Source of the DNA: Ruminococcus sp.
Lineage (GTDB): Bacteria > Bacillota > Clostridia > Oscillospirales > Acutalibacteraceae
Length of the DNA stretch: 64,000 bases
Direction of reading: 5' to 3'
NCBI GenBank assembly: GCA_017404665.1
Contig: JAFRBX010000015.1
Location: forward strand, 85,956 to 149,955
Shown: positions 1 through 64,000 of the stretch, piece by piece
Numbering within the stretch: the first letter of the stretch is position 1
How the letters are laid out: every line of letters begins with the position of its first letter
The notes under the pieces: generated by a model
The model's input: the letters and a program-made list of their open reading frames with translations, nothing else
Database searches by the model: none
Told to the model about the DNA's origin: nothing
Program-made: the position numbers and the translations under genes

Positions 1-107
1 TTGCAAAGAAAGCCGGAGCAGAAGCTCCCGCCGAAGAAGCACCCGCTGCAGACGCGTCTGCTGAGGCTCCCGCAGAAGCAGCTGCTGAAGCTCCTGCTGC
101 CGAGTAA
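1..107 (+). CDS. rplJ: 50S ribosomal protein L10, C-terminal end (partial)
   Basis: The frame open from the window edge ends with TAA at 105-107 and encodes an Ala/Glu/Pro-rich tail finishing EAPAAE. Position directly before rplL, the usual L10-L7/L12 order, identifies it as the C-terminus of ribosomal protein L10, which anchors L7/L12 dimers to the stalk. Acidic, alanine-rich L10 tails are common in this clostridial group. Only about 34 residues are visible, so the call rests on synteny and composition, not on a domain. Confidence 0.75.
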   Translation, partial: AKKAGAEAPAEEAPAADASAEAPAEAAAEAPAAE

Positions 108-120
108 TCAACGCGCAGTA

Positions 121-197
121 CTTGGATGTGGGCTGAAAGGGTATACGTGCCCACACATACCCAAGAGCGGAGGGTTCTCGTATCGATATCCGCTCAC
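121..197 (+). other. Two hairpins in the rplJ-rplL spacer
   Basis: The spacer between L10 and L7/L12 folds into two stem-loops. One spans about 121-165 (CTTGG...TGTGGGC pairing with GCCCACA...CCAAG). The other spans about 174-196 (GAGCGGA pairing with TCCGCTC). No T-run follows either, so they are not clear terminators. They may be mRNA processing or stabilising elements that let L7/L12 be made in excess of L10; that role is inference. Confidence 0.5.
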
Positions 198-240
198 ATA
201 ACAATTATCAATTACTACTTTAAAATTGGAGGAAATGAAA

Positions 241-615
241 ATGGCATCTGAGAAGATTACTGCTATTATTGAAGAGTTAAAGACCCTCACAGTGCTCGAG
301 CTCGCAGATCTCGTACACGCTGTAGAGGATGAGTTCGGCGTATCCGCTGCTGCTGCTGTTGCGGTTGCAGGTCCTGCTGCTGCTGTTGAAGAGGCTGCTG
401 CTAAGACTGAGTTTGACGTTATCCTGAAGTCCCCGGGTTCCGGTAAGATCGCTGTTATCAAGGTTGTTCGTGAGATCACCGGTCTCGGTCTGAAGGAAGC
501 TAAGGCTCTGGTTGACGGCTGCCCCAAGGCTGTTAAGGAAGGCATCTCTGAGGACGATGCTAACGCGATCAAGGCTAAGCTCGAAGAGGCAGGCGCTGAG
601 GTCGAGATCAAATAA
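241..615 (+). CDS. rplL: 50S ribosomal protein L7/L12
   Basis: 124-residue acidic stalk protein that recruits translation GTPases to the ribosome. The N-terminal dimerisation helix ([20 protein letters not shown]) is followed by an Ala/Val-rich hinge at about residues 36-58, and then the C-terminal globular domain with the conserved EKTEFDV-like start (KTEFDVIL), [16 protein letters not shown] and [12 protein letters not shown]. The ATG at 241 is chosen because GGAGG at 228-232 lies eight bases upstream; an in-frame TTG at 226 would overlap that ribosome binding site. A strong terminator follows, so it ends the ribosomal operon. Confidence 0.98.
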
Positions 616-639
616 TTTGATTAAAATCATTACTGAATC

Positions 640-671
640 GCAGGTATCCGAAAGGGTACCTGCTTTTTTTG
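640..671 (+). terminator. Rho-independent terminator after rplL
   Basis: A ten-pair stem (GCAGGTATCC / GGGTACCTGC, one G-T pair) with a GAAA loop runs directly into a run of T residues. It closes the rplJ-rplL operon. Confidence 0.92.
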
Positions 672-793
672 TTTATTGTTCATTGTTGTGACATGCTGTC
701 GACAGACAGCAACCTTAATCAATAACATGTATATATTACTGTTTATGCATATTAGAATGAAAACACATCATACTATCATCGGGAGATGATTGC

Positions 794-1216
794 ATGACAA
801 ATATCAATGATAATTCTGAATTCGAAATAAATAACACATCTTTTTCGGATGAATCGACAAATTCTGCTGTACAAACGTCCGGCGACTCATATGAATCAGT
901 TAGGAACGAGGGCTATTTTAACGCATATGCGCCGCGTCATATGGCTGATTCACATGAAGCTCCCGCTGAAGTTAAGCAGCGAGCGAGAGGGGAAGCCCTA
1001 ACACAGTCCGGTGAAGAAAAAACAGCTCACGTGCTCGGTGTACCGATACCGGGACCCGGATCGCCTGCGGAGTATGTGCCTATGCCCGGTGATAACCGAA
1101 CGGTGATTGCGCCAAATGGGGCAATCATCCGAAATCCATGGTCGGAACAGCCGGAGATCACCCCGGACCATGAGTATACAGAGGAAAAAGAGGATCTGAA
1201 CCTGCTGATTATGTAA
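794..1216 (+). CDS. Hypothetical protein, Ser/Asn-rich N-terminus
   Basis: 140 residues that I do not recognise. A GGGAG-like ribosome binding site precedes the ATG. The first 60 residues are polar and low-complexity (Asn, Ser, Asp, Glu). The C-terminal part has a compact Pro/Gly pattern (GVPIPGPGSPAEYVPMPGDN, then APNGAIIRNPW) that looks more ordered. No signal peptide, membrane segment or cysteine motif is visible. It is a single gene between the rplL terminator and a bidirectional terminator shared with hydA, so it probably has its own promoter. Codon use resembles the neighbours and the downstream terminator supports a real gene. Confidence 0.6.
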   Translation: MTNINDNSEFEINNTSFSDESTNSAVQTSGDSYESVRNEGYFNAYAPRHMADSHEAPAEVKQRARGEALTQSGEEKTAHVLGVPIPGPGSPAEYVPMPGDNRTVIAPNGAIIRNPWSEQPEITPDHEYTEEKEDLNLLIM

Positions 1217-1285
1217 GAATGATGAATAGCTATCCTATAATAATAGCTGTTTCACCAATGACCATTGTCAGAAATGTAATGAGTA

Positions 1286-1316
1286 AAGCGCCCGGGTTGC
1301 CCCGAGCGCTTCTTTT
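1286..1316. terminator. Bidirectional terminator between the 794 gene and hydA
   Basis: Stem AAGCGC-C-CGGG with CCCG-A-GCGCTT (one mismatch), TTG/C loop, T-run TTCTTTT on the plus side and an A-rich flank on the other. It serves the plus-strand small gene and the minus-strand hydrogenase operon ending at 1337. Confidence 0.8.
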
Positions 1317-1336
1317 ATCAAACTGCTACAATTCTT

Positions 1337-3082
1337 TTAGAGAATATTCTTCTTTCTCGCAACATAGGAGGTGTGCAGGAGCTCATGCGCGAGATGAGAG
1401 CCGGGCTCGCCGAGATACTCGTCGTAGATCGCCTTGATCTCGGGGTTGTCGTGGCTCTTGCGGTACGGCAGACCGAGGTCGTCCTGATACAGCGCCTTTG
1501 CTCTGAGCGCCTTGAGGTCGACGAAGTTGCGTACATGACCGGGCTGGATGGGCTGACCGCCGCCGTTGACACAACCGCCGGGGCAGCACATGATCTCGAT
1601 GAACTGGTAATCAGCTTCGCCGGCTCTAACCTTGTCGAGGATCTCTGCCGCGTTCTTCAGACCGCTGGCTACTGCGACCTTTACGGTCATGCCGGCTACG
1701 TCGTAGGTAGCTTCCTTGATGCCGTCGGTACCGCGGACCTCGTTGTAGTCGATCTGCTTGAGGTCTTCGCCGGTCAGTACGTCGGCAACGGTTCTCAGCG
1801 CCGCTTCCATAACGCCGCCGGTCGCGCCGAAGATGGTGCCCGCGCCGGAGCCGATCGCCATGATCGGGTCAAAATCACCGTCAGGCAGGTCGGTGAACTG
1901 AATACCCGCAGTCTTGATCATCTTCGCCAGTTCTCTGGTGGAGATGGAGATATCGTTGTCCTGCATTCCGTCGCGGCCCTGATCGTCACGGGTGATCTCG
2001 AACTTCTTCGCAACACAGGGCATCACGGATACTACCACGATATCGTGGGGATCGATGCCTGCTTTCTCGGCATAGTAGCTCTTGATCATCGCGCCCTGCA
2101 TCTGCTGCGGGGACTTACAGGTGGACAGATGGGGGAGAAGATCGGGATAATAATGCTCCGCAAACTTGACCCAGCCGGGGGAGCAGGAGGTGATCATCGG
2201 CAGTACGCCGCCGTTCTTCACTCTCTGGATGAACTCGGTGCCCTCTTCCATGATGGTCAGGTCGGCGCCGAAGTTGGTATCGAATACCTTGTCGAAGCCC
2301 AGCATACGAAGGGCGGATACCATCTTGCCGGTCACGAGGGAGCCGATCGGCATGCCGAAGCATTCGCCGAGGGTTGCGCGGATAGACGGCGCGGTATGGA
2401 CGACTACATGCTTGGTCGGGTCGGCAAGCGCCTTGAAAACAGCGGCGGTATTGTCGTTCTCCACCAGCGCGCCGGTGGGGCAAACAACGGTGCACTGACC
2501 GCAGGAAACGCAGGATACTTCGCCCAGTTCCTTATCGAACGCGCAGCCGATCGCAGTGTCGAAGCCGCGGTTGACGGGTCCGATGACGCCGACAAACTGC
2601 TCTTTACAAGCGGCTACGCAGCGGCGGCACAGGATGCACTTGTTGTTGTTGCGGACAAGGTGCAGGGTGGAGTGGTCTTCCTCATAGTGGGTCTCGGCGC
2701 CGACGAATTTAGTTTCATCTACGCCGTATTCGAGACACAGAGTCTGGAGCTCGCAGTTGTCGGAGCGCGGGCAGGACAGGCACTTCTTGTCATGGTTGGA
2801 CAGGAGGAGCTCTAAGGTTGTCTTGCGGTTCTGACGGATCTCGGGGGTGTTGGTGAAGATCTCGGTGCCCTCACGGTCGATGGGGTAGACGCAGGCGGCG
2901 ACTAAGGAACGCGCGCCCTTGACCTCGCACAGACACATACGGCAGGCGCCGATCTCGTTGATATCTTTCAGGTAGCACAAGGTCGGGATCTTGATACCGA
3001 ACTGATGGCACGCTTCCAGAATGGTCGTATTCTTTTCAACGGTATAATCTTGACCGTTGATCTTGATGTTAAGCATTTCCAT
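1337..3082 (-). CDS. hydA: [FeFe]-hydrogenase catalytic subunit HydA (electron-bifurcating, NADH/ferredoxin)
   Basis: 581 residues. Catalytic subunit of a trimeric group A [FeFe]-hydrogenase that couples NADH and reduced ferredoxin oxidation to H2 formation in the cytoplasm. Domains in order: ubiquitin-like 2Fe-2S domain (C36, C47, C50, C64), His-ligated 4Fe-4S cluster (H97, C101, C104, C110), two 4Fe-4S clusters (C149/152/155/159 and C191/194/197/201), then the H-cluster domain with TSCSPGW (C300), MPCVAKK (C356) and MCCPGGCVNGGG (C500, C504). All active-site cysteines are present. The C-terminal 2Fe-2S extension seen in some HydA proteins is absent. Last gene of the hydC-ATPase-2Fe2S-hydB-hydA operon, 17 bases after hydB, with a good ribosome binding site (GGAGA). 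Confidence 0.97.
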   Translation of the reverse strand: MEMLNIKINGQDYTVEKNTTILEACHQFGIKIPTLCYLKDINEIGACRMCLCEVKGARSLVAACVYPIDREGTEIFTNTPEIRQNRKTTLELLLSNHDKKCLSCPRSDNCELQTLCLEYGVDETKFVGAETHYEEDHSTLHLVRNNNKCILCRRCVAACKEQFVGVIGPVNRGFDTAIGCAFDKELGEVSCVSCGQCTVVCPTGALVENDNTAAVFKALADPTKHVVVHTAPSIRATLGECFGMPIGSLVTGKMVSALRMLGFDKVFDTNFGADLTIMEEGTEFIQRVKNGGVLPMITSCSPGWVKFAEHYYPDLLPHLSTCKSPQQMQGAMIKSYYAEKAGIDPHDIVVVSVMPCVAKKFEITRDDQGRDGMQDNDISISTRELAKMIKTAGIQFTDLPDGDFDPIMAIGSGAGTIFGATGGVMEAALRTVADVLTGEDLKQIDYNEVRGTDGIKEATYDVAGMTVKVAVASGLKNAAEILDKVRAGEADYQFIEIMCCPGGCVNGGGQPIQPGHVRNFVDLKALRAKALYQDDLGLPYRKSHDNPEIKAIYDEYLGEPGSHLAHELLHTSYVARKKNIL

Positions 3083-3099
3083 GTTGGTTCTCCTTTCCC

Positions 3100-4908
3100 T
3101 TAACCCTTGATGATTGCCTTGAACTTACAGGTATCCATGCAGGCGCCGCACTTGATGCACTTGCTGTGGTCGATCTCATAGGCGGGTCTCTTTTTGCCTT
3201 CGGGGATGTAGTCGGTGACGGAAATCGCGCCGACCGGGCACTTTCTGGAGCACAGCGAGCAGCCCATGCAGCTGTCCTTGATGATGGTGTACTCAAGCAG
3301 GTCCTTACATACGCCCGCGGGACATTTCTTGTCGACGACGTGAGCGATATACTCGTCACGGAAGAAGTGCAGGGTGGAAAGCACGGGGTTAGGAGCTGTC
3401 TGTCCCAGACCGCACAGGGAGTTCGCTTTGATGTAATGACAGAGCTGTTCCATTTCGTCGAGCATTTCGAGGGTGCCCTGACCCTTGGTGATCTTCTCGA
3501 GCATTTCGAGCAGTCTCTTGGTGCCGATACGGCAGGGGGTACATTTACCGCAGCTCTCGTCGACGGTGAATTCGAGGAAGAACTTCGCGATATCGACCAT
3601 ACAGTCGGTCTCGTCCATGACAATCAGACCGCCGGAGCCCATCATAGAGCCGATAGCGAGCAGGTTGTCATAGTCGATCTCGATGTCGAGGTGTTCAGCC
3701 GGGATACAGCCGCCGGAGGGACCGCCGGTCTGGGCAGCTTTGAATTTCTTGCCTCCGGGGATACCGCCGCCGATCTCTTCGATGATGGTTCTCAGGGTGG
3801 TGCCCATCGGAACCTCGACCAGACCGGTGTGGTTGATCTTGCCGCCTAAAGCGAATACCTTGGTACCCTTGCTCTTTTCGGTACCCATGGATGCGAACCA
3901 GTCAGCGCCCTTTAAGATGATCTGGGGGATGTTCGCGTAGGTCTCAACGTTGTTGAGGGTCGTGGGCTTTTGATACAGACCCTTGACAGCCGGAAACGGA
4001 GGACGGGGTCTGGGCTCGCCGCGTCTGCCCTCGATAGAGGTCATCAGAGCAGTTTCTTCACCGCAGACGAACGCACCTGCGCCGAGGCGGATCTTGATAT
4101 CGAAGTTGAAGCCGGTGCCGAAAATATCTTCGCCCAGCAGGCCGTACTCATGCGCCTGATCGATCGCGATCTGCAGACGCTTGACGGCGATGGGGTACTC
4201 GGCACGAACGTAGATGTAACCCTGAGAAGCGCCGATCGCGTAGCCGGCGATCGCCATCGCTTCCAGTACGACATGGGGGTCGCCTTCGAGGACGGAACGG
4301 TCCATGAAAGCGCCGGGGTCGCCCTCGTCCGCGTTACAGCAGACGTACTTCTGGTCGGCGTCGTTGCCGCGGGCGAATTTCCATTTGAGACCGGTGGGGA
4401 AGCCCGCGCCGCCTCTGCCGCGGAGCCCTGAGTCGAGCATGGTCTGGATGACCTCCTCGGGGGTCATTTCGGTCAGCACCTTGCCCAAAGCGGCATAACC
4501 GTCAACGGCAATGTAATCGTCGATCTTTTCGGGATCGATGACGCCGCAGTTTCTGAGCGCTACGCGCTTTTGCTTCTCATAGAAGGCGGTTTTGTTCAGC
4601 GATTTAATGGTGTCGTTTTCGACGGTCTCCTGATATAAGAGACGGGTAACGATACGGCCCTTGTTCAGATGCTCTTCCACGATCTCGGGAATATCGTCGA
4701 CCTTGACCATCGAGTAGAAGGAGCCTTCGGGATATACGACCATGATCGGACCCAGCGCGCACAGACCGAAGCAGCCTGTGGTGATGACGTTGACTTCCTT
4801 CTCGAGACCCTTCTTGATCAGCTCTTCCTTGAGCTTTTCAGCGATTTGCAAGCTGTTTGACGAGGTACAGCCGGTACCGCCGCAAACAAGCACATTAGAA
4901 CGATACAT
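3100..4908 (-). CDS. hydB: Electron-bifurcating hydrogenase subunit HydB (NuoF-like flavoprotein)
   Basis: 602 residues. FMN- and NADH-binding subunit where electron bifurcation is thought to occur in HydABC complexes. The N-terminal thioredoxin-like 2Fe-2S domain has cysteines in CGGTGC and CFGLC. The NuoF core has the Gly-rich NADH/FMN motif GRGGAGFPTGLKW at about 164-176 and the 4Fe-4S motif ESCGKCTPCR. The C-terminal ferredoxin domain has two CxxCxxCxxxC clusters. This domain order is typical of bacterial HydB/HndC. AAGGAGGA lies just before the ATG. It sits between the small 2Fe-2S gene and hydA in one operon. Confidence 0.97.
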   Translation of the reverse strand: MYRSNVLVCGGTGCTSSNSLQIAEKLKEELIKKGLEKEVNVITTGCFGLCALGPIMVVYPEGSFYSMVKVDDIPEIVEEHLNKGRIVTRLLYQETVENDTIKSLNKTAFYEKQKRVALRNCGVIDPEKIDDYIAVDGYAALGKVLTEMTPEEVIQTMLDSGLRGRGGAGFPTGLKWKFARGNDADQKYVCCNADEGDPGAFMDRSVLEGDPHVVLEAMAIAGYAIGASQGYIYVRAEYPIAVKRLQIAIDQAHEYGLLGEDIFGTGFNFDIKIRLGAGAFVCGEETALMTSIEGRRGEPRPRPPFPAVKGLYQKPTTLNNVETYANIPQIILKGADWFASMGTEKSKGTKVFALGGKINHTGLVEVPMGTTLRTIIEEIGGGIPGGKKFKAAQTGGPSGGCIPAEHLDIEIDYDNLLAIGSMMGSGGLIVMDETDCMVDIAKFFLEFTVDESCGKCTPCRIGTKRLLEMLEKITKGQGTLEMLDEMEQLCHYIKANSLCGLGQTAPNPVLSTLHFFRDEYIAHVVDKKCPAGVCKDLLEYTIIKDSCMGCSLCSRKCPVGAISVTDYIPEGKKRPAYEIDHSKCIKCGACMDTCKFKAIIKG

Positions 4909-4918
4909 TTAGTCCTCC

Positions 4919-5290
4919 TTATCTTGTGGCAGTGCCGATGGTGTACTCGGTAATGACATTGTGGTTGACGAGATGGTCGTTAACGACCTTAACCGCCTTT
5001 TCGGGGGTCATCTTGACATAGGTGACCTTTTCCTCACCTGGGATCTCGATCTCGACGACAGGCTCATACTGACAAATGCCGATGCAGCCGGTCTGGGTGA
5101 CGGTCACGTCCTTGAGACCGCGCTTGGCGATCTCTTCTACAAAGGCGTTGAGAACGGGTCTGGCGCCTGCAGCGATGCCGCAGGTAGCCATGCCGACCAG
5201 TACGCGCGCGGCGTTGGGATTCTCTTTTCTCATATTCATTTCGGCCTGCGCCTTATCTCTGATCGCCTTTAACTCAGCTAAAGATTTCAT
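4919..5290 (-). CDS. Thioredoxin-like (2Fe-2S) ferredoxin domain protein, HndB-like
   Basis: 123 residues. A helical N-terminus (MKSLAELKAIRDKAQAEM) is followed by a thioredoxin-like 2Fe-2S fold with cysteines in VGMATCGIAAGA and TQTGCIGICQYEP. Small proteins of this type (HndB of NADP-reducing hydrogenases) accompany HydB and HydC and are thought to carry electrons or stabilise the complex. The ATG at 5290 is chosen because GGAGG lies nine bases upstream; longer in-frame extensions only read through the upstream gene. It is followed after ten bases by hydB. Confidence 0.92.
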   Translation of the reverse strand: MKSLAELKAIRDKAQAEMNMRKENPNAARVLVGMATCGIAAGARPVLNAFVEEIAKRGLKDVTVTQTGCIGICQYEPVVEIEIPGEEKVTYVKMTPEKAVKVVNDHLVNHNVITEYTIGTATR

Positions 5291-5292
5291 GT

Positions 5293-5841
5293 TTACGCAC
5301 CTCCATATATGTTGCGTGTATTTTCTTCTAAATAATCTGCTATCCATTCCAGTACGTCGGGCGTGTCCAGACTGACGTCTCCGAGCACCTCGCGGAGCTC
5401 CCTTGTGTCGAGGGTGAAGCTGCCGTTGTCCGTGGTGCAGGTGTAGACAAAGTCGATATCCGGATTGCATTGGATCAGGATTTTTACGGTTGAGTTGATA
5501 TCCCCTAAGGGGGTCATATCCACGTGCGACTTGACATACGAGGCGGTGGTGGTGGTACCGACGCCTTTTTCGCTCTGTATGTCAAAGCTGCCGCCCGTCT
5601 GCTCAGCGCTGAGCTTGAACAGCGGAACTCCCAGCCCGACCTTGCGCGTGGTGCGCGTCGTAAAGAATGGGTCGATGACCTGCTGTACCTGTTCCTGTGT
5701 CATGCCGCAGCCGTTGTCAGCGATCACGATCGTCAGGCGATCCTCTTGATCGCTCTCGATGACCGAGATCCGCACGACGGTAGCCTCGGCACGCACCGAG
5801 TTTTGGGCTACGTCCATGACGTTCAGGGATAGCTCTCTCAT
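5293..5841 (-). CDS. GHKL/histidine-kinase-like ATPase protein in the hyd operon
   Basis: 182 residues with a histidine-kinase-type ATP-binding fold but no phosphoacceptor domain. Visible motifs are the N-box (MDVAQNSVRAEA, residues 9-20), G1 box (ADNGCGM), F-like box (DPFFTTR) and G2 box (KVGLGVPL). The C-terminal 60 residues do not resemble a kinase domain. Its start overlaps the hydC stop by one base (TAATG), so translation is probably coupled. Proteins like this recur in clostridial hydABC operons together with PHP, DRTGG and sensory hydrogenase genes; a regulatory role in hydrogenase expression or activity is likely but unproven. Confidence 0.88.
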   Translation of the reverse strand: MRELSLNVMDVAQNSVRAEATVVRISVIESDQEDRLTIVIADNGCGMTQEQVQQVIDPFFTTRTTRKVGLGVPLFKLSAEQTGGSFDIQSEKGVGTTTTASYVKSHVDMTPLGDINSTVKILIQCNPDIDFVYTCTTDNGSFTLDTRELREVLGDVSLDTPDVLEWIADYLEENTRNIYGGA

Positions 5842-6341
5842 TACGCGTCCTTATACTTTGCCAGTATCGAGGGGACCTCGTCGGCAGTCAAACGGCCGTA
5901 AACATCGTCGTTGACCGTCATAACGGGAGCCAAACCGCAGGCGCCGATGCAGCGGCAGGCTGTGAGCGAGAATTTGCCGTCCATGGTGCACTCCTCAGCG
6001 TCTATTCCCAGTTCGGAAGACAATCTGTTCAGCACATCGCCCGAGCCCTTGACGTAGCAGGCAGTACCCAGACAAACGCTGATGTTGTACTTGCCCTTGG
6101 GGGACAGCGCGAACTGGCTGTAGAAGGTCGCCACGCCGTATACCTCGTCGATCGGGACGTCCAGCCCCTCGGCGATCATCAGCTGGACCTCCAGCGGCAG
6201 ATAGCCGTAGATGTCCTGCGCTTCCTGCAGAACGGGCATTACCGCGCCGGGATCATCTTTGTGCTTTGCGATGACTTCTTTCAGCTGTGCTTCCTGCTCA
6301 GGGGTGCCCTGAAACGGCAGGCTGCTGATTTTTTTAAGCAT
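5841..6341 (-). CDS. hydC: Electron-bifurcating hydrogenase subunit HydC (NuoE-like, 2Fe-2S)
   Basis: 166 residues of the NuoE/24-kDa family. A helical N-terminal domain (residues 15-70, with VMPVLQEAQDIYGYLP) precedes the thioredoxin-like 2Fe-2S domain with cysteines in CLGTACYVKG and CRCIGACGLAP. It passes electrons between HydB flavin and HydA clusters. First gene of the hyd operon, with AAGGAGG before the ATG and a sigma-A-like promoter 72-100 bases upstream. Confidence 0.96.
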   Translation of the reverse strand: MLKKISSLPFQGTPEQEAQLKEVIAKHKDDPGAVMPVLQEAQDIYGYLPLEVQLMIAEGLDVPIDEVYGVATFYSQFALSPKGKYNISVCLGTACYVKGSGDVLNRLSSELGIDAEECTMDGKFSLTACRCIGACGLAPVMTVNDDVYGRLTADEVPSILAKYKDA

Positions 6342-6412
6342 CTTTATTCCTCCTTGATAGAAAAATTTTGTCAGTGAATTGTAGCAAATAATTCATTGAT
6401 ACACACACTTAT

Positions 6413-6441
6413 AATATAGCATAATTCACGGAGATTGTCCA
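6413..6441 (-). promoter_or_regulatory. Predicted promoter of the hydC-hydA operon
   Basis: On the minus strand TGGACA (complement of 6436-6441) and TATATT (complement of 6413-6418) are separated by 17 bases. It lies about 72 bases before the hydC start codon in an AT-rich spacer. Confidence 0.65.
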
Positions 6442-6472
6442 TAAAATAACGCAATTTTTTTGTACAAAATCC

Positions 6473-6495
6473 TGCAAAAAATTGATATTTTTGCA
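6473..6495. promoter_or_regulatory. Inverted repeat upstream of the hyd promoter
   Basis: TGCAAAAA and TTTTTGCA form a perfect 8-bp inverted repeat separated by seven bases, about 32 bases upstream of the -35 box. A second small dyad (GTTAG/CTAAC) lies at about 6506-6521. Neither matches the Rex operator I know. An activator or repressor site for the hyd operon is inference from position. Confidence 0.4.
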
Positions 6496-6569
6496 AGCGT
6501 TTTAGTTAGTTTCTGCTAACTATCGGATGTGTCAAAAATGCCGAGGTCATTTCGTGCAAAGTGACGGTA

Positions 6570-6601
6570 CAAAAAAGCCGCCCTGCAAACGCAAAGCGAC
6601 T
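6570..6601 (-). terminator. Terminator after the PHP gene
   Basis: On the minus strand GTCGCTTTGC and GCAGGGCGGC form a ten-pair stem with wobble pairs and a GTTT loop, followed by six T residues. It separates the regulatory gene group from the hyd structural operon. Confidence 0.75.
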
Positions 6602-7315
6602 TTAGCTGTCCAGATATTCGATCACCGCTTCGCGCGTCAGTTTGGCAAGCTCGAGGGTGTTTGCCGCATCGCGCATGTTTTCGAGATAATGCGCGTCGGA
6701 GCAGGTGATGATGTTCATTTGATCGAGAATCGGATGCTGCGATTTTAACTCGTTCAATCGGGAGATGTCTGCCAGCTCCGCGGTTTTGAAGCCGCACGCG
6801 GGGTCGATCTCGCCCAGCACAGAGAGGATCGACAGCGAATCGCGGTCGATATGCGCGGGGTAGCAGATACCGCCGAACCGTTTCGCCGTTTGATATGCAT
6901 AGGATATGCCGATAAAGCTTGCAGGGAGCAGCAGATCTTCGATCTCGCCGACTTCCTCGTCATTCTCGTCCATGATGACCTGTCTACCGTAGATCTGCGC
7001 CTTGTTGCGGATATGGATACGGTTTTCGTCCACGCAGCGTGAGAACGCGAGCGCCTTGTCGAGGGTGGGGAAAAGGCACGCCGCGTGGATGTCCTCTGAT
7101 GTGGTCAGTTCCATGCCCGGAATCACCAGTACGCCGACCTCCTCGCCGACCTTCATCGCCGCTTCGCAGTTGAGGCAGGTGTTGTGGTCGGTCAGGGCGA
7201 TGACGTCCAGCCCCAGAAGCTTCGCCATATTCACGATATTGTTGGGCGTCATGTCCATATCTCCGCACGGCGACAGGCACGAGTGCAAGTGCAGGTCGTA
7301 GTAATATTTCTGCAT
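6602..7315 (-). CDS. PHP domain metal-dependent phosphoesterase
   Basis: 237 residues. The polymerase-and-histidinol-phosphatase fold begins at once with the metal ligands in YYYDLHLHSCLSPCGDM, continues with GLDVIALTDHNT and ends with ITCSDAHY. The substrate is unknown. PHP genes of this subtype occur next to sensory [FeFe]-hydrogenase and DRTGG genes in Clostridia. The start at 7315 is chosen because AGGTG lies eight bases upstream and the protein then opens directly at the fold; the longer frame reaches into a hairpin. Last gene of the regulatory set. Confidence 0.9.
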   Translation of the reverse strand: MQKYYYDLHLHSCLSPCGDMDMTPNNIVNMAKLLGLDVIALTDHNTCLNCEAAMKVGEEVGVLVIPGMELTTSEDIHAACLFPTLDKALAFSRCVDENRIHIRNKAQIYGRQVIMDENDEEVGEIEDLLLPASFIGISYAYQTAKRFGGICYPAHIDRDSLSILSVLGEIDPACGFKTAELADISRLNELKSQHPILDQMNIITCSDAHYLENMRDAANTLELAKLTREAVIEYLDS

Positions 7316-7328
7316 AAGAATAACACCT

Positions 7329-7372
7329 ATTGTAGGGGAGGAGCGAGGCACACGTGTCTGCTCCTCCCGTGT
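7329..7372. repeat. REP-like hairpin between the DRTGG and PHP genes
   Basis: TGTAGGGGAGGAGC and GCTCCTCCC form a GC-rich stem around a CACGTG-containing loop. The TGTAGGGG...CCCG form resembles short palindromic repeats scattered through clostridial genomes. There is no T-run, so an intra-operon processing site is more likely than a terminator. Confidence 0.5.
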
Positions 7373-7407
7373 TTGATGTATATTGTCAGGTGTGGAAAGC
7401 GCCGTCA

Positions 7408-7734
7408 CTAGATCAACTCGCTGATCTTCACGGCGAGACGATAGCTGTTTTCCTCAGTGGTGAGGATGTTTACACCGTGCATCTCGGCTTTCTGGCGCGC
7501 GTTGGCGTCCAGCGCCGCATTTTCAACAAGGATGATGCAGCTGACGTCCGCTAAGGTTGCCACGGCGATGCTGTTGATGTTGCCCATGACGGTCAGCCAC
7601 GCGCTGTCGGCTGGTGCTCTGCCCATGACCCAAGAGAGCAGGTCGCCGACATAGCAGTCGGTGATCTCGCGGTCGAGATCGTCCTCAACGAGGATCGTCA
7701 GGTTCAGCTTGTCTTTCAGTTCTTTGACGGTCAT
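7408..7734 (-). CDS. DRTGG domain protein
   Basis: 108 residues resembling the small single-domain DRTGG proteins related to the N-terminal part of HPr kinase-like and CBS-PPase proteins (MTVKELKDKLNLTILVEDD..., then DCYVGDLLSWVMGR and ADVSCIILVENA). No catalytic motif is visible, so ligand sensing or scaffolding is more likely than enzymatic work. GGAGG lies just before the ATG. A second DRTGG gene lies at 10156-10503. Both belong to the hydrogenase regulatory group. Confidence 0.8.
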   Translation of the reverse strand: MTVKELKDKLNLTILVEDDLDREITDCYVGDLLSWVMGRAPADSAWLTVMGNINSIAVATLADVSCIILVENAALDANARQKAEMHGVNILTTEENSYRLAVKISELI

Positions 7735-7751
7735 TTTATGCCTCCGGATTT

Positions 7752-7885
7752 AGATAACAGATAATAGATAATAGATAACAGTTATCAGTGAATGGAGGGA
7801 TCCGACCTCACCTGAATCTTATTGTCATTGATCGAGCGCAGCGAGATACCTTCACTGTTCTCTTTTATCTGTTCTCTTTTCTCTT
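7752..7885. repeat. GATAACAG-family inverted-repeat element, copy 1
   Basis: The left end is AGATAACAGATAATAG followed by further ATAACAG units; the right end reads as the inverse (CACTGTTCTC...ATCTGTTCTC). The central part differs from the other copies but shares CACCTGAAT with the related element at 10663. The right end lies inside the coding sequence of the 7852 gene. Confidence 0.7.
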
Positions 7886-8241
7886 TTTCTCATATACTCC
7901 TCATACACCTGCTTGGTGAATTCATCCGGGTCGTAGGTGTCCTCAGCTAAAACGAAGTCTTTTCCGTTCAGCTTTTGGAGGAGTTTTTCATCATACTTTT
8001 TCGGTGTGCCGGCTTCTTTGCGGAGCACCGCTTTTTTGTATCTCGTGTAGCGGAGTTCACGCGCTGTGCGCATCAATCCGCGATCGGCTTTGCCGTAGTT
8101 GGACGATGGGGAGAATATCGCCTGCGCCATCGATGCGAATATGCCGCCGATGATCCGCAGCGACGCGCTGCCTCCCGACAGCATCGGTACCTCGCAGTCA
8201 AGATATTCACGCTCGCGTTCGGTGAGTCCAGCGCTCATCAT
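7852..8241 (-). CDS. Hypothetical protein of the hydrogenase regulatory cluster
   Basis: 129 residues that I cannot assign. It begins with a short conserved-looking segment (GLTEREREYLDCEVP), has a hydrophobic stretch around residues 25-45 and a basic C-terminus. The start overlaps the stop of the HydS-like gene by four bases (ATGA), so the two are translationally coupled and probably work together. The last roughly 11 residues, rich in Lys/Arg/Glu, are encoded by the right end of repeat copy 1, so the native C-terminus may have been replaced. Confidence 0.7.
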   Translation of the reverse strand: MMSAGLTEREREYLDCEVPMLSGGSASLRIIGGIFASMAQAIFSPSSNYGKADRGLMRTARELRYTRYKKAVLRKEAGTPKKYDEKLLQKLNGKDFVLAEDTYDPDEFTKQVYEEYMRKREKRTDKREQ

Positions 8242-9512
8242 AAATTCCCCAGCTGATCGTAGACGGACTGGATCTTCGCCTTGAGCTTATGGATACAGTC
8301 GGTCTCTTTGGCGTTGCCCTTGACGATATCCTCCGCCAGCGCGCGGCAGGTAGGAGCGCCGCAGGAGCCGCAGTCGAGTCCCGGCAGCGTCTTGCAAATC
8401 TCTTCCATCTTCTCCATCATATCCATCGCCTCGATGAGATCGTCGGACAGTCGGAAGCTTTCTGCATTGAAGGTCAGCTCGTTCTCCCACTTCATGCGAT
8501 CGATATCGTTGTCCTTCAAGTGGTTCAGCGATACGGGCAGATATTTGCGCAGATTCTGGATGCGCGCCTGTGCGACATAAGGGTTCTCCACCGCCAGTAC
8601 GCCGCCGACACAGCCGCCGGAGCAGGCGTTCAGCTCGATAAATTCGATGTCGTGGATATGTTCGTCCTCCAGCTCTTCGAGCACGCGGATCACGTTCTCT
8701 ATACCGTCGGCAGCTAAGTATTTGTTGCCCAGCATAGCAGCGGCTTCACCGCCGGACGTCGCCCAGCCGACGCCGATCAGACCCGACTGCGCGATCGGTT
8801 CGATGACCTTGAGCTTATCCATCTTGCCTGTCAGCTCGGGGTAGATCTGCGAGATCGCGATCGCGCCCGAAACAGCGCTCTTCTCGGAGCTGTTGGGGTT
8901 GTTGATCTCGGTGACCTTTGCGGGACAGGGTGTGATGAAGAATACGCCGATGTCTTCGTCGCTCACGCCGGTCATCTCGATGACCTCTCTGCGTGCCATA
9001 CGCGCGGCGACCTCCATAGGCGCCAGCAGCGGCAGGACGTTGTCGCAAAGCTCAGGGAAGCGTATCTTGATCAGGCGTACGACAGCAGGACACGCGGAGC
9101 TGATGATCGGCTTTTCGAGATTTCCCTCGCGGATCAGGTTCCGTGTTGCTTCACTGACCAGCTCGGCGGCGCGGCTGACCTCGTAGATGACGTCAAAGCC
9201 CATCGCCCGAAGCCCTGTCAGTACGATGTCGATATCGTTCAGGTTGTTGAACTGACCGAACAGCGCGGGAGCGGGGATGGCGACCTTGATTTTATACGGT
9301 TGTATTTCGTCGAGTGAGTTGGAGCGCGCGCGCTTCGCGTGATGCGGACAAATGCGGATGCACTCGCCGCAGTCGATGCACCTCTCAGAGAGGATGTGCG
9401 CCTTTCCGCCGCGTATGCGGATCGCCTCGGTGGGACAGCGCTTGAGACAGTTGGTGCAGCCGCAGCACAGCTCCGGATCCAGCTCGACAGAGTGGAAGTA
9501 TTTGTTGTTCAT
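8238..9512 (-). CDS. hydS: Putative sensory [FeFe]-hydrogenase (HydS-like)
   Basis: 424 residues. Two N-terminal 4Fe-4S clusters (CCGCTNCLKRCP, CIDCGECIRICP) precede an H-cluster domain with divergent motifs: SSACPAVV (C141) replaces TSCxPxW, TPCPAKV (C196) replaces MPCxxKK, and ACSGGC (C297, C301) forms the third. The C-terminus has a further cluster motif LDCGSCGAPTC. There is no PAS or phosphatase domain. This matches the H2-sensing type (groups C/D) described in Thermotoga, Thermoanaerobacter and Ruminococcus albus. It is flanked by RsbW-like and DRTGG genes, fitting a sensor that controls the bifurcating hydrogenase. Sensory function is inference from sequence class and neighbours. Confidence 0.9.
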   Translation of the reverse strand: MNNKYFHSVELDPELCCGCTNCLKRCPTEAIRIRGGKAHILSERCIDCGECIRICPHHAKRARSNSLDEIQPYKIKVAIPAPALFGQFNNLNDIDIVLTGLRAMGFDVIYEVSRAAELVSEATRNLIREGNLEKPIISSACPAVVRLIKIRFPELCDNVLPLLAPMEVAARMARREVIEMTGVSDEDIGVFFITPCPAKVTEINNPNSSEKSAVSGAIAISQIYPELTGKMDKLKVIEPIAQSGLIGVGWATSGGEAAAMLGNKYLAADGIENVIRVLEELEDEHIHDIEFIELNACSGGCVGGVLAVENPYVAQARIQNLRKYLPVSLNHLKDNDIDRMKWENELTFNAESFRLSDDLIEAMDMMEKMEEICKTLPGLDCGSCGAPTCRALAEDIVKGNAKETDCIHKLKAKIQSVYDQLGNL

Positions 9513-9550
9513 TTATTCTTACCTTGTGTGTTGGATAAAAGGATATGTTC

Positions 9551-9728
9551 AGATAACAGATAATAGATAACAGAGAACAGTTGCGGGAATGCCTGATGGC
9601 TTTTGGAATGGATATCGTCATATGATATATTACGCTTCTGAATAACGCTAAAGTTAATAAAGTCAGCTTTATTAATCGGGTGTCCCCGTCCTTCACTTTT
9701 ATCTGTTCTCTTTTCTCTGTTATCTTTT
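9551..9728. repeat. GATAACAG-family inverted-repeat element, copy 2
   Basis: AGATAACAGATAATAGATAA at the left and the inverse (TTATCTGTTCTC...CTGTTATCTTT) at the right bound about 178 bases. The core has GCCTGATGGCTTTTGGA and ATCGGGTGTCCCCG, shared with copies 3 and 4. The right end begins two or three bases after the stop codon of the 9731 gene. It separates that gene from hydS within the same transcription direction. Confidence 0.75.
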
Positions 9729-9730
9729 AA

Positions 9731-10159
9731 TCATGATTCCGCGACGCGGACGGTCAAATATAAGTCCGTACCTTTGCCGATTACGGTTTCGATGCGCATG
9801 TCGTCGGTATACTTTTTGATGTTCGGCAGACCCATTCCGGCGCCGAAGCCGAGGCTGCGCACGTTGTCGGGCGCGGTGGAAAAGCCTTCCTGCATCGCTT
9901 TGTCAACATCGGGGATGCCGGGACCGTGGTCGGACAGCAGGATATCCACATGGTCCGGGTAGATATCTACGTCAACAAAGCCTCCGTCGGCATGGATTAC
10001 CATGTTGATCTCCGCCTCATACATGGCGATGGCGACCCGTCTGATCGCGTCGGAGTTATAGCCCAGCGCTTTCAGGCGCTTTTTGACGGAGCCGGAAGCC
10101 TCGCCCGCGCGGGTGAAATCCTCGGCATTGACGTCATAGTGAAGATGGATACTGCTCAT
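9731..10159 (-). CDS. RsbW-like serine-protein kinase / anti-sigma type ATPase
   Basis: 142 residues of the GHKL ATPase fold without a histidine phosphoacceptor. Visible motifs are the N-box region (AMYEAEINMVIHADGG), G1 (LSDHGPGIPD) and G2 (FGAGMGLPNIKKYTDDM). It resembles anti-sigma-factor/serine kinases of partner-switching modules. The start overlaps the second DRTGG gene by four bases and AGGAGG lies upstream. Its partner is not obvious here; within the sensory hydrogenase cluster it may pass on the H2 signal. Confidence 0.87.
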   Translation of the reverse strand: MSSIHLHYDVNAEDFTRAGEASGSVKKRLKALGYNSDAIRRVAIAMYEAEINMVIHADGGFVDVDIYPDHVDILLSDHGPGIPDVDKAMQEGFSTAPDNVRSLGFGAGMGLPNIKKYTDDMRIETVIGKGTDLYLTVRVAES

Positions 10160-10503
10160 ACCGCGGTACCTCCTGAGAGTCCGCCCTCATACAGCTTGCC
10201 GCAGGCGGTGAACATCCTGAAGCGCGTTTTGATCAGGGTGATGTCGCGCTGTTCGGCAAGGTCGATGATGCCCTGATCGGGCATTTTCCCGCGCACAAAG
10301 ACGATGCACGCCATGTCCATCATTTCGGCGGTGCGCACGACCTGCGGATTCACAAGTCCGGTCAGCAGGACGCTCTGATCCTTGACGAACGCCAGAACGT
10401 CGCTCATCATGTCGGAGCCGCAGGCGGTCTTGATCTCGGTGTTGAGGTCGCCCTCACAGATGACTTCGCCCTCTAAAATGTCAATAATGTCCTTAACTAC
10501 CAT
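10156..10503 (-). CDS. DRTGG domain protein (second copy)
   Basis: 115 residues, single-domain relative of the 7408 protein (MVVKDIIDILEGEVICEGD..., ACGSDMMSDVLAF, DMACIVFVRGK). The ATG at 10503 is chosen because AAAGGA lies nine bases upstream; a start 18 bases earlier would overlap that site. First gene of the regulatory group, with a predicted promoter about 85 bases upstream and a four-base overlap with the RsbW-like gene. Confidence 0.8.
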   Translation of the reverse strand: MVVKDIIDILEGEVICEGDLNTEIKTACGSDMMSDVLAFVKDQSVLLTGLVNPQVVRTAEMMDMACIVFVRGKMPDQGIIDLAEQRDITLIKTRFRMFTACGKLYEGGLSGGTAV

Positions 10504-10587
10504 GGTCTTCCATCCTTTCAAGATGTTTCGATTTGTTTATTATGATTCTGAATAAGAATTATCAATAGTAATTCCATATACATATTC

Positions 10588-10616
10588 ATGATACCATAGA
10601 ATTCGGAGAAAAACAA
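10588..10616 (-). promoter_or_regulatory. Predicted promoter of the hydrogenase regulatory genes
   Basis: Minus-strand TTGTTT (complement of 10611-10616) and TATCAT (complement of 10588-10593) with a 17-base spacer, 85 bases before the DRTGG start. Confidence 0.45.
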
Positions 10617-10662
10617 CAGGACAAAGTTAGCAAAAAGATGGCATAGAAGTTGTGAAAAACGC

Positions 10663-10803
10663 TGAATGAGTGATTAGTGGTAAGTGATTAGCGGTCAGTT
10701 AGGGGTGGGCTTCGCCCACACCTGAATTAATATTAATCGGAGCGTACGCTTGCGTCACGCGACCCGCTATACTAACCACTGGTCACTTGTCACTGATCAC
10801 TAA
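10663..10803. repeat. Inverted-repeat element with GTGATTAG/CTGATCAC ends
   Basis: About 140 bases bounded by imperfect inverted repeats (GTGATTAGTGGTAAGTGATT on the left, the inverse of TTAGTGATCAGTGACAAGTG on the right). The interior holds a GTGGGC/GCCCAC hairpin and CACCTGAAT, the latter shared with repeat copy 1. It fills most of the nrdG to DRTGG spacer. No coding potential is visible. Confidence 0.6.
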
Positions 10804-10835
10804 ATAAGAGCGCCGGATGCTCCGACGCTCTTTTC
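10804..10835. terminator. Hairpin terminator between nrdG and the DRTGG gene
   Basis: AAGAGCG and CGCTCTT form a stem with an inner GGA/TCC pairing, followed by TTTT on the plus strand and flanked by an A-rich stretch on the other side. It may stop nrdDG readthrough. Confidence 0.55.
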
Positions 10836-10867
10836 AATGGTTTCTGTTTTTTGGTTGTCATTTTTAT

Positions 10868-10919
10868 GATTGTCATTGCGAAGCTCTTGAACACGCGTGT
10901 TCAAGAGCAGTGGCAATCT
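10868..10919. repeat. Long near-perfect hairpin (GATTGTCATTGCGAAG type)
   Basis: GATTGYCAYTGC...CTCTTGAACACG pairs with CGTGTTCAAGAGCAGTGGCA over about 24 bases with a small GAA bulge. It starts eight bases after the nrdG stop. This form resembles palindromic repeats widespread in gut Firmicutes. It could stabilise the nrdDG 3' end. Confidence 0.6.
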
Positions 10920-10926
10920 CAACCGA

Positions 10927-11448
10927 TCAATTATACTCTGACAGTACCGCCTTGCCATCCTTTAAAGATCGAGGCGCGTCGAGGATACGCTGGTTGCGGC
11001 TGCCGCGGAAGTGGAGCATCAGGCTCATTTCTTCTTCAATGAACGGTCCGTCCACCAGCCAGTCGCATTGTTCTAAAAGCTCACGATATTCCGGATGCTC
11101 GGTGAATTGCGACCAAAGTCTCTCAAAGGTATAGCCCGTATAGCAGAACACATTCAGTCCCATGGCGTGCGCCCTCTTTGCCAGCACGGTCAAAGCCTCC
11201 GCCTGACAGAACGGCTCTCCGCCGGAAAGGGTGATGCCCTTGAGCAGGGGATCCTTCGCGGCTTCCTCGAGCACGCGTTCGACGCTGCTTTCATAGCCGC
11301 CGTCAAAGTCCCATGTGTGTTCGTTGTGACAGCCCTTGCAGTGGTGCGGACAGCCCTGCACGAAAACCGTCATGCGGATGCCGGGACCGTCCACGATGCT
11401 TTCTCGCACAACGCCGGCTAAGCGCAGGGGTGTTTTGGTTTCGGACAT
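10927..11448 (-). CDS. nrdG: Anaerobic ribonucleotide reductase activating protein NrdG
   Basis: 173-residue radical SAM enzyme that generates the glycyl radical on NrdD. The 4Fe-4S motif is in FVQGCPHHCKGCHNEHTWD (CxxxCxxC), followed by the SAM-binding GGEPF. The start at 11448 has AGGAG seven bases upstream; the longer frame has no better site. It follows nrdD by 87 bases on the same strand, forming the standard nrdDG pair. Confidence 0.95.
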   Translation of the reverse strand: MSETKTPLRLAGVVRESIVDGPGIRMTVFVQGCPHHCKGCHNEHTWDFDGGYESSVERVLEEAAKDPLLKGITLSGGEPFCQAEALTVLAKRAHAMGLNVFCYTGYTFERLWSQFTEHPEYRELLEQCDWLVDGPFIEEEMSLMLHFRGSRNQRILDAPRSLKDGKAVLSEYN

Positions 11449-11535
11449 AGATTTGCTCCTTGGTTTGATAGACAGACAGCAGGGCGGGGCTTGCACCCGC
11501 CCTGCATCAATGTTAAAGTTGATTGGTGATAAGGT

Positions 11536-13890
11536 TTAGATCGCTTCTAATATGCTTTCCTCGGCACTGCCCAAGCTGTGCTTGACTCTGTCCTTGACCT
11601 CCGCCTTTTTGGCGTTGTTGAAGCGGTCCAGTGTGCCGACAAGGTAGCCGGTGATGCGGCGGATGCGCTCGACCTGCATGCCGTTCTTAACGATCTTGCG
11701 TCCGCACTTGGGGCAGTAGTCGCCGATGATGCCGGTGTAGCCGCATACGGGGTCGCGGTCGACGGGATGGTTGATCGAGCCGTAGCCGATGCCCTCCTCC
11801 TTCATGCAGCGAACGACCTGCTCGAATGCTTCGAGGTTCTCAGTGGGATCGCCGTCGAGCTCGATGTAGGAGATATGACCGGCGTTGGTCAGCGCGTGGT
11901 AGGGAGCCTCGAGCTTGATCTTATCGAAAGCGTTGATGGGGAAGTATACGGGAACGTGGAAGGAGTTGGTGTAGTATTCGCGGTCGGTCACGCCCTTGAT
12001 CACGCCGAAGCGCTCTTTGTCGATGCGGACAAAGCGTCCGGACAGACCCTCTGCGGGAGTGGCAAGACAGGTGAAGTTCAGACCTGTCTCTTCACCCTTC
12101 TTATCGAGCTTTTTGCGCATGAAGCTGACGATCTCCAGACCCAGACGCTGGGCTTCTTCAGATTCGCCGTGATGCTTGCCGATCAGGGCTACCAGTGTTT
12201 CCGCCAGACCGATGAAGCCGATACTGAGGGTGCCGTGCTTGAGCACTTCTCGCACCTCGTCGTCGATACTGAGCTTGTCGGAGTCGATCCATACGCCCTG
12301 ACCCATCAGGAAAGGATAGTTGCGCACGTGCTTCTGGCACTGGATCTCGAAGCGCTCTAGGATCTGGTCGATGCAAAGGTCGAGCATGCGGTCGAGCTGC
12401 TCAAAGAAGAAGTCGATGTTTTTGTTACTAAGGATCGCAAGTCTCGGCAGATTGATGGAGGTGAAGCTCAGGTTGCCTCTGCCGTAGGTAATCTCGCGGG
12501 AGGGATCGTGGCGGTTGCCGATGACGCGGGTACGGCAGCCCATATAGGCAACCTCGGTCTCGGGATGACCTTCTTTATAGTATGCGAGGTTATAGGGCGC
12601 ATCGATGAAGGCATAGTTGGGGAAGAGGCGCTTCGCCGAAACGCGGAAAGAGAGCTTGAAGAGGTCGTAGTTGGGATCGCCGGGGTTGTAGTTGACGCCC
12701 TCTTTTACCTTGAAGATGTGGACGGGGAAGATGGGAGTCTCGCCGTTGCCCAGACCCTTTTCGGTAGCGAGCAGGATGTTTTTGATGACCATACGACCCT
12801 CGGGAGAGGTGTCGGTACCGTAGTTGATGGAGGAGAAGGGTACCTGAGCGCCTGCGCGGGAGTGCATGGTGTTGAGGTTGTGGACGACAGCTTCCATCGC
12901 CTGGAAGGTAGCGCGGTCGGTCTCTGTAAGTGCATGCTTTTTGGCAAAGCGCTGCAGCTTGCCGGCAATCTTCTCACCGTATTTTTCGGTCAGGAGCTCG
13001 AGCTCTTTCGCATCATATTCCGCGGCGGCTTCGAGCTTTGCCATCTCGCCGGTAGCGGCTTCTGCGGCAGCGCAGATCGCCTCGATGCTCTCTTTGGCGT
13101 TCTCGTCGTCAGCGAGCAGCTCCGCGCCTCTGGAAAGGTTCGCGCGGTAGCGCTTGTTATAGGTCTTGATGACGCCGGGCGCCATGCTGTAGTCGAAGTT
13201 CGGTACGGACTGACCGCCGTGCTGGTCGTTCTGGTTAGACTGGATCGCGATGCAGGCTAATGCGCCGTAGGTGGAAATATCGTTGGGCTCGCGGATAAAG
13301 CCGTGACCGGTGGAGAAGCCGCCTTTGAACAGCTTCAGGAGATCGATCTGGCAGCAGGTGGTGGTCAGGGTCAGAAAATCGAGATCGTGGATATGGATGT
13401 CTCCCTCGCGGTGCGCTTTAGCGAACTTCGGGTTGAGGACGTACATCTGGTAGAATTCCTTCGCGCCCTCTGAGCCGTATTTGAGCATGGTGCCCATCGC
13501 GGTATCGCCGTCGATGTTGGCGTTCTCGCGCTTGACGTCGTTATCCTTCGCGGATTTGAAGGTCAGGTCTTCATAGACCTTCATCAGCTTGGTGTTCATC
13601 TCGCGGACACGGGTGCGCTCCGCGCGGTAAAGGATGAATTCCTTCGCGGTTCTGGCGTGACCGTTCTCGATCAGGATCTTCTCGACGGTATCCTGTACGT
13701 GCTCGACGGTGGGGGCTTCGTTTTCCTCCGCTTCGAGGTATTCGATTACCTTGTTGGCAAGCGCTTCGGCACTGTCATAATCGTTGCCGCCGATGGCGTG
13801 AGCCGCCTTGAAAATCGCTTGGGTGATCTTTTCCTTGTCGAAAGTTACCGCGCGTCCGTCGCGCTTTAAAATCTTCTTAATCTTGCTCAT
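11536..13890 (-). CDS. nrdD: Anaerobic ribonucleoside-triphosphate reductase NrdD
   Basis: 784-residue class III ribonucleotide reductase reducing NTPs to dNTPs without oxygen. An N-terminal ATP-cone (residues 4-95, KKILKRDGRAVTFDKEKI) is the allosteric dATP/ATP site. The large barrel holds the active-site region and DPSREITYGRGN. The C-terminal zinc site has CGYTGIIGDYCPKCGRK, and the glycyl-radical motif RRITGYL places the radical Gly at about 748. Tandem NrdR boxes lie about 230 bases upstream, so NrdR control is expected. Confidence 0.98.
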   Translation of the reverse strand: MSKIKKILKRDGRAVTFDKEKITQAIFKAAHAIGGNDYDSAEALANKVIEYLEAEENEAPTVEHVQDTVEKILIENGHARTAKEFILYRAERTRVREMNTKLMKVYEDLTFKSAKDNDVKRENANIDGDTAMGTMLKYGSEGAKEFYQMYVLNPKFAKAHREGDIHIHDLDFLTLTTTCCQIDLLKLFKGGFSTGHGFIREPNDISTYGALACIAIQSNQNDQHGGQSVPNFDYSMAPGVIKTYNKRYRANLSRGAELLADDENAKESIEAICAAAEAATGEMAKLEAAAEYDAKELELLTEKYGEKIAGKLQRFAKKHALTETDRATFQAMEAVVHNLNTMHSRAGAQVPFSSINYGTDTSPEGRMVIKNILLATEKGLGNGETPIFPVHIFKVKEGVNYNPGDPNYDLFKLSFRVSAKRLFPNYAFIDAPYNLAYYKEGHPETEVAYMGCRTRVIGNRHDPSREITYGRGNLSFTSINLPRLAILSNKNIDFFFEQLDRMLDLCIDQILERFEIQCQKHVRNYPFLMGQGVWIDSDKLSIDDEVREVLKHGTLSIGFIGLAETLVALIGKHHGESEEAQRLGLEIVSFMRKKLDKKGEETGLNFTCLATPAEGLSGRFVRIDKERFGVIKGVTDREYYTNSFHVPVYFPINAFDKIKLEAPYHALTNAGHISYIELDGDPTENLEAFEQVVRCMKEEGIGYGSINHPVDRDPVCGYTGIIGDYCPKCGRKIVKNGMQVERIRRITGYLVGTLDRFNNAKKAEVKDRVKHSLGSAEESILEAI

Positions 13891-14115
13891 GTTAACTCAT
13901 ACGCTCCTTCAGTTTTGCATTTTGGTTTCGGTGGTGTTTTCGGCTGTAATACTTTTGTTACAAAAAGCATGCCCGTCGCTATATCTTGTGCACAGGGCGA
14001 AATCCTGTCATAATATAGCAGATTGGACGCTCGAAATCAATCGGTATTTTACACGAGAAAAAAATATTTCTTTGGTGATTTTGATAAGAAAAATAAAATT
14101 GATGTCTTTAAAAGA

Positions 14116-14165
14116 ATTATAACAATTTATTGTGAAGCAAAAAGGGTACACCACAATATATTGTG
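14116..14165 (-). promoter_or_regulatory. Tandem NrdR boxes with overlapping nrdD promoter
   Basis: Box 1 is the perfect palindrome CACAATATATTGTG (14152-14165). Box 2 is AACAATTTATTGTG (14121-14134). Their centres are 31 bases apart, three helical turns, the spacing typical of NrdR sites. A minus-strand -10 TATAAT (complement of 14116-14121) abuts box 2, so bound NrdR would block RNA polymerase. Confidence 0.88.
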
Positions 14166-14221
14166 TTCTGTTTCATTCTTGTAACAATCGGTAAAAACCG
14201 TGTCATTGTTAATTTGATAAA

Positions 14222-14250
14222 AGAAAAACCGCCCTCAAGTGAGAGCGGAT
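14222..14250 (-). terminator. Terminator after the 14276 membrane protein gene
   Basis: On the minus strand CCGCTCTC-ACTT-GAGGGCGG forms an eight-pair stem (one G-T) followed by TTTTTCTTTT. It insulates the NrdR-controlled promoter from upstream transcription. Confidence 0.85.
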
Positions 14251-14275
14251 CGTTGCCGGATCAAAATAAAGCAAA

Positions 14276-14605
14276 TTACCACGGATTGCCGGCAATAGCG
14301 GAAATGGCATTTGATACACGGGAGAATGCAACGGTCAAATACAAAATCGCAAGTGCAAAGCCTATTAGTGTAAGGCTGGAGAGGATCGCTCCGGCAAGAC
14401 CGAGTCTGTTATTTTCTTTGAGCTTTTTGCGTGAGTTGATTCCCAGTATCAGTCCGGCAATTCCTGCAATCAGGGCGACCGATTCGCACCAAAGGAAGCA
14501 GTTTATCGTTAAAAACACGGGCAGGTGCAGAAGCAATCCTGTTATCCCCAGAACGAAGGACTCTTTCCCTTGTCTGGAATAGTTTTGATGCAGCATGTCG
14601 TTCAT
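14276..14605 (-). CDS. Small two-to-three helix membrane protein (DUF4190-like)
   Basis: 109 residues with three hydrophobic segments (about 18-38, 41-57 and 73-92), a basic loop NSRKKLKENN between the second and third, and a short soluble N-terminus. The pattern of a glycine-rich membrane hairpin, LGLAGAILS and a third helix resembles DUF4190-type proteins. Function unknown. Single gene with its own terminator. Confidence 0.7.
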   Translation of the reverse strand: MNDMLHQNYSRQGKESFVLGITGLLLHLPVFLTINCFLWCESVALIAGIAGLILGINSRKKLKENNRLGLAGAILSSLTLIGFALAILYLTVAFSRVSNAISAIAGNPW

Positions 14606-14696
14606 GATGATGCTCCTTATTATATATATAGCTCTATTATACGGATATCTGTGATAATTGCAAGAAAAACCGTGACATTGTAGATTTGTATGGAGA

Positions 14697-14729
14697 AAAA
14701 CGCTCCCGAGAGAATCGGGAGCGTTGCGA
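14697..14729 (-). terminator. Terminator after putP
   Basis: The perfect stem CGCTCCCGA / TCGGGAGCG at 14701-14724 is followed on the minus strand by TTTTTCTCC. It ends the putP transcript. Confidence 0.85.
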
Positions 14730-14744
14730 TAAACAGAGTATGTT

Positions 14745-16289
14745 TTATATTTCTACGGTCTTGACCTTATCGAACTCGTCGGTGATCTCCTTGGACGGAG
14801 CCTTGGTGATCAGGGTCACGACGACCGCGACGATCAGCGCCAGACCGAAGCCGAGTACCAGAGAGTACAGACCGGTCTTAGCGTACAGGGTCTCGCCGCC
14901 GAAGGGGATGTAGTCCCACAGGATAACGGTCGCGAAGCCTGTCACCATACCCGCGATAGCGCCGGGCAGGTTAAAGCGCTTCCAGAACAGACTCAGCAGA
15001 ATGATCGGACCGAAGGCGGCGCCGAAGCCCGCCCACGCGTCGGAAACCAGACCCATGACGGAACTGTTCGGATCGAGCGCGATCACAAAAGCGATGACAG
15101 CGACTGCAACAACGGCGATCCTGCCGACGTTCAGCGCGTTCTTCTCAGAAGCTTTCTTGTTGATAACGCCCTTATACATGTCCTCGGATACCGCGGATGC
15201 GGTGACCAGCAGCTGGCTGTCAGCCGTGCTCATGATTGCTGCAAGGATACCGCAGAGGAATACGCCGCCGATGAACACGAGGATGAAGTTGCCGTCGAAG
15301 ATCTGCTGGATGGTCTTGATAAAGACGACCTCAGACTTGCCGCTCGCGACGAGATCTTCGCTCAGGAAGCCTCTTGCTACCAGACCGAGGAAGGACGCGG
15401 CGCCCAGTGACAGGATGACCCATACGATAGCGATAACGCGGCTCTTCTTGACCTCTTTGTCGCTCTTGATCGCCATGAAGCGGACAAGGATATGGGGCAT
15501 GCCGAAGTAACCCAGCGCCCAGCCAAGGTTACTGATGATGGATACAGCGGTGATGTTTTTGCCCTCGCCGTCTTTCATCAGGCTCAAGAATCCTGCGGGA
15601 TCGGTAACGCCCTTTGCGCCCAGTGCGCCGGTCAGGTCGCCGCTGATGCCGATGTAGGCGATGATCGGCACCGCTAAGATAGCGACCAGCATGAGCAAGC
15701 CCTGGATAAAGTCTGTGTAGCAGACCGCCTTGAAGCCGCCCAGCAGGGTGTAGACCAGGATAACGACAGCTGCGACGATCAGACCGACCATGTAGGCGGT
15801 CTTGTCCTCAGCGCCGGTGCCGAATACGTTCGCGAAGAGCTTTGCGCCCGAAGCAAAGGCGGAGGCGGTGTAGACCGCAAAGAACACGATGACGATGATG
15901 GATGATACGAGCTTTAAGACGCCCTTCTTGTCGTGGAAGCGGTTTTCAAAGAAGCTCGGGATGGTCAGCGAGTTGTTCGCGACGATGGTGTACTTTCTGA
16001 GTCTGCGCGCGACAAGGAACCAGTTGAGCACGGTGCCGATCAAAAGACCGATCGCGATCCAGACCTCTCCGGTTCCGGCGACATAAATCGCGCCGGGTAG
16101 GCCCATCAGCAGCCAGCCGCTCATATCGGACGCTTGCGCAGACAGCGCCGCTGTCCAGGAGCCGAGTCCTCTGCCGCCGAGGAAGTAGTCCTCGTTGTTG
16201 CTTTGCTTCGAGTTCAATGCGCCGATGAGGATCATCATGCCCATGTAGACGACAAACGCAACGAGGATGATAATGGTGTTGGTTGACAT
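14745..16289 (-). CDS. putP: Sodium/proline symporter PutP
   Basis: 514-residue sodium:solute symporter (SSS family) with about 13 membrane helices. The family signature is clear: NNEDYFLGGRGLGSWTAALSAQASDMSGWLLMGLPG near the N-terminus and the GGFKAVCYTDFIQG motif mid-protein. It imports proline (possibly related solutes) driven by sodium. GGAGGG precedes the ATG. It is monocistronic between its own promoter and terminator. Confidence 0.94.
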   Translation of the reverse strand: MSTNTIIILVAFVVYMGMMILIGALNSKQSNNEDYFLGGRGLGSWTAALSAQASDMSGWLLMGLPGAIYVAGTGEVWIAIGLLIGTVLNWFLVARRLRKYTIVANNSLTIPSFFENRFHDKKGVLKLVSSIIVIVFFAVYTASAFASGAKLFANVFGTGAEDKTAYMVGLIVAAVVILVYTLLGGFKAVCYTDFIQGLLMLVAILAVPIIAYIGISGDLTGALGAKGVTDPAGFLSLMKDGEGKNITAVSIISNLGWALGYFGMPHILVRFMAIKSDKEVKKSRVIAIVWVILSLGAASFLGLVARGFLSEDLVASGKSEVVFIKTIQQIFDGNFILVFIGGVFLCGILAAIMSTADSQLLVTASAVSEDMYKGVINKKASEKNALNVGRIAVVAVAVIAFVIALDPNSSVMGLVSDAWAGFGAAFGPIILLSLFWKRFNLPGAIAGMVTGFATVILWDYIPFGGETLYAKTGLYSLVLGFGLALIVAVVVTLITKAPSKEITDEFDKVKTVEI

Positions 16290-16351
16290 TCTTTTCCCTC
16301 CAAAATTCTATATTAGAATTATCTATCGCGTTATTTCCGCAATACCCATAT

Positions 16352-16380
16352 ATTTTAGCACATTAAAACATGAAACGCAA
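16352..16380 (-). promoter_or_regulatory. Predicted putP promoter
   Basis: Minus-strand TTGCGT (complement of 16375-16380) and TAAAAT (complement of 16352-16357) with a 17-base spacer, 63 bases before putP. The rest of the 16290-16600 spacer is AT-rich with no other structure I can name apart from the plus-strand promoter at 16540. Confidence 0.5.
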
Positions 16381-16539
16381 TACAGAACAAAGTATAGACC
16401 AAATATAATACAGAAAACGTTAATTAATGAAACTTTACTGATAAACTCAAAGAAAATATACTAAACTAAATAATAGACTAAAATAGTGACTGAAAAATTT
16501 ATTCATTCGAATGCATGTATTTCGATAAGCCTTTGCCGC

Positions 16540-16568
16540 TTGCATTTGCCTTATGAGAATGGTATAAT
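16540..16568 (+). promoter_or_regulatory. Predicted promoter of the zinc-ribbon gene
   Basis: TTGCAT and TATAAT with a 17-base spacer, 32 bases before the GTG start at 16601. Confidence 0.65.
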
Positions 16569-16600
16569 TAACGCAACATCATATCAAAGGAGATGTTCTC

Positions 16601-17107
16601 GTGTCGTATCAAAGAGTCACATGGCATAGTGGTCTGAATTACCGCGCTGTTTGCCCGAACTGCCGCAACTACACGGCATATACCGACTATCAGCTCGGAT
16701 TCCGTCCGTGGTATCCTGACGGCTTTGTCTACTGCGGCGTGTGCAGGCATCCCATCCGTCATCATGAGAATAACGCTGTCAATCCCGACGGAACGCCGTA
16801 CTTTCCTTTTCCGATCCGCACGCCTCCGCCTCCCGGCTATATCGCCTATCCGATAGAATCCCTTCGTTTGTATCCGGAATATCCGAACGCCCAGCCGAAC
16901 GGTGCACAACCCAATGCTGCTCCACCGAATACCGCGCAGCCTAACGCGGCACAACCCAATGCCGTGCAGCAGTCAGGCTTCTCGGAACCTGCCGTCGGGC
17001 AGACGGTGCAGTCCGACAGGCGTTTCTGTCATGTATGCGGGCGTGAGTTTATTCGCGGTCAGGCAAAGTTCTGCGCGGGCTGCGGCGCAAAGCTGGTCGA
17101 GGATTAA
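16601..17107 (+). CDS. Zinc-ribbon protein with Asn/Ala/Gln/Pro repeats
   Basis: 168 residues, GTG start with AAAGGAGA upstream. Two zinc-binding parts flank a flexible linker: an N-terminal CPNC...CGVC pair at about 19-52, and a C-terminal CHVCG...CAGCG ribbon at about 147-164. The linker holds repeated QPNA/QPNT units. No membrane segment. Function unknown; zinc-ribbon plus linker suggests an adaptor or nucleic-acid or protein binder. Confidence 0.75.
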   Translation: MSYQRVTWHSGLNYRAVCPNCRNYTAYTDYQLGFRPWYPDGFVYCGVCRHPIRHHENNAVNPDGTPYFPFPIRTPPPPGYIAYPIESLRLYPEYPNAQPNGAQPNAAPPNTAQPNAAQPNAVQQSGFSEPAVGQTVQSDRRFCHVCGREFIRGQAKFCAGCGAKLVED

Positions 17108-17115
17108 TCATCATC

Positions 17116-17153
17116 AAAAAAGCGTTTCTTCCTGATGAAGAAGCGCTTTTCCT
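17116..17153. terminator. Bidirectional terminator between the zinc-ribbon gene and tetR
   Basis: AAAGCGTTTCTTC and GAAGAAGCGCTTTT pair around a CTGAT loop, with T-rich plus-strand and A-rich minus-strand flanks. Convergent genes end on both sides. Confidence 0.85.
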
Positions 17154-17171
17154 TTTACGTTGATTCAGTGA

Positions 17172-17753
17172 TTATTCTCTTAGACCGCTGAGAAACAGCG
17201 GCATAACAGTTGCGGAATATTCTGTTAAAGAATATTCTCCGCCGTGCAGACACCAATCGTACAGCAACGCCCGCTCGGCGATTGCATACAGCCTGACGAT
17301 CTCTGCAGAAGATTTTTTGCGGGTGATATCGCCGCGCTCCTGACCGAGCAAAACGAGTTTTTTCAGCAAGCGATAGTACATGCGGCTGCGGTCGAGCAGT
17401 TCTTTTTCACCGCGCTTTGAAAGCTGTTGGGCGTACAGGCGGGACAAGAGCTCGATGTCGATGGTGTTTTCGATCATCATGCACAGCTCGCGTGTGAGGT
17501 AAATCATGTTGTCAACTGCGTTCTTACTGTAGTCCAGAGTCTTTTCCAGTTCGGTATACTTTTCGTCAAAGAGGTAGGCGAGAGAACCGATCAGGCTGTC
17601 TTTCGAGTCAAAGTAGTGGTAAAAAGAGCCCTTTGAGGTGCCGGATACGCGCACAATCTCGTCCACCGAGGTGCTGTCGAAGCCCTGTTCGTAAAAGAGC
17701 TGCCACGCCGCGGAGACGATCTTGCTTTTGGTGTTGTTGGAGGATTTTTTCAT
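17172..17753 (-). CDS. TetR/AcrR family transcriptional regulator
   Basis: 193 residues. The N-terminal helix-turn-helix is typical (IVSAAWQLFYEQGFDSTSVDEIVRVSGTSKGSFYHYF, residues about 12-48), followed by an all-helical ligand domain. Start is uncertain: ATG at 17753 places the HTH at the usual distance, but no strong ribosome binding site is seen; in-frame upstream alternatives (TTG at 17801, ATG at 17789) would lie within or close to a candidate operator. Transcribed divergently from alr. Its target may be its own promoter. Confidence 0.88.
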   Translation of the reverse strand: MKKSSNNTKSKIVSAAWQLFYEQGFDSTSVDEIVRVSGTSKGSFYHYFDSKDSLIGSLAYLFDEKYTELEKTLDYSKNAVDNMIYLTRELCMMIENTIDIELLSRLYAQQLSKRGEKELLDRSRMYYRLLKKLVLLGQERGDITRKKSSAEIVRLYAIAERALLYDWCLHGGEYSLTEYSATVMPLFLSGLRE

Positions 17754-17785
17754 GGTATCACAGCTTTCATCAATGTTATCGCATG

Positions 17786-17816
17786 GCATACAAATCGTCA
17801 AAGCAGAATTGTATGC
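17786..17816. promoter_or_regulatory. Candidate TetR operator
   Basis: Perfect 8-bp inverted repeat GCATACAA / TTGTATGC separated by 15 bases, between the predicted tetR transcription start (about 17846) and the chosen start codon. Likely an autoregulatory site. Confidence 0.5.
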
Positions 17817-17852
17817 GCCGCGACAATCTCGATCGATAAATATCTGTACTCT

Positions 17853-17881
17853 ATTCTATACTGCGGTCTATCGAAAGTCAA
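17853..17881 (-). promoter_or_regulatory. Predicted tetR promoter
   Basis: Minus-strand TTGACT (complement of 17876-17881) and TAGAAT (complement of 17853-17858), 17-base spacer. Confidence 0.55.
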
Positions 17882-17909
17882 GTTCGTAAAGTCAAGTTAT
17901 AAAAATATA

Positions 17910-17938
17910 TTGTAAATAGACTAGAATTGTATTATAAT
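17910..17938 (+). promoter_or_regulatory. Predicted alr promoter
   Basis: TTGTAA and TATAAT with a 17-base spacer, back to back with the tetR promoter and about 30 bases before the alr start. Confidence 0.6.
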
Positions 17939-17969
17939 AACTATATATGCTTCTGACGAGGTGAATGAT

Positions 17970-19178
17970 TTGGAAGACAATTTTGTTTTTACCCGCCGCT
18001 TGTGGGCGGAGATCAATATGGACTCGATCCGGCATAACTATGAGGTGATCCGTAAAGCGATAGGCGAGGGCGTTAAGCTCTGCTGTGTCGTCAAGGCGGA
18101 CGGCTACGGTCACGGCGCTGTGGAGATCAGTAAGCTATACCATGAGCTGGGCGTAGATTTTTTGGCAGTATCCAATCTGGATGAAGCACTGGAGCTGCGG
18201 CGCGCCGAAATCACCGAGCCGATTTTGATTTTAGGCTACACGCCCGCGAACCGCTGCCTCGATCTGTACAGACAAAATATTTCACAGGCGGTTTACAGTC
18301 TGGGATACGCGAAGGAGCTTTCACATTGGTGCGAGGAGTTCGATGTTGACGTCAAAGCGCATATCAAGGCGGATACCGGTATGAGCCGCATCGGATTTAT
18401 GTGTCAGGAGTTCCCGCGTGACAATAATTCTATTTCGGAAATTAAAGAAGTCTGCACCCTGCCACACATCATCCCCGAAGGGATCTTTACCCATTTTGCG
18501 GTCGCGGATGACGGCGGGAACGGTGAAGCTTACACGATGAAGCAGTACGAGAATTTTACGCATACTGCGGACGAACTGGAAAAGGCAGGCATCACATTTG
18601 CAATCCGCCACTGCTCTAACTCCGGCGCGATCATGGATTATCCCGCGATGCGGCTGGATATGGTGCGCGCGGGCATCGTTCTGTACGGCTATGCGCCGTC
18701 GGGAGTGATGCGCAATCCGCTCGAGCTCAAGCCCGCTATGCGGCTGAAAACCCTGATCTCGCATGTCAAGACCGTCAAGGCGGGCACTACTGTCAGCTAC
18801 GGGCGCACCTTCACCGCTGAGCGCGACATGCGGATCGCGACGGTGCCGGTCGGCTATGCGGACGGCTACATACGGGCATATGCTAAGGACGGTTATATGT
18901 TCGTATGGGATGAAACCAAGAAGTTCGGCAAAAACTGTCCGATCGTCGGGCGTATCTGCATGGATCAGACCATGCTGGACGTCACCGGCTTCCCCGAAGC
19001 AAAGGTCGGTAACGTGGTGGTCGTTTTCGGCAACGGCAAGGACGGCGAGCCCACCGCTGAGGATGTCGCTCGCTGGGGAAACACCATCAGCTACGAGGTG
19101 CTGTGTGCCGTATCGAAGCGTGTGCCGAGGTTGTACCGCACCAACTGGATCACGGGGAATGTGGTGTATAAACTGTAA
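17970..19178 (+). CDS. alr: Alanine racemase
   Basis: 402 residues. PLP enzyme interconverting L- and D-alanine for peptidoglycan. The PLP lysine is in CVVKADGYGHGAVE near the N-terminus. The C-terminal beta domain carries the catalytic Tyr region GTTVSYGRTF and the RICMDQTMLDVT motif. A TTG at 17970 is chosen because GAGGTG lies seven bases upstream; a GTG at 17961 overlaps that site. Probably transcribed with polA, although an inverted-repeat element lies between them. Confidence 0.95.
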   Translation: MEDNFVFTRRLWAEINMDSIRHNYEVIRKAIGEGVKLCCVVKADGYGHGAVEISKLYHELGVDFLAVSNLDEALELRRAEITEPILILGYTPANRCLDLYRQNISQAVYSLGYAKELSHWCEEFDVDVKAHIKADTGMSRIGFMCQEFPRDNNSISEIKEVCTLPHIIPEGIFTHFAVADDGGNGEAYTMKQYENFTHTADELEKAGITFAIRHCSNSGAIMDYPAMRLDMVRAGIVLYGYAPSGVMRNPLELKPAMRLKTLISHVKTVKAGTTVSYGRTFTAERDMRIATVPVGYADGYIRAYAKDGYMFVWDETKKFGKNCPIVGRICMDQTMLDVTGFPEAKVGNVVVVFGNGKDGEPTAEDVARWGNTISYEVLCAVSKRVPRLYRTNWITGNVVYKL

Positions 19179-19183
19179 ATAAT

Positions 19184-19324
19184 TAGATAACAGAGAATAG
19201 AGAACAGAGAACAGTGATGGGAAACGCTGAAGCGTTTTGGATTTGTAGTACGTTTGTATTTCTCTATAATCGGGTGCGGGTGTCCCGCCATTCACTATTA
19301 TCTGTTATTTGTTAACTGTTATCT
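19184..19324. repeat. GATAACAG-family inverted-repeat element, copy 3
   Basis: Begins five bases after the alr stop with TTAGATAACAGAGAATAG and ends with the inverse (ATTATCTGTTATTTGTTAAC, then TGTTATC). The core has ATCGGGTGCGGGTGTCCCGC, also present in copy 4. It fills nearly the whole alr-polA gap. Confidence 0.8.
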
Positions 19325-19340
19325 GAATCGGAGATTCACA

Positions 19341-21944
19341 ATGAAATTATTAGTAGTAGACGGAAACAGTATACTCAATCGCGCGTTTTACGGCATTAAG
19401 CCGCTGACGACAAAGGACGGTCAGTTCACCAACGCGATCTACGGCTTTCTGACCATGTTTGAGCGCATGAAAGCGGACTTACAGCCCGATGCTGTCGCCA
19501 TCGCTTTTGACCTCAAGACCAAGACCTTCCGCCACAAGGCGTACGATCTTTACAAAGCGAACCGAAAGGGCATGCCTGAAGAGCTGCATATGCAGATGGC
19601 TCCGTTAAAAGAGCTGCTCGGATATCTGGGATACAAGCTTGTGACCTGCGAGGGGTATGAAGCCGACGATATCCTCGGCACACTCTCTAAGGTGTGCTCC
19701 GACACAGGCAATACCTGTGTGATTGCAACAGGAGATCGCGACAGCCTGCAGCTGGTCAATGACAATGTGTCCGTTCGCTTGTGCAAAAACCTCAATGGTA
19801 CCATGCTGTATACACCCGACGTCGTCAAAGAGGAATACGGCGTGGAGCCGAAAAAGCTGATCGAAATCAAGGCGATCCAGGGGGACAGCTCCGACAATAT
19901 ACCGGGCGTTGCAGGTATCGGTCCCAAGGGTGCGACCGAGCTGATTCAAAAGTACGGCGATATCGACTATATTTATGCGCACCTTGATGAGCTCGACATT
20001 AAGCCCGGCATGCGAGCAAAGCTGGAAAAGGATAAGGACAACTGCTACATGAGCCGTATGCTCGGCGAAATCTGTCTGACAGCTCCTGTGGATACCGATC
20101 TTGACAGCTACAAGGTCGGCGAGGGGGATAGAGCTGCCGCAGCAAGGCTGATGGCGCGGCTGGAGCTGTTCTCGCTGATCAAAAAGTTTGGCTTGGAGCT
20201 ATCTGAGGACAAGGTTGTTGAGCAGGATGTAAAGCGGACGTTTCGAATCGCGGATGCCGATGCGGAAACGGTCGACAAAATTCTTTCAGAGAATAAAGAT
20301 TTATATATTCAAATTTCTTTTAGCAAACCTCAGTCACCTGCGGTGACAGCTCCCTTAGGAGAGGGAGCCTCTTTAAGCGTTCCTGAGACCGCATATATTT
20401 CTACGGAAGAAATATTATACCAAATTAATTCTTCAGAAGAAATAAACAGAGTGTTAAAGAGCGGCAAGAAGCTCTATACCGATAACAGCAAGCCGATCTT
20501 TGCCTACTGTGACCGCGAGGGGATAGAGGTCGATATCACCTTTGATACCTCGCTGGCGGCTTATCTGCTCAGCCCGTCGTCGTCGAGTTATGAGCTCGAA
20601 AGGCTGTGCGCCGCGTACAGTATCCCTGTCGCCGCGGCGGAGGATGGGGCAGACGGGCTGGGCTTTATCCACGCCCTGCTCGCCCTGTGCAGACGGCTTG
20701 CGGATGATATCCATGATATCGGCAATGATAAGCTGTTATACGAGATCGAGATTCCGCTCGCGAGAGTGCTCGCCCGCATGGAAAATCTCGGCTTCGAGGT
20801 GGACGTCGACGCGATCCGCAGCTACGGCGAGCAGCTCGGCAAAGAGGCCGAGGAATTACAGCAGTCGATTTATGAGGACGTCGGCTACGAGTTCAATATC
20901 AATTCGCCCAAGCAGCTCGCAAAAGCGCTGTTTGAGGAATTGAACCTGCCGACCCGAAAAAAGACCAAGAGCGGCTACTCGACCAACGCCGAGGTGCTGG
21001 AAAGCCTTTTGCCGCTGCATCCGGTGATCGCGAAGATCCTCGAATACCGCACGGTGGCAAAGCTCAAATCCACCTACTGCGACTCACTGATCGACAAGGT
21101 CGCTTCCGACGGACGTATCCACTCGTCCTTCAACCAGACCGAGACCCGTACCGGACGCATCAGCTCCACGGAGCCGAATCTGCAGAATATCCCTGTACGT
21201 ACCGAGCGCGGCCGCGAGTTCCGACGCTTCTTCAAGGCGAAGGACGGCTGTGTTTTGGTTGATGCCGATTATTCACAGATCGAGCTGCGCGTGCTCGCTC
21301 ATATGGCGGGCGACAAAACCATGCTCAAGGCGTTTACCGACGGCGTTGACATCCATACCGTGACGGCGTCCGAGGTGTTCGGCGTGCCGATCGGTATGGT
21401 CACGCCGCTGATGCGTTCACGCGCGAAGGCGGTCAACTTCGGTATTGTCTACGGCATCGGCGCATTTTCGCTCTCGAAGGATATCGGCGTTACCGTGCGC
21501 GAGGCGCAGAAATATATCGATAATTATCTGGCGCGGTTTTCCGCGATCGACAGCTATATGAACGAGACCATCGCAAAAGCGAAAAACGACGGCTTTGTCA
21601 GCACGATGCTCGGCAGACGACGCTATCTGCCGGAGCTGTCCGCGTCCAACTTCAACACCCGCTCCTTTGGCGAACGTGTTGCCCGAAACGCGCCCATTCA
21701 GGGTACCGCTGCCGATATCATCAAGATCGCGATGGTACGTGTGGATGAAAGGCTGCATAAAGAGGGTCTGGAAGCACGGCTGATCTTACAGGTGCACGAC
21801 GAGCTGATTGTCGAAGCGCCCGCGCTTGAGAGCATGCAGGTCGCGATGATCCTGCAGGAAGAGATGGAGAACGCCGTACAGCTGACCGTACCCCTCACCG
21901 CAGATGCATCGATGGGAGAAACATGGTATGAGGCGAAAGGCTGA
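19341..21944 (+). CDS. polA: DNA polymerase I
   Basis: 867 residues. Starts with the 5'-3' nuclease domain (residues 1-290; LLVVDGNSILNRAFYGI, EADDILGTL, GDSSDNIPGVAGIGPKGA). A degenerate 3'-5' exonuclease-like region (about 370-500) lacks the catalytic acidic motifs, as in many Firmicutes. The polymerase domain (510-867) has motif A DADYSQIELR, motif B RAKAVNFGIVYG and motif C LQVHDELIVE. GGAG lies seven bases before the ATG. The linker at about residues 329-346 is encoded by a palindromic repeat inserted in frame. Confidence 0.97.
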   Translation: MKLLVVDGNSILNRAFYGIKPLTTKDGQFTNAIYGFLTMFERMKADLQPDAVAIAFDLKTKTFRHKAYDLYKANRKGMPEELHMQMAPLKELLGYLGYKLVTCEGYEADDILGTLSKVCSDTGNTCVIATGDRDSLQLVNDNVSVRLCKNLNGTMLYTPDVVKEEYGVEPKKLIEIKAIQGDSSDNIPGVAGIGPKGATELIQKYGDIDYIYAHLDELDIKPGMRAKLEKDKDNCYMSRMLGEICLTAPVDTDLDSYKVGEGDRAAAARLMARLELFSLIKKFGLELSEDKVVEQDVKRTFRIADADAETVDKILSENKDLYIQISFSKPQSPAVTAPLGEGASLSVPETAYISTEEILYQINSSEEINRVLKSGKKLYTDNSKPIFAYCDREGIEVDITFDTSLAAYLLSPSSSSYELERLCAAYSIPVAAAEDGADGLGFIHALLALCRRLADDIHDIGNDKLLYEIEIPLARVLARMENLGFEVDVDAIRSYGEQLGKEAEELQQSIYEDVGYEFNINSPKQLAKALFEELNLPTRKKTKSGYSTNAEVLESLLPLHPVIAKILEYRTVAKLKSTYCDSLIDKVASDGRIHSSFNQTETRTGRISSTEPNLQNIPVRTERGREFRRFFKAKDGCVLVDADYSQIELRVLAHMAGDKTMLKAFTDGVDIHTVTASEVFGVPIGMVTPLMRSRAKAVNFGIVYGIGAFSLSKDIGVTVREAQKYIDNYLARFSAIDSYMNETIAKAKNDGFVSTMLGRRRYLPELSASNFNTRSFGERVARNAPIQGTAADIIKIAMVRVDERLHKEGLEARLILQVHDELIVEAPALESMQVAMILQEEMENAVQLTVPLTADASMGETWYEAKG
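20326..20380 (+). repeat. Palindromic repeat inserted in frame in polA
   Basis: Two adjacent palindromes, TCACCTGCGGTGA and GGCTCCCTCTCC-type (GCTCCCTTAGGAGAGGGAGC), of the kind found between genes in many gut Clostridia. Here they encode KPQSPAVTAPLGEGASLS in the linker after the 5' nuclease domain without breaking the frame. Confidence 0.65.
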
Positions 21945-21969
21945 CAATGGTGTACGCTGTAGTATGCAA

Positions 21970-21999
21970 CAGCCTTCCCCTTGAGGGGAAGGCTTTATT
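21970..21999 (+). terminator. Terminator or attenuator after polA
   Basis: The perfect stem AGCCTTCCCC / GGGGAAGGCT with a TTGA loop, followed by TTTATT. It lies between polA and the phosphatase gene; weak T-run, so partial readthrough is likely. Confidence 0.7.
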
Positions 22000-22022
22000 C
22001 CACTGAAACGGGGTTATTCAGA

Positions 22023-22478
22023 ATGAAAAAGATACTGTTTGTCTGCACCGGCAACACCTGCCGCAGTCCGATGGCAGAGGTTATTTTTAATTCTATTGCA
22101 GAAGAAAAAGGTTTGGAATGGCGTGCCGAAAGCGCCGGCGTTGCTGCGGTGGGCGCCCGTCCCGCGTCGCCGAACGCAGTACAGGCGGTCGCGGAGATCG
22201 GTCTTGATCTGACGATGCACGCCACCCGTTTTTTACCGGCGATCGACCTGAATCAGTATTCACTGTTTGTCGGTCTGACCGAGGAACACGCCGAGATATT
22301 AAAATCCATCGGCATCCCAGCCGATCTTGTGCGTGTGCTGTATCGTGCGCCGAACGTGGACGATCCCTACGATCTGCGGATGGATATCGTCGATCCCTAC
22401 GGCGGCGATCTGAAAGCCTACCGCAAATGCCGCGATGATATCGTCGGCGCGGTCAAGGTGCTGATGACTTCTTTATGA
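22023..22478 (+). CDS. Low-molecular-weight protein tyrosine/arginine phosphatase (YwlE-like)
   Basis: 151 residues. The phosphatase P-loop CTGNTCRSPMAE is at residues 8-19 (CX5R, with Thr after the Cys and before the Gly as in arginine phosphatases), and the general acid DPY motif is near the C-terminus (VDDPYDLRMDIVDPYGG). Likely dephosphorylates protein tyrosine or arginine; Thr in the loop favours arginine but this is inference. Start ATG at 22023 gives the standard N-terminus MKKILFVCTGN. Overlaps rimI by four bases. Confidence 0.88.
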   Translation: MKKILFVCTGNTCRSPMAEVIFNSIAEEKGLEWRAESAGVAAVGARPASPNAVQAVAEIGLDLTMHATRFLPAIDLNQYSLFVGLTEEHAEILKSIGIPADLVRVLYRAPNVDDPYDLRMDIVDPYGGDLKAYRKCRDDIVGAVKVLMTSL

Positions 22479-22903
22479 GACTGACAAAAATGCTGTCGGA
22501 GCATATCGATGGTGTGAAAGTGTTGCTTGATATCTGCTTTGGTGAATGCGCTTGGTCGCCCGATACGATCCGCACACAGTTGGATAAGCCTGATTCTCAA
22601 TCAATCGTTGCATTGGACGAAGGGATGGTCGTCGGCTATCTGGCTTTTGAGCAGATTTTGGACGAAGGCAGTATTATCGAGGTCGCCGTTCATCCCGATC
22701 ACCGCAGACGAGGGATCGCAAGGGAGCTGATACAGGCGGTCACAAATGATAATTCCCTGAAAGAAATATTTTTAGAAGTCAGAGATAGCAACGCGCCTGC
22801 GATCACGCTGTATGAAAGTCTCGGATTTGCAAGAATAGCCGTTCGCAAGGGGTATTATAAACATCCCAAAGAGGATGCGCTGATATATCGGCTGATGCTG
22901 TAG
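22475..22903 (+). CDS. rimI: Ribosomal protein S18 alanine N-acetyltransferase RimI
   Basis: 142-residue GNAT acetyltransferase. The acetyl-CoA loop is VAVHPDHRRRGIARELI (R/Q-x-x-G-x-G/A), with EVRDSNAPAITLYESLGFARIAVRKGYY typical of RimI. It acetylates the N-terminus of ribosomal protein S18. ATGA overlap with the phosphatase gene; no separate ribosome binding site, so translation is coupled. Placement directly before tsaD is the usual Firmicute order. Confidence 0.9.
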   Translation: MRLTKMLSEHIDGVKVLLDICFGECAWSPDTIRTQLDKPDSQSIVALDEGMVVGYLAFEQILDEGSIIEVAVHPDHRRRGIARELIQAVTNDNSLKEIFLEVRDSNAPAITLYESLGFARIAVRKGYYKHPKEDALIYRLML

Positions 22904-22920
22904 AAAAAGTGAGATAAAAT

Positions 22921-23934
22921 ATGAAAATCTTAGCAATTGAAAGCAGCTGTGACGAGACCGCCGCGGCTGTGGTGGAGGATGGCAGGACCGTTCTGTCTAA
23001 TATCGTCGCGTCGCAGATAGAAGAACACAAGCTCTACGGCGGCGTGGTGCCCGAGATCGCGTCCCGCCGGCATGCGGAGGCGATCGTCGGCGTCGTGGAT
23101 GAAGCGATCAAAACAGCCGACTGTACGCTTGACGATATCGACGCTATCGCCGTGACACATGCGCCGGGTTTGATCGGTGCGCTGCTGGTGGGCGTGAATT
23201 TCGCAAAGGGTCTGGCGTTGGCGACCGGGAAGCCGCTGATCCCGACGCATCATCTGCGTTCACATATCGCGTCGAATTATATTTCACATAGAGAATTAAA
23301 ACCGCCCTTTTTATGCTTGGTTGTCTCGGGCGGTCACAGCCATATTGTCGAGGTGCTTGACTACACCGATATGCGTGTCATCGGACGCACCCGCGATGAC
23401 GCGGCGGGCGAGGCGTTCGATAAAGCCGCACGCGCGATGGGGATACCCTATCCGGGCGGTGTGGAGCTGGATAAGATCGCCGAGGACGGCGACGACAGCG
23501 CCTTCCCTATGCCGCATCCGCATGTGGACGGTGCGCCCTATGATTTTTCGTTCTCGGGACTCAAGACCGCCGTCATTAACCTGATCCATAATAAGCAGCA
23601 AAAGGGTGAGGAGATTCCTGTCGCGGACGTCTGCGCTTCTTACCGCAAAGCCGTGGTCGGCTGTCTGACGGACAACTTTCTGCGAGCTGCCGATGACCTC
23701 GGTTACAAAACGCTGGTAATCGCGGGCGGCGTGTCCGCGAATTCGCTCCTGCGCAGGGAGCTCAGTCGTCTTTGCAAAGGCAAATATGATTTGTATATGC
23801 CCGAAAAATCTCTCTGCGGCGACAACGGCGCGATGGTCGGAGCGCAGGGGTACTACGAGTATCTGGCGGGTAATATCGCGCAGAGCGATCTCAACGCGAT
23901 CGCGACACTGCCGATCGATGAAAGGGGCTTTTGA
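22921..23934 (+). CDS. tsaD: tRNA N6-adenosine threonylcarbamoyltransferase TsaD
   Basis: 337 residues of the Kae1/TsaD ASKHA family; transfers threonylcarbamoyl to A37 of ANN-decoding tRNAs. Opens with MKILAIESSCDETAAAV; metal-binding histidines lie in VVPEIASRRHAE and THHLRSHIASNY; the C-terminal nucleotide site is in VIAGGVSANSLLR and the ligand Asp in CGDNGAMV. Complete length. The stop overlaps the next start by one base. Confidence 0.97.
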   Translation: MKILAIESSCDETAAAVVEDGRTVLSNIVASQIEEHKLYGGVVPEIASRRHAEAIVGVVDEAIKTADCTLDDIDAIAVTHAPGLIGALLVGVNFAKGLALATGKPLIPTHHLRSHIASNYISHRELKPPFLCLVVSGGHSHIVEVLDYTDMRVIGRTRDDAAGEAFDKAARAMGIPYPGGVELDKIAEDGDDSAFPMPHPHVDGAPYDFSFSGLKTAVINLIHNKQQKGEEIPVADVCASYRKAVVGCLTDNFLRAADDLGYKTLVIAGGVSANSLLRRELSRLCKGKYDLYMPEKSLCGDNGAMVGAQGYYEYLAGNIAQSDLNAIATLPIDERGF

Positions 23935-25349
23935 TGAAAAAGATCGTTTGCATATTGTCAGCGGTTTTATTGGCAGTATCTCTTTGCTCTTGTAACCAAC
24001 TCTTCAGCTTTCTGGTTGAAGAAGAACCGATACCGACCGAACCGGAAGCAAAGTATACCGATATGCCGCTGACCGGCAAGGATATCGACGTCGGATATCA
24101 CGACGACGAGGAGGGTTACCATATTGTCAATCGCATCGACTTTTTCTATGTGTCCGGTTACGAAGCAAAGCGCACGACCCATTCTTACGACGCGCTGCCG
24201 TCGGATGAACAGCGCGAGCTGTATGACCGCATCCTCGACGGGGTCTATTGCTTCTCGGATAAAGAGGGCAGCTTTGACGGCGAGTACGCGATGCGTCCCT
24301 TGATGCTCGGCTCAGAGAGATTCTCGGATAAGCTGATAGAGGAGACGTTGGTAGCGGTACTCGATGATCATCCTGAGATCTTTTGGATGGCGACAGATTT
24401 TAATACGTATTATATCAATCAGGATGCTTATACCGTGACCTTCAGCTCATATTATACCGCTGCCGAGGTTGTCAGAATGATGAAGAAGCTCGATTACGCC
24501 TTCAAAAGCTTTTTCGGTCAGCTCCCGCAGGGCTTGAGCGAATATGAGCGCGAGGAGTATGTTTACAGGTATATCATCAACAATTGTACATATGATGAGG
24601 AAGTGGACAGCTCCGATGATTACGGCGATAATCACCCGTCTATCTATAATCTTTACGGTGTGATGATCGATCAGAAAGCGGTCTGCGAGGGTTATTCCCG
24701 GGCGTTTGACTATCTGTGTTCCGAGATCGGCGTCGACGCCGTGTGTATCTGCGGTCTTGCCTCTGATGACGGAGATGGAGACAGCGATGATGCAAGTGAT
24801 TTGCATATGTGGAACGCCGTTCAGTTCGATAACGATTGGTATTGGTGTGATTGTACATGGGACGATTGGTATGAGGATGAAGACCTCGGCGACGTGTTCT
24901 ATTATCTCAATATTCCCGATGATATCCTGCTCGCCGACCATACCGTGGATAAAACTTATCGTGAAATCAACTATTACAAGTATCTGGAGCTGGAAAGCTA
25001 TATCAACACTTTTGTCCCGGCGTCTTGTACCGCGACGGAATACTGCTACTATCTGCGTGAGGGCGTCGTCCTGACCGCTCCCGACGTAGACAAGCTGTGC
25101 GACGGCTTTGTCACGGCGGCTGAGAAGGACCGCAAATCCCTTCTGGTTGTGGTGGATAATGATGATTATACCCTTGATGCCTTTGGGGACGCGCTGTTTG
25201 ACGGTTATCAGCCTTATTACGAGGCGCTGGAGCTGGCGAACGAAAGGCTGAGCGATGTGCGTCTCTATGATGACGCCGACACACCGTACTATTTCGATGA
25301 TGACCGAAATCTGTTGATTTTTGAAATGTTCTATGAATACTATGAATAA
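23934..25349 (+). CDS. Lipoprotein with transglutaminase-like domain
   Basis: 471 residues. N-terminal lipoprotein signal (MKKIVCILSAVLLAVSLCSC, lipidated Cys at about 20). The papain-like transglutaminase core is at about 190-310: AVCEGYSRAFDYLCSEIGVDAVCICG holds the Cys, LHMWNAV the His and WCDCTWDD the Asp. The region before it (SYDALPSDEQRELYDRIL) recurs in the next gene. AAGGGG precedes the ATG, which overlaps tsaD by one base. Substrate unknown; surface peptidase or protein cross-linking roles are possible. Confidence 0.85.
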   Translation: MKKIVCILSAVLLAVSLCSCNQLFSFLVEEEPIPTEPEAKYTDMPLTGKDIDVGYHDDEEGYHIVNRIDFFYVSGYEAKRTTHSYDALPSDEQRELYDRILDGVYCFSDKEGSFDGEYAMRPLMLGSERFSDKLIEETLVAVLDDHPEIFWMATDFNTYYINQDAYTVTFSSYYTAAEVVRMMKKLDYAFKSFFGQLPQGLSEYEREEYVYRYIINNCTYDEEVDSSDDYGDNHPSIYNLYGVMIDQKAVCEGYSRAFDYLCSEIGVDAVCICGLASDDGDGDSDDASDLHMWNAVQFDNDWYWCDCTWDDWYEDEDLGDVFYYLNIPDDILLADHTVDKTYREINYYKYLELESYINTFVPASCTATEYCYYLREGVVLTAPDVDKLCDGFVTAAEKDRKSLLVVVDNDDYTLDAFGDALFDGYQPYYEALELANERLSDVRLYDDADTPYYFDDDRNLLIFEMFYEYYE

Positions 25350-26664
25350 ATTAATGATGAAAAAGATAATTGCGTTGTTATTGACGATGGCGTTGACGCT
25401 GTGCCTGAGCGCATGCAGTATCTCGGAGTATCTTCCGTCCTTCGGGACGCCGGAAACGGTTGAGACGGTCAACCCCTATTATGAGGTGGTGCCTGACGAG
25501 CTGACCTACAGCGAGGGTTATGAGCCCGTCACTTCCGCTTACGCTTATGACGCGCTACCCGCGGAGAGCGAAAAGAAGCTCTACGAGGAGCTGCTCGGCA
25601 TCTGTTATGATATCTCGCCCGATCGGGATGAAGATACCGGACGCTATGCGATGCCCCAGATCGAGCTCCAAGGCTATCCGATGAAGGAATCGCAGGTGCG
25701 CACCGCGCTCAAGGCGATGACCGACGATCATCCGGAGATCTTCTGGATGACCGGAACGATGGGCTTTTACAGCGACGACAGCAAGACGGTCGTGCAGGTG
25801 TATTCGAACTACTCTGCCGAAGAGGTTGACGAGAGAGTGAACGCGGTGCGGGCTGCGGCGAACGAGTTTTATGCCTCCGTTCCCGACGGCTTGTCCGAAT
25901 TTGACCGCGAGGTGACGGTGCATGACTATCTGCTCGAACACGTCGCGTATGACGACAATGTCGATACCATCAATTTCGACAATAACGATCCAGACGTCTA
26001 TACCGTTTACGGAGCGCTGGTGAATCAGGTCACCGTTTGTGAGGGTTACGCGCGCGCGTTCCAGATGCTGTTGAACGGGCTGGGTGTGGACTGCGTCGGC
26101 GTGATGGGTCAAAGCCACGATCAGATGCATATGTGGAACGCCGTCAGGCTCGGCGGCAGCTGGTATCAGGCGGATGTGACATGGGACGACCGCGAGGAAA
26201 CCTACGCCCGGTATATTTACTTTAACGTGACCGACAGTTTCATACTGGAGGATCACACGCTCTCACCGCTGTTCTCGGAGCTCAGCGACGATCAGATTAA
26301 CGGAGAGGACGGCGATATCAACGGCAGTGTGATGAATATTTTCGTTCCCGTGTGCATGGACAGCTCCATGGGCTGGTATGTGAACAAAACGCCCGTGCTG
26401 TCCGACTTTGACGGCGCGGACGTCAAGAGCGGTCTGCTCGCTTCTGCCGAGAACCGCGAGGATTTCTTTGTATTTTATATCGATGAAAGCATGGATTACG
26501 AAAGTACCGTGCTTAGGCTGTTTGCGGATTATCCCCAGTACTTCTTCGATTATATGAACGCGGTGAATAACACGCTGTCCGATTACAGCATCGATAGTTC
26601 AAACGCCAGCTATTTTACGCATGAAAAAAGCCGCATCGTCGCGGTGGAGCTGCATTATTATTAA
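25342..26664 (+). CDS. Lipoprotein with transglutaminase-like domain (paralogue)
   Basis: 440 residues, a tandem paralogue of the 23934 protein sharing SAYAYDALPAESEKKLYEEL, DDHPEIFWM and the Cys-His-Asp core (VCEGYARAFQMLLNGLG, MHMWNAVRLGG, WYQADVTWDD). Lipobox LCLSAC follows a hydrophobic signal. The start is ambiguous among ATGs at 25342, 25354 and 25357, none with a ribosome binding site; translation is probably coupled to the gene before it, which ends at 25349. More divergent than expected for a recent duplication. Confidence 0.84.
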   Translation: MNKLMMKKIIALLLTMALTLCLSACSISEYLPSFGTPETVETVNPYYEVVPDELTYSEGYEPVTSAYAYDALPAESEKKLYEELLGICYDISPDRDEDTGRYAMPQIELQGYPMKESQVRTALKAMTDDHPEIFWMTGTMGFYSDDSKTVVQVYSNYSAEEVDERVNAVRAAANEFYASVPDGLSEFDREVTVHDYLLEHVAYDDNVDTINFDNNDPDVYTVYGALVNQVTVCEGYARAFQMLLNGLGVDCVGVMGQSHDQMHMWNAVRLGGSWYQADVTWDDREETYARYIYFNVTDSFILEDHTLSPLFSELSDDQINGEDGDINGSVMNIFVPVCMDSSMGWYVNKTPVLSDFDGADVKSGLLASAENREDFFVFYIDESMDYESTVLRLFADYPQYFFDYMNAVNNTLSDYSIDSSNASYFTHEKSRIVAVELHYY

Positions 26665-26683
26665 GGGTTAGGGAAGTGAAGTA

Positions 26684-27097
26684 ATGATAGCGATTTCCGT
26701 TGATCTCGGACACGCGCGTACGGGGCTTGCCGTTTCAGATAAAAGCGGCTTTCTCGCCTCGTCGCTGTGCGTGATCACCGAGTATAACGACGAAAAGCTG
26801 ATCGATAAGATCGCTGAAAAGGTGATAGAAACTAAAGCGGAGATCATCGTCGTCGGATTGCCGCGAAACATGGACGGAACCGAAGGTGAGAGCGCCTGCC
26901 GCGCGCGTGAGATCGCCGCGAGGCTGACGGACAAAACCGGCATCCCGCATCATATGCAGGATGAGCGCGGCACGACCGTCACCGCTCACAACTACCTCAG
27001 CGCGGGTAATGTATACGGTAAAAGGCGCAAGCAGAAGGTGGACGCTGTAGCGGCGTCTATCATCCTGCAGGATTTCTTGGACAGCAGGAGGGGATAA
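26684..27097 (+). CDS. ruvX: Putative Holliday junction resolvase RuvX/YqgF
   Basis: 137-residue RNase H-fold nuclease. Signature segments: ISVDLGHARTGLAVSD at the start, IIVVGLPRNMDGTEG in the middle, DERGTTVTAHNYL and VDAVAASIILQDFL at the end. Family members process pre-16S rRNA 5' ends or resolve junctions. Followed after four bases by the DUF896 gene. Confidence 0.93.
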   Translation: MIAISVDLGHARTGLAVSDKSGFLASSLCVITEYNDEKLIDKIAEKVIETKAEIIVVGLPRNMDGTEGESACRAREIAARLTDKTGIPHHMQDERGTTVTAHNYLSAGNVYGKRRKQKVDAVAASIILQDFLDSRRG

Positions 27098-27101
27098 GAG
27101 T

Positions 27102-27320
27102 ATGGATATGAAGGATTTGATCGCCGAGATCAACGCTCTTGCGAAAAAGAAGAGGGAAGTGGGACTCAGCGCAGAAGAGCAGAAACGTCAGAAGGAGCTC
27201 TACGCGATCTATCTCAAGGGCTTTCGCGAGCAGGTACGGGAACGGCTCGACAACGTCGACGTTACCTATCCCGACGGAACCGTTAAAAGCCTGAAGGACG
27301 CAATGAAGAAAAAGCCGTAA
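27102..27320 (+). CDS. DUF896 (YnzC-like) protein
   Basis: 72 residues: a helical hairpin typical of DUF896 (LIAEINALAKKKREVGLSAEEQ, then QKELYAIYLKGFREQVRERL), followed by VDVTYPDG. Cytoplasmic, unknown role; the Bacillus relative lies near lexA. GGAGG of the ruvX 3' end serves as ribosome binding site. Ends the operon before a hairpin. Confidence 0.9.
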   Translation: MDMKDLIAEINALAKKKREVGLSAEEQKRQKELYAIYLKGFREQVRERLDNVDVTYPDGTVKSLKDAMKKKP

Positions 27321-27327
27321 GCAAAAT

Positions 27328-27362
27328 GGGACGCCGCATTTTCTTGTGCGGCGTCCCCGGTT
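27328..27362 (+). terminator. Terminator-like hairpin after the DUF896 gene
   Basis: GGGACGCCGCA / TGCGGCGTCCC with a short TTTTCTTG loop. The trailing T content is low (CGGTTTAT), so it may be a processing hairpin as well. Confidence 0.65.
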
Positions 27363-27385
27363 TATGTATGGGAGTATCGTATGTA

Positions 27386-27553
27386 TTTTATACTAATATT
27401 CAATAAAACCCTTTAATATCTATTGCGTAAAATTCCGCATAGCTTTGTTGTCGGTCTTGACAGGCGCCAGCCTGCCTGCGACCTCCGCCGCGTTCTGCGA
27501 AATTTTCCGCTAATATCTATTTTAAAGTCTTTTATTGAATATTAGTATTAAAT
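27386..27553. mobile_element. MITE-like element with 18-bp perfect terminal inverted repeats
   Basis: TACTAATATTCAATAAAA and its exact inverse bound about 165 bases with no coding potential. TTTA/TAAA-type sequence flanks each end. The interior has a GACAGGCGCCAGCCTG hairpin and TAATATCTATT in both halves. Size and structure fit a non-autonomous transposable element; no transposase is in the window. Confidence 0.7.
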
Positions 27554-27565
27554 GCTGTTTATCTG

Positions 27566-29137
27566 TCAGGATTCAGCCGGATTGTCGGTTCTGTTCAGCG
27601 CTTCCGCAAGCGACAGGAAAATGAACATCGTCGGCGTGACGATCGGATTATACAGGTTGACCGTCGATTGGGCGAGATAACAGATCACCGGACAGAGGAA
27701 CACAAAGACAAAGGGTTCGCGGCGGGCGGTTTTGAACCCGCGGACGATCACAGAACCCATCAAGCCCAGATAGGCTGCCAGTCCCAGCACGCCCTGCGTA
27801 AGCAGATAGTTGATGAACTCGTTGTGGGCGCAATCGGTCGAGCCGTCGCCGAAGCGTTCCGAAAGCTCTGCAAAATGCGGTTCCAGTACATAGTAGGCGG
27901 TGTCCGGACCGGAGCCGAAAAGGATGCGCAGCGGGTTGAATTTCGCGAATTCCTCAAAGCTGACCCGCCACATAAAGCCGCGGTGCGTGCCCCAGTAGTC
28001 GTCAAAGCGCAAAAGCTTTTCAAAATCGCCGATATCGGTTTCGAGATCGATAAAGCTCAGATAGATGAACGCGCCGAGCAGAAGGATAATTCCAAGAGAG
28101 AATAATGATATCAGCGTGATCTGAATTTTTTTCGCCGGATAACCGGATTCGTATTTCGAGGACGAAGCAGTCATGAGCATGTATCCCGCCGCGCACAGGA
28201 GGATCGGTACGAACATCGCGGGATGATAGATCAAAAATGCCTGCATGAATTCAAAGCCCTTGTTGTGATCGCCGATGAGCAGCGCAAAAGCCCAAAGCAG
28301 CTTGCCTGACGCAAACAGGATCGTCAGCGCCAGCAGATAGCGCCTGAGATACAGGAAGCTCCGTGCCGAAATGATCGCCATCACGGGCAGGATTACCATC
28401 AGTCCGAGAATGTCAGAGGTAGAGTCGGCGCACAGTAAACCGCTATAAGCAAAGACGATGGATACGCCTGCCGCGATCCTGACGAGCTTTTCCTCCGCAG
28501 CAACGAACAGCATAACGGCGATCGGCAGGAAAATACACATAAACGTTGCGATGATGTTTTTGTTGCCGAGCGTCGAGCCAAAGTCGGCGGCGGTCGCTTC
28601 ATCAAGACCTTTCAGCAATTCCACCGGATCGATATAGAAAAAGTTCAGTACCGTCAGCAGTGCGACAACTGACGAAGTGGCCAGATAAATGATGAAAACG
28701 TAGCTCTTCCTGACATAATTGCGGGTGAGGATAAAGTACATCAGCGTATACAGCATGAGCAGCAGCAGACCGTTATTTCTGCCGCCGGTGCCCAAGAAGG
28801 CTTCTTCACGGTGATCCGACAGCAGAGTCGACAGCGCTGCCAAGCCCACAAAACACAGCATGAAAATGTCCGAAGCCGACAGCGGCAGGAACAGGGGAGC
28901 CGGCTGCCCCAGCCGTTTTGCTTCATTTCGGCTGATAAGCATACACAGCCCGACCGAAACGATCAGTACAGTGGTTGCAATCAGATAAAACCAGTATTTA
29001 TCCACGCGCGCATGGGCATATTGATCTGACAGAAACAGCGGGAAAAAGCTGAACATGATCGCCAGATAGTAGTTGACCAGCGAATTGGCTACGGTATATT
29101 TTGATTTTTGTTCATTTGATGTTTGCGTTTGATTCAT
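27566..29137 (-). CDS. O-antigen ligase / Wzy-like polysaccharide polymerase
   Basis: 523 residues with about 12 membrane helices and a large extracytoplasmic loop at about 365-435 containing RILFGSGPDTAYYV and DCAHNEFINYLLTQGVLGLAAY, the Wzy_C pattern. A soluble polar N-terminus (20 residues) precedes the first helix. It probably joins or polymerises surface polysaccharide or teichoic-type glycans. No other glycan synthesis genes are nearby. Confidence 0.85.
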   Translation of the reverse strand: MNQTQTSNEQKSKYTVANSLVNYYLAIMFSFFPLFLSDQYAHARVDKYWFYLIATTVLIVSVGLCMLISRNEAKRLGQPAPLFLPLSASDIFMLCFVGLAALSTLLSDHREEAFLGTGGRNNGLLLLMLYTLMYFILTRNYVRKSYVFIIYLATSSVVALLTVLNFFYIDPVELLKGLDEATAADFGSTLGNKNIIATFMCIFLPIAVMLFVAAEEKLVRIAAGVSIVFAYSGLLCADSTSDILGLMVILPVMAIISARSFLYLRRYLLALTILFASGKLLWAFALLIGDHNKGFEFMQAFLIYHPAMFVPILLCAAGYMLMTASSSKYESGYPAKKIQITLISLFSLGIILLLGAFIYLSFIDLETDIGDFEKLLRFDDYWGTHRGFMWRVSFEEFAKFNPLRILFGSGPDTAYYVLEPHFAELSERFGDGSTDCAHNEFINYLLTQGVLGLAAYLGLMGSVIVRGFKTARREPFVFVFLCPVICYLAQSTVNLYNPIVTPTMFIFLSLAEALNRTDNPAES

Positions 29138-29149
29138 GACGTCGTCCTT

Positions 29150-29195
29150 AAAACAAAATTCCTACCCTATGTTAGCGCAAAAGGGTAGGAATGTC
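29150..29195 (-). terminator. Terminator after the Zn/Cd ATPase gene
   Basis: ATTCCTACCCT and AGGGTAGGAAT form a perfect stem; on the minus strand TTTTGTTTT follows. Lies between the ATPase stop and the O-antigen-ligase-like start. Confidence 0.85.
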
Positions 29196-29240
29196 AACGG
29201 TTTATTGATGAAAGCGGTCGGCTGAAACTTTGATCGAATC

Positions 29241-31388
29241 TCAGCGAACCGTTTTTGTTTTGATCAGCCGTACAGCGTTCAGCACGCATAACAGGCACAC
29301 GCCGGTATCGGCAAGTACCGCCAGCCACAGCGGTGCTTCGATGACGCCCAGAACGGCAATGATAATGACAATTGTCTTCACAAACAGAGAGAAAGCTATG
29401 TTCGCTTTGACGGCAGCGAGGGTTTTGCGCGCTATGCGTACGGCGCGTGGCAGGGGAGAAAGACTCCCGGAGCTGAGCACGATATCTGCCGCTTCAATCG
29501 CCGCGTCGGAGCCGAGTCCCATCGCGATCCCGCAGGTCGCGCGGCTGAGTACCGGCGCGTCGTTGATGCCGTCGCCGACAAAGGCGCAGGAGTCGTACTG
29601 ATCGATCAGGTTTTCAACGGTCAGCACCTTGTCCTCGGGCATGAGAGAGCTGTGTATCTCGTCGAGCGGCAAATCCTGAGCGACGCGCTGACATGCTTCC
29701 TCTTTATCGCCGGAGAGCATCACATTCTTTTGAATGCCGAGCTCCTTTAGGCGGCGCAGGGTTTCGGTCGCTTCTTCGCGGACATGCTCGCTGACGGAGA
29801 ACGAACCGATCTCTTTTCCGTTCAGCTGAACCGAAACGCCATATGTGCCGGTGCTTCGGCATACCGTGATCCTATCGGAGCCGCGCATGGCTTCGACGCC
29901 GTGACCGCTGATTTCTTTGTGCTCTTTTAATTCTTCAACAGAAATATTCTGTTCCTCACAGTAAGTACGTACAGCCTTTGCGATCGGGTGAGCGGAGTGC
30001 GCTTCTGCTGCCGCGGCAAGAGCAATGATCTCGTTTTCTGTATACTTTTCCGAGGCTTTTATTTCTGATACAGAAATTTGATTATCGGTGATCGTGCCGG
30101 TCTTGTCAAAGGCGAACGCCTTCACCTTGGCGATGGCTTCCACATATCTGCCGCCCTTGATCAGCATGCCCGCCTTACTCGCCGCGCCGATGCCCGCATA
30201 GTAGGACAGGGGTACGGAGATCACGATAGAGCAGGGGCAGGAGGCGACCAGACAAACCAGCGCCTTATGGATCCATCCCGCCCAGTCGCCTGTGATCAGC
30301 GAGGGGACGATGGCAATCAAAGCGGCAATGCCGATCATGATCGGGGTGTAGACAGCCGCGAAACGAGTGATCAGCTTCTCATGCTCGCCCTTGTTTTTGG
30401 CGCTTTCCTCGACCAGCTTGACGATGCGAGTCGCCGCACTGTCGGCATACGCTTTGGTGGTACGGACATAAACAGTATTATCGTTATTCATCATACCGCT
30501 GAGCAGCTCGCAGCCGACCGCTGCGTCGATCGGTGCGGATTCACCTGTCAGGGCGGAGGCGTCGATCGTGGTGCTGCCCTCGATAATGACGCTGTCCAGC
30601 GGAACACGTGTATGCGGCGGTATCTCCAGTACCGTTCCAATGGCAACGTCCTTGGCATGTGCTTCACGGCTTTTGCCGTTTTCATGTATATACGCGACGT
30701 CCGGGCGGATATCCGCCAGCTTGCGGATATCGCGGCGGGATTTTTCTACCGCCCGATCCTCCAGCAGCTCGCCGATGCCGAACAGCACCATGACCGCCGC
30801 GCCTTCAACGAATTCACCGAGGACCATCGCCGCGATGACAGCTACCGTCATCAAGGTTGTTTCATCTATGCGGCGCTTAAAAACAGATTTTACGCCCTCT
30901 ATCATGATGTCATAACCGGCGAGGATGGCAGCCGCGATACTCAGAACAGTGCAGATGATCTCAAATCCGCCGATCAGATGCAGAACAAATGCTGCCGCAA
31001 ACAGGACCGCTGCGATAATCAGCAGAACTAGGCGTCCGCGTCCGCTGTTTTCTTGATGATCATGATGATGTTCATGCTCGTGATGATGTTTATGTTCGTG
31101 ATGATGTCCGCAGCATGATTCGTCATCACAGTGACGATGACCGAGATGCTCGTGATGATCATCGTGTTGATGCTCAGATTTAGGAACCACCGTTACGCCG
31201 TCTTCGATCGAGTCGACGATCTGCTGAACATCGTCACGGATATCGGTTTTCTCAGTATGGATTTCCAGTTCTAACGTCGCGAAAGAGAACAGCACCTCCT
31301 GATACGCGGGCACTTTATTGAGTTTCGCTTCGATTTTTGCCGCACAGTTCGCACAGTGCAAGCCTTCTAAAATAAATTCGTGTTTCAT
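29241..31388 (-). CDS. zntA: Zn2+/Cd2+-exporting P1B-type ATPase
   Basis: 715 residues. N-terminal HMA domain with GLHCANCAAKIEAK, then a linker with about 25 histidines (residues 73-112), about six to eight helices, the metal-binding CPC motif (VASCPCSIVIS), the phosphorylation motif DKTGTI and the hinge GDGINDAPVL. The CPC motif and the partner regulator indicate export of zinc, cadmium or lead. The very His-rich linker favours zinc. Second gene after an ArsR/SmtB regulator; no clear ribosome binding site. Confidence 0.93.
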   Translation of the reverse strand: MKHEFILEGLHCANCAAKIEAKLNKVPAYQEVLFSFATLELEIHTEKTDIRDDVQQIVDSIEDGVTVVPKSEHQHDDHHEHLGHRHCDDESCCGHHHEHKHHHEHEHHHDHQENSGRGRLVLLIIAAVLFAAAFVLHLIGGFEIICTVLSIAAAILAGYDIMIEGVKSVFKRRIDETTLMTVAVIAAMVLGEFVEGAAVMVLFGIGELLEDRAVEKSRRDIRKLADIRPDVAYIHENGKSREAHAKDVAIGTVLEIPPHTRVPLDSVIIEGSTTIDASALTGESAPIDAAVGCELLSGMMNNDNTVYVRTTKAYADSAATRIVKLVEESAKNKGEHEKLITRFAAVYTPIMIGIAALIAIVPSLITGDWAGWIHKALVCLVASCPCSIVISVPLSYYAGIGAASKAGMLIKGGRYVEAIAKVKAFAFDKTGTITDNQISVSEIKASEKYTENEIIALAAAAEAHSAHPIAKAVRTYCEEQNISVEELKEHKEISGHGVEAMRGSDRITVCRSTGTYGVSVQLNGKEIGSFSVSEHVREEATETLRRLKELGIQKNVMLSGDKEEACQRVAQDLPLDEIHSSLMPEDKVLTVENLIDQYDSCAFVGDGINDAPVLSRATCGIAMGLGSDAAIEAADIVLSSGSLSPLPRAVRIARKTLAAVKANIAFSLFVKTIVIIIAVLGVIEAPLWLAVLADTGVCLLCVLNAVRLIKTKTVR

Positions 31389-31477
31389 TGTATCACACTC
31401 TTTTGTAACATATTATGAGTCGGGCGCAGGTCTTCCGACCTTCACCGTTTACCAGTAACCATTCACCGAATGATTTA

Positions 31478-31810
31478 TCATTCCAAAATATGCTCTAAGC
31501 CCATCTCAAAGATCTTTTGGATATGCTCGTCTTCCAGCGAATAGTAGCTTTGTTTTCCGTCTCTGCGCACCTTGACAAGATTCTCCTGACGCAGGATACG
31601 CAGCTGGTGGGATACGGTGCTTTGCTCCATGCCGACAATATCGGCGATACAGCAAACGCTCAGCTCGCGCTCAAACAGCGCGCACATGATGCGGATGCGG
31701 GTGGAATCGCCGAACACTTTGAAAAAGTCCGCCAAGTCGAAAAGCGTATCGGCGTCGGGCATATTGCCCTTGATTTCCTGTACGATTTCTTTATGATCTT
31801 CGTGTGCCAT
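31478..31810 (-). CDS. ArsR/SmtB family metal-sensing repressor
   Basis: 110-residue winged helix protein. The recognition helix is in IADIVGMEQSTVSHQLRILRQ. The last helix has D-x-H-x10-H-x2-E (DEH...EHILE), the alpha5 zinc site of SmtB/CzrA; ELSVCC adds cysteines near the alpha3 site. The ATG at 31810 has GGAGG upstream. It should repress its operon with the ATPase until zinc or cadmium binds. Confidence 0.93.
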   Translation of the reverse strand: MAHEDHKEIVQEIKGNMPDADTLFDLADFFKVFGDSTRIRIMCALFERELSVCCIADIVGMEQSTVSHQLRILRQENLVKVRRDGKQSYYSLEDEHIQKIFEMGLEHILE

Positions 31811-31902
31811 AAGTGCCTCCGTTATACAAATTATCATTGTGAGGATGCGTGCGTCTTCTTCCGTGTCAATCTTAACCGGACTAATTACGATTACATTTGA
31901 AC

Positions 31903-31922
31903 ATATGAACAATTATTCATAT
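31903..31922. promoter_or_regulatory. ArsR/SmtB operator
   Basis: ATATGAACAATTATTCATAT: perfect 7-bp arms ATATGAA/TTCATAT, matching the ATATGAAC-type operators of SmtB/CzrA proteins. It lies just downstream of the arsR -10 box. Confidence 0.85.
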
Positions 31923-31931
31923 ATTATTTAT

Positions 31932-31960
31932 ATAATATTCTACTTTTCAGGATATGTCAA
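31932..31960 (-). promoter_or_regulatory. Promoter of the arsR-ATPase operon
   Basis: Minus-strand TTGACA (complement of 31955-31960), 17-base spacer, TATTAT (complement of 31932-31937). The operator at 31903-31922 covers the start site. Confidence 0.85.
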
Positions 31961-31968
31961 TAGTTTTG

Positions 31969-31997
31969 TTGAATTATTTGTAGTTTTACGGTATAAT
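31969..31997 (+). promoter_or_regulatory. Promoter of the HAD-ASCH genes
   Basis: TTGAAT, 17 bases, TATAAT, 30 bases before the HAD start and back to back with the arsR promoter. Confidence 0.75.
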
Positions 31998-32026
31998 GAT
32001 ATCAGTTTATTATTGGATGTGATACG

Positions 32027-32677
32027 ATGAACGTGATATTTGATATGGACGGGGTTATTTTCGATTCCGAACGTGCGTATATCGATTTGTATAAAAAGCT
32101 CGCGCCGAAATACGGATTAGACGATGTCGAAGCGGTTCACCGCGCATGTATGGACAGTATCGGCGTGACGCGGAAGAAGACAAAGGAGATATTCTTTTCC
32201 TATGTCGGATTTGAGTTCGATTACGACAGGTATAGGGAAGATGTGCAGGAGGAGCTCAACAAGCGCGAGTTTGAGCTCAAGCCCGGCGTTTATGCACTCT
32301 TCGAGTGGCTGAGAGCGCAGAGAATCCCTGTCGCACTGGGGAGCTCAACGCGCAGGGTGAGTGTATCGCGCATGCTCGACAGCGCAGGACTGAAGCCGTA
32401 TTTTGACGCGATCGTCTGCGGCGATATGGTCAGTCATTCTAAGCCCCACCCCGAGATTTTCCTGACCGCAGCCGAAAAACTGGGAGCTGTTCCGGCTGAC
32501 TGTTACGTGATCGAGGACAGCTACAACGGCGTTCGAGCCGCTCATGCTGCCGGGATGCATCCAATCATGGTGCCGGACATCCTGCAGCCGGATGATGAGA
32601 TCAGGGAATTGGCTGAGGTCGTATTACCGTCGCTGATCGAGGTCAGAGATTACTTGGAGGAAAAGAATGAAGCATAA
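32027..32677 (+). CDS. HAD family hydrolase (beta-phosphoglucomutase-like)
   Basis: 216 residues. Motif I is FDMDGVIFDSE with nucleophile and acid Asp, a helical cap at about 15-85, motif II LGSST, the lysine in SHSKPHPEIF, and motif III VIEDSYNGVRAA. Subfamily IA; likely a sugar phosphatase or phosphoglucomutase-like enzyme, substrate not predictable. Overlaps the next start by 11 bases. Confidence 0.88.
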   Translation: MNVIFDMDGVIFDSERAYIDLYKKLAPKYGLDDVEAVHRACMDSIGVTRKKTKEIFFSYVGFEFDYDRYREDVQEELNKREFELKPGVYALFEWLRAQRIPVALGSSTRRVSVSRMLDSAGLKPYFDAIVCGDMVSHSKPHPEIFLTAAEKLGAVPADCYVIEDSYNGVRAAHAAGMHPIMVPDILQPDDEIRELAEVVLPSLIEVRDYLEEKNEA

Positions 32678-33011
32678 GATGCGGCTGAATCCCGAGCCGT
32701 TCGAAATGATGAAGAGCGGTAGAAAGACGATCGAGCTGCGGCTGTTCGACGAAAAACGCAGAAAAATCAGTCTGTATGACTGTATTGAATTCACTTGTAC
32801 CGAACCGCCATATGAAAAGCTTTGCACAGATGTGATCGGACTGTATAGGTTTGATTCTTTCAAAGAATTATATGTCAATTTGCCCTTGCTGAAATGCGGC
32901 TATACAGAGGAGACTGTTTCCACGGCAAAGCCGGAGGATATGGATGCATATTATTCCGTAGAAAAGCAGGAAAAATACGGTGTTCTCGGCATAGAGATCG
33001 AAGCGGTATAA
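32667..33011 (+). CDS. ASCH domain protein
   Basis: 114 residues. MRLNPEPFEMMKSGRKTIELRLFDEKRRKISLYDCIEF is the PUA-like ASCH beta-barrel start; the C-terminal part has GYTEE and GVLGIEIE. ASCH proteins bind RNA or act as small nucleoside hydrolases. GGAGG sits in the HAD 3' end. Terminator at 33066 follows. Confidence 0.88.
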   Translation: MKHKMRLNPEPFEMMKSGRKTIELRLFDEKRRKISLYDCIEFTCTEPPYEKLCTDVIGLYRFDSFKELYVNLPLLKCGYTEETVSTAKPEDMDAYYSVEKQEKYGVLGIEIEAV

Positions 33012-33065
33012 CGCGCTGTTATGCAGAAATCTATCGTGCCGTCTTGATAACATTACAAATACATA

Positions 33066-33103
33066 AACCGCCGTTTTGAATTGGTCAAAGCGGCGGTTAT
33101 TTC
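33066..33103 (+). terminator. Terminator after the ASCH gene
   Basis: AACCGCCG / CGGCGGTT stem with a 17-base loop, followed by ATTTCT. May act on the convergent 33123 gene too. Confidence 0.7.
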
Positions 33104-33122
33104 TAGATTGATAGAATTAAAA

Positions 33123-33848
33123 TCATTCAGATACAGGTTTCCCTTTTAGCAGCAGACAGCCGCAGGCGGAGCAGTAGGTGCTGCGGGGATCCTGATAGAA
33201 GCCGCAGGCGGCGCATGTGATGCTCGAATCCTTTGATTTGTCGTATTTTTCATAGGCGAATTCCCTGCCGATCTCGCCGACAAAGCGCACGCGGTCGCCC
33301 TCGTTCAGATAGTCAAAAACGTCGGTATGGCTGAAGTATTTCTGTTTCTTGATCGTTTCGTCGGCGGTTTTGAAACGGATGTAATAGTCAGCTGTATGGT
33401 GACGCCTGAGCGGAGGATAGTGCTTTTTGTCGACTACGGTTCCTTCCCAGCTTTTCTTTTTCCGCCCATAGCAAATCAGCGGAATGAAAAAGATGACAAA
33501 GAACACGCCGCCGAAGATGGCTGACGGTCCGAGCTTTGCCCCGGTAATCAGCAGGATGACAAATATCAGTAAACCGATGCCCAGCGAGATGGGGAGCGCC
33601 AATCTACGGATTCCTTTTTTGTAAGAAGAAAAGGTCGGGTCGTCTATTTTATCGGAGTATCCGATTCCCGCCGCGCCGACGCGGGAGATGCCTTTGAAGC
33701 GAAGCTCGTCCTTCAGCGCGCCGCAGACAGGACAGCGCTCGGCGCCCTTGCGCTTTTTTCCGCAGGCGGTGCAGTAGTAGTCAAATCTGATCGGTTGGGG
33801 CGTGTCATGCGGTTCGGTTTGAGGCGATGGATAGGTGGATTCGCTCAT
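33123..33848 (-). CDS. Two-zinc-ribbon membrane protein
   Basis: 241 residues. Zinc ribbons at the N-terminus (YCTACGKKRK...CPVCG) and C-terminus (CAACGFYQ...CSACG) enclose two membrane helices (about 83-101 and 106-126) and a small beta-rich domain (SWEGTVVDKKHYPP...GDRVRFVGE) like an OB or SH3 fold. Function unknown. AAAGGAA precedes the ATG. Confidence 0.72.
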   Translation of the reverse strand: MSESTYPSPQTEPHDTPQPIRFDYYCTACGKKRKGAERCPVCGALKDELRFKGISRVGAAGIGYSDKIDDPTFSSYKKGIRRLALPISLGIGLLIFVILLITGAKLGPSAIFGGVFFVIFFIPLICYGRKKKSWEGTVVDKKHYPPLRRHHTADYYIRFKTADETIKKQKYFSHTDVFDYLNEGDRVRFVGEIGREFAYEKYDKSKDSSITCAACGFYQDPRSTYCSACGCLLLKGKPVSE

Positions 33849-33872
33849 GACGGTGTTCCTTTCAGTAGTGGT

Positions 33873-33904
33873 AAAGGCTTCCGGAAATCATTCCGGAAGC
33901 CTTT
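33873..33904. terminator. Perfect hairpin between glgA and the 33848 gene
   Basis: AAAGGCTTCCGGAA and TTCCGGAAGCCTTT with an ATCA loop. The T-run is short; probably the end of the glycogen operon transcript. The 34039-33905 stretch shows nothing else. Confidence 0.6.
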
Positions 33905-34039
33905 GAAATACGTTTAGTTTACGGATTTACGCACATTCGTATTAACGTCACGTGGGATACTGTCGCACAGGACGGACACGCCGTTGATTTCGGCATTGCT
34001 GTATCACACTTTACAATAGGCGGAAAAAGGATGCGAGCA

Positions 34040-35467
34040 TCATAACCAATTCATGGTGTCTTCGTAAACGTTGATATAATCCTGAGCGGAGCGCTCCCAG
34101 CTGTTGTCGCTCATCATCGCGCGCCACATCAGCTGATGCCAGCCTTCATTATCATAGATGCCGGCGAGCGCACGCTTGACGGCGTTGCACATATCGGCGA
34201 TATCATAGTTGCGGAAGGTGAAGCCGTTGCCATAGTTGTCGGCGCTGTCGAAGACGCTGTCCTTCAAGCCGCCGACCTCGCGGACGACCGGGATGGTGCC
34301 GTAGCGCAGGGCGATCATCTGAGACAGACCGCAGGGCTCCTGCTTAGAGGGCATCAGGAAGATGTCCGCGCCGGAGTAGATCTTGCGCGCCAGCTCCGGA
34401 ACGAAGCCGTGGCAGGTGCAGACGCGGCCCGGATAGAACCACTGCATATCGCGGAAGAAGTTTTCATATTCTTCATCGCCGGAGCCTAGGATGACGAACT
34501 GCATTCTATGATTGTTCAGCAGATCCGGCAGACCGCCGCGAACGAGGTCGAGACCCTTGTGGGCGACCATACGGGTGACCATGGCGACGATCGGGATCTC
34601 CCAGTTCTGTTCAAGACCCAGACGCTCCTGCAGTCTGCGCTTGCACTCGCCCTTGCCGCTCATATCCTCCTTGGTGTAGTTGCAGTAGAGCTGATAGTCG
34701 GTCGCGGGATCGTAGCTCGCCTGATCGATACCGTTGAGGATGCCGCAGAGCTTATAGTGGTTGGCGTTCAGCGCGTGATGCAGACCGTGGCTGTACCACG
34801 GATCCTTGATCTCCAGCGCGTAAGAGGGGGAGACGGTGTTGACGCGGGTAGAGCAGAAGATCGCGCCCTTCATCATGTTCAGCTTGCCGTCCATCTCGAG
34901 GATCTTGGTCTCTGTAGGCGGGATACCGACGCACTCGGTGTTGACCTCCCAGCCGTACTTGCCCTGATACTGGATGTTGTGAATGGTGAAGAGGGACTTG
35001 ATGTTGTAGTACCACGGGTTCTTAGAGTAGAACAGATAGTAGTATACGGGTACCAGCGCTGTCTGCCAGTCGTTGGTGTGGATAAGATCGGGATGGAAGT
35101 CGATGTAGGGGAGCATCTCGAGGATGGCGCGGGAGAAGAACGCATATCTCTCGGCGTCATCATAGAAGCCGTACAGCTTATCTCTCTTGAAGTAGTACTC
35201 GTTGTCGATGAAGTAGTAGGTGCAGTCGTTCCAGCGAGCCCAGAACAGTCCGCAGTACTGATGTCTCCAAGCGACCGGCACGGTGAAGTTGGTGATGAAA
35301 TTCATCTGGCACTTCAGCTCATAGGGGATGGTGCCGTACAGCGGCATAACAATGCGGCAGTCATGTCCTTTGCGGCATATGGTATGGGGCAGAGAGCCTG
35401 CCACGTCGGCGAGACCGCCGCTTCCCGCAAACGGGTTGGCTTCACTCGCACAGTAAAGAATTTTCAT
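34040..35467 (-). CDS. glgA: Glycogen synthase GlgA
   Basis: 475-residue GT5 glycosyltransferase adding glucose from ADP-glucose to alpha-1,4-glucan. The N-terminal ADP-glucose motif is GSGGLADVAGSLP (GS replaces the common KTGGL), with HTNDWQTALVP typical. The C-terminal domain has MVARMVAHKGLDLV and MPSKQEPCGLSQMIALRYGTIPVVREVGGL with the catalytic Glu. Last gene of the operon; AGGAGG precedes the ATG. Confidence 0.97.
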   Translation of the reverse strand: MKILYCASEANPFAGSGGLADVAGSLPHTICRKGHDCRIVMPLYGTIPYELKCQMNFITNFTVPVAWRHQYCGLFWARWNDCTYYFIDNEYYFKRDKLYGFYDDAERYAFFSRAILEMLPYIDFHPDLIHTNDWQTALVPVYYYLFYSKNPWYYNIKSLFTIHNIQYQGKYGWEVNTECVGIPPTETKILEMDGKLNMMKGAIFCSTRVNTVSPSYALEIKDPWYSHGLHHALNANHYKLCGILNGIDQASYDPATDYQLYCNYTKEDMSGKGECKRRLQERLGLEQNWEIPIVAMVTRMVAHKGLDLVRGGLPDLLNNHRMQFVILGSGDEEYENFFRDMQWFYPGRVCTCHGFVPELARKIYSGADIFLMPSKQEPCGLSQMIALRYGTIPVVREVGGLKDSVFDSADNYGNGFTFRNYDIADMCNAVKRALAGIYDNEGWHQLMWRAMMSDNSWERSAQDYINVYEDTMNWL

Positions 35468-35494
35468 AATCTATACCTCCTGATTTGATACTGA

Positions 35495-36607
35495 TTATAC
35501 AATGGACTTTTTCGCGATATACATCGGATAGTTGCGCGTACCCTGCAGCTTGGAGCCGCGGGAAACGTTGACGTCCTTATCCACGACCAGATTGATCAGC
35601 TCAGCCTTGTCGCCGATGATGCTGTCCTGCATGATGATGCAGTTTTTGATCACTGTGTCATGACCGATGTATACCCCCTTCGAGATGATGGAATTCTCGA
35701 CGATGCCGTTGATGACACAGCCCTGCGCGATCAGCGAATCCTTGACGCTGCAGTTCAGACCGTAGCGGGAGGGAGCGTCGTCGCGCACCTTGGTGTAGAT
35801 GGGCCTTTGGTAATCAAACAGCTTGTAGCGGGTGTCGCGGTTCATGATGCGCATATTCGCGTCGTAATATTCCTTGATGGAGCCGATGATTTCACAGTAG
35901 CCGGTGAACTCGTAGGCATATACTCTGTGGCGGTCGAGCGCTCTCTGCAGTACGTCGCGTACAAAGCTGTACTTGGATTCGGACATCGCCTGACGAATCA
36001 TCGCCATGAGCACATTCTTCTTCATCAGCATGACGCCGATGTCGAGACAGCAAACGCTGTCGTCAACGGGAGAAGCCATGATCTTCGTGACCTTGCCGTC
36101 GTCGTCTGCCTCAAGGATGCAGCGGAAGTCGTCGGTGATTTCTTTGACGACACGCTTGGTGTAGACAAAGGTGATGTCAGCGCGATTCTTCTCGGCAAAA
36201 CGGAGCACCTTGCCGTAATCCATGTTGTGCACGCAGTCCGAGGGAGCGATCAGCACATAGTCTTCGTCGCCGTGCTCGATATAACCGTGCAGGTTGAAGA
36301 TGGTCTCAACCAGTGAAGCGAAGCTGTGCTCACCGTAAGGCGGCAGGATGCTCAGACCGCTTCTGCGTCGGGCGAGATCCCAAGCGGAGCCGGAGCCGAC
36401 ATGGTCCATCAGGGACATGAAGTTGGATTTTGCGACGATGCCGACGTTATTGACGCCGGAGTTACTCATATTGGAGAGCGGGAAGTCGATCATACGGTAC
36501 TTGCCGCCGAAGGGGATAGAGCCCGTGGTGCGGTAGGCGGTGAGTTCGGGAAGGTGCTTTTCGTTGGAATTTGCAAAAATCAGACCTAAAGCTTTGTTGT
36601 TAGCCAT
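35495..36607 (-). CDS. glgD: Glucose-1-phosphate adenylyltransferase regulatory subunit GlgD
   Basis: 370 residues related to GlgC but without the classic GGxGxRL start (ALGLIFANSNEKHLPELT). SIPFGGKYRMIDFPLSNMSNSG and the C-terminal left-handed beta-helix remain. In Firmicutes GlgD is the regulatory partner of GlgC. Two bases after the glgC stop; GGAGG before the ATG. Confidence 0.95.
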   Translation of the reverse strand: MANNKALGLIFANSNEKHLPELTAYRTTGSIPFGGKYRMIDFPLSNMSNSGVNNVGIVAKSNFMSLMDHVGSGSAWDLARRRSGLSILPPYGEHSFASLVETIFNLHGYIEHGDEDYVLIAPSDCVHNMDYGKVLRFAEKNRADITFVYTKRVVKEITDDFRCILEADDDGKVTKIMASPVDDSVCCLDIGVMLMKKNVLMAMIRQAMSESKYSFVRDVLQRALDRHRVYAYEFTGYCEIIGSIKEYYDANMRIMNRDTRYKLFDYQRPIYTKVRDDAPSRYGLNCSVKDSLIAQGCVINGIVENSIISKGVYIGHDTVIKNCIIMQDSIIGDKAELINLVVDKDVNVSRGSKLQGTRNYPMYIAKKSIV

Positions 36608-36609
36608 AT

Positions 36610-37806
36610 TTACACCTCCATATCCTGATCGATCATCGCTTTGCAGGGAACCACCACGTTCTCGCCGATCTTCAGACCGTCGCCGATCACGGTGATGCCC
36701 CAGTCGTCGCGGTTCTCCATTTCGGTAGGCGCCGCGCCGATCTTGGCGTTTCTTCCGATGGTGGTGTTCTCCGCAATGATGGAGAATTCCACGTGAGCGC
36801 CGTCCTCCACCACAACGCCGGGGAAGAGGATGGACGAGTTGATGACGGCGTCTTTACCGATAATGACGCCGGGGAAGATGATGGAGAATTCCAGCTTGCC
36901 GTCGATGTTGCAGCCGTCGGAGACCATCGAGTTCTGGATCTCAGCGGTCTCGCCGATATGATGGGGCGGCATCATCGGATTGCGGGAGTAGATATTCTTT
37001 AAGTCAAGGGTTACCTTGGGATCGAGCAGATCCATGTTCGCTTCCCACAGGCTGTCGATGGTGCCGACGTCCTTCCAGTAACCTTCAAAGGGATAAGCGA
37101 CCATCTTTTCGCCGGAGTTCAGCATCAGGGGCAGGACGTCCTTGCCGAAGTCATTGTGCGAATCGGGGTTGGCGGCGTCCTTGATCAGATACTCTCTGAC
37201 AGTTTTCCATGTGAAGACATAGATACCCATCGAGGCGTTGGTGCTTTTCGGATGCGCGGGCTTCTCTTCAAATTCATAGATGGTGTTGTCTTCATTGGTG
37301 TTGAGAATACCGAAGCGCGACGCCTCTTCCATGGGTACGTCCATGGCGGCGATGGTGCAGGCGGCGTTCTTTTCTTTATGGAAATCCAGCATGGCGGCGT
37401 AATCCATCTTGTAGATATGGTCGCCCGACAGGACTACGATGTAATCGGGATCGTAGCGGTCTACGAAGCCGATATTCTGATAAATGGCATTGGCGGTGCC
37501 GGAATACCAGTCGGAGCCTTCTTTGGACTCATAGGGCTGCAGGCAGGTTACACCGGAATGGATACCGTCAAGATCCCAAGGCTGTCCGTTGCCGACGTAT
37601 TCATTGAGTTCGAGCGGCTGATACTGGGTCAGGACGCCGACCGCCTCGATACCGGAGTTGATACAGTTCGACAAGGGGAAGTCGATGATCCTGTATTTGC
37701 CTCCGAAAGGAACGGCGGGCTTAGCGATCTTCTTGGTCAGCACGCCGAGACGTGAGCCCTGACCGCCTGCCAGCAGCATTGCCACTACTTCTTTCTTAGG
37801 AATCAT
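36610..37806 (-). CDS. glgC: Glucose-1-phosphate adenylyltransferase GlgC
   Basis: 398 residues. Makes ADP-glucose from ATP and glucose-1-phosphate, the first committed step. [16 protein letters not shown] is the nucleotide site; [32 protein letters not shown] and [10 protein letters not shown] are typical catalytic and substrate motifs, and the C-terminal half is a left-handed beta-helix. GGAGG before the ATG. Confidence 0.97.
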
Positions 37807-37892
37807 GTGTGTCCTCCAATTTATTCAGTGCTGAGCCCCGAGGTGCCGGGGCTCAGTTACTATTCGTTATGTCCGGATAACAGAACGGTCAA

Positions 37893-40034
37893 TTATTCTT
37901 TATCCTCTTTTTTCTTAGCGGGAGCCTTCTTTGCAGCGGGTTTCTTCGCCGCGGGTTTCGCGTCGGTCTTCTTGACCGCAGGCTTCTTTGCTGTTGCTTT
38001 CTTTTCGGCGGGCTTTTCGTCCTTCTTCGCTTCGGCCTGCTTTGCTGCCTTCTTGGCTGCGCGGGTAGCGGCTGCTTTCTTGGCGGCTTCCTTGCGCTTT
38101 GCGGCTGCTGCTTCCGCCTCGAGCTCCTTGGGGCTCTTTTCCTTCTTCATGAGCTTGAGGTACAGCGCGCTCATCGGAGGCAGGTTGAGGTGGATCGCCT
38201 GCTCAAAGCCGTGCATCTCCTCGGCGACGGTGCGGATCTCGGTGCCGTTCGATTTACCGGTGCCGCCCCACTGCTCGTCGTCGGAGTTGAACACTTCGCC
38301 GTATACGCCGAACTCGGGAACGCCGATCGCGTAGTTCTCACGGTACATCGGCTGGAAGTTGCAGACGACGATGACGTTGTTGCCTTCCTTGTCGATGCGG
38401 CGGAACGCGATAACGCTCTGCTGATAGTCGTCGTGATGGATCCAGTTGAAGCCTTCCCATGTGAAGTCGACCTGATGCATGCAGGTGTTGTCCTTATAAA
38501 ACTCGTTGAGTGCGCGGAAGAAATCGTTGAGCTTCTTATGCTTCTCAAAGCCGAGCAGACCCCACTGCAGCTCTTCGGTGCTGTTCCACTCGTCGAACTG
38601 ACCGATCTCGGCGCCCATGAAGGTGAGCTTCTTGCCGGGATGCGCCATCATGTAGGACATGAATACGCGTACGCCCGCGAACTTCATATCATAATCGCCG
38701 GGCATCTTGTTGATCAGAGAGCCCTTTCCGTACACGACCTCATCGTGCGAGATCGGCAGCAGGAAGTTCTCTGAGAAAGCATACAGGAAGGAGAAGGTGA
38801 TGCTGTTGTGATGGTACGGTCTCCACAGCGGATCAAGGGACATGTAGGACAGCATATCGTTCATCCAGCCCATGTTCCACTTGTAGTCAAAGCCCAAGCC
38901 GCCGTCGGATACGGGACGGGATACCATCGGCCAGGAGGTGGACTCCTCGGCGATCATCATCACGGTCGGATGATGCAGATGAACGGCGGTGTTCAGTCTC
39001 TGGATGAATTCTACCGCTTCAAGATGCTCATGACCGCCGTACTTGTTGGCTACCCACTCGCCGTCGCGGCGGTTGTAGTCGAGGTACAGCATGGAGGCTA
39101 CCGCGTCGACACGGATGCCGTCTACATGATACTTGTCCAGCCAGAACATCGCGCTGGATACGAGGAAGGAGATGACTTCGTAGCGGGCATAGTCGAATAC
39201 GTAGGTGCCCCATTCCTTATGCTCGCCCTTGCGGCTGTCCTCATACTCATAGCAGTGGATGCCGTCGAAGCGTCCCAGACCGTGCGCGTCCTTGGGGAAG
39301 TGAGCGGGTACCCAGTCGAGGATGACGCCGATGCCCGCCTGATGACACTGGTCAATGAAGCTCTTGAACATATCGGGATGGCCGTAGCGGGAGGTGGGAG
39401 CGTAGTAGCCCGTTACCTGATAGCCCCAGGAGCCGTCAAAGGGATATTCGGTCATAGGCATGAACTCGATGTGGGTGTAGCCCATTTCCTTAACGTAGGG
39501 GATGAGCTCCTCGGCGAGCTTGTTGTAGTCGAAGGTGTTGCCGTCGGCATACTTGCGCCATGAGCCCGCGTGAACCTCATAGATGTTGACGGGTTCTTCA
39601 AAATGATTGTGTTCCATCTTGTACTTGTACCACGCTTCGTCGTTCCACTGGTACTTGTTGTAGTCGTAGATGATGGAGGCGTTGTCCGGGCGGGTCTGGG
39701 TATGGAAAGCGAAGGGATCGGATTTGAGGATCTTCTCAAACCAGGGGGTCTCTACACAGTACTTGTAGATCGCCGTTTCGCCGAGGTTCGGGATCCAGGT
39801 TTCCCAAACGCCGCCTTCGGAAATTTTGTGCATGTGATGCGCGTTCTGATCCCATCCGTTAAAGTCGCCGACAACGGAAACGGTCAGAGCGTTCGGCGCC
39901 CATACGCGGAACATGGTGCCCTGACAGCCGTCGATCCACCAGTCATGCGCGCCTAAAAAATCATAGGCTCTGACGGCGTCGCCGCCGTGGAACAGATCCA
40001 GAGGGAATCTTTCATCGTTTAAAACATAGTTCAT
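37893..40034 (-). CDS. glgB: 1,4-alpha-glucan branching enzyme GlgB with histone-like C-terminal tail
   Basis: 713 residues. N-terminal CBM48 (residues 25-125) and a GH13_9 barrel with nucleophile Asp in GIRVDAVASMLYLDY, acid Glu in MMIAEESTSWP and ISHDEVVYGKGS. Residues to about 633 match a normal short GlgB. The last 80 residues are an unusual Lys/Ala/Pro-rich tail (repeats of AAKKPA, AKKA) like histone H1. Start ATG at 40034 has GGAGA eight bases upstream. First gene of glgB-glgC-glgD-glgA. Confidence 0.96.
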   Translation of the reverse strand: MNYVLNDERFPLDLFHGGDAVRAYDFLGAHDWWIDGCQGTMFRVWAPNALTVSVVGDFNGWDQNAHHMHKISEGGVWETWIPNLGETAIYKYCVETPWFEKILKSDPFAFHTQTRPDNASIIYDYNKYQWNDEAWYKYKMEHNHFEEPVNIYEVHAGSWRKYADGNTFDYNKLAEELIPYVKEMGYTHIEFMPMTEYPFDGSWGYQVTGYYAPTSRYGHPDMFKSFIDQCHQAGIGVILDWVPAHFPKDAHGLGRFDGIHCYEYEDSRKGEHKEWGTYVFDYARYEVISFLVSSAMFWLDKYHVDGIRVDAVASMLYLDYNRRDGEWVANKYGGHEHLEAVEFIQRLNTAVHLHHPTVMMIAEESTSWPMVSRPVSDGGLGFDYKWNMGWMNDMLSYMSLDPLWRPYHHNSITFSFLYAFSENFLLPISHDEVVYGKGSLINKMPGDYDMKFAGVRVFMSYMMAHPGKKLTFMGAEIGQFDEWNSTEELQWGLLGFEKHKKLNDFFRALNEFYKDNTCMHQVDFTWEGFNWIHHDDYQQSVIAFRRIDKEGNNVIVVCNFQPMYRENYAIGVPEFGVYGEVFNSDDEQWGGTGKSNGTEIRTVAEEMHGFEQAIHLNLPPMSALYLKLMKKEKSPKELEAEAAAAKRKEAAKKAAATRAAKKAAKQAEAKKDEKPAEKKATAKKPAVKKTDAKPAAKKPAAKKAPAKKKEDKE

Positions 40035-40099
40035 AATCTGACTCTCCTTTTTACAAAGAATTAGTACATTTGGTAATAAGTACATAAATATACAACTCT

Positions 40100-40128
40100 A
40101 TAATAGCAGACCTTTTTGACAATTTCAA
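40100..40128 (-). promoter_or_regulatory. Promoter of the glycogen operon
   Basis: Minus-strand TTGAAA (complement of 40123-40128), 17-base spacer, TATTAT (complement of 40100-40105), 66 bases before glgB. Confidence 0.75.
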
Positions 40129-40342
40129 GTAAAAACAGAAATTAAATTCCAAAGATTTAGTGCATTTTTTATAAAAAATGACAATGGAGTGGTCATTATA
40201 GACAATGAATTCCTCAATAATTATCTGTTCTGTACAAATATCGGGGCTTGTGAGAGCTGCAGCTGCAATCGGATATCAAGCTCTTCGGCAAGCTTGCGGG
40301 TATTATTTTTTATTCTTATTTCTCATTTTGAGCGCTTTCCTC

Positions 40343-40371
40343 TTGACAAGCAGGGTGCAATATATTAGAAT
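40343..40371 (+). promoter_or_regulatory. Promoter of rny
   Basis: TTGACA, 17-base spacer, TAGAAT. It lies 286 bases before the rny start, implying a long leader. Confidence 0.75.
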
Positions 40372-40377
40372 ATGTCA

Positions 40378-40656
40378 TGGTATAGTATAAGTATTATTAT
40401 GCCTGAACCGCATCATGCGCGTTCATCCCTTTTTTATTAGACTCTCTTAGAGAGCCGTTATTATATAGATATTTTCTTTATTACCATTTCTTACCGCTTT
40501 ATGCATTAACATATATTTTCTACTAAATATAATGCGACATACGCGGAACCCTTATTATCTGTCTTTGACAGTGGTGATACAAAACTGAATATCTGAGTAA
40601 CGGCACCGTGAGTTGAGTTTGATCAGGAAGAATCAAATCAAGGAGGTGTCAAATCG
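40378..40656 (+). other. Long rny 5' leader with hairpins
   Basis: About 280 noncoding bases. A GAAC-CGCA / TGCG-CGTTC hairpin at about 40404-40423 followed by a T-run (CCCTTTTTTATT) could attenuate transcription, and a small CTCT/AGAG hairpin follows. RNase Y leaders can carry self-regulation by cleavage; no known riboswitch core is visible. Confidence 0.45.
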
Positions 40657-42210
40657 ATGAATGGTGTATTGAGCATCATTCTCATAGTCGTCGCTCTGAT
40701 CATCGGCGCGGCTGTCGGCGTGTTTGCCGGCAGCGCTTACCGCAAAAAAGTCGCCGAAGCAGAGATCGGCAGTGCGGAGCAGGAAGCGAAGCGCATCGTC
40801 ACCGACGCTATGAAAACAGCTGAAGCCAAGAAAAAGGAGGCTGTTCTTGAGGGAAAGGATGAGATCCATCGTCTGAGAAACGAGAGCGAAAAGGAACTCA
40901 CCGACCGACGCAAGGAGGTACAGCGCCAGGAGCGCCGTATCCAGCAAAAGGAAGAAACTCTTGACCGCAAGCTCGACAATGTTGAGAAAAAGGAAGAAAG
41001 AGCCAACAAGAAGATCAAAGAAGCCGAGGGTCGACTCGCCGAGGCGGAAACCATCAAGAAGAGTCAGTTTGAAATGCTCGAGAGGATCTCGGGCTACACT
41101 GTAGATCAGGCGAAAGCCTATCTTTTAAGCCAGCTCGAGGGCGAGCTGGGCAGAGAAAAGTCTCTGAAGATCATGGAGTATGAGCAGCAGCTCAAGGATG
41201 AAGCCGATAAACGCGCCCGCAACATCATTTCTCTGGCAATACAGCGCTGCGCCGCCGATCAGGTAGCCGAGGCTACTGTTTCGGTCGTACCGCTGCCGAA
41301 CGATGAGATGAAGGGCCGCATCATCGGTCGAGAGGGCCGCAACATCCGCGCGATCGAGACGATGACCGGCTGTGATCTGATCATCGACGATACGCCCGAG
41401 GCGATCACCCTTTCGTGCTTTGAGCCCGTTCGCCGCGAAATCGCACGCGTAGCGCTCGAAAAGCTCATTTCCGACGGCCGCATCCATCCCGCCAGAGTGG
41501 AGGAAATGGTCGAAAAAGCCCGCCGCGAGGTAGAGGCAAGCATCAAGCAGGCAGGTGAGCGCGCGGTGCTCGACGTCGGCGTGCACGGTCTGCATCCCGA
41601 ACTGGTCAAGATACTGGGCAGATTGAAATACCGCACCAGCTACGGTCAGAACGTTCTGATCCATTCGCTGGAGGTCAGCTATATCTCGGGTATGATCGCG
41701 TCCGAGCTCGGACTCGATCCGACCGTATCCAAAAGAGCGGGTCTGCTGCATGATATCGGCAAGGCGCTCGATCATGAGATCGAAGGCAGCCATGTGGAGA
41801 TCGGCGTGGATATCGCCCGCAAGTATAAGGAAAGCGACGCGGTTGTGCATGCGATTCACGCGCACCACGGCGATGTGGAAGCTAAGACGGTCGTCGCCTG
41901 TATTGTACAGGCTGCCGACGCGATTTCCGCAGCCCGTCCCGGCGCCCGCCGCGAGAACCTCGAAAACTATATCAAGCGCCTGCAGAAGCTCGAAGAGGTC
42001 GCCTCCTCCTTCAAGGGCGTCGAGACCTCCTATGCGATCCAGGCTGGCCGCGAGATCCGCATCATGGTCAAGCCCGAGCAGGTTAAGGACGACGCTATGC
42101 CGTCGCTCGCAAGAGATATCTGCAAGAAGATCGAGGAAGAACTCGAGTATCCGGGCCAGATCAAGGTCAACATCATCCGCGAATCCCGCGCTGTGGGCTA
42201 CGCGAAATAA
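40657..42210 (+). CDS. rny: Ribonuclease Y
   Basis: 517-residue membrane-anchored endoribonuclease that starts mRNA decay. One N-terminal helix (5-27), a long coiled coil (about 30-190), KH domain with [17 protein letters not shown] (about 217-233), and the HD domain with [20 protein letters not shown] and [19 protein letters not shown] precedes the ATG. Followed by a terminator and a repeat element. Confidence 0.97.
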
Positions 42211-42305
42211 GCAGCGTGACGCTGCACCCGGTCCCGCCTTTTGTAAGGTATGTTTTTGTCTGACGTACATCAACGGCGGCAGGAAAAAGACAGTACAAAT
42301 ACAAC

Positions 42306-42337
42306 GCAAAAGCACTGCTTTCGGGCAGTGCTTTTTT
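42306..42337 (+). terminator. Terminator after rny
   Basis: AAAAGCACTGC / GCAGTGCTTTT with a TTTCGG loop and TTTTTT tail. Confidence 0.9.
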
Positions 42338-42487
42338 AGATAACAGATAATAGTTAACAGATAACAGTTGAGGGAAAGCCTGACGGCTTTTGGATTGATA
42401 TGAAACGGATATCAACAACAGTCGGTGACTCTATATCAATCGGGTGCGGGTGTCCCGCCCTTCACTGTTCTCTATTATCTGTTATCC
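42337..42487. repeat. GATAACAG-family inverted-repeat element, copy 4
   Basis: Left end TAGATAACAGATAATAGTTA, right end the inverse (TTCTCTATTATCTGTTATC). Core shares GCCTGACGGCTTTTGGAT and ATCGGGTGCGGGTGTCCCGC with copies 2 and 3. It directly abuts the rny terminator T-run, and its right end forms the 3' end of the convergent radical SAM gene. Confidence 0.82.
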
Positions 42488-43362
42488 GAACCATAGTCCC
42501 ACTCGGGGACGTATTTTTTATCTGCGGAGGACAACTCCTGCGCGAAGCCGTCCAGCCCTAAATCGTACAGCCTGTCGAGGACCTTTTGGGATTCACGCTT
42601 CGTCAGCCGTCGGTTGATATCGGGATAGTCCGCCGCTCTGCCTGCAGGCATATACTGCGCCATCAGGCTGACAAGCGCGCTTGTTTCTTTGCGCGCGCTC
42701 CAATTCCTTTTGACGATCTCTAAAACTCCGATGCTGTTTTTGATATGAGAGGGCAGGACGAGGTGACGGATGATCACCCCGCGCCGCATGACGCCGTCCT
42801 CGATGACGTTCTCGGGCTGCTGGCGCAGCATTTCATCGATCGCAGCCGTGGCTGTTTCGACGTAATCATCGCAATTGGACAGGCGCTTTGCAAGCTCGTT
42901 ATCGCTGTATTTGAAGTCGGGCAGATAAATGTCTATCACGCCCTCAAGCCGCCTGAGCGTTTCGACCTTATCATAGCCGGAGCTGTTCCAGATCAGCGGC
43001 AGGCGCGGGTGATAATAATCGAGACTTTTCAAAATCGCGTGTACATAATGCGACGGTGTGACGAATTCGATATTCTGTGCGCCGAGTGCTTCCAGCCGCC
43101 TGTACTCCTCACTGAGCTGATACGGCGTGACGATCCTGCCGCCGTTCTCGGCTGAGATCGCATAGTTCTGGCAGAAAACACAGCGCAGATTGCATCCGCT
43201 GAAAAAGATCGTTCCCGCGCCGCGAGACCCGCTGATCGGCGGTTCTTCGTCAAAGTGCAGCGCCGCTCGGGCGATCTTCGGCAGCTCGCCGACGCCGCAG
43301 TAGCCGCGGCTTGTTTCATCTCTTTGCGTATGACATCCTCTGGGACACAGATCGCAGATCAT
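42475..43362 (-). CDS. Radical SAM protein (PflA-related, COG1313-like)
   Basis: 295 residues. An N-terminal cysteine cluster (CDLCPRGC...GYCGVGE) precedes the radical SAM motif FFSGCNLRCVFCQN (CxxxCxxC). LIWNSSGYD and IDIYLPDFKY are typical of uncharacterised pyruvate-formate-lyase-activase relatives. Target unknown. The last three residues and stop codon (GAT AAC AGA TAA) come from repeat copy 4. Confidence 0.87.
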   Translation of the reverse strand: MICDLCPRGCHTQRDETSRGYCGVGELPKIARAALHFDEEPPISGSRGAGTIFFSGCNLRCVFCQNYAISAENGGRIVTPYQLSEEYRRLEALGAQNIEFVTPSHYVHAILKSLDYYHPRLPLIWNSSGYDKVETLRRLEGVIDIYLPDFKYSDNELAKRLSNCDDYVETATAAIDEMLRQQPENVIEDGVMRRGVIIRHLVLPSHIKNSIGVLEIVKRNWSARKETSALVSLMAQYMPAGRAADYPDINRRLTKRESQKVLDRLYDLGLDGFAQELSSADKKYVPEWDYGSDNR

Positions 43363-43408
43363 CCAATCACATCCTTATCGATATCATATCACATTTTTCG
43401 GCAATTTG

Positions 43409-43639
43409 CTATACCTTAAAATCATACAGAAAGCATTCAACCGCCTCGTCCAGATGCTCGGCGCATAGCTGTTCGCGGTTGAACTGTTGTATCAAAGCAG
43501 TGATCCTGCCTATCTCGGTCGAGATATCCTCGATCACACGTATGATGTCGCCGTTTTCTGACGCGATAATGCCGTATGTGACATATTCGCCGTAAGCGTT
43601 GTCGTATTTGCACTGAGCAAGGAGTTCGTATTTTATCAT
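43409..43639 (-). CDS. DUF6514-like small protein
   Basis: 76 residues: YELLAQCKYDNAYGEYVTYGIIASENGDIIRVIEDISTEIGRITALIQQFN..., a beta-meander followed by a helix and acidic C-terminus, typical of the DUF6514 family of Clostridia. Function unknown. AGGTG precedes the ATG. A TTCACA/TGTGAA dyad lies just upstream at about 43663-43678. Confidence 0.75.
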   Translation of the reverse strand: MIKYELLAQCKYDNAYGEYVTYGIIASENGDIIRVIEDISTEIGRITALIQQFNREQLCAEHLDEAVECFLYDFKV

Positions 43640-43796
43640 AACGGCACCTCACGTGATGAATTTTCACATCTGTGTGAAATTATATCACAGGCATAGGGAC
43701 GGTGCAAGTTTTTCTACAAAAGTGTAATGAACATTACAGGAAACGACAGATTTTATACGTTTTTGTAACCGAACCGGCTTTATATTTTCTGGTTGC

Positions 43797-43825
43797 TTGA
43801 ATTGCTGCTGCGATTATGTTATGAT
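43797..43825 (+). promoter_or_regulatory. Predicted promoter of the ABC transporter operon
   Basis: TTGAAT, 17-base spacer, TATGAT, 69 bases before the first ABC gene. Confidence 0.6.
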
Positions 43826-43893
43826 GACAACACACAGTGAGCTGTGCTGCAAAAAGCATGATAAATCGTTTATGAGTAAAAGACTGATTAGCT

Positions 43894-44910
43894 ATGGAAA
43901 ATATGATTTACGCAGAGAATCTGCGCAAGGAATTTAAAAAAATTATCAAGGAGCCGGGGCTCAAGGGCGCCGCAAAAGCGCTGTTCAAGCCGAAAAGGGA
44001 GATCATCACTGCGGTCGATGATATTTCATTCACCGTTTCGAAGGGTGAGATACTTGGTTTTATCGGTCCCAACGGAGCCGGTAAAAGCACTGTTATAAAG
44101 ATGCTGACGGGCATCCTGATGCCCACCTCCGGCGTCTGCCGCATCAACGGAAAAATACCCAAAGAAGACCGTAAGAACTATGTGCGCGAGATCGGCGTCG
44201 TGTTCGGTCAGCGCACCCAGCTCTGGTGGGATCTGGCGCTCAGGGAGACCTATGCCGTGCTCAAGGAGATCTATCAGGTGCCGGATGAACAGTACAAAAA
44301 GCGCATGGCGTTCCTGAACGAGGTGCTGGAGCTGGATGATTTCATTACCAGTCCCGTGCGCACCTTGTCGCTCGGTCAGCGGATGCGTGCCGATATCGCT
44401 GCGTCGCTGCTGCATTCGCCGAAGGTACTTTTCCTTGACGAGCCTACCATTGGTCTCGACGTCGTCGTCAAAGAAAATATCCGCAGCGCGATCAAAAAAA
44501 TCAACGAGGATGAGGGCACGACCGTCATCCTTACCACCCACGATCTGGCTGATATCGAGTATCTGTGCGAGCGCATCGTGATGATCGACAAGGGCAAGAA
44601 GGTTTTTGACGGCGCTATTTCGGAGCTGAAGCATAATTTCGGTGATGTGCGTACGCTCGAATTCGAGTTGACCGGCGTGCCGGATTTTCAATTACTTGAC
44701 TATTCCCGACATTTTAAGATGAAGGAAAACGATATCAGAGCCGAACTCGACGGCAGTACGGTGCGCGTCCGCTTTGATACTTCTAAGGTCAGTGTGGAGG
44801 AGATCGTTTCCTATACGCTCCGGACGGTTCACGTCAAGGATCTTAACATCAAGGATGTGGAGATCGAGGAGATCATCAAACGCTTGTATCGCCGCGAGGT
44901 GAGCCTATGA
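43894..44910 (+). CDS. ABC-2 type transporter ATP-binding protein (COG4586-like)
   Basis: 338 residues. Walker A GPNGAGKST, Q-loop in FGQRTQLWW, signature LSLGQRMRADIA, Walker B VLFLDEPTIGLD, His-switch TTHD. An N-terminal insertion (KKIIKEPGLKGAAKALFKPKRE) and a C-terminal domain of about 110 residues are typical of COG4586 exporters. Works with the two permeases that follow (four-base overlap with the first). Substrate unknown. Confidence 0.92.
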   Translation: MENMIYAENLRKEFKKIIKEPGLKGAAKALFKPKREIITAVDDISFTVSKGEILGFIGPNGAGKSTVIKMLTGILMPTSGVCRINGKIPKEDRKNYVREIGVVFGQRTQLWWDLALRETYAVLKEIYQVPDEQYKKRMAFLNEVLELDDFITSPVRTLSLGQRMRADIAASLLHSPKVLFLDEPTIGLDVVVKENIRSAIKKINEDEGTTVILTTHDLADIEYLCERIVMIDKGKKVFDGAISELKHNFGDVRTLEFELTGVPDFQLLDYSRHFKMKENDIRAELDGSTVRVRFDTSKVSVEEIVSYTLRTVHVKDLNIKDVEIEEIIKRLYRREVSL

Positions 44911-45734
44911 GTCGAGTCAGACGCTTCTTTCGTACCTATAAGCCGTTTACTCGTGCCGGGATGCAGGAGATGATTGCCTACCGCGCAAATTTCATCTGCT
45001 TCCTGATCGGCGAGATTATGTCCGCTTTCATCATGTACTTTGTTTGGAAAGCGGTATTTCTCAGTACCGACAGAGAGACCTTCATGGGCTTTACCATGGA
45101 GGATATGGCGGTATATCTGTTCATCTCTTTCCTGACGGGATATCTGACCTACTCCGACGGCGCCTTTTCGGTAGGGGAGGAGATCATCGATGGTTCCATC
45201 GCGATGCGCATGATCAAGCCCTGCTCATTTGAAATGTGCTTTTTGTTTCAGGAGCTGGGCAGCCGCATCATTTCTGTTGCGATGATTTTTGTACCGATGG
45301 TGGCGGGCGTTGAGATTTACCGCTGCGCCGTCAGCGGCTTTGTTCGTTTTCAAATCGGTGCCTTCCTATTATATATAGTGAGCTTGCTGCTGGCGTATAT
45401 GATCTCGTTCTATTTCAACGTCTGCTACGGCTTTATGGCGTTCTTCTTCAAGAATCTGTGGGGAACCACGCTGATCAAAGAGACGGTCGTCAACTTTTTG
45501 TCCGGCGCGATTATTCCGCTGGCGTTTCTGCCGTCGGGATTGGCGGCGGTACTGAATATCCTGCCGTTTGCCTCGCTGTCCTATACGCCGGTGATGATCT
45601 ACATGGGCATGTATTCGACCTCTCAGATACTGTGGAGCTTTGGCTTGCAACTCTTTTGGCTTGTCGTGATGTTCGGTATCTCCAAGCTGATCTGGCGCGG
45701 CGCTGTCAAGCATCTGTCGATACAGGGAGGTTGA
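44907..45734 (+). CDS. ABC-2 type transporter permease
   Basis: 275 residues with six predicted helices of the COG4587/COG3694 type (YRANFICFLIGEIMSAFIMYFVWKAVF at the start). Contains GEEIIDGSIAMRMIKP, a coupling-like segment also present in the next permease as KGEFDKYLTRP. Overlaps the ATPase gene by four bases. Confidence 0.9.
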   Translation: MSRVRRFFRTYKPFTRAGMQEMIAYRANFICFLIGEIMSAFIMYFVWKAVFLSTDRETFMGFTMEDMAVYLFISFLTGYLTYSDGAFSVGEEIIDGSIAMRMIKPCSFEMCFLFQELGSRIISVAMIFVPMVAGVEIYRCAVSGFVRFQIGAFLLYIVSLLLAYMISFYFNVCYGFMAFFFKNLWGTTLIKETVVNFLSGAIIPLAFLPSGLAAVLNILPFASLSYTPVMIYMGMYSTSQILWSFGLQLFWLVVMFGISKLIWRGAVKHLSIQGG

Positions 45735-45738
45735 ATTA

Positions 45739-46527
45739 ATGAGATATTTCAGACTGCACCGTATTTTTATCGCCCAGTATCTGAAGAAGCTGATGGAATA
45801 TAAGGTCGATTTTTTGCTCGGTGCGATTGGTATGATCATCACACAGGCGCTTCAGCTCCTGTTTCTCGGGATCATTTTCAGTCAGATCCCCGCGCTGATC
45901 GGGTGGAGCTTCGAGGAGATACTGTTCATCTACGGCTTTTCCCTGATTGCAAAGTCGCTCGATCATCTGTTTACCGACAACCTGTGGATGGTCGGCTACC
46001 GTATTGTCCGCAAGGGTGAGTTTGACAAGTACCTGACCCGACCGATTAATACGCTGTATCATGTGATCGCCGAGAATTTTTGTGTGGATGCGTTCGGCGA
46101 GATTCTGACCTGCTTGCTGCTGCTCGGCTATTCGATTCCTAAGCTCAGCCTGCCGTTCCACTGGTACACGACCCCGCTGTTGCTGATCGTCGTCGTATTC
46201 GCGACGCTGATCTATACCTCGCTGAAGATCATGACCTCTGCAATCTCCTTCTGGACGAAGGCGAGCGGACACATCACCCATATGCTGTACATGACCAACG
46301 ACTTTTCTAAATATCCCATTTCTATTTATAATAAGACTGTACAGACGGTTATCACTTATGTCATTCCGTTCGCATTCACCGCCTATTATCCCGCCAGTTA
46401 TTTTCTGACCGGTGAAAACCCGCTGTTCTGTATCGGCGGGACTGTGATCGCGGGGTCGGTGCTGTTCGCACTGGCGCTGTTTGTATGGAACAGGGGCTTG
46501 GCAGCATATGAGTCGGCAGGGTCATAA
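45739..46527 (+). CDS. ABC-2 type transporter permease (second)
   Basis: 262 residues, six helices (YKVDFLLGAIGMIITQALQLLFLGIIF first). RKGEFDKYLTRPINTLY and PFAFTAYYPASYF are typical of the COG3694 partner. Follows after four bases; the pair forms a heterodimeric exporter channel. Confidence 0.9.
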   Translation: MRYFRLHRIFIAQYLKKLMEYKVDFLLGAIGMIITQALQLLFLGIIFSQIPALIGWSFEEILFIYGFSLIAKSLDHLFTDNLWMVGYRIVRKGEFDKYLTRPINTLYHVIAENFCVDAFGEILTCLLLLGYSIPKLSLPFHWYTTPLLLIVVVFATLIYTSLKIMTSAISFWTKASGHITHMLYMTNDFSKYPISIYNKTVQTVITYVIPFAFTAYYPASYFLTGENPLFCIGGTVIAGSVLFALALFVWNRGLAAYESAGS

Positions 46528-46551
46528 ATCTATTTTTTTTGGTATACCTTT

Positions 46552-47646
46552 ATGAAAAATCCGTTTATTTGTATATCCGTAACCGACAGAACCGAATATT
46601 TGAGCTCCCGCGGCTCACTCAACCGAGCGGTACTGAAAAAGCTCCCGCTTTACGGGATCGAGGACGGGATCGAGGGACTGACCTTCAAGGACATTTTCTC
46701 GACGCCCTCCTTTGTCGCCGCGATCCGACACGAGTGTGCACGGCTTGGCGTCGATACGGGCGATCTGCCGGATTATATGCTGCCGCATTTCGCGGATGAA
46801 GCGCTGAGCTCTCCGAAGGTACGCGACCGACAAATGGCTGAGCGCGTCGTCAAAAGGTTCGGCAACCGACTCGGTTTGCTGCTGCTTGCACTGAAAACGG
46901 GGGAGAGGGAAAACCGCGAGGCGCGCGGCGACTGGGACGACGCATGCTGGGAGTACTGGGCGAAGCTGGATACGGTTATCCTCACGGGAGGGCTCGCCAG
47001 TTCGATGCTCGGCAGACGCTTCAAGGAGTACATCCATGCGATTTTTGACGCCGCTCATGTCAAGCCGTATCAAATCATGCTTTTCGATAACGGCACCTAC
47101 ATCGGCGTGATGGGCGTCGCTCAGAGGCTGATGCCCGACGATACGGCTTCGCTGGTGCTGGATTTCGGTCATACGGGGATCAAGCGCGCGGTCGTCAAAA
47201 AGGCGTTTGGCGAGATTGCGGAGTTCACCCCGCAGGATAGTTTGCCTTCCCTGCATATGAAGAGCCGTTTTGACAGCGAGGAGGAAAAGCGCAGGGAGGC
47301 GATCGCCCTCCATCGCTATATCGTGAATACGATCACATCCTCCTATCGCGAGGGGCTCATTTCAGGTCCGCTCAGCGGAACCGTACTGATCAGTATCGCG
47401 AACTATACCCATAACGGTGTGCTGAACAGTGAACGCGGCGGTTATGCCAAGCTGTGTGAGATCGGCGCGGATTATGCGCGGGTGCTGGAGGACGATCTCT
47501 CCGGCGAGCTGCACCGCGATATCAAGGTCAGACTTGTGCATGACAGCACCGCCTCGGCACTGTATTTTTCGGATATCGACAACGCGGCGTGCATCACCCT
47601 AGGCACCGGCTTCGGTGTCGGGTTTACGGATATCCATATTCAATGA
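46552..47646 (+). CDS. ASKHA-fold (hexokinase/ROK-like) protein of unknown function
   Basis: 364 residues. Repeated sugar-kinase/actin-fold features: VILTGGLASSMLG (about 144-156), a phosphate-loop-like VLDFGHTGIKRAVV (about 203-216), VHDSTASALYF and a C-terminal CITLGTGFGVGF. The expected N-terminal phosphate loop is not obvious, so the order looks permuted or divergent. No ribosome binding site is evident. Could be a glucokinase-like enzyme given the starch context, but I cannot assign a substrate. Confidence 0.6.
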   Translation: MKNPFICISVTDRTEYLSSRGSLNRAVLKKLPLYGIEDGIEGLTFKDIFSTPSFVAAIRHECARLGVDTGDLPDYMLPHFADEALSSPKVRDRQMAERVVKRFGNRLGLLLLALKTGERENREARGDWDDACWEYWAKLDTVILTGGLASSMLGRRFKEYIHAIFDAAHVKPYQIMLFDNGTYIGVMGVAQRLMPDDTASLVLDFGHTGIKRAVVKKAFGEIAEFTPQDSLPSLHMKSRFDSEEEKRREAIALHRYIVNTITSSYREGLISGPLSGTVLISIANYTHNGVLNSERGGYAKLCEIGADYARVLEDDLSGELHRDIKVRLVHDSTASALYFSDIDNAACITLGTGFGVGFTDIHIQ

Positions 47647-47649
47647 TTT

Positions 47650-47843
47650 TTGTGCAATAAAATTATTGCATTGTCAGAATCAACAAAAATTTGACAAAAA
47701 GATTGTGCAAAACATCGTCGCGAAATATTTCTATTTTCATTTATTTATTTTTGTTGTTATGCTATAATGATTGTAATTGGAATAGTATGCCGTCCGGCAT
47801 GCGGTTCCAAAAGAACGCATTCTTTTTATAAGGAGAGGATTAC
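47650..47843 (+). promoter_or_regulatory. Pullulanase leader with promoter and hairpin
   Basis: A TGCAATA/TATTGCA hairpin at about 47653-47673 may end the upstream gene. TATAAT at about 47763 is a probable -10 without a good -35. In the leader ATGCGGTTC / GAACGCAT at about 47798-47820 followed by TCTTTTTAT resembles a terminator just before the ribosome binding site, so attenuation is possible. Confidence 0.45.
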
Positions 47844-50800
47844 ATGAAAATTCGTAGGATTATCTCCGTAGTTCTGACAGTGCTTATGCTGATGTCGGGC
47901 TTCACCGTTGCGGCATCCGCCGCCGACGCCGATCTGGCTGATACCGGCTACGCGAATCAGACCTATCTCGAGACCTATGCCGCTCAGGCGGCGAAGGAGA
48001 CCGGTCTCGGCGCGACCTATACGCCGACCGCCACTACCTTTAAGGTATGGGCTCCCGAAGCCACCTCTGTGATGGTAAAGATGTTTACCACCGGTACCGA
48101 TGCTGAGTCCGGCGCCGCCGTTCTCGGGACAGCCGCCATGAACTACAACAGTACTACCGGTATCTGGTCGCTGACCAAATCCGGCGATCTCAAGAACGTT
48201 TACTACACCTATCTCGTGACGCGCAGCGGCGTTGTCAGCGAGACAGTTGACCCCTATGCCAAGGGCGTCGGCGCGAACGGCGACCGTTCCATGGTCGTTG
48301 ACCTCGACTCCACCGATCCCACAGGCTGGGAAAATGACCAGCATGTTCTGTTCGATAATCCCGGCGAAGCGGTCGTATGGGAGATTCATGTCCGTGATTT
48401 TTCCATCGATGTTTCTTCCGGCGTCAGTGAAGCGAATCGCGGCAAGTATCTCGCTTTCACCGAGGGCAACACCACCGTTAACGGCGCGGGCGCCGTTTCT
48501 TCCTGCGTTGACTATCTTGTCGAGCACAACGTCAACTGTGTACAGCTGATGCCCATCGAGGACTTCGCGTCTATCGATGAAACCGATAACCAGATCAAGC
48601 GCAACTGGGGTTACGATCCTAAGAACTACAATGTTCCCGAAGGCTCTTACTCCTCCGATCCCTATGACGGCAACACCCGTATCAAGGAATTCAAGATGCT
48701 GGTCCAGGCGCTGCATGACCGCGGCATCTCCGTCGTCATGGACGTTGTCTACAATCACACCTTCGTTCGCGAGGGCTCTCCCTTCTCCAAGACCGTTCCG
48801 AAATACTTCTACCGTATGTCCAATATGAACTCCAATACCTACCACAACGGTTCCGGTCTGGGCAACGTTCTGTCCTCTGAGAAGGCGATGACCCGCAAGT
48901 ACATCCAGGATTCTCTGCTGTATTGGGCTGACGAGTATCACATCGACGGCTTCCGCTTCGACCTGATGGGCTGCTTTGATACCAACTCTGTCAAGGCGTG
49001 GCGTTCCGCTCTGGATACCGTCGACACCCGCATCCTGATGTACGGCGAGCCTTGGGCAGGCGGCTCCGACAACGGTATATCCAACGCTGTCGGCAAGACC
49101 AACATCGCTTCTCTGACCAGAGTCGGCGGCTTCAACGAAGGCTACTCCGACGCTCTTAAGGGCAGCCATGAGACCGCTACCGGCACCGGCTTCCTCAACG
49201 GCGGCTCCAATACCGAGGTACTCAAGGCTGCCGGCGGCACCGCGTCCGATTTCAGCGGCGCGAAGCCCGAGCAGATGATCAACTATACCGACAACCACGA
49301 TAACTTCACGCTCTTCGATAAGATCTTAGCCGCGAACAAGACCTCCGGCTTCAAGACCGCGAAGGACGATCCCACCCTGTATAACACCAACAAGAATATC
49401 GTCAACAATCCCAGCGCTCAGGTGCTCGGTCAGATGAAGGTCGCGCTGACCTCCTCTCTGACCTCTCAGGGTATCCCGTTCACCGTTGCGGGTACCGAGT
49501 TCTGCCGCACCAAGTACGGCGATCAGAACTCCTACCGTTCTCCCGACAACATGAACGCCATCGATTGGAACCGCGCTTCTACCTATAAGGATGTTGCGGA
49601 TTATTATGCGGGTCTCGTTGCGATCCGCAAGGCGTGCTCCGCGTTCGGCGACAGTACCGCACAGAGCGTTTCCACCATTTCCGGCTGCACCACTTGGCAG
49701 ATCACCAACAACAAGTCCGGAGAGTGGAACAAGGTCATCGTCGCGCTGAACAATTCCTCCTCCGCGAAGAGCATCAGCCTGTCCGGTACTTGGAACGTCG
49801 TAGCCAACGGCACCAAGGCGGGCACGACCTCTTTGAGTACTGCTTCCGGTTCCTACAGCGTTCCCGCATGGAGCGGCGTCGTACTGGTCGATTCCTCCAG
49901 CTTCGGCAGCTACAGTCAGCCTGCTCTGGGCACTGCTTCTCTGACCGTTGAGCATTACACCCGCGACAGCGCCTCCGGCTCTTACGCCAAGACTCTCACC
50001 GAGACCGCGAAGTATAAAGAAGGTCAGACATGGCGCGCCTCTCAGAATCTCTCGATCCTGTTCGACCATGATCTCACCAGCATCGATTCTACCGCAGGCT
50101 CCAATGTCACCTTCGGCAAGGCGACAGCGGGTCAGAACATTACCGTTAAGTTCTACTATACCAGAAGCATAGGCTCCAATTACCTGACCGTCAACTTCCT
50201 GGATACCACCAGCAACGCGCAGGTCAAGGCTCCGATGAAGTATCGCCTGAAGGACGGCGACAAGTTCTCCATCCCGGCTACCCGTGTTCAGGGCTATCAG
50301 CTCGATACCACCAAGGTTCCCGGCGAAACTGTCGGCACCTTCGGTACTACTCCTATTACCTTTAACTTCTATTACAGCGCGCTGCCCTATACCAGCACAA
50401 AGGTCCATTATTACAACGCCAAGAGCTGGTCATGGGTCAACTGCTATGCGTATGACGATCTCGGCAACGAGCCTCTCGGCGCTTGGGCTAACCAGGGCAA
50501 GAGAGACGCCTCCAAGATGAGCGACGATCCCGATGAGTCCGATTCCAAGTGGCTGGTCGTTACCGTCCCCACCGCTGCCTGCTACGTCATGTTCCACAAC
50601 ACCACCGCTAACGCGCAGGTTCCCGATCAGGGCGAGCCCGGCTACGAGGTTGCAGGCGAGGCTTGGATCAAGGATAATGTCACCAGCTTCAACTGCACTA
50701 TCATCACCTCTCATATCGATCTCAAGACCGGTGAGAAGGTTGCTCCCGACGTTACCAAGTCTTATACCAACGTTCGCTCCAACCAGACCTACACCACCTC

Positions 50801-52046
50801 TCCCGATTCTTCCTTGGGCCGCGAGTATATCACTCCCGCTCTGGCGTCCGGCTTCTATCAGCCCGGCGTTCTCAACGTTGTATATCTCTACACCGATGAG
50901 GTTCATCACGATGACGGCGACCTCATTTACGGCGACGTTGACCTCGACCAGCATGTCACCATCATGGATGTAACCGTCCTGCAGAGAGCATTGGCGAGAT
51001 TGACCACTTTGACTGAGGATCAGAATACTGTCGCTGACGTCGATACAGACGATCAGGTCGGTTCTATTGACGCTACCCTGATCCAGCGTTACCTGGCTGA
51101 GGTCAAGATCAAGGGCAACCGTACCGGTCAGGTAGTCGGTTCTACCCCCGCCGGCGAATATACCTATGATCAGTTCCTCAATGCTTACAACACGCTGAAC
51201 ACCCTGTTCGCTATGTATCCTGCGGATACCTACAGCACCGTTTCTGCATGGAAGCAGGCACAGTCTGCTCTCAGCACCTATGCTGCCGTCACGATGGATC
51301 CGTCCTCCGAGCCTGATATCATTGACGCCGGATACACAGCCTGCACCAGCGCGTATTATGCTCTGAGTGAGGTTGAGCTGATCGTTAAGCCCGATCCGCA
51401 GAAGGATTCCTTCCTGCTGACCGATAACTTCGGCTGGGGCACCGCGTATGTCTACGCTTGGGATGCCGACGGCAACCCGCTTGCGGGCGAGTGGCCGGGC
51501 TCCGGTCAGGCTGAGACCATCGTCAATGATTACGGCGAGACCCAGTTCCGCTGCTATATCCCTGCGGACGCTGTCGGCGTTATCCTGAACAACGGCGCGG
51601 GCGCTCAGACCGAGGATATCACCGACTTCAGCTATGACGGCTACTGGATGGACGGCACCCAGAATGATCTCGGTCACTATCACGTGATCGGCTGGAACTC
51701 CGACGGTTCCGGCGGTGACAACGGCGGCGATGATGGCGGCGACACCTCCGGTTACATCCTGCTGACCGACAACTTCGGCTGGGGTACCGCTTATGTCTAT
51801 GCTTGGGACGCTGACGGCAACGCGATTGCCGGCGAGTGGCCCGGCTCCGGTCAGGCTGAAACCATCACCAACGATTACGGTGAGACCCAGTTCAAGTGCT
51901 ATATCCCCGACGGCGCAGTCGGTGTGATCCTGAACAACGGCTCAGGCGCCCAGACCGAGGATATCACCGATTTCAGCTACACCGGCTACTGGATGGACGG
52001 TTCTCAAAACGAGCTCGGTCATTACAAGGTCACCGGCTGGAACTGA
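47844..52046 (+). CDS. Secreted type I pullulanase with dockerin and two CBM26-like modules
   Basis: 1400 residues. Signal peptide (1-26, AASAA). CBM48-like domain (about 50-160), then a GH13_14 barrel (about 170-560): pullulanase signature NWGYDPKNYN, nucleophile D373 (GFRFDLMG), acid E402 (MYGEPWAGG), D486 (YTDNHDN). Two MucBP-like repeats (about 700-850), a beta-rich domain, a type I dockerin with two calcium repeats (about 1028-1090; GDVDLDQHVTIMDVTVLQRAL and DVDTDDQVGSIDATLIQRYL), a helical segment, then two nearly identical CBM26-like starch-binding modules (about 1188-1285 and 1304-1400). It debranches starch outside the cell and probably docks to a cohesin scaffold. GGAGAGG precedes the ATG. 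Confidence 0.95.
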   Translation: MKIRRIISVVLTVLMLMSGFTVAASAADADLADTGYANQTYLETYAAQAAKETGLGATYTPTATTFKVWAPEATSVMVKMFTTGTDAESGAAVLGTAAMNYNSTTGIWSLTKSGDLKNVYYTYLVTRSGVVSETVDPYAKGVGANGDRSMVVDLDSTDPTGWENDQHVLFDNPGEAVVWEIHVRDFSIDVSSGVSEANRGKYLAFTEGNTTVNGAGAVSSCVDYLVEHNVNCVQLMPIEDFASIDETDNQIKRNWGYDPKNYNVPEGSYSSDPYDGNTRIKEFKMLVQALHDRGISVVMDVVYNHTFVREGSPFSKTVPKYFYRMSNMNSNTYHNGSGLGNVLSSEKAMTRKYIQDSLLYWADEYHIDGFRFDLMGCFDTNSVKAWRSALDTVDTRILMYGEPWAGGSDNGISNAVGKTNIASLTRVGGFNEGYSDALKGSHETATGTGFLNGGSNTEVLKAAGGTASDFSGAKPEQMINYTDNHDNFTLFDKILAANKTSGFKTAKDDPTLYNTNKNIVNNPSAQVLGQMKVALTSSLTSQGIPFTVAGTEFCRTKYGDQNSYRSPDNMNAIDWNRASTYKDVADYYAGLVAIRKACSAFGDSTAQSVSTISGCTTWQITNNKSGEWNKVIVALNNSSSAKSISLSGTWNVVANGTKAGTTSLSTASGSYSVPAWSGVVLVDSSSFGSYSQPALGTASLTVEHYTRDSASGSYAKTLTETAKYKEGQTWRASQNLSILFDHDLTSIDSTAGSNVTFGKATAGQNITVKFYYTRSIGSNYLTVNFLDTTSNAQVKAPMKYRLKDGDKFSIPATRVQGYQLDTTKVPGETVGTFGTTPITFNFYYSALPYTSTKVHYYNAKSWSWVNCYAYDDLGNEPLGAWANQGKRDASKMSDDPDESDSKWLVVTVPTAACYVMFHNTTANAQVPDQGEPGYEVAGEAWIKDNVTSFNCTIITSHIDLKTGEKVAPDVTKSYTNVRSNQTYTTSPDSSLGREYITPALASGFYQPGVLNVVYLYTDEVHHDDGDLIYGDVDLDQHVTIMDVTVLQRALARLTTLTEDQNTVADVDTDDQVGSIDATLIQRYLAEVKIKGNRTGQVVGSTPAGEYTYDQFLNAYNTLNTLFAMYPADTYSTVSAWKQAQSALSTYAAVTMDPSSEPDIIDAGYTACTSAYYALSEVELIVKPDPQKDSFLLTDNFGWGTAYVYAWDADGNPLAGEWPGSGQAETIVNDYGETQFRCYIPADAVGVILNNGAGAQTEDITDFSYDGYWMDGTQNDLGHYHVIGWNSDGSGGDNGGDDGGDTSGYILLTDNFGWGTAYVYAWDADGNAIAGEWPGSGQAETITNDYGETQFKCYIPDGAVGVILNNGSGAQTEDITDFSYTGYWMDGSQNELGHYKVTGWN

Positions 52047-52096
52047 TGTATTGAATCATTCGTACATTCCATAATCGAATCATTGATTTCTTCTGT

Positions 52097-52130
52097 GAGG
52101 CTGTCGCTTGTGCGGCAGCCTCGATTTTCA
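52097..52130 (+). terminator. Terminator after the pullulanase gene
   Basis: GAGGCTG / CAGCCTC stem with a 12-base loop followed by GATTTTC. Confidence 0.75.
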
Positions 52131-52137
52131 TATGTAC

Positions 52138-52166
52138 TTGAAAAAATCTGCGCAGCATGTTAATAT
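52138..52166 (+). promoter_or_regulatory. Predicted promoter of the STAS-kinase/phosphatase pair
   Basis: TTGAAA, 17-base spacer, TAATAT, 87 bases before the 52253 start. Confidence 0.55.
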
Positions 52167-52252
52167 TACGGTGTAATTGCTTACCGATCGCTTTGCCGGC
52201 AGCCGGCAATGATAGAAATCATCCGCCTGACGCATACATTTTGGAGGAATAT

Positions 52253-53422
52253 ATGAGATATACATGTGAAGATGGAAAAATGACGCTGTTTTTTGAAGGA
52301 CGTATCGACACCGAAAGCGCGTCTGCTGTACAGCGAGAGTTAGATGATCTTTTTCGGGAGCATACTCCCGACTCTGTCGTGATTGACGCGCAAAAGCTCG
52401 ATTACATCAGCAGTGCGGGGCTGAGAGTAATCCTCAGACTTCTGAAAAGAAGCAGTAACGTCAGTATGATCAATGCTTCCGCCGATGTTTATGATATTCT
52501 GGAAATGACAGGCTTTACCGAATTGATGCATGTTGAGAAGGCATACCGCGTGTTTGACGTCACCGGATGTGAGATCATCGGCGAAGGCGCCAACGGCAAG
52601 GTTTATCGTGTCGGAGATGACCTGATCATAAAGGTGTATAAAGACGCCGACTCGCTGGAGGAAATCAAAAGAGAAAGAGAGCTCTCCCGCACCGCGTTTA
52701 TCCTCGGTATCCCTACGGCGATCCCCTTCGACGTGGTCAAGGTAGGCGATACCTACGGTTCTGTTTTTGAGCTGCTCAACGCGAGGAGCTTTGCCGAACT
52801 GCTGCGCGGCGATCCCTCCAAGCTGGAGTATGTCGCCCAAAAGACCGTGGAGCTGGCGAAAATGCTCCATGCTGCCAAGGCGCCCGATCATTTGCCTCGC
52901 CAAAGCGACGCCGCGCGCGGGTGGCTTCTTGAGGCGAGGGGCGAACTGGACGACGCGCATTTTGAAAAGCTCAGTCAGTTGATCGAAGCGATCTCTGAAA
53001 CCGATACGATGCTGCACGGTGATCTGCATATCAAGAATATCATGCTGCACGGCGACGAGGCTCTGCTGATTGATATGGATACGCTGTGTAAAGGGCATCC
53101 TATCTATGAGCTGGCGTTTCTCTACAATGCGTATGAGGGCTTCGGTATTTGCGATAAAGGAGTTTTCAAGCGGTTTCTGGGGATCGACGCGGACACTGCG
53201 GCGATGTTGCTGCATCGTATCCTCGCACTGTATCTCGATACCGATGACGAAAGCCGTATCGCCGAGGTGAAGGAAAAAGCATCGGTGATCGGTCTGCTCC
53301 GCGTTCTGCGCAGAACGCTCCGCGTCAGCGGCAAGGACTCTCCCGAGGGCTGGAAGCTGATCAACGCATGCCGTGAGCGTATCTGCCGTTCCGTCGATCA
53401 TCTTGAGACACTGACATTTTAA
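52253..53422 (+). CDS. STAS domain fused to an aminoglycoside-phosphotransferase-like kinase
   Basis: 389 residues. Residues 1-100 are a STAS (anti-anti-sigma) domain with the phospho-acceptor type motif LDYISSAGLRVIL (Ser53/Ser54). Residues about 110-389 are an APH/choline-kinase-like domain: IGEGANGKVYRV loop, IIKVYK lysine, catalytic LHGDLHIKNIM and metal-binding LIDMDT. Start ATG at 52253 has GGAGG upstream; the longer frame has none. The next gene encodes a PP2C phosphatase plus ATPase, so the pair looks like a partner-switching module with an attached kinase output. Confidence 0.88.
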   Translation: MRYTCEDGKMTLFFEGRIDTESASAVQRELDDLFREHTPDSVVIDAQKLDYISSAGLRVILRLLKRSSNVSMINASADVYDILEMTGFTELMHVEKAYRVFDVTGCEIIGEGANGKVYRVGDDLIIKVYKDADSLEEIKRERELSRTAFILGIPTAIPFDVVKVGDTYGSVFELLNARSFAELLRGDPSKLEYVAQKTVELAKMLHAAKAPDHLPRQSDAARGWLLEARGELDDAHFEKLSQLIEAISETDTMLHGDLHIKNIMLHGDEALLIDMDTLCKGHPIYELAFLYNAYEGFGICDKGVFKRFLGIDADTAAMLLHRILALYLDTDDESRIAEVKEKASVIGLLRVLRRTLRVSGKDSPEGWKLINACRERICRSVDHLETLTF

Positions 53423-53468
53423 GTTGATATGCTCTTGTACAACGATTAGATAAGAAAATGGTGATGGA

Positions 53469-55496
53469 ATGAAACCGATCAATAAATATCGTTCGAGCTT
53501 TGCCGTGAATCTGGTAGTTTCCGCGATCATGCTGCTGCTCGTATTCAGCATGATCGTATCCGCTGTCGGTTATGTCAGCTTTACGCAGGCGTTCAAGAGT
53601 GAATATGCAGAAACGACCTATCATATGGCGGATACCGCGACGGCTTTGATCAACGGCGACGAGATCGACAGCTATCTGCAGAACGGCGGCGATAGCGACA
53701 GCTACCGTCAGACAAAGCAGTATCTTGAGACCTACTGCCGCAAAATGAACGTCATGGTGATCTATGTGATCAAGGTGGATACAAACGATTACGGCAGGTT
53801 CACCTCTGTGTTCAACTTGGTCAGCGAGGACAGCGGCTATACGCCGTGGGAGGTCGGATTTCAGAGAGATACCACCAACGATGAATACGCGCAGGTTTAC
53901 CGCGGATTATATGAAGGAACGCTGACCTACGGGACCATCTACCGTACAACAAATCTCGGCGGCGCTTTGCCGCATATCACAACGCTTGTTCCCGTCAAGG
54001 ATTCTTCGGATAGGGTCGTGAGCGTCCTTTGTGTGCAGCGTCCAATGGATGCTTTGACGGCGAGCCGACGTCCTTATTTGGTGACGATCGCCTTTTCGAC
54101 GATTTTGCTGATGATCCTGTCCTCGGTTGTGATGGCGGTCTATATCCGCCGTCAGTTCGTTTCGCCGATCCGAAGGATTATCTTTGAGGCTGAGCGCTTT
54201 GCCAAAGAGAATAAGCCCGGGACAAAGCTGGGCGATAGTATCAGCCGTATTGAGGATATCGCCGCGCTGGCGCGATCCATCGATGTGATGGAAGAGGATA
54301 TGCTGCGGTATATCGATAATCTGACCGCCGCGACTGCTGACAAGGAGCGTATCGGGACAGAGCTGAAGCTCGCTTCTTCGATCCAGGCTAACTCTATCCC
54401 GCATACCTTCCCGGCGTTTCCTGAGCGCGACGATTTCGACATCTATGCTTCGATGACCCCCGCTAAGGAGGTCGGCGGAGATTTTTATGATTATTTCCTG
54501 ATCGACGACGACCATCTCGCCCTTGCCATCGCTGATGTATCCGGCAAGGGGATCCCCGCGGCGCTGTTCATGATGGTGACCGATATCATGGTGAATGAGT
54601 TCACACATCTGGGTGGTTCGCCTGCCGATATCTTGATGATGATCAACGAACGTATTTGCGACCACAATCCGGAGAATATGTTTGTGTCGGTGTGGCTGGG
54701 TATTTTGGAGCTGTCAACGGGAAAGCTCACCTTTGCCAACGCGGGACATGAAGCGCCCGCCTTTATGCGCCGCGACAGCGAGTTCAAGCTGTATCAATCA
54801 AAGCATGGGCTGGTGATCGGAGCCATGAAGGGAATTCGTTACCGTAACGAAGAGATTGTGCTCAAGCCGGGCGATAAGCTGTTTTTGTATACCGACGGCG
54901 TGCCGGAGGCAACGGATCAATATCAATGTATGTACACGCTGGACAACATGCTCACAGCGCTCAACATGAATAAGAACAGAAGTCCGCAGACAATCATTGA
55001 GGGAGTCCAGCAGAGCGTTGCCGAGTTCATTGGTGATGAACCGCCGTTTGACGATCTGACAGCAGTTTGCATCGAGATCAAAAAGCCGACAGGCAAACGG
55101 CTGGTCGTTGATGCGAAGCCCGAAAATCTGTCCGTTGTCAATGATTTTGTCGAAGACTTTCTCTCGGATACCGGTTGTTCGGCAAAGGTCAAGTCACAGA
55201 TCGACCTCGCGGTAGAAGAAATTTTTATTAACATCGCTTCTTATGCTTATGAGGAAGGAACAGGTAAGGCTGATATTTTCCTCAGCAGAAAAAACGATGA
55301 ATTACATATGACCTTTAAGGACAGCGGCACACCTTACGATCCGCTGCAGAAGCCTGATCCGGATACCTCGCTCAGCGCTTCGGATAGAAAGATCGGCGGC
55401 TTGGGGATTTTTCTTGTGAAGAAAACTATGGACGATGTATCCTACGAATACCGTGACGGATATAATATTCTTTCCATTACAAAAAATCTGAAATAA
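53469..55496 (+). CDS. Membrane SpoIIE/RsbU-type PP2C phosphatase with C-terminal RsbW-like ATPase
   Basis: 675 residues. Two membrane helices (about 13-35 and 201-225) enclose an extracellular sensor of about 165 residues, followed by HAMP-like and coiled regions (226-315), a PP2C domain (about 320-525; GGDFYDYF, ADVSGKGIPAALFM, FDDLTAV metal Asps) and a GHKL ATPase (about 545-675; VEEIFINIASYAYEE N-box, GLGIFLVKK). Phosphatase and anti-sigma-type kinase in one chain can reset the STAS domain encoded just upstream. The ligand sensed is unknown. Confidence 0.9.
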   Translation: MKPINKYRSSFAVNLVVSAIMLLLVFSMIVSAVGYVSFTQAFKSEYAETTYHMADTATALINGDEIDSYLQNGGDSDSYRQTKQYLETYCRKMNVMVIYVIKVDTNDYGRFTSVFNLVSEDSGYTPWEVGFQRDTTNDEYAQVYRGLYEGTLTYGTIYRTTNLGGALPHITTLVPVKDSSDRVVSVLCVQRPMDALTASRRPYLVTIAFSTILLMILSSVVMAVYIRRQFVSPIRRIIFEAERFAKENKPGTKLGDSISRIEDIAALARSIDVMEEDMLRYIDNLTAATADKERIGTELKLASSIQANSIPHTFPAFPERDDFDIYASMTPAKEVGGDFYDYFLIDDDHLALAIADVSGKGIPAALFMMVTDIMVNEFTHLGGSPADILMMINERICDHNPENMFVSVWLGILELSTGKLTFANAGHEAPAFMRRDSEFKLYQSKHGLVIGAMKGIRYRNEEIVLKPGDKLFLYTDGVPEATDQYQCMYTLDNMLTALNMNKNRSPQTIIEGVQQSVAEFIGDEPPFDDLTAVCIEIKKPTGKRLVVDAKPENLSVVNDFVEDFLSDTGCSAKVKSQIDLAVEEIFINIASYAYEEGTGKADIFLSRKNDELHMTFKDSGTPYDPLQKPDPDTSLSASDRKIGGLGIFLVKKTMDDVSYEYRDGYNILSITKNLK

Positions 55497-55503
55497 TATC
55501 AAA

Positions 55504-55539
55504 ACAGGGGTTGACTTTTTCATACCCCTGTGATAGTAT
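55504..55539 (+). promoter_or_regulatory. Strong promoter with overlapping dyad, upstream of a candidate small RNA
   Basis: TTGACT (55511-55516), 17-base spacer, TAGTAT (55534-55539). A perfect inverted repeat ACAGGGGT / ACCCCTGT (55504-55511 and 55524-55531) straddles the -35 box, suggesting an operator. Confidence 0.75.
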
Positions 55540-55545
55540 AAGCGC

Positions 55546-55665
55546 TACAAGTCAATAAACAGCTATCAAAGAACCGATAGATCAGTAAACACGAATGTTC
55601 ACCGCGGGATCATTGCGCCCGTATTACGGAGAAATAGAGTTTATTATTCTATCGGTTCCTTTTTG
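55546..55665 (+). ncRNA. Candidate small structured RNA with its own promoter and terminator
   Basis: About 120 bases between the promoter and a T-run. Ten-pair outer stem GAACCGATAG (55571-55580) / CTATCGGTTC (55649-55658) followed by CTTTTTG encloses a GC-rich core with CCGCGGGATC and CGCCCG. No open reading frame fits. I could not match it to a known riboswitch, T-box or 6S core. It could be a trans-acting RNA or a leader of kptA (110 bases downstream). Confidence 0.6.
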
Positions 55666-55775
55666 TGCGAAAAAATTCCCGCGATGACGTTTTAATAATC
55701 GGTTGAATAGTAGTATTAGTTTGGTGTTAAGAGTTTTGAATAAACACAGTAATTGTATGAAGGAGGCAGAGCAAT

Positions 55776-56321
55776 ATGAATCTGACAAATGTCAGCAGAA
55801 GGTTATCCTATCTGCTGCGGCACAGCACCGAACCGCTGTACATCGATCTCAACGGCGGTTGGGCGGACGTCGATGTGCTGATCGGCGTATTAAAAAAGAA
55901 ATTTCCTGAAGTGGACCGGGATACGATCGAGCTGATTGTGGCACAGGACGAAAAAGGCCGCTATTCCTTCAGCTCCGACGGCAAGAGTATCCGCGCCAAC
56001 CAAGGACATTCTATCCCCGGCGCAGTGATTGAGATGGAACAGCCCGATCCTCCCGAACTGCTGTATCACGGAACCGCTACGCGGTTTCTGGATCCGATTC
56101 TGCGCAATGGGCTCATTCCGATGAGCAGGCAATATGTTCATATATCGCCGGACTTCGAAACCGCTGTCAAGGTGGGGAAGAGGCACGGCAAGCCTGTCGT
56201 GCTCGTCATCAGAGCCAAGGAGTTTGTCGAAGACGGCAACGAGCTGTATCGTTCGTCCAACGGCGTATGGCAGGCGAAGGCAGTTCCGCCGCAGTATTTC
56301 ACCGTACAGTACGTCAATTGA
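55776..56321 (+). CDS. kptA: RNA 2'-phosphotransferase (Tpt1/KptA family)
   Basis: 181 residues. Removes an internal 2'-phosphate from RNA using NAD+, giving ADP-ribose 1'',2''-cyclic phosphate. Conserved elements: SRRLSYLLRHS (R/H of the active site), SIRANQGHSIPG, LLYHGTATRFL and YVHISPD. Length is standard. GAAGGAGG precedes the ATG. Bacterial homologues lack the yeast splicing pathway; the cell substrate is uncertain. Terminator follows. Confidence 0.93.
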   Translation: MNLTNVSRRLSYLLRHSTEPLYIDLNGGWADVDVLIGVLKKKFPEVDRDTIELIVAQDEKGRYSFSSDGKSIRANQGHSIPGAVIEMEQPDPPELLYHGTATRFLDPILRNGLIPMSRQYVHISPDFETAVKVGKRHGKPVVLVIRAKEFVEDGNELYRSSNGVWQAKAVPPQYFTVQYVN

Positions 56322-56335
56322 ACCTGTATACAAAA

Positions 56336-56372
56336 GGGGGCTGTCGTGCGGCAGCCCCTACTCAATTTTTTT
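56336..56372. terminator. Terminator between kptA and the cotJC-like gene
   Basis: GGGGCTG / CAGCCCC stem with an 8-base loop, T-rich tail ATTTTTTT on the plus strand and TTTTG on the minus strand. Confidence 0.8.
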
Positions 56373-56910
56373 ATCGCTTTTTATTGAAGCAGTGCTTGTC
56401 AAAGCTCGGATTAAAGGCATAGAAGTTCTTGCTGTCGAGCTTGTCGGTCAACAGTCTGAGATTTTCGCCGAACCGCTGATAATGCACGACCTCGCGCGCT
56501 CTCAAAAATCTGATCGGGTCGATGACGTCAGGGTCGTCGCAGAAGCGGAGGATGTTGTCATACGTCGTCCGTGCTTTCTGCTCGGCAGCGAGACTCTCGT
56601 GCAGGTCAGTGATCGGGTCGCCCTTGCTTGCAATCGAAAACGCGTCAAAGGGCACGCCTGCCGCCGATACGGGATACACCCCTGTTGTGTGGTCGACAAA
56701 ATAAGCGTCGAAGCCTGCTTTCTTGATGTCCTCTTCGCTGAGGTTTCGAGTAAGCTGATAGACGATCGCGCCGATCATTTCAAGATGGTTCAGCTCCTCG
56801 GTGCCTATATCCGTCAGCGTTGCCTTCAACTCGGGCAGCGGCATCGAGAACCGCTGGGATAAATAGCGCAGCGACGCTCCCAGCTCGCCGTCGGGACCTC
56901 CATACTCCAA
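56371..56910 (-). CDS. cotJC: CotJC/manganese catalase-like protein, N-terminus removed by an integrated element
   Basis: 179 codons of a spore coat CotJC / manganese-catalase-like protein. It opens inside the conserved block EYGGPDGELGASLRYLSQRF and continues with LTDIGTEELNHLEMIGAIVYQL and LAAEQKARTTYDNILRF, metal-binding carboxylate/His motifs. Normal proteins have about 25-40 residues before this block. Upstream the frame soon meets TGA TGA, no start with a ribosome binding site exists (only a TTG), and the serine recombinase gene follows after about 60 bases. The 5' part is presumably at the other end of the element. Confidence 0.85.
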   Translation of the reverse strand: MEYGGPDGELGASLRYLSQRFSMPLPELKATLTDIGTEELNHLEMIGAIVYQLTRNLSEEDIKKAGFDAYFVDHTTGVYPVSAAGVPFDAFSIASKGDPITDLHESLAAEQKARTTYDNILRFCDDPDVIDPIRFLRAREVVHYQRFGENLRLLTDKLDSKNFYAFNPSFDKHCFNKKR

Positions 56911-56968
56911 AAGCAGATAATATAATCATCACTCGGGTGTATGGTATCCATACTGCGAAAGCAGATAA
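56899..56968. other. Candidate attachment site (attL) with duplicated core
   Basis: Two 22-base copies (56899-56920 and 56947-56968; 20 of 22 identical) repeat every 48 bases, reading TTATCTGCTTT-Y-G-S-AGTATGGA on the minus strand. One lies at the truncated cotJC edge, the other beside the recombinase stop and continues as the palindrome GTATGGATACCATAC. This fits a serine-integrase junction; which copy is the crossover is unclear. Confidence 0.55.
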
Positions 56969-56971
56969 CGA

Positions 56972-58417
56972 TCAATAATAAAAGTAAATCTCTACCGTAC
57001 AATTCTCCCGGTCAAAGATGATCCGGTCGACAAAGCTGTGCAGCAGCGCATTCTTTTCTTCCTCGCTCACAGCGGGGTCCCTGAGCGTCTGTACGGCGTT
57101 TTCGTTTTCTTCGATGATTTTCTTTCGCAGAGCCGCTTCGGTGCTCTGCGGCTTCACTGTCTGCCGCTGCAGGGCGTTGATGCGCTCGTCGATCAGATCA
57201 CGGCTCTCGCGCAGCTCTTCGACAGTGTATACGCCCGCCTCGAACGCTTCCTTGATGCGCGCGTACTTTTTGAGCTCCTGTTCGATCAGCGCTTCGATAT
57301 CGAGCTGTGTCGGCTCCGCGGACGGCTGCGCGTGCTTGACGATGACCTTGAACTGTCCTAAGCGGAATGATGCGTCGATCGCGGCGATGACCATTTCATT
57401 CAGCTTATTGACGGATATGTAATGCGACGTGCTGCACTGCCCTTTGGTGTAGCGGATGCACTGCAGGCCCTGACCGCGCGCGGACATCGAGAGGCTCGCG
57501 CTGCAGTCAGAGCATTTGACCAGACCGTGGAGCATGTACATGTACTTCTTGCCGCGCTCATGCGCGTAGCGGGCGTGCTTCTTTGCGTTGACCTCGTATA
57601 CCGCCTGCACTTTGTTGAAGCTCTCCTCGTCGATGATCGGCTCATGCTGACCGTCGACGATCATGATGTTCGGATCGTCAAAGTTCCGACGCGTCCTGCC
57701 GGTCGGGTTCCAGCGGATCTTGCCGATATAGACGGGGTTGCGCAGGACATAATCAACGGTTCGGTTCTCCCAGCGGTTGCCGCGGGTTGTGCGGACACCT
57801 AGGTCGTTGAGCTTGTGAGCGATCTGCAGGACTCCCATGCCATTGAGATAGTCCGCGTAGATCTGACGGACGATCGGCGCGTTGACGGGGTTGATGACAT
57901 ACTGCTTATCGACGATGTCATAACCGAACGCAGGGATAGATACCGCGCCGCCGCGCTCGACTTTCTCGGTCATGCCGCGCTTGACCTCGCCGGACAGATT
58001 GATGCTATAGAATTCGTCGAACCACTCGATGATGCGCTCGATCAGCGAGCCGAAGGGACCGTCGATGATGGGCTCGGAGATCGATTTGACCTCGATGTGA
58101 TTCTTCGCCAGCATGCCCTTGTAAAAGATGCTCTCCTCCTGGTTGCGGGCGAAGCGGCTGAATTTCCACAGCAGCACCGCAGAGAAGGGGGAGGGCTTTT
58201 GTTTAGCGATCGCGATCATGCGAATGAACGCGGGGCGCTTCTCGGCTTTTCGTCCGGAAATACCGTCGTCGCGGAAGATGTACTCGTTCGGCACGATGTA
58301 GCCGTGCTGCTTTGCGTATTTGCGGATCTCCTTGATCTGAGAATCGGGGGAGAGCTCCGTCTGATTGTCGGTGCTGACGCGAATGTACGCCGCGGCGGTT
58401 TTCAGCTCAATATTCAT
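56972..58417 (-). CDS. Large serine recombinase (site-specific integrase)
   Basis: 481 residues. Catalytic domain (1-150) with the nucleophile Ser in AAAYIRVSTDNQ and the conserved DDGISG and LLWKFSRFARN segments; recombinase domain (about 160-270; GNRWENRTVDYVLRNPVYIGKIRW); zinc ribbon (CSDCSASL...C...C, about 305-335); coiled-coil motif (about 375-440). Typical of phage-type integrases that recombine attP with attB. Transcribed toward cotJC. AGAGGT precedes the ATG. Confidence 0.96.
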   Translation of the reverse strand: MNIELKTAAAYIRVSTDNQTELSPDSQIKEIRKYAKQHGYIVPNEYIFRDDGISGRKAEKRPAFIRMIAIAKQKPSPFSAVLLWKFSRFARNQEESIFYKGMLAKNHIEVKSISEPIIDGPFGSLIERIIEWFDEFYSINLSGEVKRGMTEKVERGGAVSIPAFGYDIVDKQYVINPVNAPIVRQIYADYLNGMGVLQIAHKLNDLGVRTTRGNRWENRTVDYVLRNPVYIGKIRWNPTGRTRRNFDDPNIMIVDGQHEPIIDEESFNKVQAVYEVNAKKHARYAHERGKKYMYMLHGLVKCSDCSASLSMSARGQGLQCIRYTKGQCSTSHYISVNKLNEMVIAAIDASFRLGQFKVIVKHAQPSAEPTQLDIEALIEQELKKYARIKEAFEAGVYTVEELRESRDLIDERINALQRQTVKPQSTEAALRKKIIEENENAVQTLRDPAVSEEEKNALLHSFVDRIIFDRENCTVEIYFYY

Positions 58418-58427
58418 ACATTACCTC

Positions 58428-58472
58428 TTGACAATATAGGTTTTATCCCATATAATAAATATAGGATAAAAC
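58428..58472 (+). promoter_or_regulatory. higBA promoter with operator dyad
   Basis: TTGACA (58428-58433), 17-base spacer, TATAAT (58451-58456). A perfect inverted repeat GTTTTATCC (58440-58448) / GGATAAAAC (58464-58472) brackets the -10 box. HigA autorepression is expected; because recombinase starts at 58417 in the other direction, it may be affected too. Confidence 0.85.
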
Positions 58473-58492
58473 AGATAAGGCGGTGAACACTA

Positions 58493-58849
58493 TTGCTTGA
58501 TATAGAATTCTATGAAAAGGAAGATGGGACAGAACCCGTCAAAGACTTTTTAGATGGCTTGGATATTAAGATGAGAGCAAAAATGCACTTGTCTATAGAA
58601 TTGCTTAGGAACAATGGTTATCAACTTCGTGAACCCTACTCAAAGACTCTGGATGATGGAATCCTTGAATTAAGAGCGAAAGCAGGGAATAATATTTCTC
58701 GAGTTCTCTATTTCTTTATAGTAGGCAACAAAGCTGTCTTGACGAATGGTTTCATCAAGAAAACAGTTAAAACACCAAAAAATGAGATAGAACGCGCAAA
58801 GAGATACAGAGCTGATTATTTGAGCAGAAAGGAGAATCAACATGACTAA
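58493..58849 (+). CDS. higB: HigB-like toxin of the RelE/Gp49 family
   Basis: 118 residues. MLDIEFYEKEDGTEPVKDFLDGL is the phage Gp49/HigB opening; later LRAKAGNNISRVLYFFIVGNKAVLTNGFIKKTVKTP is the RelE-type core with basic residues. Probable mRNA interferase. TTG start with GGCGGTG upstream. Overlaps the antitoxin by eight bases; AT-rich relative to host genes. Confidence 0.9.
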   Translation: MLDIEFYEKEDGTEPVKDFLDGLDIKMRAKMHLSIELLRNNGYQLREPYSKTLDDGILELRAKAGNNISRVLYFFIVGNKAVLTNGFIKKTVKTPKNEIERAKRYRADYLSRKENQHD

Positions 58850-59114
58850 TTATGATAAATACTTTGCAGAACAAATGAAGAATCCTGAGTTTCGTAAAGA
58901 ATGGGAGTCTCTACAGCCTGAAAGGGAAATCATTCAGGCAATGATCGACGCGCGAAAAGAAACCGGCATGACGCAAAAGGAGCTTTCCGAACGGACCGGT
59001 ATTGCGCAAGGCGATATCAGCAAACTGGAAAACGGAAGCGCGAATCCGTCAATCAGAACATTACAGCGTCTTGCCGCCGGCTTAGGCAAAACATTAAAAA
59101 TCAGTTTTGTATAA
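58842..59114 (+). CDS. higA: HigA-like antitoxin, XRE family
   Basis: 90 residues with a helix-turn-helix (TQKELSERTGIAQGDISKLENGSANPSIRTLQRLAAGL, about 43-80). Binds HigB and represses the shared promoter. GGAG lies before the ATG inside the toxin 3' end. A terminator follows. Confidence 0.92.
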   Translation: MTNYDKYFAEQMKNPEFRKEWESLQPEREIIQAMIDARKETGMTQKELSERTGIAQGDISKLENGSANPSIRTLQRLAAGLGKTLKISFV

Positions 59115-59125
59115 TGTTATCCGCT

Positions 59126-59160
59126 CTATCCTGTTGGCGCAGGATAGGGCGATTTTTGTT
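59126..59160 (+). terminator. Terminator after higA
   Basis: CTATCCTG / CAGGATAG stem with a TTGGCG loop, then GGCGATTTTTGTTTT. Confidence 0.8.
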
Positions 59161-59210
59161 TTGAAAGTATAGTTAAATTATTGGTTAAAATAATTCAAAG
59201 TACAGTTTAA

Positions 59211-59372
59211 CTAATCGGTTGGTGTGTTAATTGGTGAATCAGTTGGTGCTTCCGGCTTTTCGGCAGTCAGATCATCCAACTGCTGCAGGAGCTCCTTTTG
59301 CCGATCGGGAGATAACAGGCGGTAACGCAGGAGCAGCATGCCTTCGTCGTGGTCGAGATCGTGGATGGTCAT
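59211..59372 (-). CDS. Small acidic helical protein (53 aa)
   Basis: MTIHDLDHDEGMLLLRYRLL begins a peptide with a helical middle (SPDRQKELLQQLDDLTAEK) and a Pro/Thr-rich end. Its ATG lies one base after the TGA of the zinc-ribbon gene upstream, so translation is probably coupled. It resembles the C-terminal helical part of XRE regulators (LLSPDRQKELLQQLDDL). Real-gene evidence is the tight coupling and codon use; function unknown. Confidence 0.55.
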   Translation of the reverse strand: MTIHDLDHDEGMLLLRYRLLSPDRQKELLQQLDDLTAEKPEAPTDSPINTPTD

Positions 59373-59373
59373 A

Positions 59374-60219
59374 TCATTTCAGCTTAAAAGTAACTCTTTT
59401 GGCGGTCGACCAATAACTCGGTGTATATTCCAGCTCTATGCTGTTCGCGTTCACCGGGATTTCATAATACAGAGTGCCGGAGGACGTTCTGCCGTCAGAA
59501 AGATCATCATATCCCAAATAATCGTCACCGGCAAAGTAGGTGTTATCATATGACTTGTTATCTACATAACACTTAAAAAACCCGGGACCGACAGATTTGT
59601 CGTGTCCGCTGTTATTGGTAAAGGTAATATGTACGCTTAAGAAATAGTTGCCGGCGTCCGGCTGGAGAAAATCATTGTCGCTGATGTATTCTCCGCAGCT
59701 GTCTACTGTCATAGTCAATCCGTTGGCTTCGTAACTGTCACCGACAGAGTAATACTCAGGCTCGGGCGCTTCGGTGACCGGCGCTTGCGTTGCCGGTGCC
59801 TGTGTTTGAGGCGCTTGCGTTGCTTGAATCTCGGCGGCGGGAGCTGTAGTCGCTTTCGAATTAACAACAGGAGCAGAGGAATAGCCGGAAGAGTTTACCG
59901 GTACGCTTTTGCTGTTTGTGTTATCCTTTGCAATGTTGATAAAAACAGCTGTGGATACAAAGCCTAAGATCACCCATACCCACCAGCGGGCATACCACGG
60001 CTTCCGACGTCTGACCGGCTGAGCAGGTTGAATAGGTTGAACGGGCTGCGTAGGTGCCGGCGTCCGAATAACAGGCGGAGGTGATACAGGAATAGCGGTG
60101 ACAACATGGTTGCTCTTAACCGGTTGCTGTGCGGGTTGTACGTATTGTTGAGTTGCTCCGCAATGATTGCAAAATTTTGAGTTATCAGGTATTTGCTTAC
60201 CGCAATTTTGACAATACAT
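59374..60219 (-). CDS. Zinc-ribbon membrane protein with DUF4352-like extracellular domain
   Basis: 281 residues. An N-terminal zinc ribbon (CQNCGKQIPDNSKFCNHCG), a Pro/Gln-rich linker, one membrane helix (about 79-98), a Thr/Ala/Pro-rich stalk (about 100-155) and a C-terminal beta-sandwich (about 160-281; YSVGDSYEANGLTMTVDSC..., FLSVHITFTNNSG) like DUF4352. Probably an envelope-anchored protein, unknown ligand. GGAGGTAATT precedes the ATG. Confidence 0.75.
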   Translation of the reverse strand: MYCQNCGKQIPDNSKFCNHCGATQQYVQPAQQPVKSNHVVTAIPVSPPPVIRTPAPTQPVQPIQPAQPVRRRKPWYARWWVWVILGFVSTAVFINIAKDNTNSKSVPVNSSGYSSAPVVNSKATTAPAAEIQATQAPQTQAPATQAPVTEAPEPEYYSVGDSYEANGLTMTVDSCGEYISDNDFLQPDAGNYFLSVHITFTNNSGHDKSVGPGFFKCYVDNKSYDNTYFAGDDYLGYDDLSDGRTSSGTLYYEIPVNANSIELEYTPSYWSTAKRVTFKLK

Positions 60220-60239
60220 AATTACCTCCGAAAAAAGAC

Positions 60240-60268
60240 TTTACAAATTCGAAAATATGTTCTATAAT
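60240..60268 (+). promoter_or_regulatory. Promoter of the 60303 small gene
   Basis: TTTACA, 17-base spacer, TATAAT, 34 bases before the ATG. Confidence 0.65.
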
Positions 60269-60302
60269 AGATATTGTAATCGAATGAAAGGAGTCATAAG
60301 GA

Positions 60303-60437
60303 ATGGATAAAGAAGCGATGATCGAACACATCAATGCAACACTGGAAAAGGTCGAGGACGAAACGGTATTGAAGGATATGCTGAATCTGATCGACACGGT
60401 TTACCGACATTATCAATCGGGTGACTGGGGGCGCTGA
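60303..60437 (+). CDS. Small helical protein (44 aa)
   Basis: MDKEAMIEHINATLEKVEDE begins a predicted helix pair; it ends YRHYQSGDWGR. AAAGGAG lies about ten bases upstream and a good promoter precedes it. Its last 25 bases overlap the end of the convergent XRE repressor gene. Small helical proteins of this kind often accompany XRE genes in clostridial elements; role unknown. Confidence 0.6.
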   Translation: MDKEAMIEHINATLEKVEDETVLKDMLNLIDTVYRHYQSGDWGR

Positions 60438-60829
60438 TCGGCGTCCCTTATTTTTTTGATCGCTTCGATCGCCATCCGATAGGCTTCGCGCTCGCCGGGA
60501 GCCAGCTTGATGTAGTCGCGGATAAAATCGATATCCGCATCGTTCAGGCTGTACTCCGCCTTCAGCAGCTTGAAAATCGATTCCTCAGATGTAGGATGAG
60601 AAAGAATAGGATTAAACGTACCTATCGGTACGTTTGCTCCCATAAGCCAATCGATTGATACATCTAATGCCTGAGCTATAAGAAAGGTTCTTGTTTGTTT
60701 CGGCTCAAATTTTCCTGACATATATTGACTCATAGCAGATTTACCAATTTTAGTTCTTTGACATAGTTCATGCTGCTTCACGTCTCTAACTCGCATTGCT
60801 TCACAAAGCCTTTCCGCAAAGGTAGCCAT
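60413..60829 (-). CDS. XRE family repressor
   Basis: 138 residues. N-terminal helix-turn-helix (MRVRDVKQHELCQRTKIGKSAMSQYMSGKFEPKQ, about 11-44), then LAQALDVSIDWLMGANVP typical of phage-like repressors, and a helical C-terminus of about 60 residues. Start at 60829 has GAGG upstream; an earlier in-frame ATG lacks one. Candidate master repressor of the element. Confidence 0.88.
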   Translation of the reverse strand: MATFAERLCEAMRVRDVKQHELCQRTKIGKSAMSQYMSGKFEPKQTRTFLIAQALDVSIDWLMGANVPIGTFNPILSHPTSEESIFKLLKAEYSLNDADIDFIRDYIKLAPGEREAYRMAIEAIKKIRDADQRPQSPD

Positions 60830-60854
60830 TGCTCTTCCTCGTTTCATTTGGATA

Positions 60855-60883
60855 TTGACAATTTTAATTGTAGGGATTATAAT
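60855..60883 (+). promoter_or_regulatory. Promoter of the candidate antisense RNA, with operator palindrome
   Basis: TTGACA (60855-60860), 17-base spacer, TATAAT (60878-60883). The perfect palindrome ACAATTTTAATTGT (60858-60871) overlaps the -35 and spacer, a possible XRE site. Confidence 0.75.
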
Positions 60884-60889
60884 GAGAGT

Positions 60890-60980
60890 GCAAGGAAACA
60901 GCACAGGCTGTTTCGCAGTTCAGTTTTATTATTTTTCAATAACCGTTCTGTACTGGTACTACAGGGCGGTTATTTCTTTA
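60890..60980 (+). ncRNA. Candidate antisense antitoxin RNA of a type I module
   Basis: About 90 bases from a strong promoter to a hairpin terminator. It has a 5' hairpin (GAAACAGC-ACAG-GCTGTTTC) and ends in the shared bidirectional terminator, so its 3' half is complementary to the 3' end of the convergent toxin transcript. It has no ribosome binding site. Confidence 0.55.
60938..60978. terminator. Shared bidirectional terminator of the convergent pair
   Basis: AATAACCG / CGGTTATT outer stem and CTGTA / TACAG inner stem; T-rich on both outgoing sides (ATTTCTTT plus, GAAAAATAATAAAA minus side reading T-poor but AT-rich). Confidence 0.7.
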
Positions 60981-61032
60981 TGCTCAAAACAATAATCGTT
61001 ACTAATAATGCAAAACAAATTATGTATTCCAA
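60970..61032 (-). CDS. Candidate type I toxin, 20-residue hydrophobic peptide
   Basis: TTG start, peptide begins MEYIICFALL and ends SIKK: a single membrane helix with a basic end, like small type I toxins. A strong ribosome binding site (GGGGG, seven bases upstream) is sequestered in the hairpin ACACCC-T-ACGAG-A-GGGGTGT-type, and a promoter (61090-61118, minus) lies upstream. The stop codon overlaps the terminator stem shared with the convergent RNA. Confidence 0.5.
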   Translation of the reverse strand: MEYIICFALLVTIIVLSIKK

Positions 61033-61057
61033 GCAAACACCCCCTCTCGTAGGGTGT

Positions 61058-61095
61058 CGAAACAGCCGCCGCCGTTTCCTTGTGAAGTCATTATA
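61058..61095 (-). repeat. Inverted copy of the antisense-RNA promoter/5' hairpin
   Basis: On the minus strand this 38-base stretch (TATAATGA...CAAGGAAAC...GGCTGTTTCG) matches 60878-60915 on the plus strand at 29 of 38 positions. Thus both convergent RNAs begin with nearly the same -10 box and hairpin. Confidence 0.75.
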
Positions 61096-61118
61096 CTATA
61101 TTGTTTAGAAAAAATCAA
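61090..61118 (-). promoter_or_regulatory. Promoter of the candidate toxin transcript
   Basis: Minus-strand TTGATT (complement of 61113-61118), 17-base spacer, TATAAT (complement of 61090-61095). An operator copy GTTTAGAAAA (61103-61112) lies in the spacer. Confidence 0.65.
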
Positions 61119-61205
61119 GATTTTCGAGAAAATAGTTTAGAAAATTTCGACAAATGTATTGACAAAAGAGAAAACACAGTATATACTTTGTTTAGAAAAC
61201 TAAAC
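61103..61205. promoter_or_regulatory. Three GTTTAGAAAA operator-like repeats
   Basis: GTTTAGAAAA at 61103-61112 and 61135-61144, and the perfect palindrome GTTTAGAAAACTAAAC at 61190-61205. They flank and overlap the divergent promoters at 61090-61118 (minus) and 61159-61187 (plus). The layout resembles phage operator regions bound by XRE/Cro-type proteins. Confidence 0.75.
61159..61187 (+). promoter_or_regulatory. Promoter of the DUF739 gene
   Basis: TTGACA, 17-base spacer, TATACT, with the operator palindrome just downstream at 61190. Confidence 0.8.
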
Positions 61206-61220
61206 GGAAGGAGGATCGAT

Positions 61221-61442
61221 GTGAAACAAAAAATAGCATTTAACTATAGCAAGTTAAGGGGAAGAATACGAGAAAAATGTGGTAGCGATTCAAATTTCGC
61301 AAAGAAATTAGGCTGTAATCATGGTACTCTGTCTTACAAGCTTAATAATATCAGCGAGTTTTCACAAAGCGAGATTTTGAAAGCTATCCGTATTCTTGAT
61401 ATCAAAGAGTCGGAAATATCCGATTATTTTTTTGCTTTGTAA
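61221..61442 (+). CDS. DUF739-like Cro-type phage regulator
   Basis: 73 residues, GTG start with GGAGG six bases upstream. FNYSKLRGRIREKCGSDSNFAKKLGCNHGTLSYKLNNISEFSQSEILKAIRILDI is the DUF739 family pattern, a small helix-turn-helix phage protein. It is the first gene of the plus-strand early operon and probably opposes the XRE repressor. Confidence 0.88.
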   Translation: MKQKIAFNYSKLRGRIREKCGSDSNFAKKLGCNHGTLSYKLNNISEFSQSEILKAIRILDIKESEISDYFFAL

Positions 61443-61469
61443 GTTTATAAAACTGAACTATTCACGCAA

Positions 61470-61845
61470 CAAAAAACTGAAAGAAGTGCGATTCCTTTCA
61501 GAATTCCGTCTAAATTTGTTTACTCAAAATCCCTTGCAGGTTTTCACCACGTTCTATCGCACAGAACGTTCTTTAGGAATGATATCACTTTTGCGGTTTT
61601 AGTTCCGCGACTGCCTATCAGCTGATATCTTTAGGGAATGTGCATACGGTGAAGCATTTTAAACGAGTGCCGTCTCGTGCGATTATAATGCTCTTCTCTG
61701 AGCCCAGTAACGCCATATGTAGTGAGTACCTTTACGCAATTTTACGTGTCACGCGGACCACGACGGGCGACCCTATAATTTGAGAGCAGGCAAGGAAAAT
61801 ATTTTGGTTAAGGTAACCACAACCTTTCTTTGCCATATAGGCTAA
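61470..61845 (-). ncRNA. Candidate ~370-nt structured RNA
   Basis: A 555-base gap without a plausible gene. On the minus strand a promoter-like TTGACT / TAAACT pair (61850-61877, 16-base spacer) is followed by at least five hairpins: GGCAA...TTGCC (about 61789-61834), GCTC/GAGC (61690-61703), GCA-CGAG/CTCG-TGC (61654-61680), GCGG/CCGC (61593-61608), ACGTTCT/AGAACGT (61549-61569), and a final terminator stem CTGAAAG/CTTTCAG (61477-61501) with six T residues. Not recognised as tmRNA, RNase P, GOLLD or ROOL. Confidence 0.5.
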
Positions 61846-61997
61846 CTTAAGTTTATCGTGTTTTCGAAAAAAGTCAACTTTTGTTCGTGCAAATTAAAAA
61901 AATATTCACATTTATTCAAAAAGATAAAACGCGAAAACATTTAAATCAACCATATCTTTTTGCAATAAATGTGCCTAATCGGCAAGGAGGTGAGAAA

Positions 61998-62228
61998 ATG
62001 AAAATAAGCAAGCAAAAGGCTGAATTAGCAGTTCAACTTCTTTTTGAAAAAACGAGGGATTTGGCGAACCACCGCCAAAAGGCTGCTGAAACATTCGGAA
62101 TAAACTCATTCGTTGTGAAATCATATAATGAGTTTCTCAACCATATTCGAAAAGATGTTATTTCGAAAGCTGACTTAGATGACGAATATTTTGAATATGT
62201 TTTTGGACATGAGCCCCGCCGACCGTGA
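61998..62228 (+). CDS. Small hypothetical protein
   Basis: 76 residues. AAGGAGGTGAG precedes the ATG. Basic helical N-terminus (MKISKQKAELAVQLLFEKTR), helical middle, acidic end (DLDDEYFEYVFGHE). AT-rich. I do not recognise it. Followed by a similar ribosome binding site and another small gene. Confidence 0.65.
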   Translation: MKISKQKAELAVQLLFEKTRDLANHRQKAAETFGINSFVVKSYNEFLNHIRKDVISKADLDDEYFEYVFGHEPRRP

Positions 62229-62295
62229 TCAAAACGACAAATACATCATTCTTGAATAACCATCAACCCAACAGGCAAGGAGGTGGCGCACAACA

Positions 62296-62496
62296 ATGGG
62301 CAGATTCAAAGATTGGAAAGAACAAGATTGGAAAGAACGTTTTAGATGGTTACGGCTTGATATTTGGTTTTTTCTTTTTGACAATGCTTTACTAAATATT
62401 TTAATGAGACACCCGACCCTTACCGCTATATTATCTTCTGTAATAGGGGCAATAGGAGGTTCTCTATTAATAGCATGGTTAAAGCACTTGTTATAA
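62296..62496 (+). CDS. Small membrane protein
   Basis: 66 residues. Trp/Lys/Asp-rich amphipathic N-terminus (DWKEQDWKERFRWLRLDIWFFLF) and one membrane helix (LTAILSSVIGAIGGSLLIAWL). GGCAAGGAGGTGG precedes the ATG. Its end overlaps a convergent small membrane gene by 71 bases. Function unknown. Confidence 0.6.
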   Translation: MGRFKDWKEQDWKERFRWLRLDIWFFLFDNALLNILMRHPTLTAILSSVIGAIGGSLLIAWLKHLL

Positions 62497-62653
62497 GCGA
62501 AACGATGATAGGAACGAGGATGGAATGGAGCAAGAACCTCAGAATTTCTCCGCGCCTGTAGTCCTTATACTCATACGCTCTATATCCGAGAGTAAAATGG
62601 ACGCACTTATCTTCGGTAATTTCAAACGAATCGAAGTATCCCAAATCCGGCAA
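62426..62653 (-). CDS. Small membrane protein (minus strand)
   Basis: 75 residues: soluble N-terminus (FEITEDKCVHFTLGYRAYEYKDYRR) and one long membrane helix (HSILVPIIVSLITSALTMLLIENLLLP). The pattern of a short polar part with YRR before a helix is common in small phage and Clostridium membrane proteins. TTG start without a clear ribosome binding site; overlaps the 62296 gene. Moderate support only. Confidence 0.45.
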   Translation of the reverse strand: MPDLGYFDSFEITEDKCVHFTLGYRAYEYKDYRRGEILRFLLHSILVPIIVSLITSALTMLLIENLLLPLLQKII

Positions 62654-62669
62654 TGCTCGTACGGTTTAT

Positions 62670-63080
62670 ATGCCTCGCACCATTGAGGAATATATGAGCT
62701 TCTACGGAATCAATCACGATAAGACCACTGCTGTCTTTTACAAAGCGGTACATAAGGCACAAGGCGGATATTTTTCAGACCATGACCGTGATTTTGAATA
62801 TACTGTCGGAGCGAAAGCAAAATCCCTCAGTTTTGATGATGATCCTGATGAAGCGTGTTCCTGCGGCATTCATTTCAGTCATTTGAACTGGGCTTTGGCC
62901 TTTGGCAAAAGCTGGGATGATCTGGCAATTCTCGAGGTCAGGGCAAAGATCAAGGACGTCCTTTTGCCGACGTGCTCCGACGGCAAAGTCAGAGCGCCGG
63001 AGGTCGAAGTGATCAGGGAAGTACCGCTGGAAGAATGCGGCCTGCTAGGAAAGTTCCTCAGCAAAAGACAAAAGCAGTAA
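62670..63080 (+). CDS. Hypothetical protein, possibly N-terminally truncated
   Basis: 136 residues. TTAVFYKAVHKAQGGYFSDHDRDFEYTVGAKAKS, CSCGIHFSHLNWALAFG and LEVRAKIKDVLLPTCSDGKVRAPEVEVIREVP resemble phage proteins of the type that carry a FYKAV start and a CSxGIH motif. No ribosome binding site precedes the ATG and the divergent 62653 gene starts only 16 bases away, so the true 5' end may be lost. Function unknown. Confidence 0.65.
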   Translation: MPRTIEEYMSFYGINHDKTTAVFYKAVHKAQGGYFSDHDRDFEYTVGAKAKSLSFDDDPDEACSCGIHFSHLNWALAFGKSWDDLAILEVRAKIKDVLLPTCSDGKVRAPEVEVIREVPLEECGLLGKFLSKRQKQ

Positions 63081-63094
63081 TCAATAGTATTTCT

Positions 63095-63290
63095 CCGGCG
63101 TTAAGCGAGCGCGCCGTCTGCCGAACATCGGCGGAGTGGTGACCGCCGATCGCAGTCGCCAAACCATCCTTTATTCATATGAATTCCTGTTACAATATAT
63201 TTGCCCCTTTCTTGACATTTGATGTTCTCCTAACAGTTGTTTTGTTGCAGCAATACCGGAATGGCGGGCGGCGCGTTCACTTAACGTCGG
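63095..63290. repeat. Inverted repeat pair CCGRCGTTAAGYGARCGCGCCG
   Basis: 63095-63121 and the inverse at 63264-63290 match at about 23 of 27 positions. They bound 142 bases that hold a CCGA/TCGG hairpin and a CCGCCGAT segment but no frame. May be a short mobile element or a duplicated structured end. Confidence 0.55.
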
Positions 63291-63361
63291 AGACAACCGA
63301 TTGCATATTTTTATGCAACAATACAAGCAATTTCATCATATAGTGAAACGAGGTGGTAAAG

Positions 63362-63604
63362 ATGGGACGAAGCAATAAGTGGACGGCGCGTACGTTTATC
63401 GAGATCGACGGCAAGAAGATCCCGCTGATGGAGATCGACAGCGACGGCAACATCAGGCAGTTCGTCTCAGACGAGGAACATCAGCAATACGAGCAAAGAA
63501 TGTGTCAAAACATGGGGGAGGTCATGAGCCGCTTTTATACGGCGCACCCCGAATATCTCAAAGACAAGGAGGAAGAAGATGAACAAACAAAAAAACCGGC
63601 GTGA
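63362..63604 (+). CDS. Small phage-type hypothetical protein
   Basis: 80 residues; ATG at 63362 has GAGGTGG upstream. TFIEIDGKKIPLMEIDSDGNIRQFVSDEEHQQYEQ and an acidic, charged end. Unknown, but typical size and sequence style of conserved small genes in clostridial prophages. Overlaps the next gene by 26 bases. Confidence 0.68.
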   Translation: MGRSNKWTARTFIEIDGKKIPLMEIDSDGNIRQFVSDEEHQQYEQRMCQNMGEVMSRFYTAHPEYLKDKEEEDEQTKKPA

Positions 63605-64000
63605 TAACGCGCCGAACGACCTGCCTGAGGAGGAATACCGTCCGGATATCAACAAAGGCACCGCCTGTTTTCTGGTCGGAATAGCGGCGGCGCTCGCGGG
63701 GGACACGGCGCTGTATTTCAGGTGGTATGCCCTCGGATTGCTGTTCTACGTGATCCTGCTGATCTGTGTGGTGTGGATCGTGAAGGAGCGGAAGAACAAG
63801 GACCGGAGCGACTACAGAAGATACCGCAAAATCAGCGAGGCGCTGAATCAGATCGAGAGTTTCGACAAACGGCTCGATACGCTGGAAACCAACCTCGATC
63901 TGAAAGCGGACAGGCCCGCGAGGAGCAACATCCGTCCGGGCAGCCGTCAGAGCGAACAGTATAAGGTTCTGATAGGAGGTGCTGAGCATGACAGTCGGAC
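63579..64000 (+). CDS. Two-helix membrane protein with coiled coil (runs to the window end)
   Basis: Starts at ATG 63579 with AAGGAGG just upstream and stays open to the last base (140 codons). Polar N-terminus (MNKQKNRRDNAPNDLPEEEY), two adjacent helices (about 29-47 and 51-66), then a long charged helix (RKISEALNQIESFDKRLDTL) suggesting a coiled coil. Unknown; a holin-like or envelope role is possible. A further start (GGAGGTGCTGAGC then ATG at 63988) lies in another frame, so the next gene probably begins there. Confidence 0.6.
   Translation, partial: MNKQKNRRDNAPNDLPEEEYRPDINKGTACFLVGIAAALAGDTALYFRWYALGLLFYVILLICVVWIVKERKNKDRSDYRRYRKISEALNQIESFDKRLDTLETNLDLKADRPARSNIRPGSRQSEQYKVLIGGAEHDSR

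Follow-up and report, generated by a model that had tools for sequence, protein, structure and literature searches.

Several type I toxin-antitoxin systems offer points of comparison for the locus analyzed here. In bsrG/SR4, txpA/RatA and bsrE/SR5 of Bacillus subtilis, the antisense RNA overlaps the 3′ end of the toxin message, as would the antisense RNA proposed below. In hok/Sok, the full-length toxin message contains a long-distance 5′-3′ interaction, and the antisense RNAs of hok/Sok and aapA/IsoA are placed differently from that of our locus. According to PMC6562991, the SR4 terminator loop first meets loop L3 of the bsrG RNA, then the 3′ part of helix P1 and then the terminator loop of the message. 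For par/Fst, PMC7472228 gives direct repeats and a PxxxG motif in the toxin as defining features, and describes a 5′ helix that stabilizes RNA I.

Here, we analyzed a locus in the window, i.e., the whole stretch of 64,000 nucleotides of Ruminococcus sp. DNA under study. A preliminary description had proposed a convergent type I toxin-antitoxin locus, compared it with par/Fst and txpA-ratA, and suggested that hairpins of its two RNAs could kiss. We consider it probable that this is a compact type I toxin-antitoxin locus with a bsrG/SR4-type layout, for which we infer transcription, read-through, toxicity, antisense action and the part of RNase III from the sequence. The core of the earlier proposal was retained, as the peptide, the ribosome-site hairpin and the antisense promoter and terminator are kept in many loci, whereas its par/Fst and kissing parts were not.

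Layout of the window locus

The predicted parts of the locus are as follows.

60855-60883, plus: antisense RNA promoter TTGACA-17-TATAAT, perfect consensus (scan 12/12)
61090-61118, minus: toxin message promoter TTGATT-17-TATAAT (scan 10/12)
60878-60915 and 61058-61095: 38-nt inverted repeat, 76% complementary (29/38)
60889-61083, minus: proposed toxin message, 195 nt, from about its own +1 to the complement of the antisense +1 (predicted ends)
61058-61082, minus: 5′ strand of a 5′-3′ long-distance helix (window fold, covariation in relatives)
60891-60915, minus: 3′ strand of the same helix (window fold, inverted repeat)
61036-61058, minus: hairpin masking the ribosome site AGGGGG (61045-61040) (fold)
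60970-61032, minus: ORF of 20 codons, MEYIICFALLVTIIVLSIKK, TTG start at 61032-61030, stop at 60972-60970
60938-60974: shared stem, predicted as antisense RNA terminator and as internal stem-loop of the toxin message (scans, fold)
60890-60981, plus: proposed antisense RNA, about 90 nt (promoter and terminator scans, fold; predicted ends)

These parts include the two facing strong promoters of the preliminary description (plus 12/12 at 60855-60883, minus 10/12 at 61118-61090), its minus RNA with a hairpin-sequestered ribosome site and a 20-residue peptide, and, as predicted by the 12/12 plus promoter and a plus-direction terminator, its short plus-strand RNA overlapping the minus message. The mirrored 5′ ends that it had noted correspond to the 38-nt inverted repeat, which spans both −10 boxes and the first transcribed bases. 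Promoter-like sites numbered 3 in the 402 bp scanned versus 1.1 (sd 1.0) after shuffling, and 8 versus 5.5 (sd 2.1) in a wider 2.2 kb; because of the latter count, the 10/12 minus promoter alone is unremarkable. The AGGGGG sequence is located 7 nt upstream of the TTG start, within the predicted hairpin. In the minimum-energy fold of the window toxin message, the 5′ end is paired with the 3′ end. A local hairpin of the 5′ helix strand represents an alternative fold, and the complement of the 3′ helix strand is the 5′ block of the antisense RNA, which is predicted to consist of this 5′ hairpin block followed by the terminator stem.

The cassette family, its peptide and the shared stem

We searched for related loci using AARAARTAACCGYCC, which comprises the last codons, stop and stem of the window locus. 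It occurs 6 times in the window's genome versus 0 for the reversed control, and its stricter form, ATHAARAARTAACCGYCC, yielded 36 sites in 20 of 300 family genomes with a control count of 0; therefore, the locus pattern exceeds chance. Most ATHAARAARTAACCGYCC sites examined lie at the end of a short, hydrophobic ORF preceded by a strong ribosome site, and three (L009, L010 and L011) have no such peptide ending there. A 21-base form of the pattern matched 83 stretches in named contigs, with hosts including Ruminococcus bromii, many uncultured Ruminococcus and Clostridia, and Butyrivibrio.

A total of 167 distinct pattern sites were collected, with identical stretches counted once (some contigs occurred in two genome sets); 93 carried one of two conserved leaders and 74 carried neither. 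Class A, the window type (leader GGCGGYTGTT), comprises 76 sites, 75 of them with a peptide, which is 20-29 residues long; the label is set by the leader motif, whose conservation in this class is thus by construction. Class B (leader ACGGTAGGCGGT) accounts for 17 of the 167 sites and is present in the window's genome as well (L002, L007 and L008). Both blocks were found in 72 class A rows, 67 of them distinct. Alignment A1 holds 57 of these 67 as contiguous native DNA and leaves out 10 loci, mostly tandem near-copies (one from L027, four from L040, two from L041, and L083, L103 and L126), and alignment A2 holds 16 class B loci. The loci of this family are related to each other rather than independent.

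Several individual loci deserve mention. Four in the window's genome (L003, L005, L007 and L008, on contigs C19, C39, C69 and C75) have the same stop-codon stem and peptides ending in FTHKK, with the usual start region seemingly missing in L005. Tandem copies were also observed: six class A copies form an array within 2.7 kb at L040 and three cassette copies lie in tandem at L041, both in genome G030, and the third tandem copy at L028 (genome G298) has neither the 5′ part nor a start codon.

A wide spread of class A was considered and rejected, since the leader matched 11 of 398 phylum genomes (window included) versus 8 for the reversed control, mostly noise. Among 39 stretches in viral contigs, six carry a locus whose leader is of class A or B (L129, L132, L133, L150, L159 and L161); the others were set aside as chance or unclassified. 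Known phages gave two weak Enterococcus phage matches, at query positions 300-356 of 392 on the promoter side beyond the cassette, and known plasmids gave no match to the locus. Scans with Pfam, NCBIfam and Rfam provided no name for the cassette family, and no description of it was recognized in the titles and abstract openings searched, a scope that leaves subscription papers mostly outside.

The peptide frame, on whose preservation in homologues the preliminary description had staked its proposal, is kept. For the window-type (MEYIICF) peptide, pN/pS is 0.133 among 17 distinct relatives, and the variable sites of these 17 sequences number 9, 2 and 15 at codon positions 1, 2 and 3; judging from these substitutions, the peptide is under purifying selection. 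In the 57 relatives, the five counted pairs of the ribosome-site hairpin are 91.2% paired. The window peptide has the hydrophobic, lysine-ended form that is typical of type I toxins (PMC8309996), and contains no proline and no glycine, so that PxxxG is absent. It has no Pfam or NCBIfam match, including to Hol_Tox (PF16935). A weak, sub-cut-off Hol_Tox match (E 0.003, 17.8 bits; Pfam cut-off 23.3) was obtained with a 33-residue peptide at the paralogous locus L008 in the window's genome.

The stem at 60938-60974 begins at the stop codon of the toxin ORF. It had been described as a shared bidirectional terminator, a claim that was not confirmed for the window: the window stem passed the terminator scan in the plus (antisense) direction only, and the minus strand beyond it reads GAAAAATAATAAAA. 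Under a tolerant scan, 71 of 71 class A relatives passed on the antisense side; the sense-side test was passed by 31 of these 71 and by 8 of 17 class B loci. A sense terminator at the shared stem is therefore possible in some class A relatives, and none was seen in the window by the terminator scan. The tolerant scan also flagged the ribosome-site hairpin in the window leader (61056-61038), and its next site on the window sense strand is at 60643-60606, within the repressor gene. Among 65 class A loci, sense terminator-like sites were found 40-59 and 60-79 nt past the helix in 11 and 13 loci, respectively (2 and 2 in a single-shuffle control), and class A had 14 such sites at the last 20 nt of the helix versus 2 after shuffling. 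Seven close relatives, including the window, have no sense terminator-like site within 110 nt past the helix. The toxin message would be one that reads through the shared stem, which, by comparison with PMC6562991, may be the counterpart of loop L3 of the bsrG RNA.

Neighboring C-G pairs of the shared stem in alignment A1 (columns 181/204 and 183/201) are each lost in 21 of 57 loci. The stem looks as if it were kept imperfect.

The mirrored 5′ ends and the prophage-like setting

Within loci, the two RNAs have the same base at 538 of 660 positions of their first 12 nt in 55 distinct pairs, compared with 423.6 for permuted partners (sd 10.5, maximum 463 of 3000). For the tail outside the hairpins alone, the agreement is 232/275 versus 162.1 (sd 6.6), and 14 class B loci gave 122 versus 100.4 (sd 4.2) and 95 versus 80.6 (sd 3.2). 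Such co-variation is not required of two RNAs that only have a sequence in common. If the message extends to the complement of the antisense start, its own 5′ and 3′ ends would pair and the 5′ blocks would hence co-vary.

RNAalifold recovered this 5′-3′ helix from alignment A1. Across the 57 read-through messages, pairing reaches 97.9% of its cells, versus 90.2 (sd 0.4) after shuffling and 38.0-53.0 after sliding, and 111 cells are doubly changed (shuffled 34.8, sd 5.6). The non-Watson-Crick cells comprise 119 G-U and 11 A-C, a G-U share of 0.915 versus 0.713 on average and at most 0.739 after shuffling. In the aligned count, tail deviations are also mostly G-U (17 versus 6 A-C, share 0.739 versus 0.549 shuffled); the opposite bias, A-C over G-U, would be expected were the antisense strand the pairing one. 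A first, unaligned count of G-U against A-C had been weak (58:29 versus 95:64 permuted at all positions, 19:11 versus 35:31 in the tail). In a thinned set of 20 sequences below 75% identity, doubly changed cells number 42 versus 12.3 (maximum 23) and the G-U share is 0.915 versus 0.715. The helix of 16 class B loci is 90.8% paired versus 82.2, with 33 doubly changed cells versus 10.4. Moreover, all 67 native class A messages and all 16 class B messages have a closed minimum-energy fold, compared with 62 of 201 class A messages in which the last 30 nt were shuffled.

The local structures are conserved as well. The local 5′ hairpin is 98.5% paired with 14 doubly changed cells versus 2.2, and the ribosome-site hairpin and shared stem together are 90.3% paired versus 88.4 with 19 doubly changed cells versus 4.0. 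The unpaired probability of the ribosome site is 0.057 with and 0.032 without the 3′ end, i.e., the site is predicted to be closed both ways; thus, the 5′-3′ helix is not what hides it. From these data, a single helix that has the mirrored 5′ ends as its two sides is a better reading than hairpins that kiss. The conserved local hairpin agrees with the earlier suggestion of kissing, but kissing does not appear to be the main reason for the mirror and was rejected as the sole one: co-variation extends to the tail beyond the hairpins (232/275 versus 162.1), where sense-strand deviations are predominantly G-U (17:6).

The locus lies inside an apparent on/off switch of an integrated virus-like element, whose relevant features are listed below.

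60413-60829, minus: CI-like repressor gene downstream of the toxin (HTH_3, Phage_CI_repr; PHROG transcriptional regulators and repressors)
61221-61442, plus: divergent DUF739 gene
61101, 61133 and 61188, within 61101-61199: three TTGTTTAGAAAA-like repeats (family D1), operator candidates

The toxin promoter is placed between the repressor gene and the divergent DUF739 gene, the site expected for a repressor-maintenance promoter; in the analogy with phage lambda, it occupies the place of that promoter. One of the TTGTTTAGAAAA-like repeats overlaps the toxin promoter, one lies between the promoters and one follows the −10 box of the divergent gene. They are placed as operators would be and are putative operators.

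An HTH gene above cut-off is next on the toxin strand in 7 of 10 close relatives (window, L061, L095, L117, L129, L150 and L161). L075 and L085 have a weak, sub-cut-off Arc-like match in the gene after the toxin on the same strand, and in the tenth, L051, the available sequence ends before the downstream gene. Divergent Cro-like genes were above cut-off in the window (DUF739), L117, L129 and L161, and below it in L095. L129, L150 and L161 are viral contigs, of which L129 and L150 are nearly identical in this region. The regulators differ among close relatives and the cassette is kept between its promoters. A family-wide link to a downstream repressor was rejected, since the next gene in 75 class A loci was on the same strand in 28 and on the opposite strand in 42, with none in 5. 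The repressor placement is limited to the window's close relatives and is not general in the family.

One possibility, which we put forward tentatively and hold to be somewhat less than an even chance, is that, in prophage-like elements of Ruminococcus relatives, the repressor operon acquired the cassette as its first cistron, so that one RNA, from a promoter at the repressor-maintenance position, serves toxin and repressor and the toxin terminator was lost; the antisense RNA, with its start a short way upstream of the repressor gene, would silence the toxin and may trim the repressor message. If true, lysogeny control and addiction would form one circuit, and cells losing the element or the antisense RNA would be poisoned by the very transcript that keeps lysogeny. 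At this locus, the unusual putative wiring of a toxin-antitoxin pair into the promoter of a prophage repressor can be put to the test.

Two other features were observed nearby. A FuFi-1 RNA (RF02986, 61471-61629, minus, 121.5 bits, cut-off 59.6) is located just past the DUF739 gene and faces it; as a part of the system it was rejected, being absent at the gathering score from L061, L075, L085, L095, L117, L129, L150 and L161. At 58493-59114 (plus), a Gp49-like (DUF891) gene is followed by an overlapping HTH gene, which looks like a type II toxin-antitoxin pair, presumably of the HigB/HigA type, and adjoins the large serine recombinase of the element (56972-58417, minus).

Competing explanations, proposed mechanism and comparison with known systems

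Three other explanations bear on this evidence. We regard as unlikely a par/Fst-like module with one bidirectional terminator for both RNAs and with kissing between identical 5′ hairpins and between terminator loops. It would account for the convergent promoters, shared stem, masked ribosome site and small hydrophobic peptide, and is consistent with the relatives passing the tolerant sense-side terminator test (31/71 class A, 8/17 class B) and with the conserved local 5′ hairpin (98.5% paired, doubly changed 14 versus 2.2). However, the window stem lacks a sense-side terminator, the repeats are inverted rather than direct, PxxxG is absent, the tail outside the hairpins co-varies, and the deviations have a sense-strand G-U bias. 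That the mirrored blocks are instead DNA features, either protein-binding palindromes close to two promoters or an inverted repeat homogenized by template switching, with RNA pairing as a by-product, seems highly improbable: sense-strand G-U deviations of 119:11 are not predicted by DNA alone, and the antisense loop is never GGCGG in 67 pairs, so the blocks are not simple copies. The cassette also retains its blocks next to unrelated regulators, and operator-like repeats are present with a different sequence, although the 5′ blocks are indeed palindromic and placed after the −10 box, and homogenization could yield the within-locus likeness of inverted repeats.

A same-strand HTH gene follows in the window and six others of the ten loci compared, and seven loci examined have no sense terminator-like site, as would also be the case if the 20-codon ORF encoded no toxin but a leader peptide for the repressor gene, with the antisense RNA acting on repressor synthesis only. 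Yet no more than 28 of 75 class A loci have the downstream gene on the toxin strand, which makes the cassette a free-standing unit elsewhere, and the peptide is conserved as a protein with the hydrophobic, lysine-ended form of type I toxins (PMC8309996). We give the leader-peptide explanation very little credence.

In the preferred reading, a bsrG/SR4-type toxin-antitoxin locus, the parts supported by the comparative data are the peptide, the ribosome-site hairpin, the antisense promoter and terminator, and the covarying 5′-3′ helix. The minus promoter would produce a message for a 20-residue membrane peptide, with the ribosome site within a hairpin. This message would pass the shared stem and end near the antisense start, and a helix of about 20 pairs between its 5′ and 3′ ends would keep it closed and stable; the helix would thus serve message stability and antisense contact, not ribosome-site masking. 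From the strong plus promoter, an antisense RNA of about 90 nt would be transcribed up to the shared stem, whose stem-loop would make the first contact with the message. Because the antisense 5′ block copies the message 5′ block, it could then displace the latter from the 3′ end and open the helix, and the resulting antisense/message duplex would be a substrate for RNase III. Should the antisense RNA disappear, as on loss of the element, translation of the remaining message would yield a peptide that harms the membrane. The repressor gene, too, is probably transcribed from the toxin promoter in the window's subgroup. This mechanism offers a simple explanation of the mirrored 5′ ends, namely that the antitoxin copies the message 5′ block and can compete for its 3′ end.

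Among known systems, par/Fst (plasmid pAD1) is similar in its convergent promoters, common stem, ribosome-site hairpin and small membrane peptide. It differs in that its direct repeats DRa/DRb produce complementary 5′ regions, whereas the inverted repeats here make the 5′ ends alike; the only direct repeat family over the mirrored block (D2) is a self-complementary hairpin (75%). In addition, the window locus has neither PxxxG nor a sense-side terminator. Given the inverted repeats and the peptide without PxxxG, the par/Fst comparison of the preliminary description was abandoned. A 5′-3′ long-distance interaction also occurs in the full-length toxin message of aapA/IsoA of Helicobacter pylori (PMC6733600). 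The long-distance folds of aapA/IsoA and hok/Sok mask the ribosome site, whereas a local hairpin appears to do so here.

The txpA comparison proved sound, given the bsrG-type order of parts and the weak matches of the BsrG model on sister loci. The Rfam BsrG model (RF01412, cut-off 55 bits) gave no match to the window region at E up to 1. On sister loci at L013, it matched end to end at 34.0 bits (E 4.9e-6), below the cut-off of 55. In nine genomes chosen for holding family loci, the model hit 28 places at E up to 1, none above the cut-off and 9 of them on ATHAARAARTAACCGYCC sites; two places were in the window's genome, both away from the window locus. Matches were obtained in 2 of 14 control genomes, one of them B. 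subtilis. Because the model misses the window and its sister matches are sub-cut-off, membership in bsrG/SR4 is not claimed. The four tandem loci at L013 (1371-2627) have sub-cut-off BsrG matches that are end to end or nearly so. They are candidates for a bridge between BsrG of B. subtilis and the cassette family.

Compared with bsrG/SR4, the toxins of B. subtilis have 28-60 residues (PMC6563280) versus 20 in the window and 20-29 in class A, and the antisense RNA here has about 90 nt and two stem-loops versus four in SR4. Moreover, the 3′ side of the closing helix is here the exact complement of the antisense 5′ block, unlike in bsrG/SR4. Like the bsrG message (PMC6562991), our message would pass through the antisense terminator stem, and the two systems further share a ribosome-site hairpin, a membrane peptide with a lysine-rich end and a frequent prophage location. 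The 5′/3′ closing helix (P1 in the bsrG RNA) is predicted and covarying here, assuming read-through, and the antisense RNA is predicted by the scans to end at its own terminator inside the message. The order of parts, shared stem and then closing helix, is also the same. By this analogy, the window locus would work like bsrG/SR4 and may be a distant relative of it, and the cassettes would be very small type I toxin-antitoxin loci whose family extends the bsrG layout to Ruminococcus and other Clostridia.
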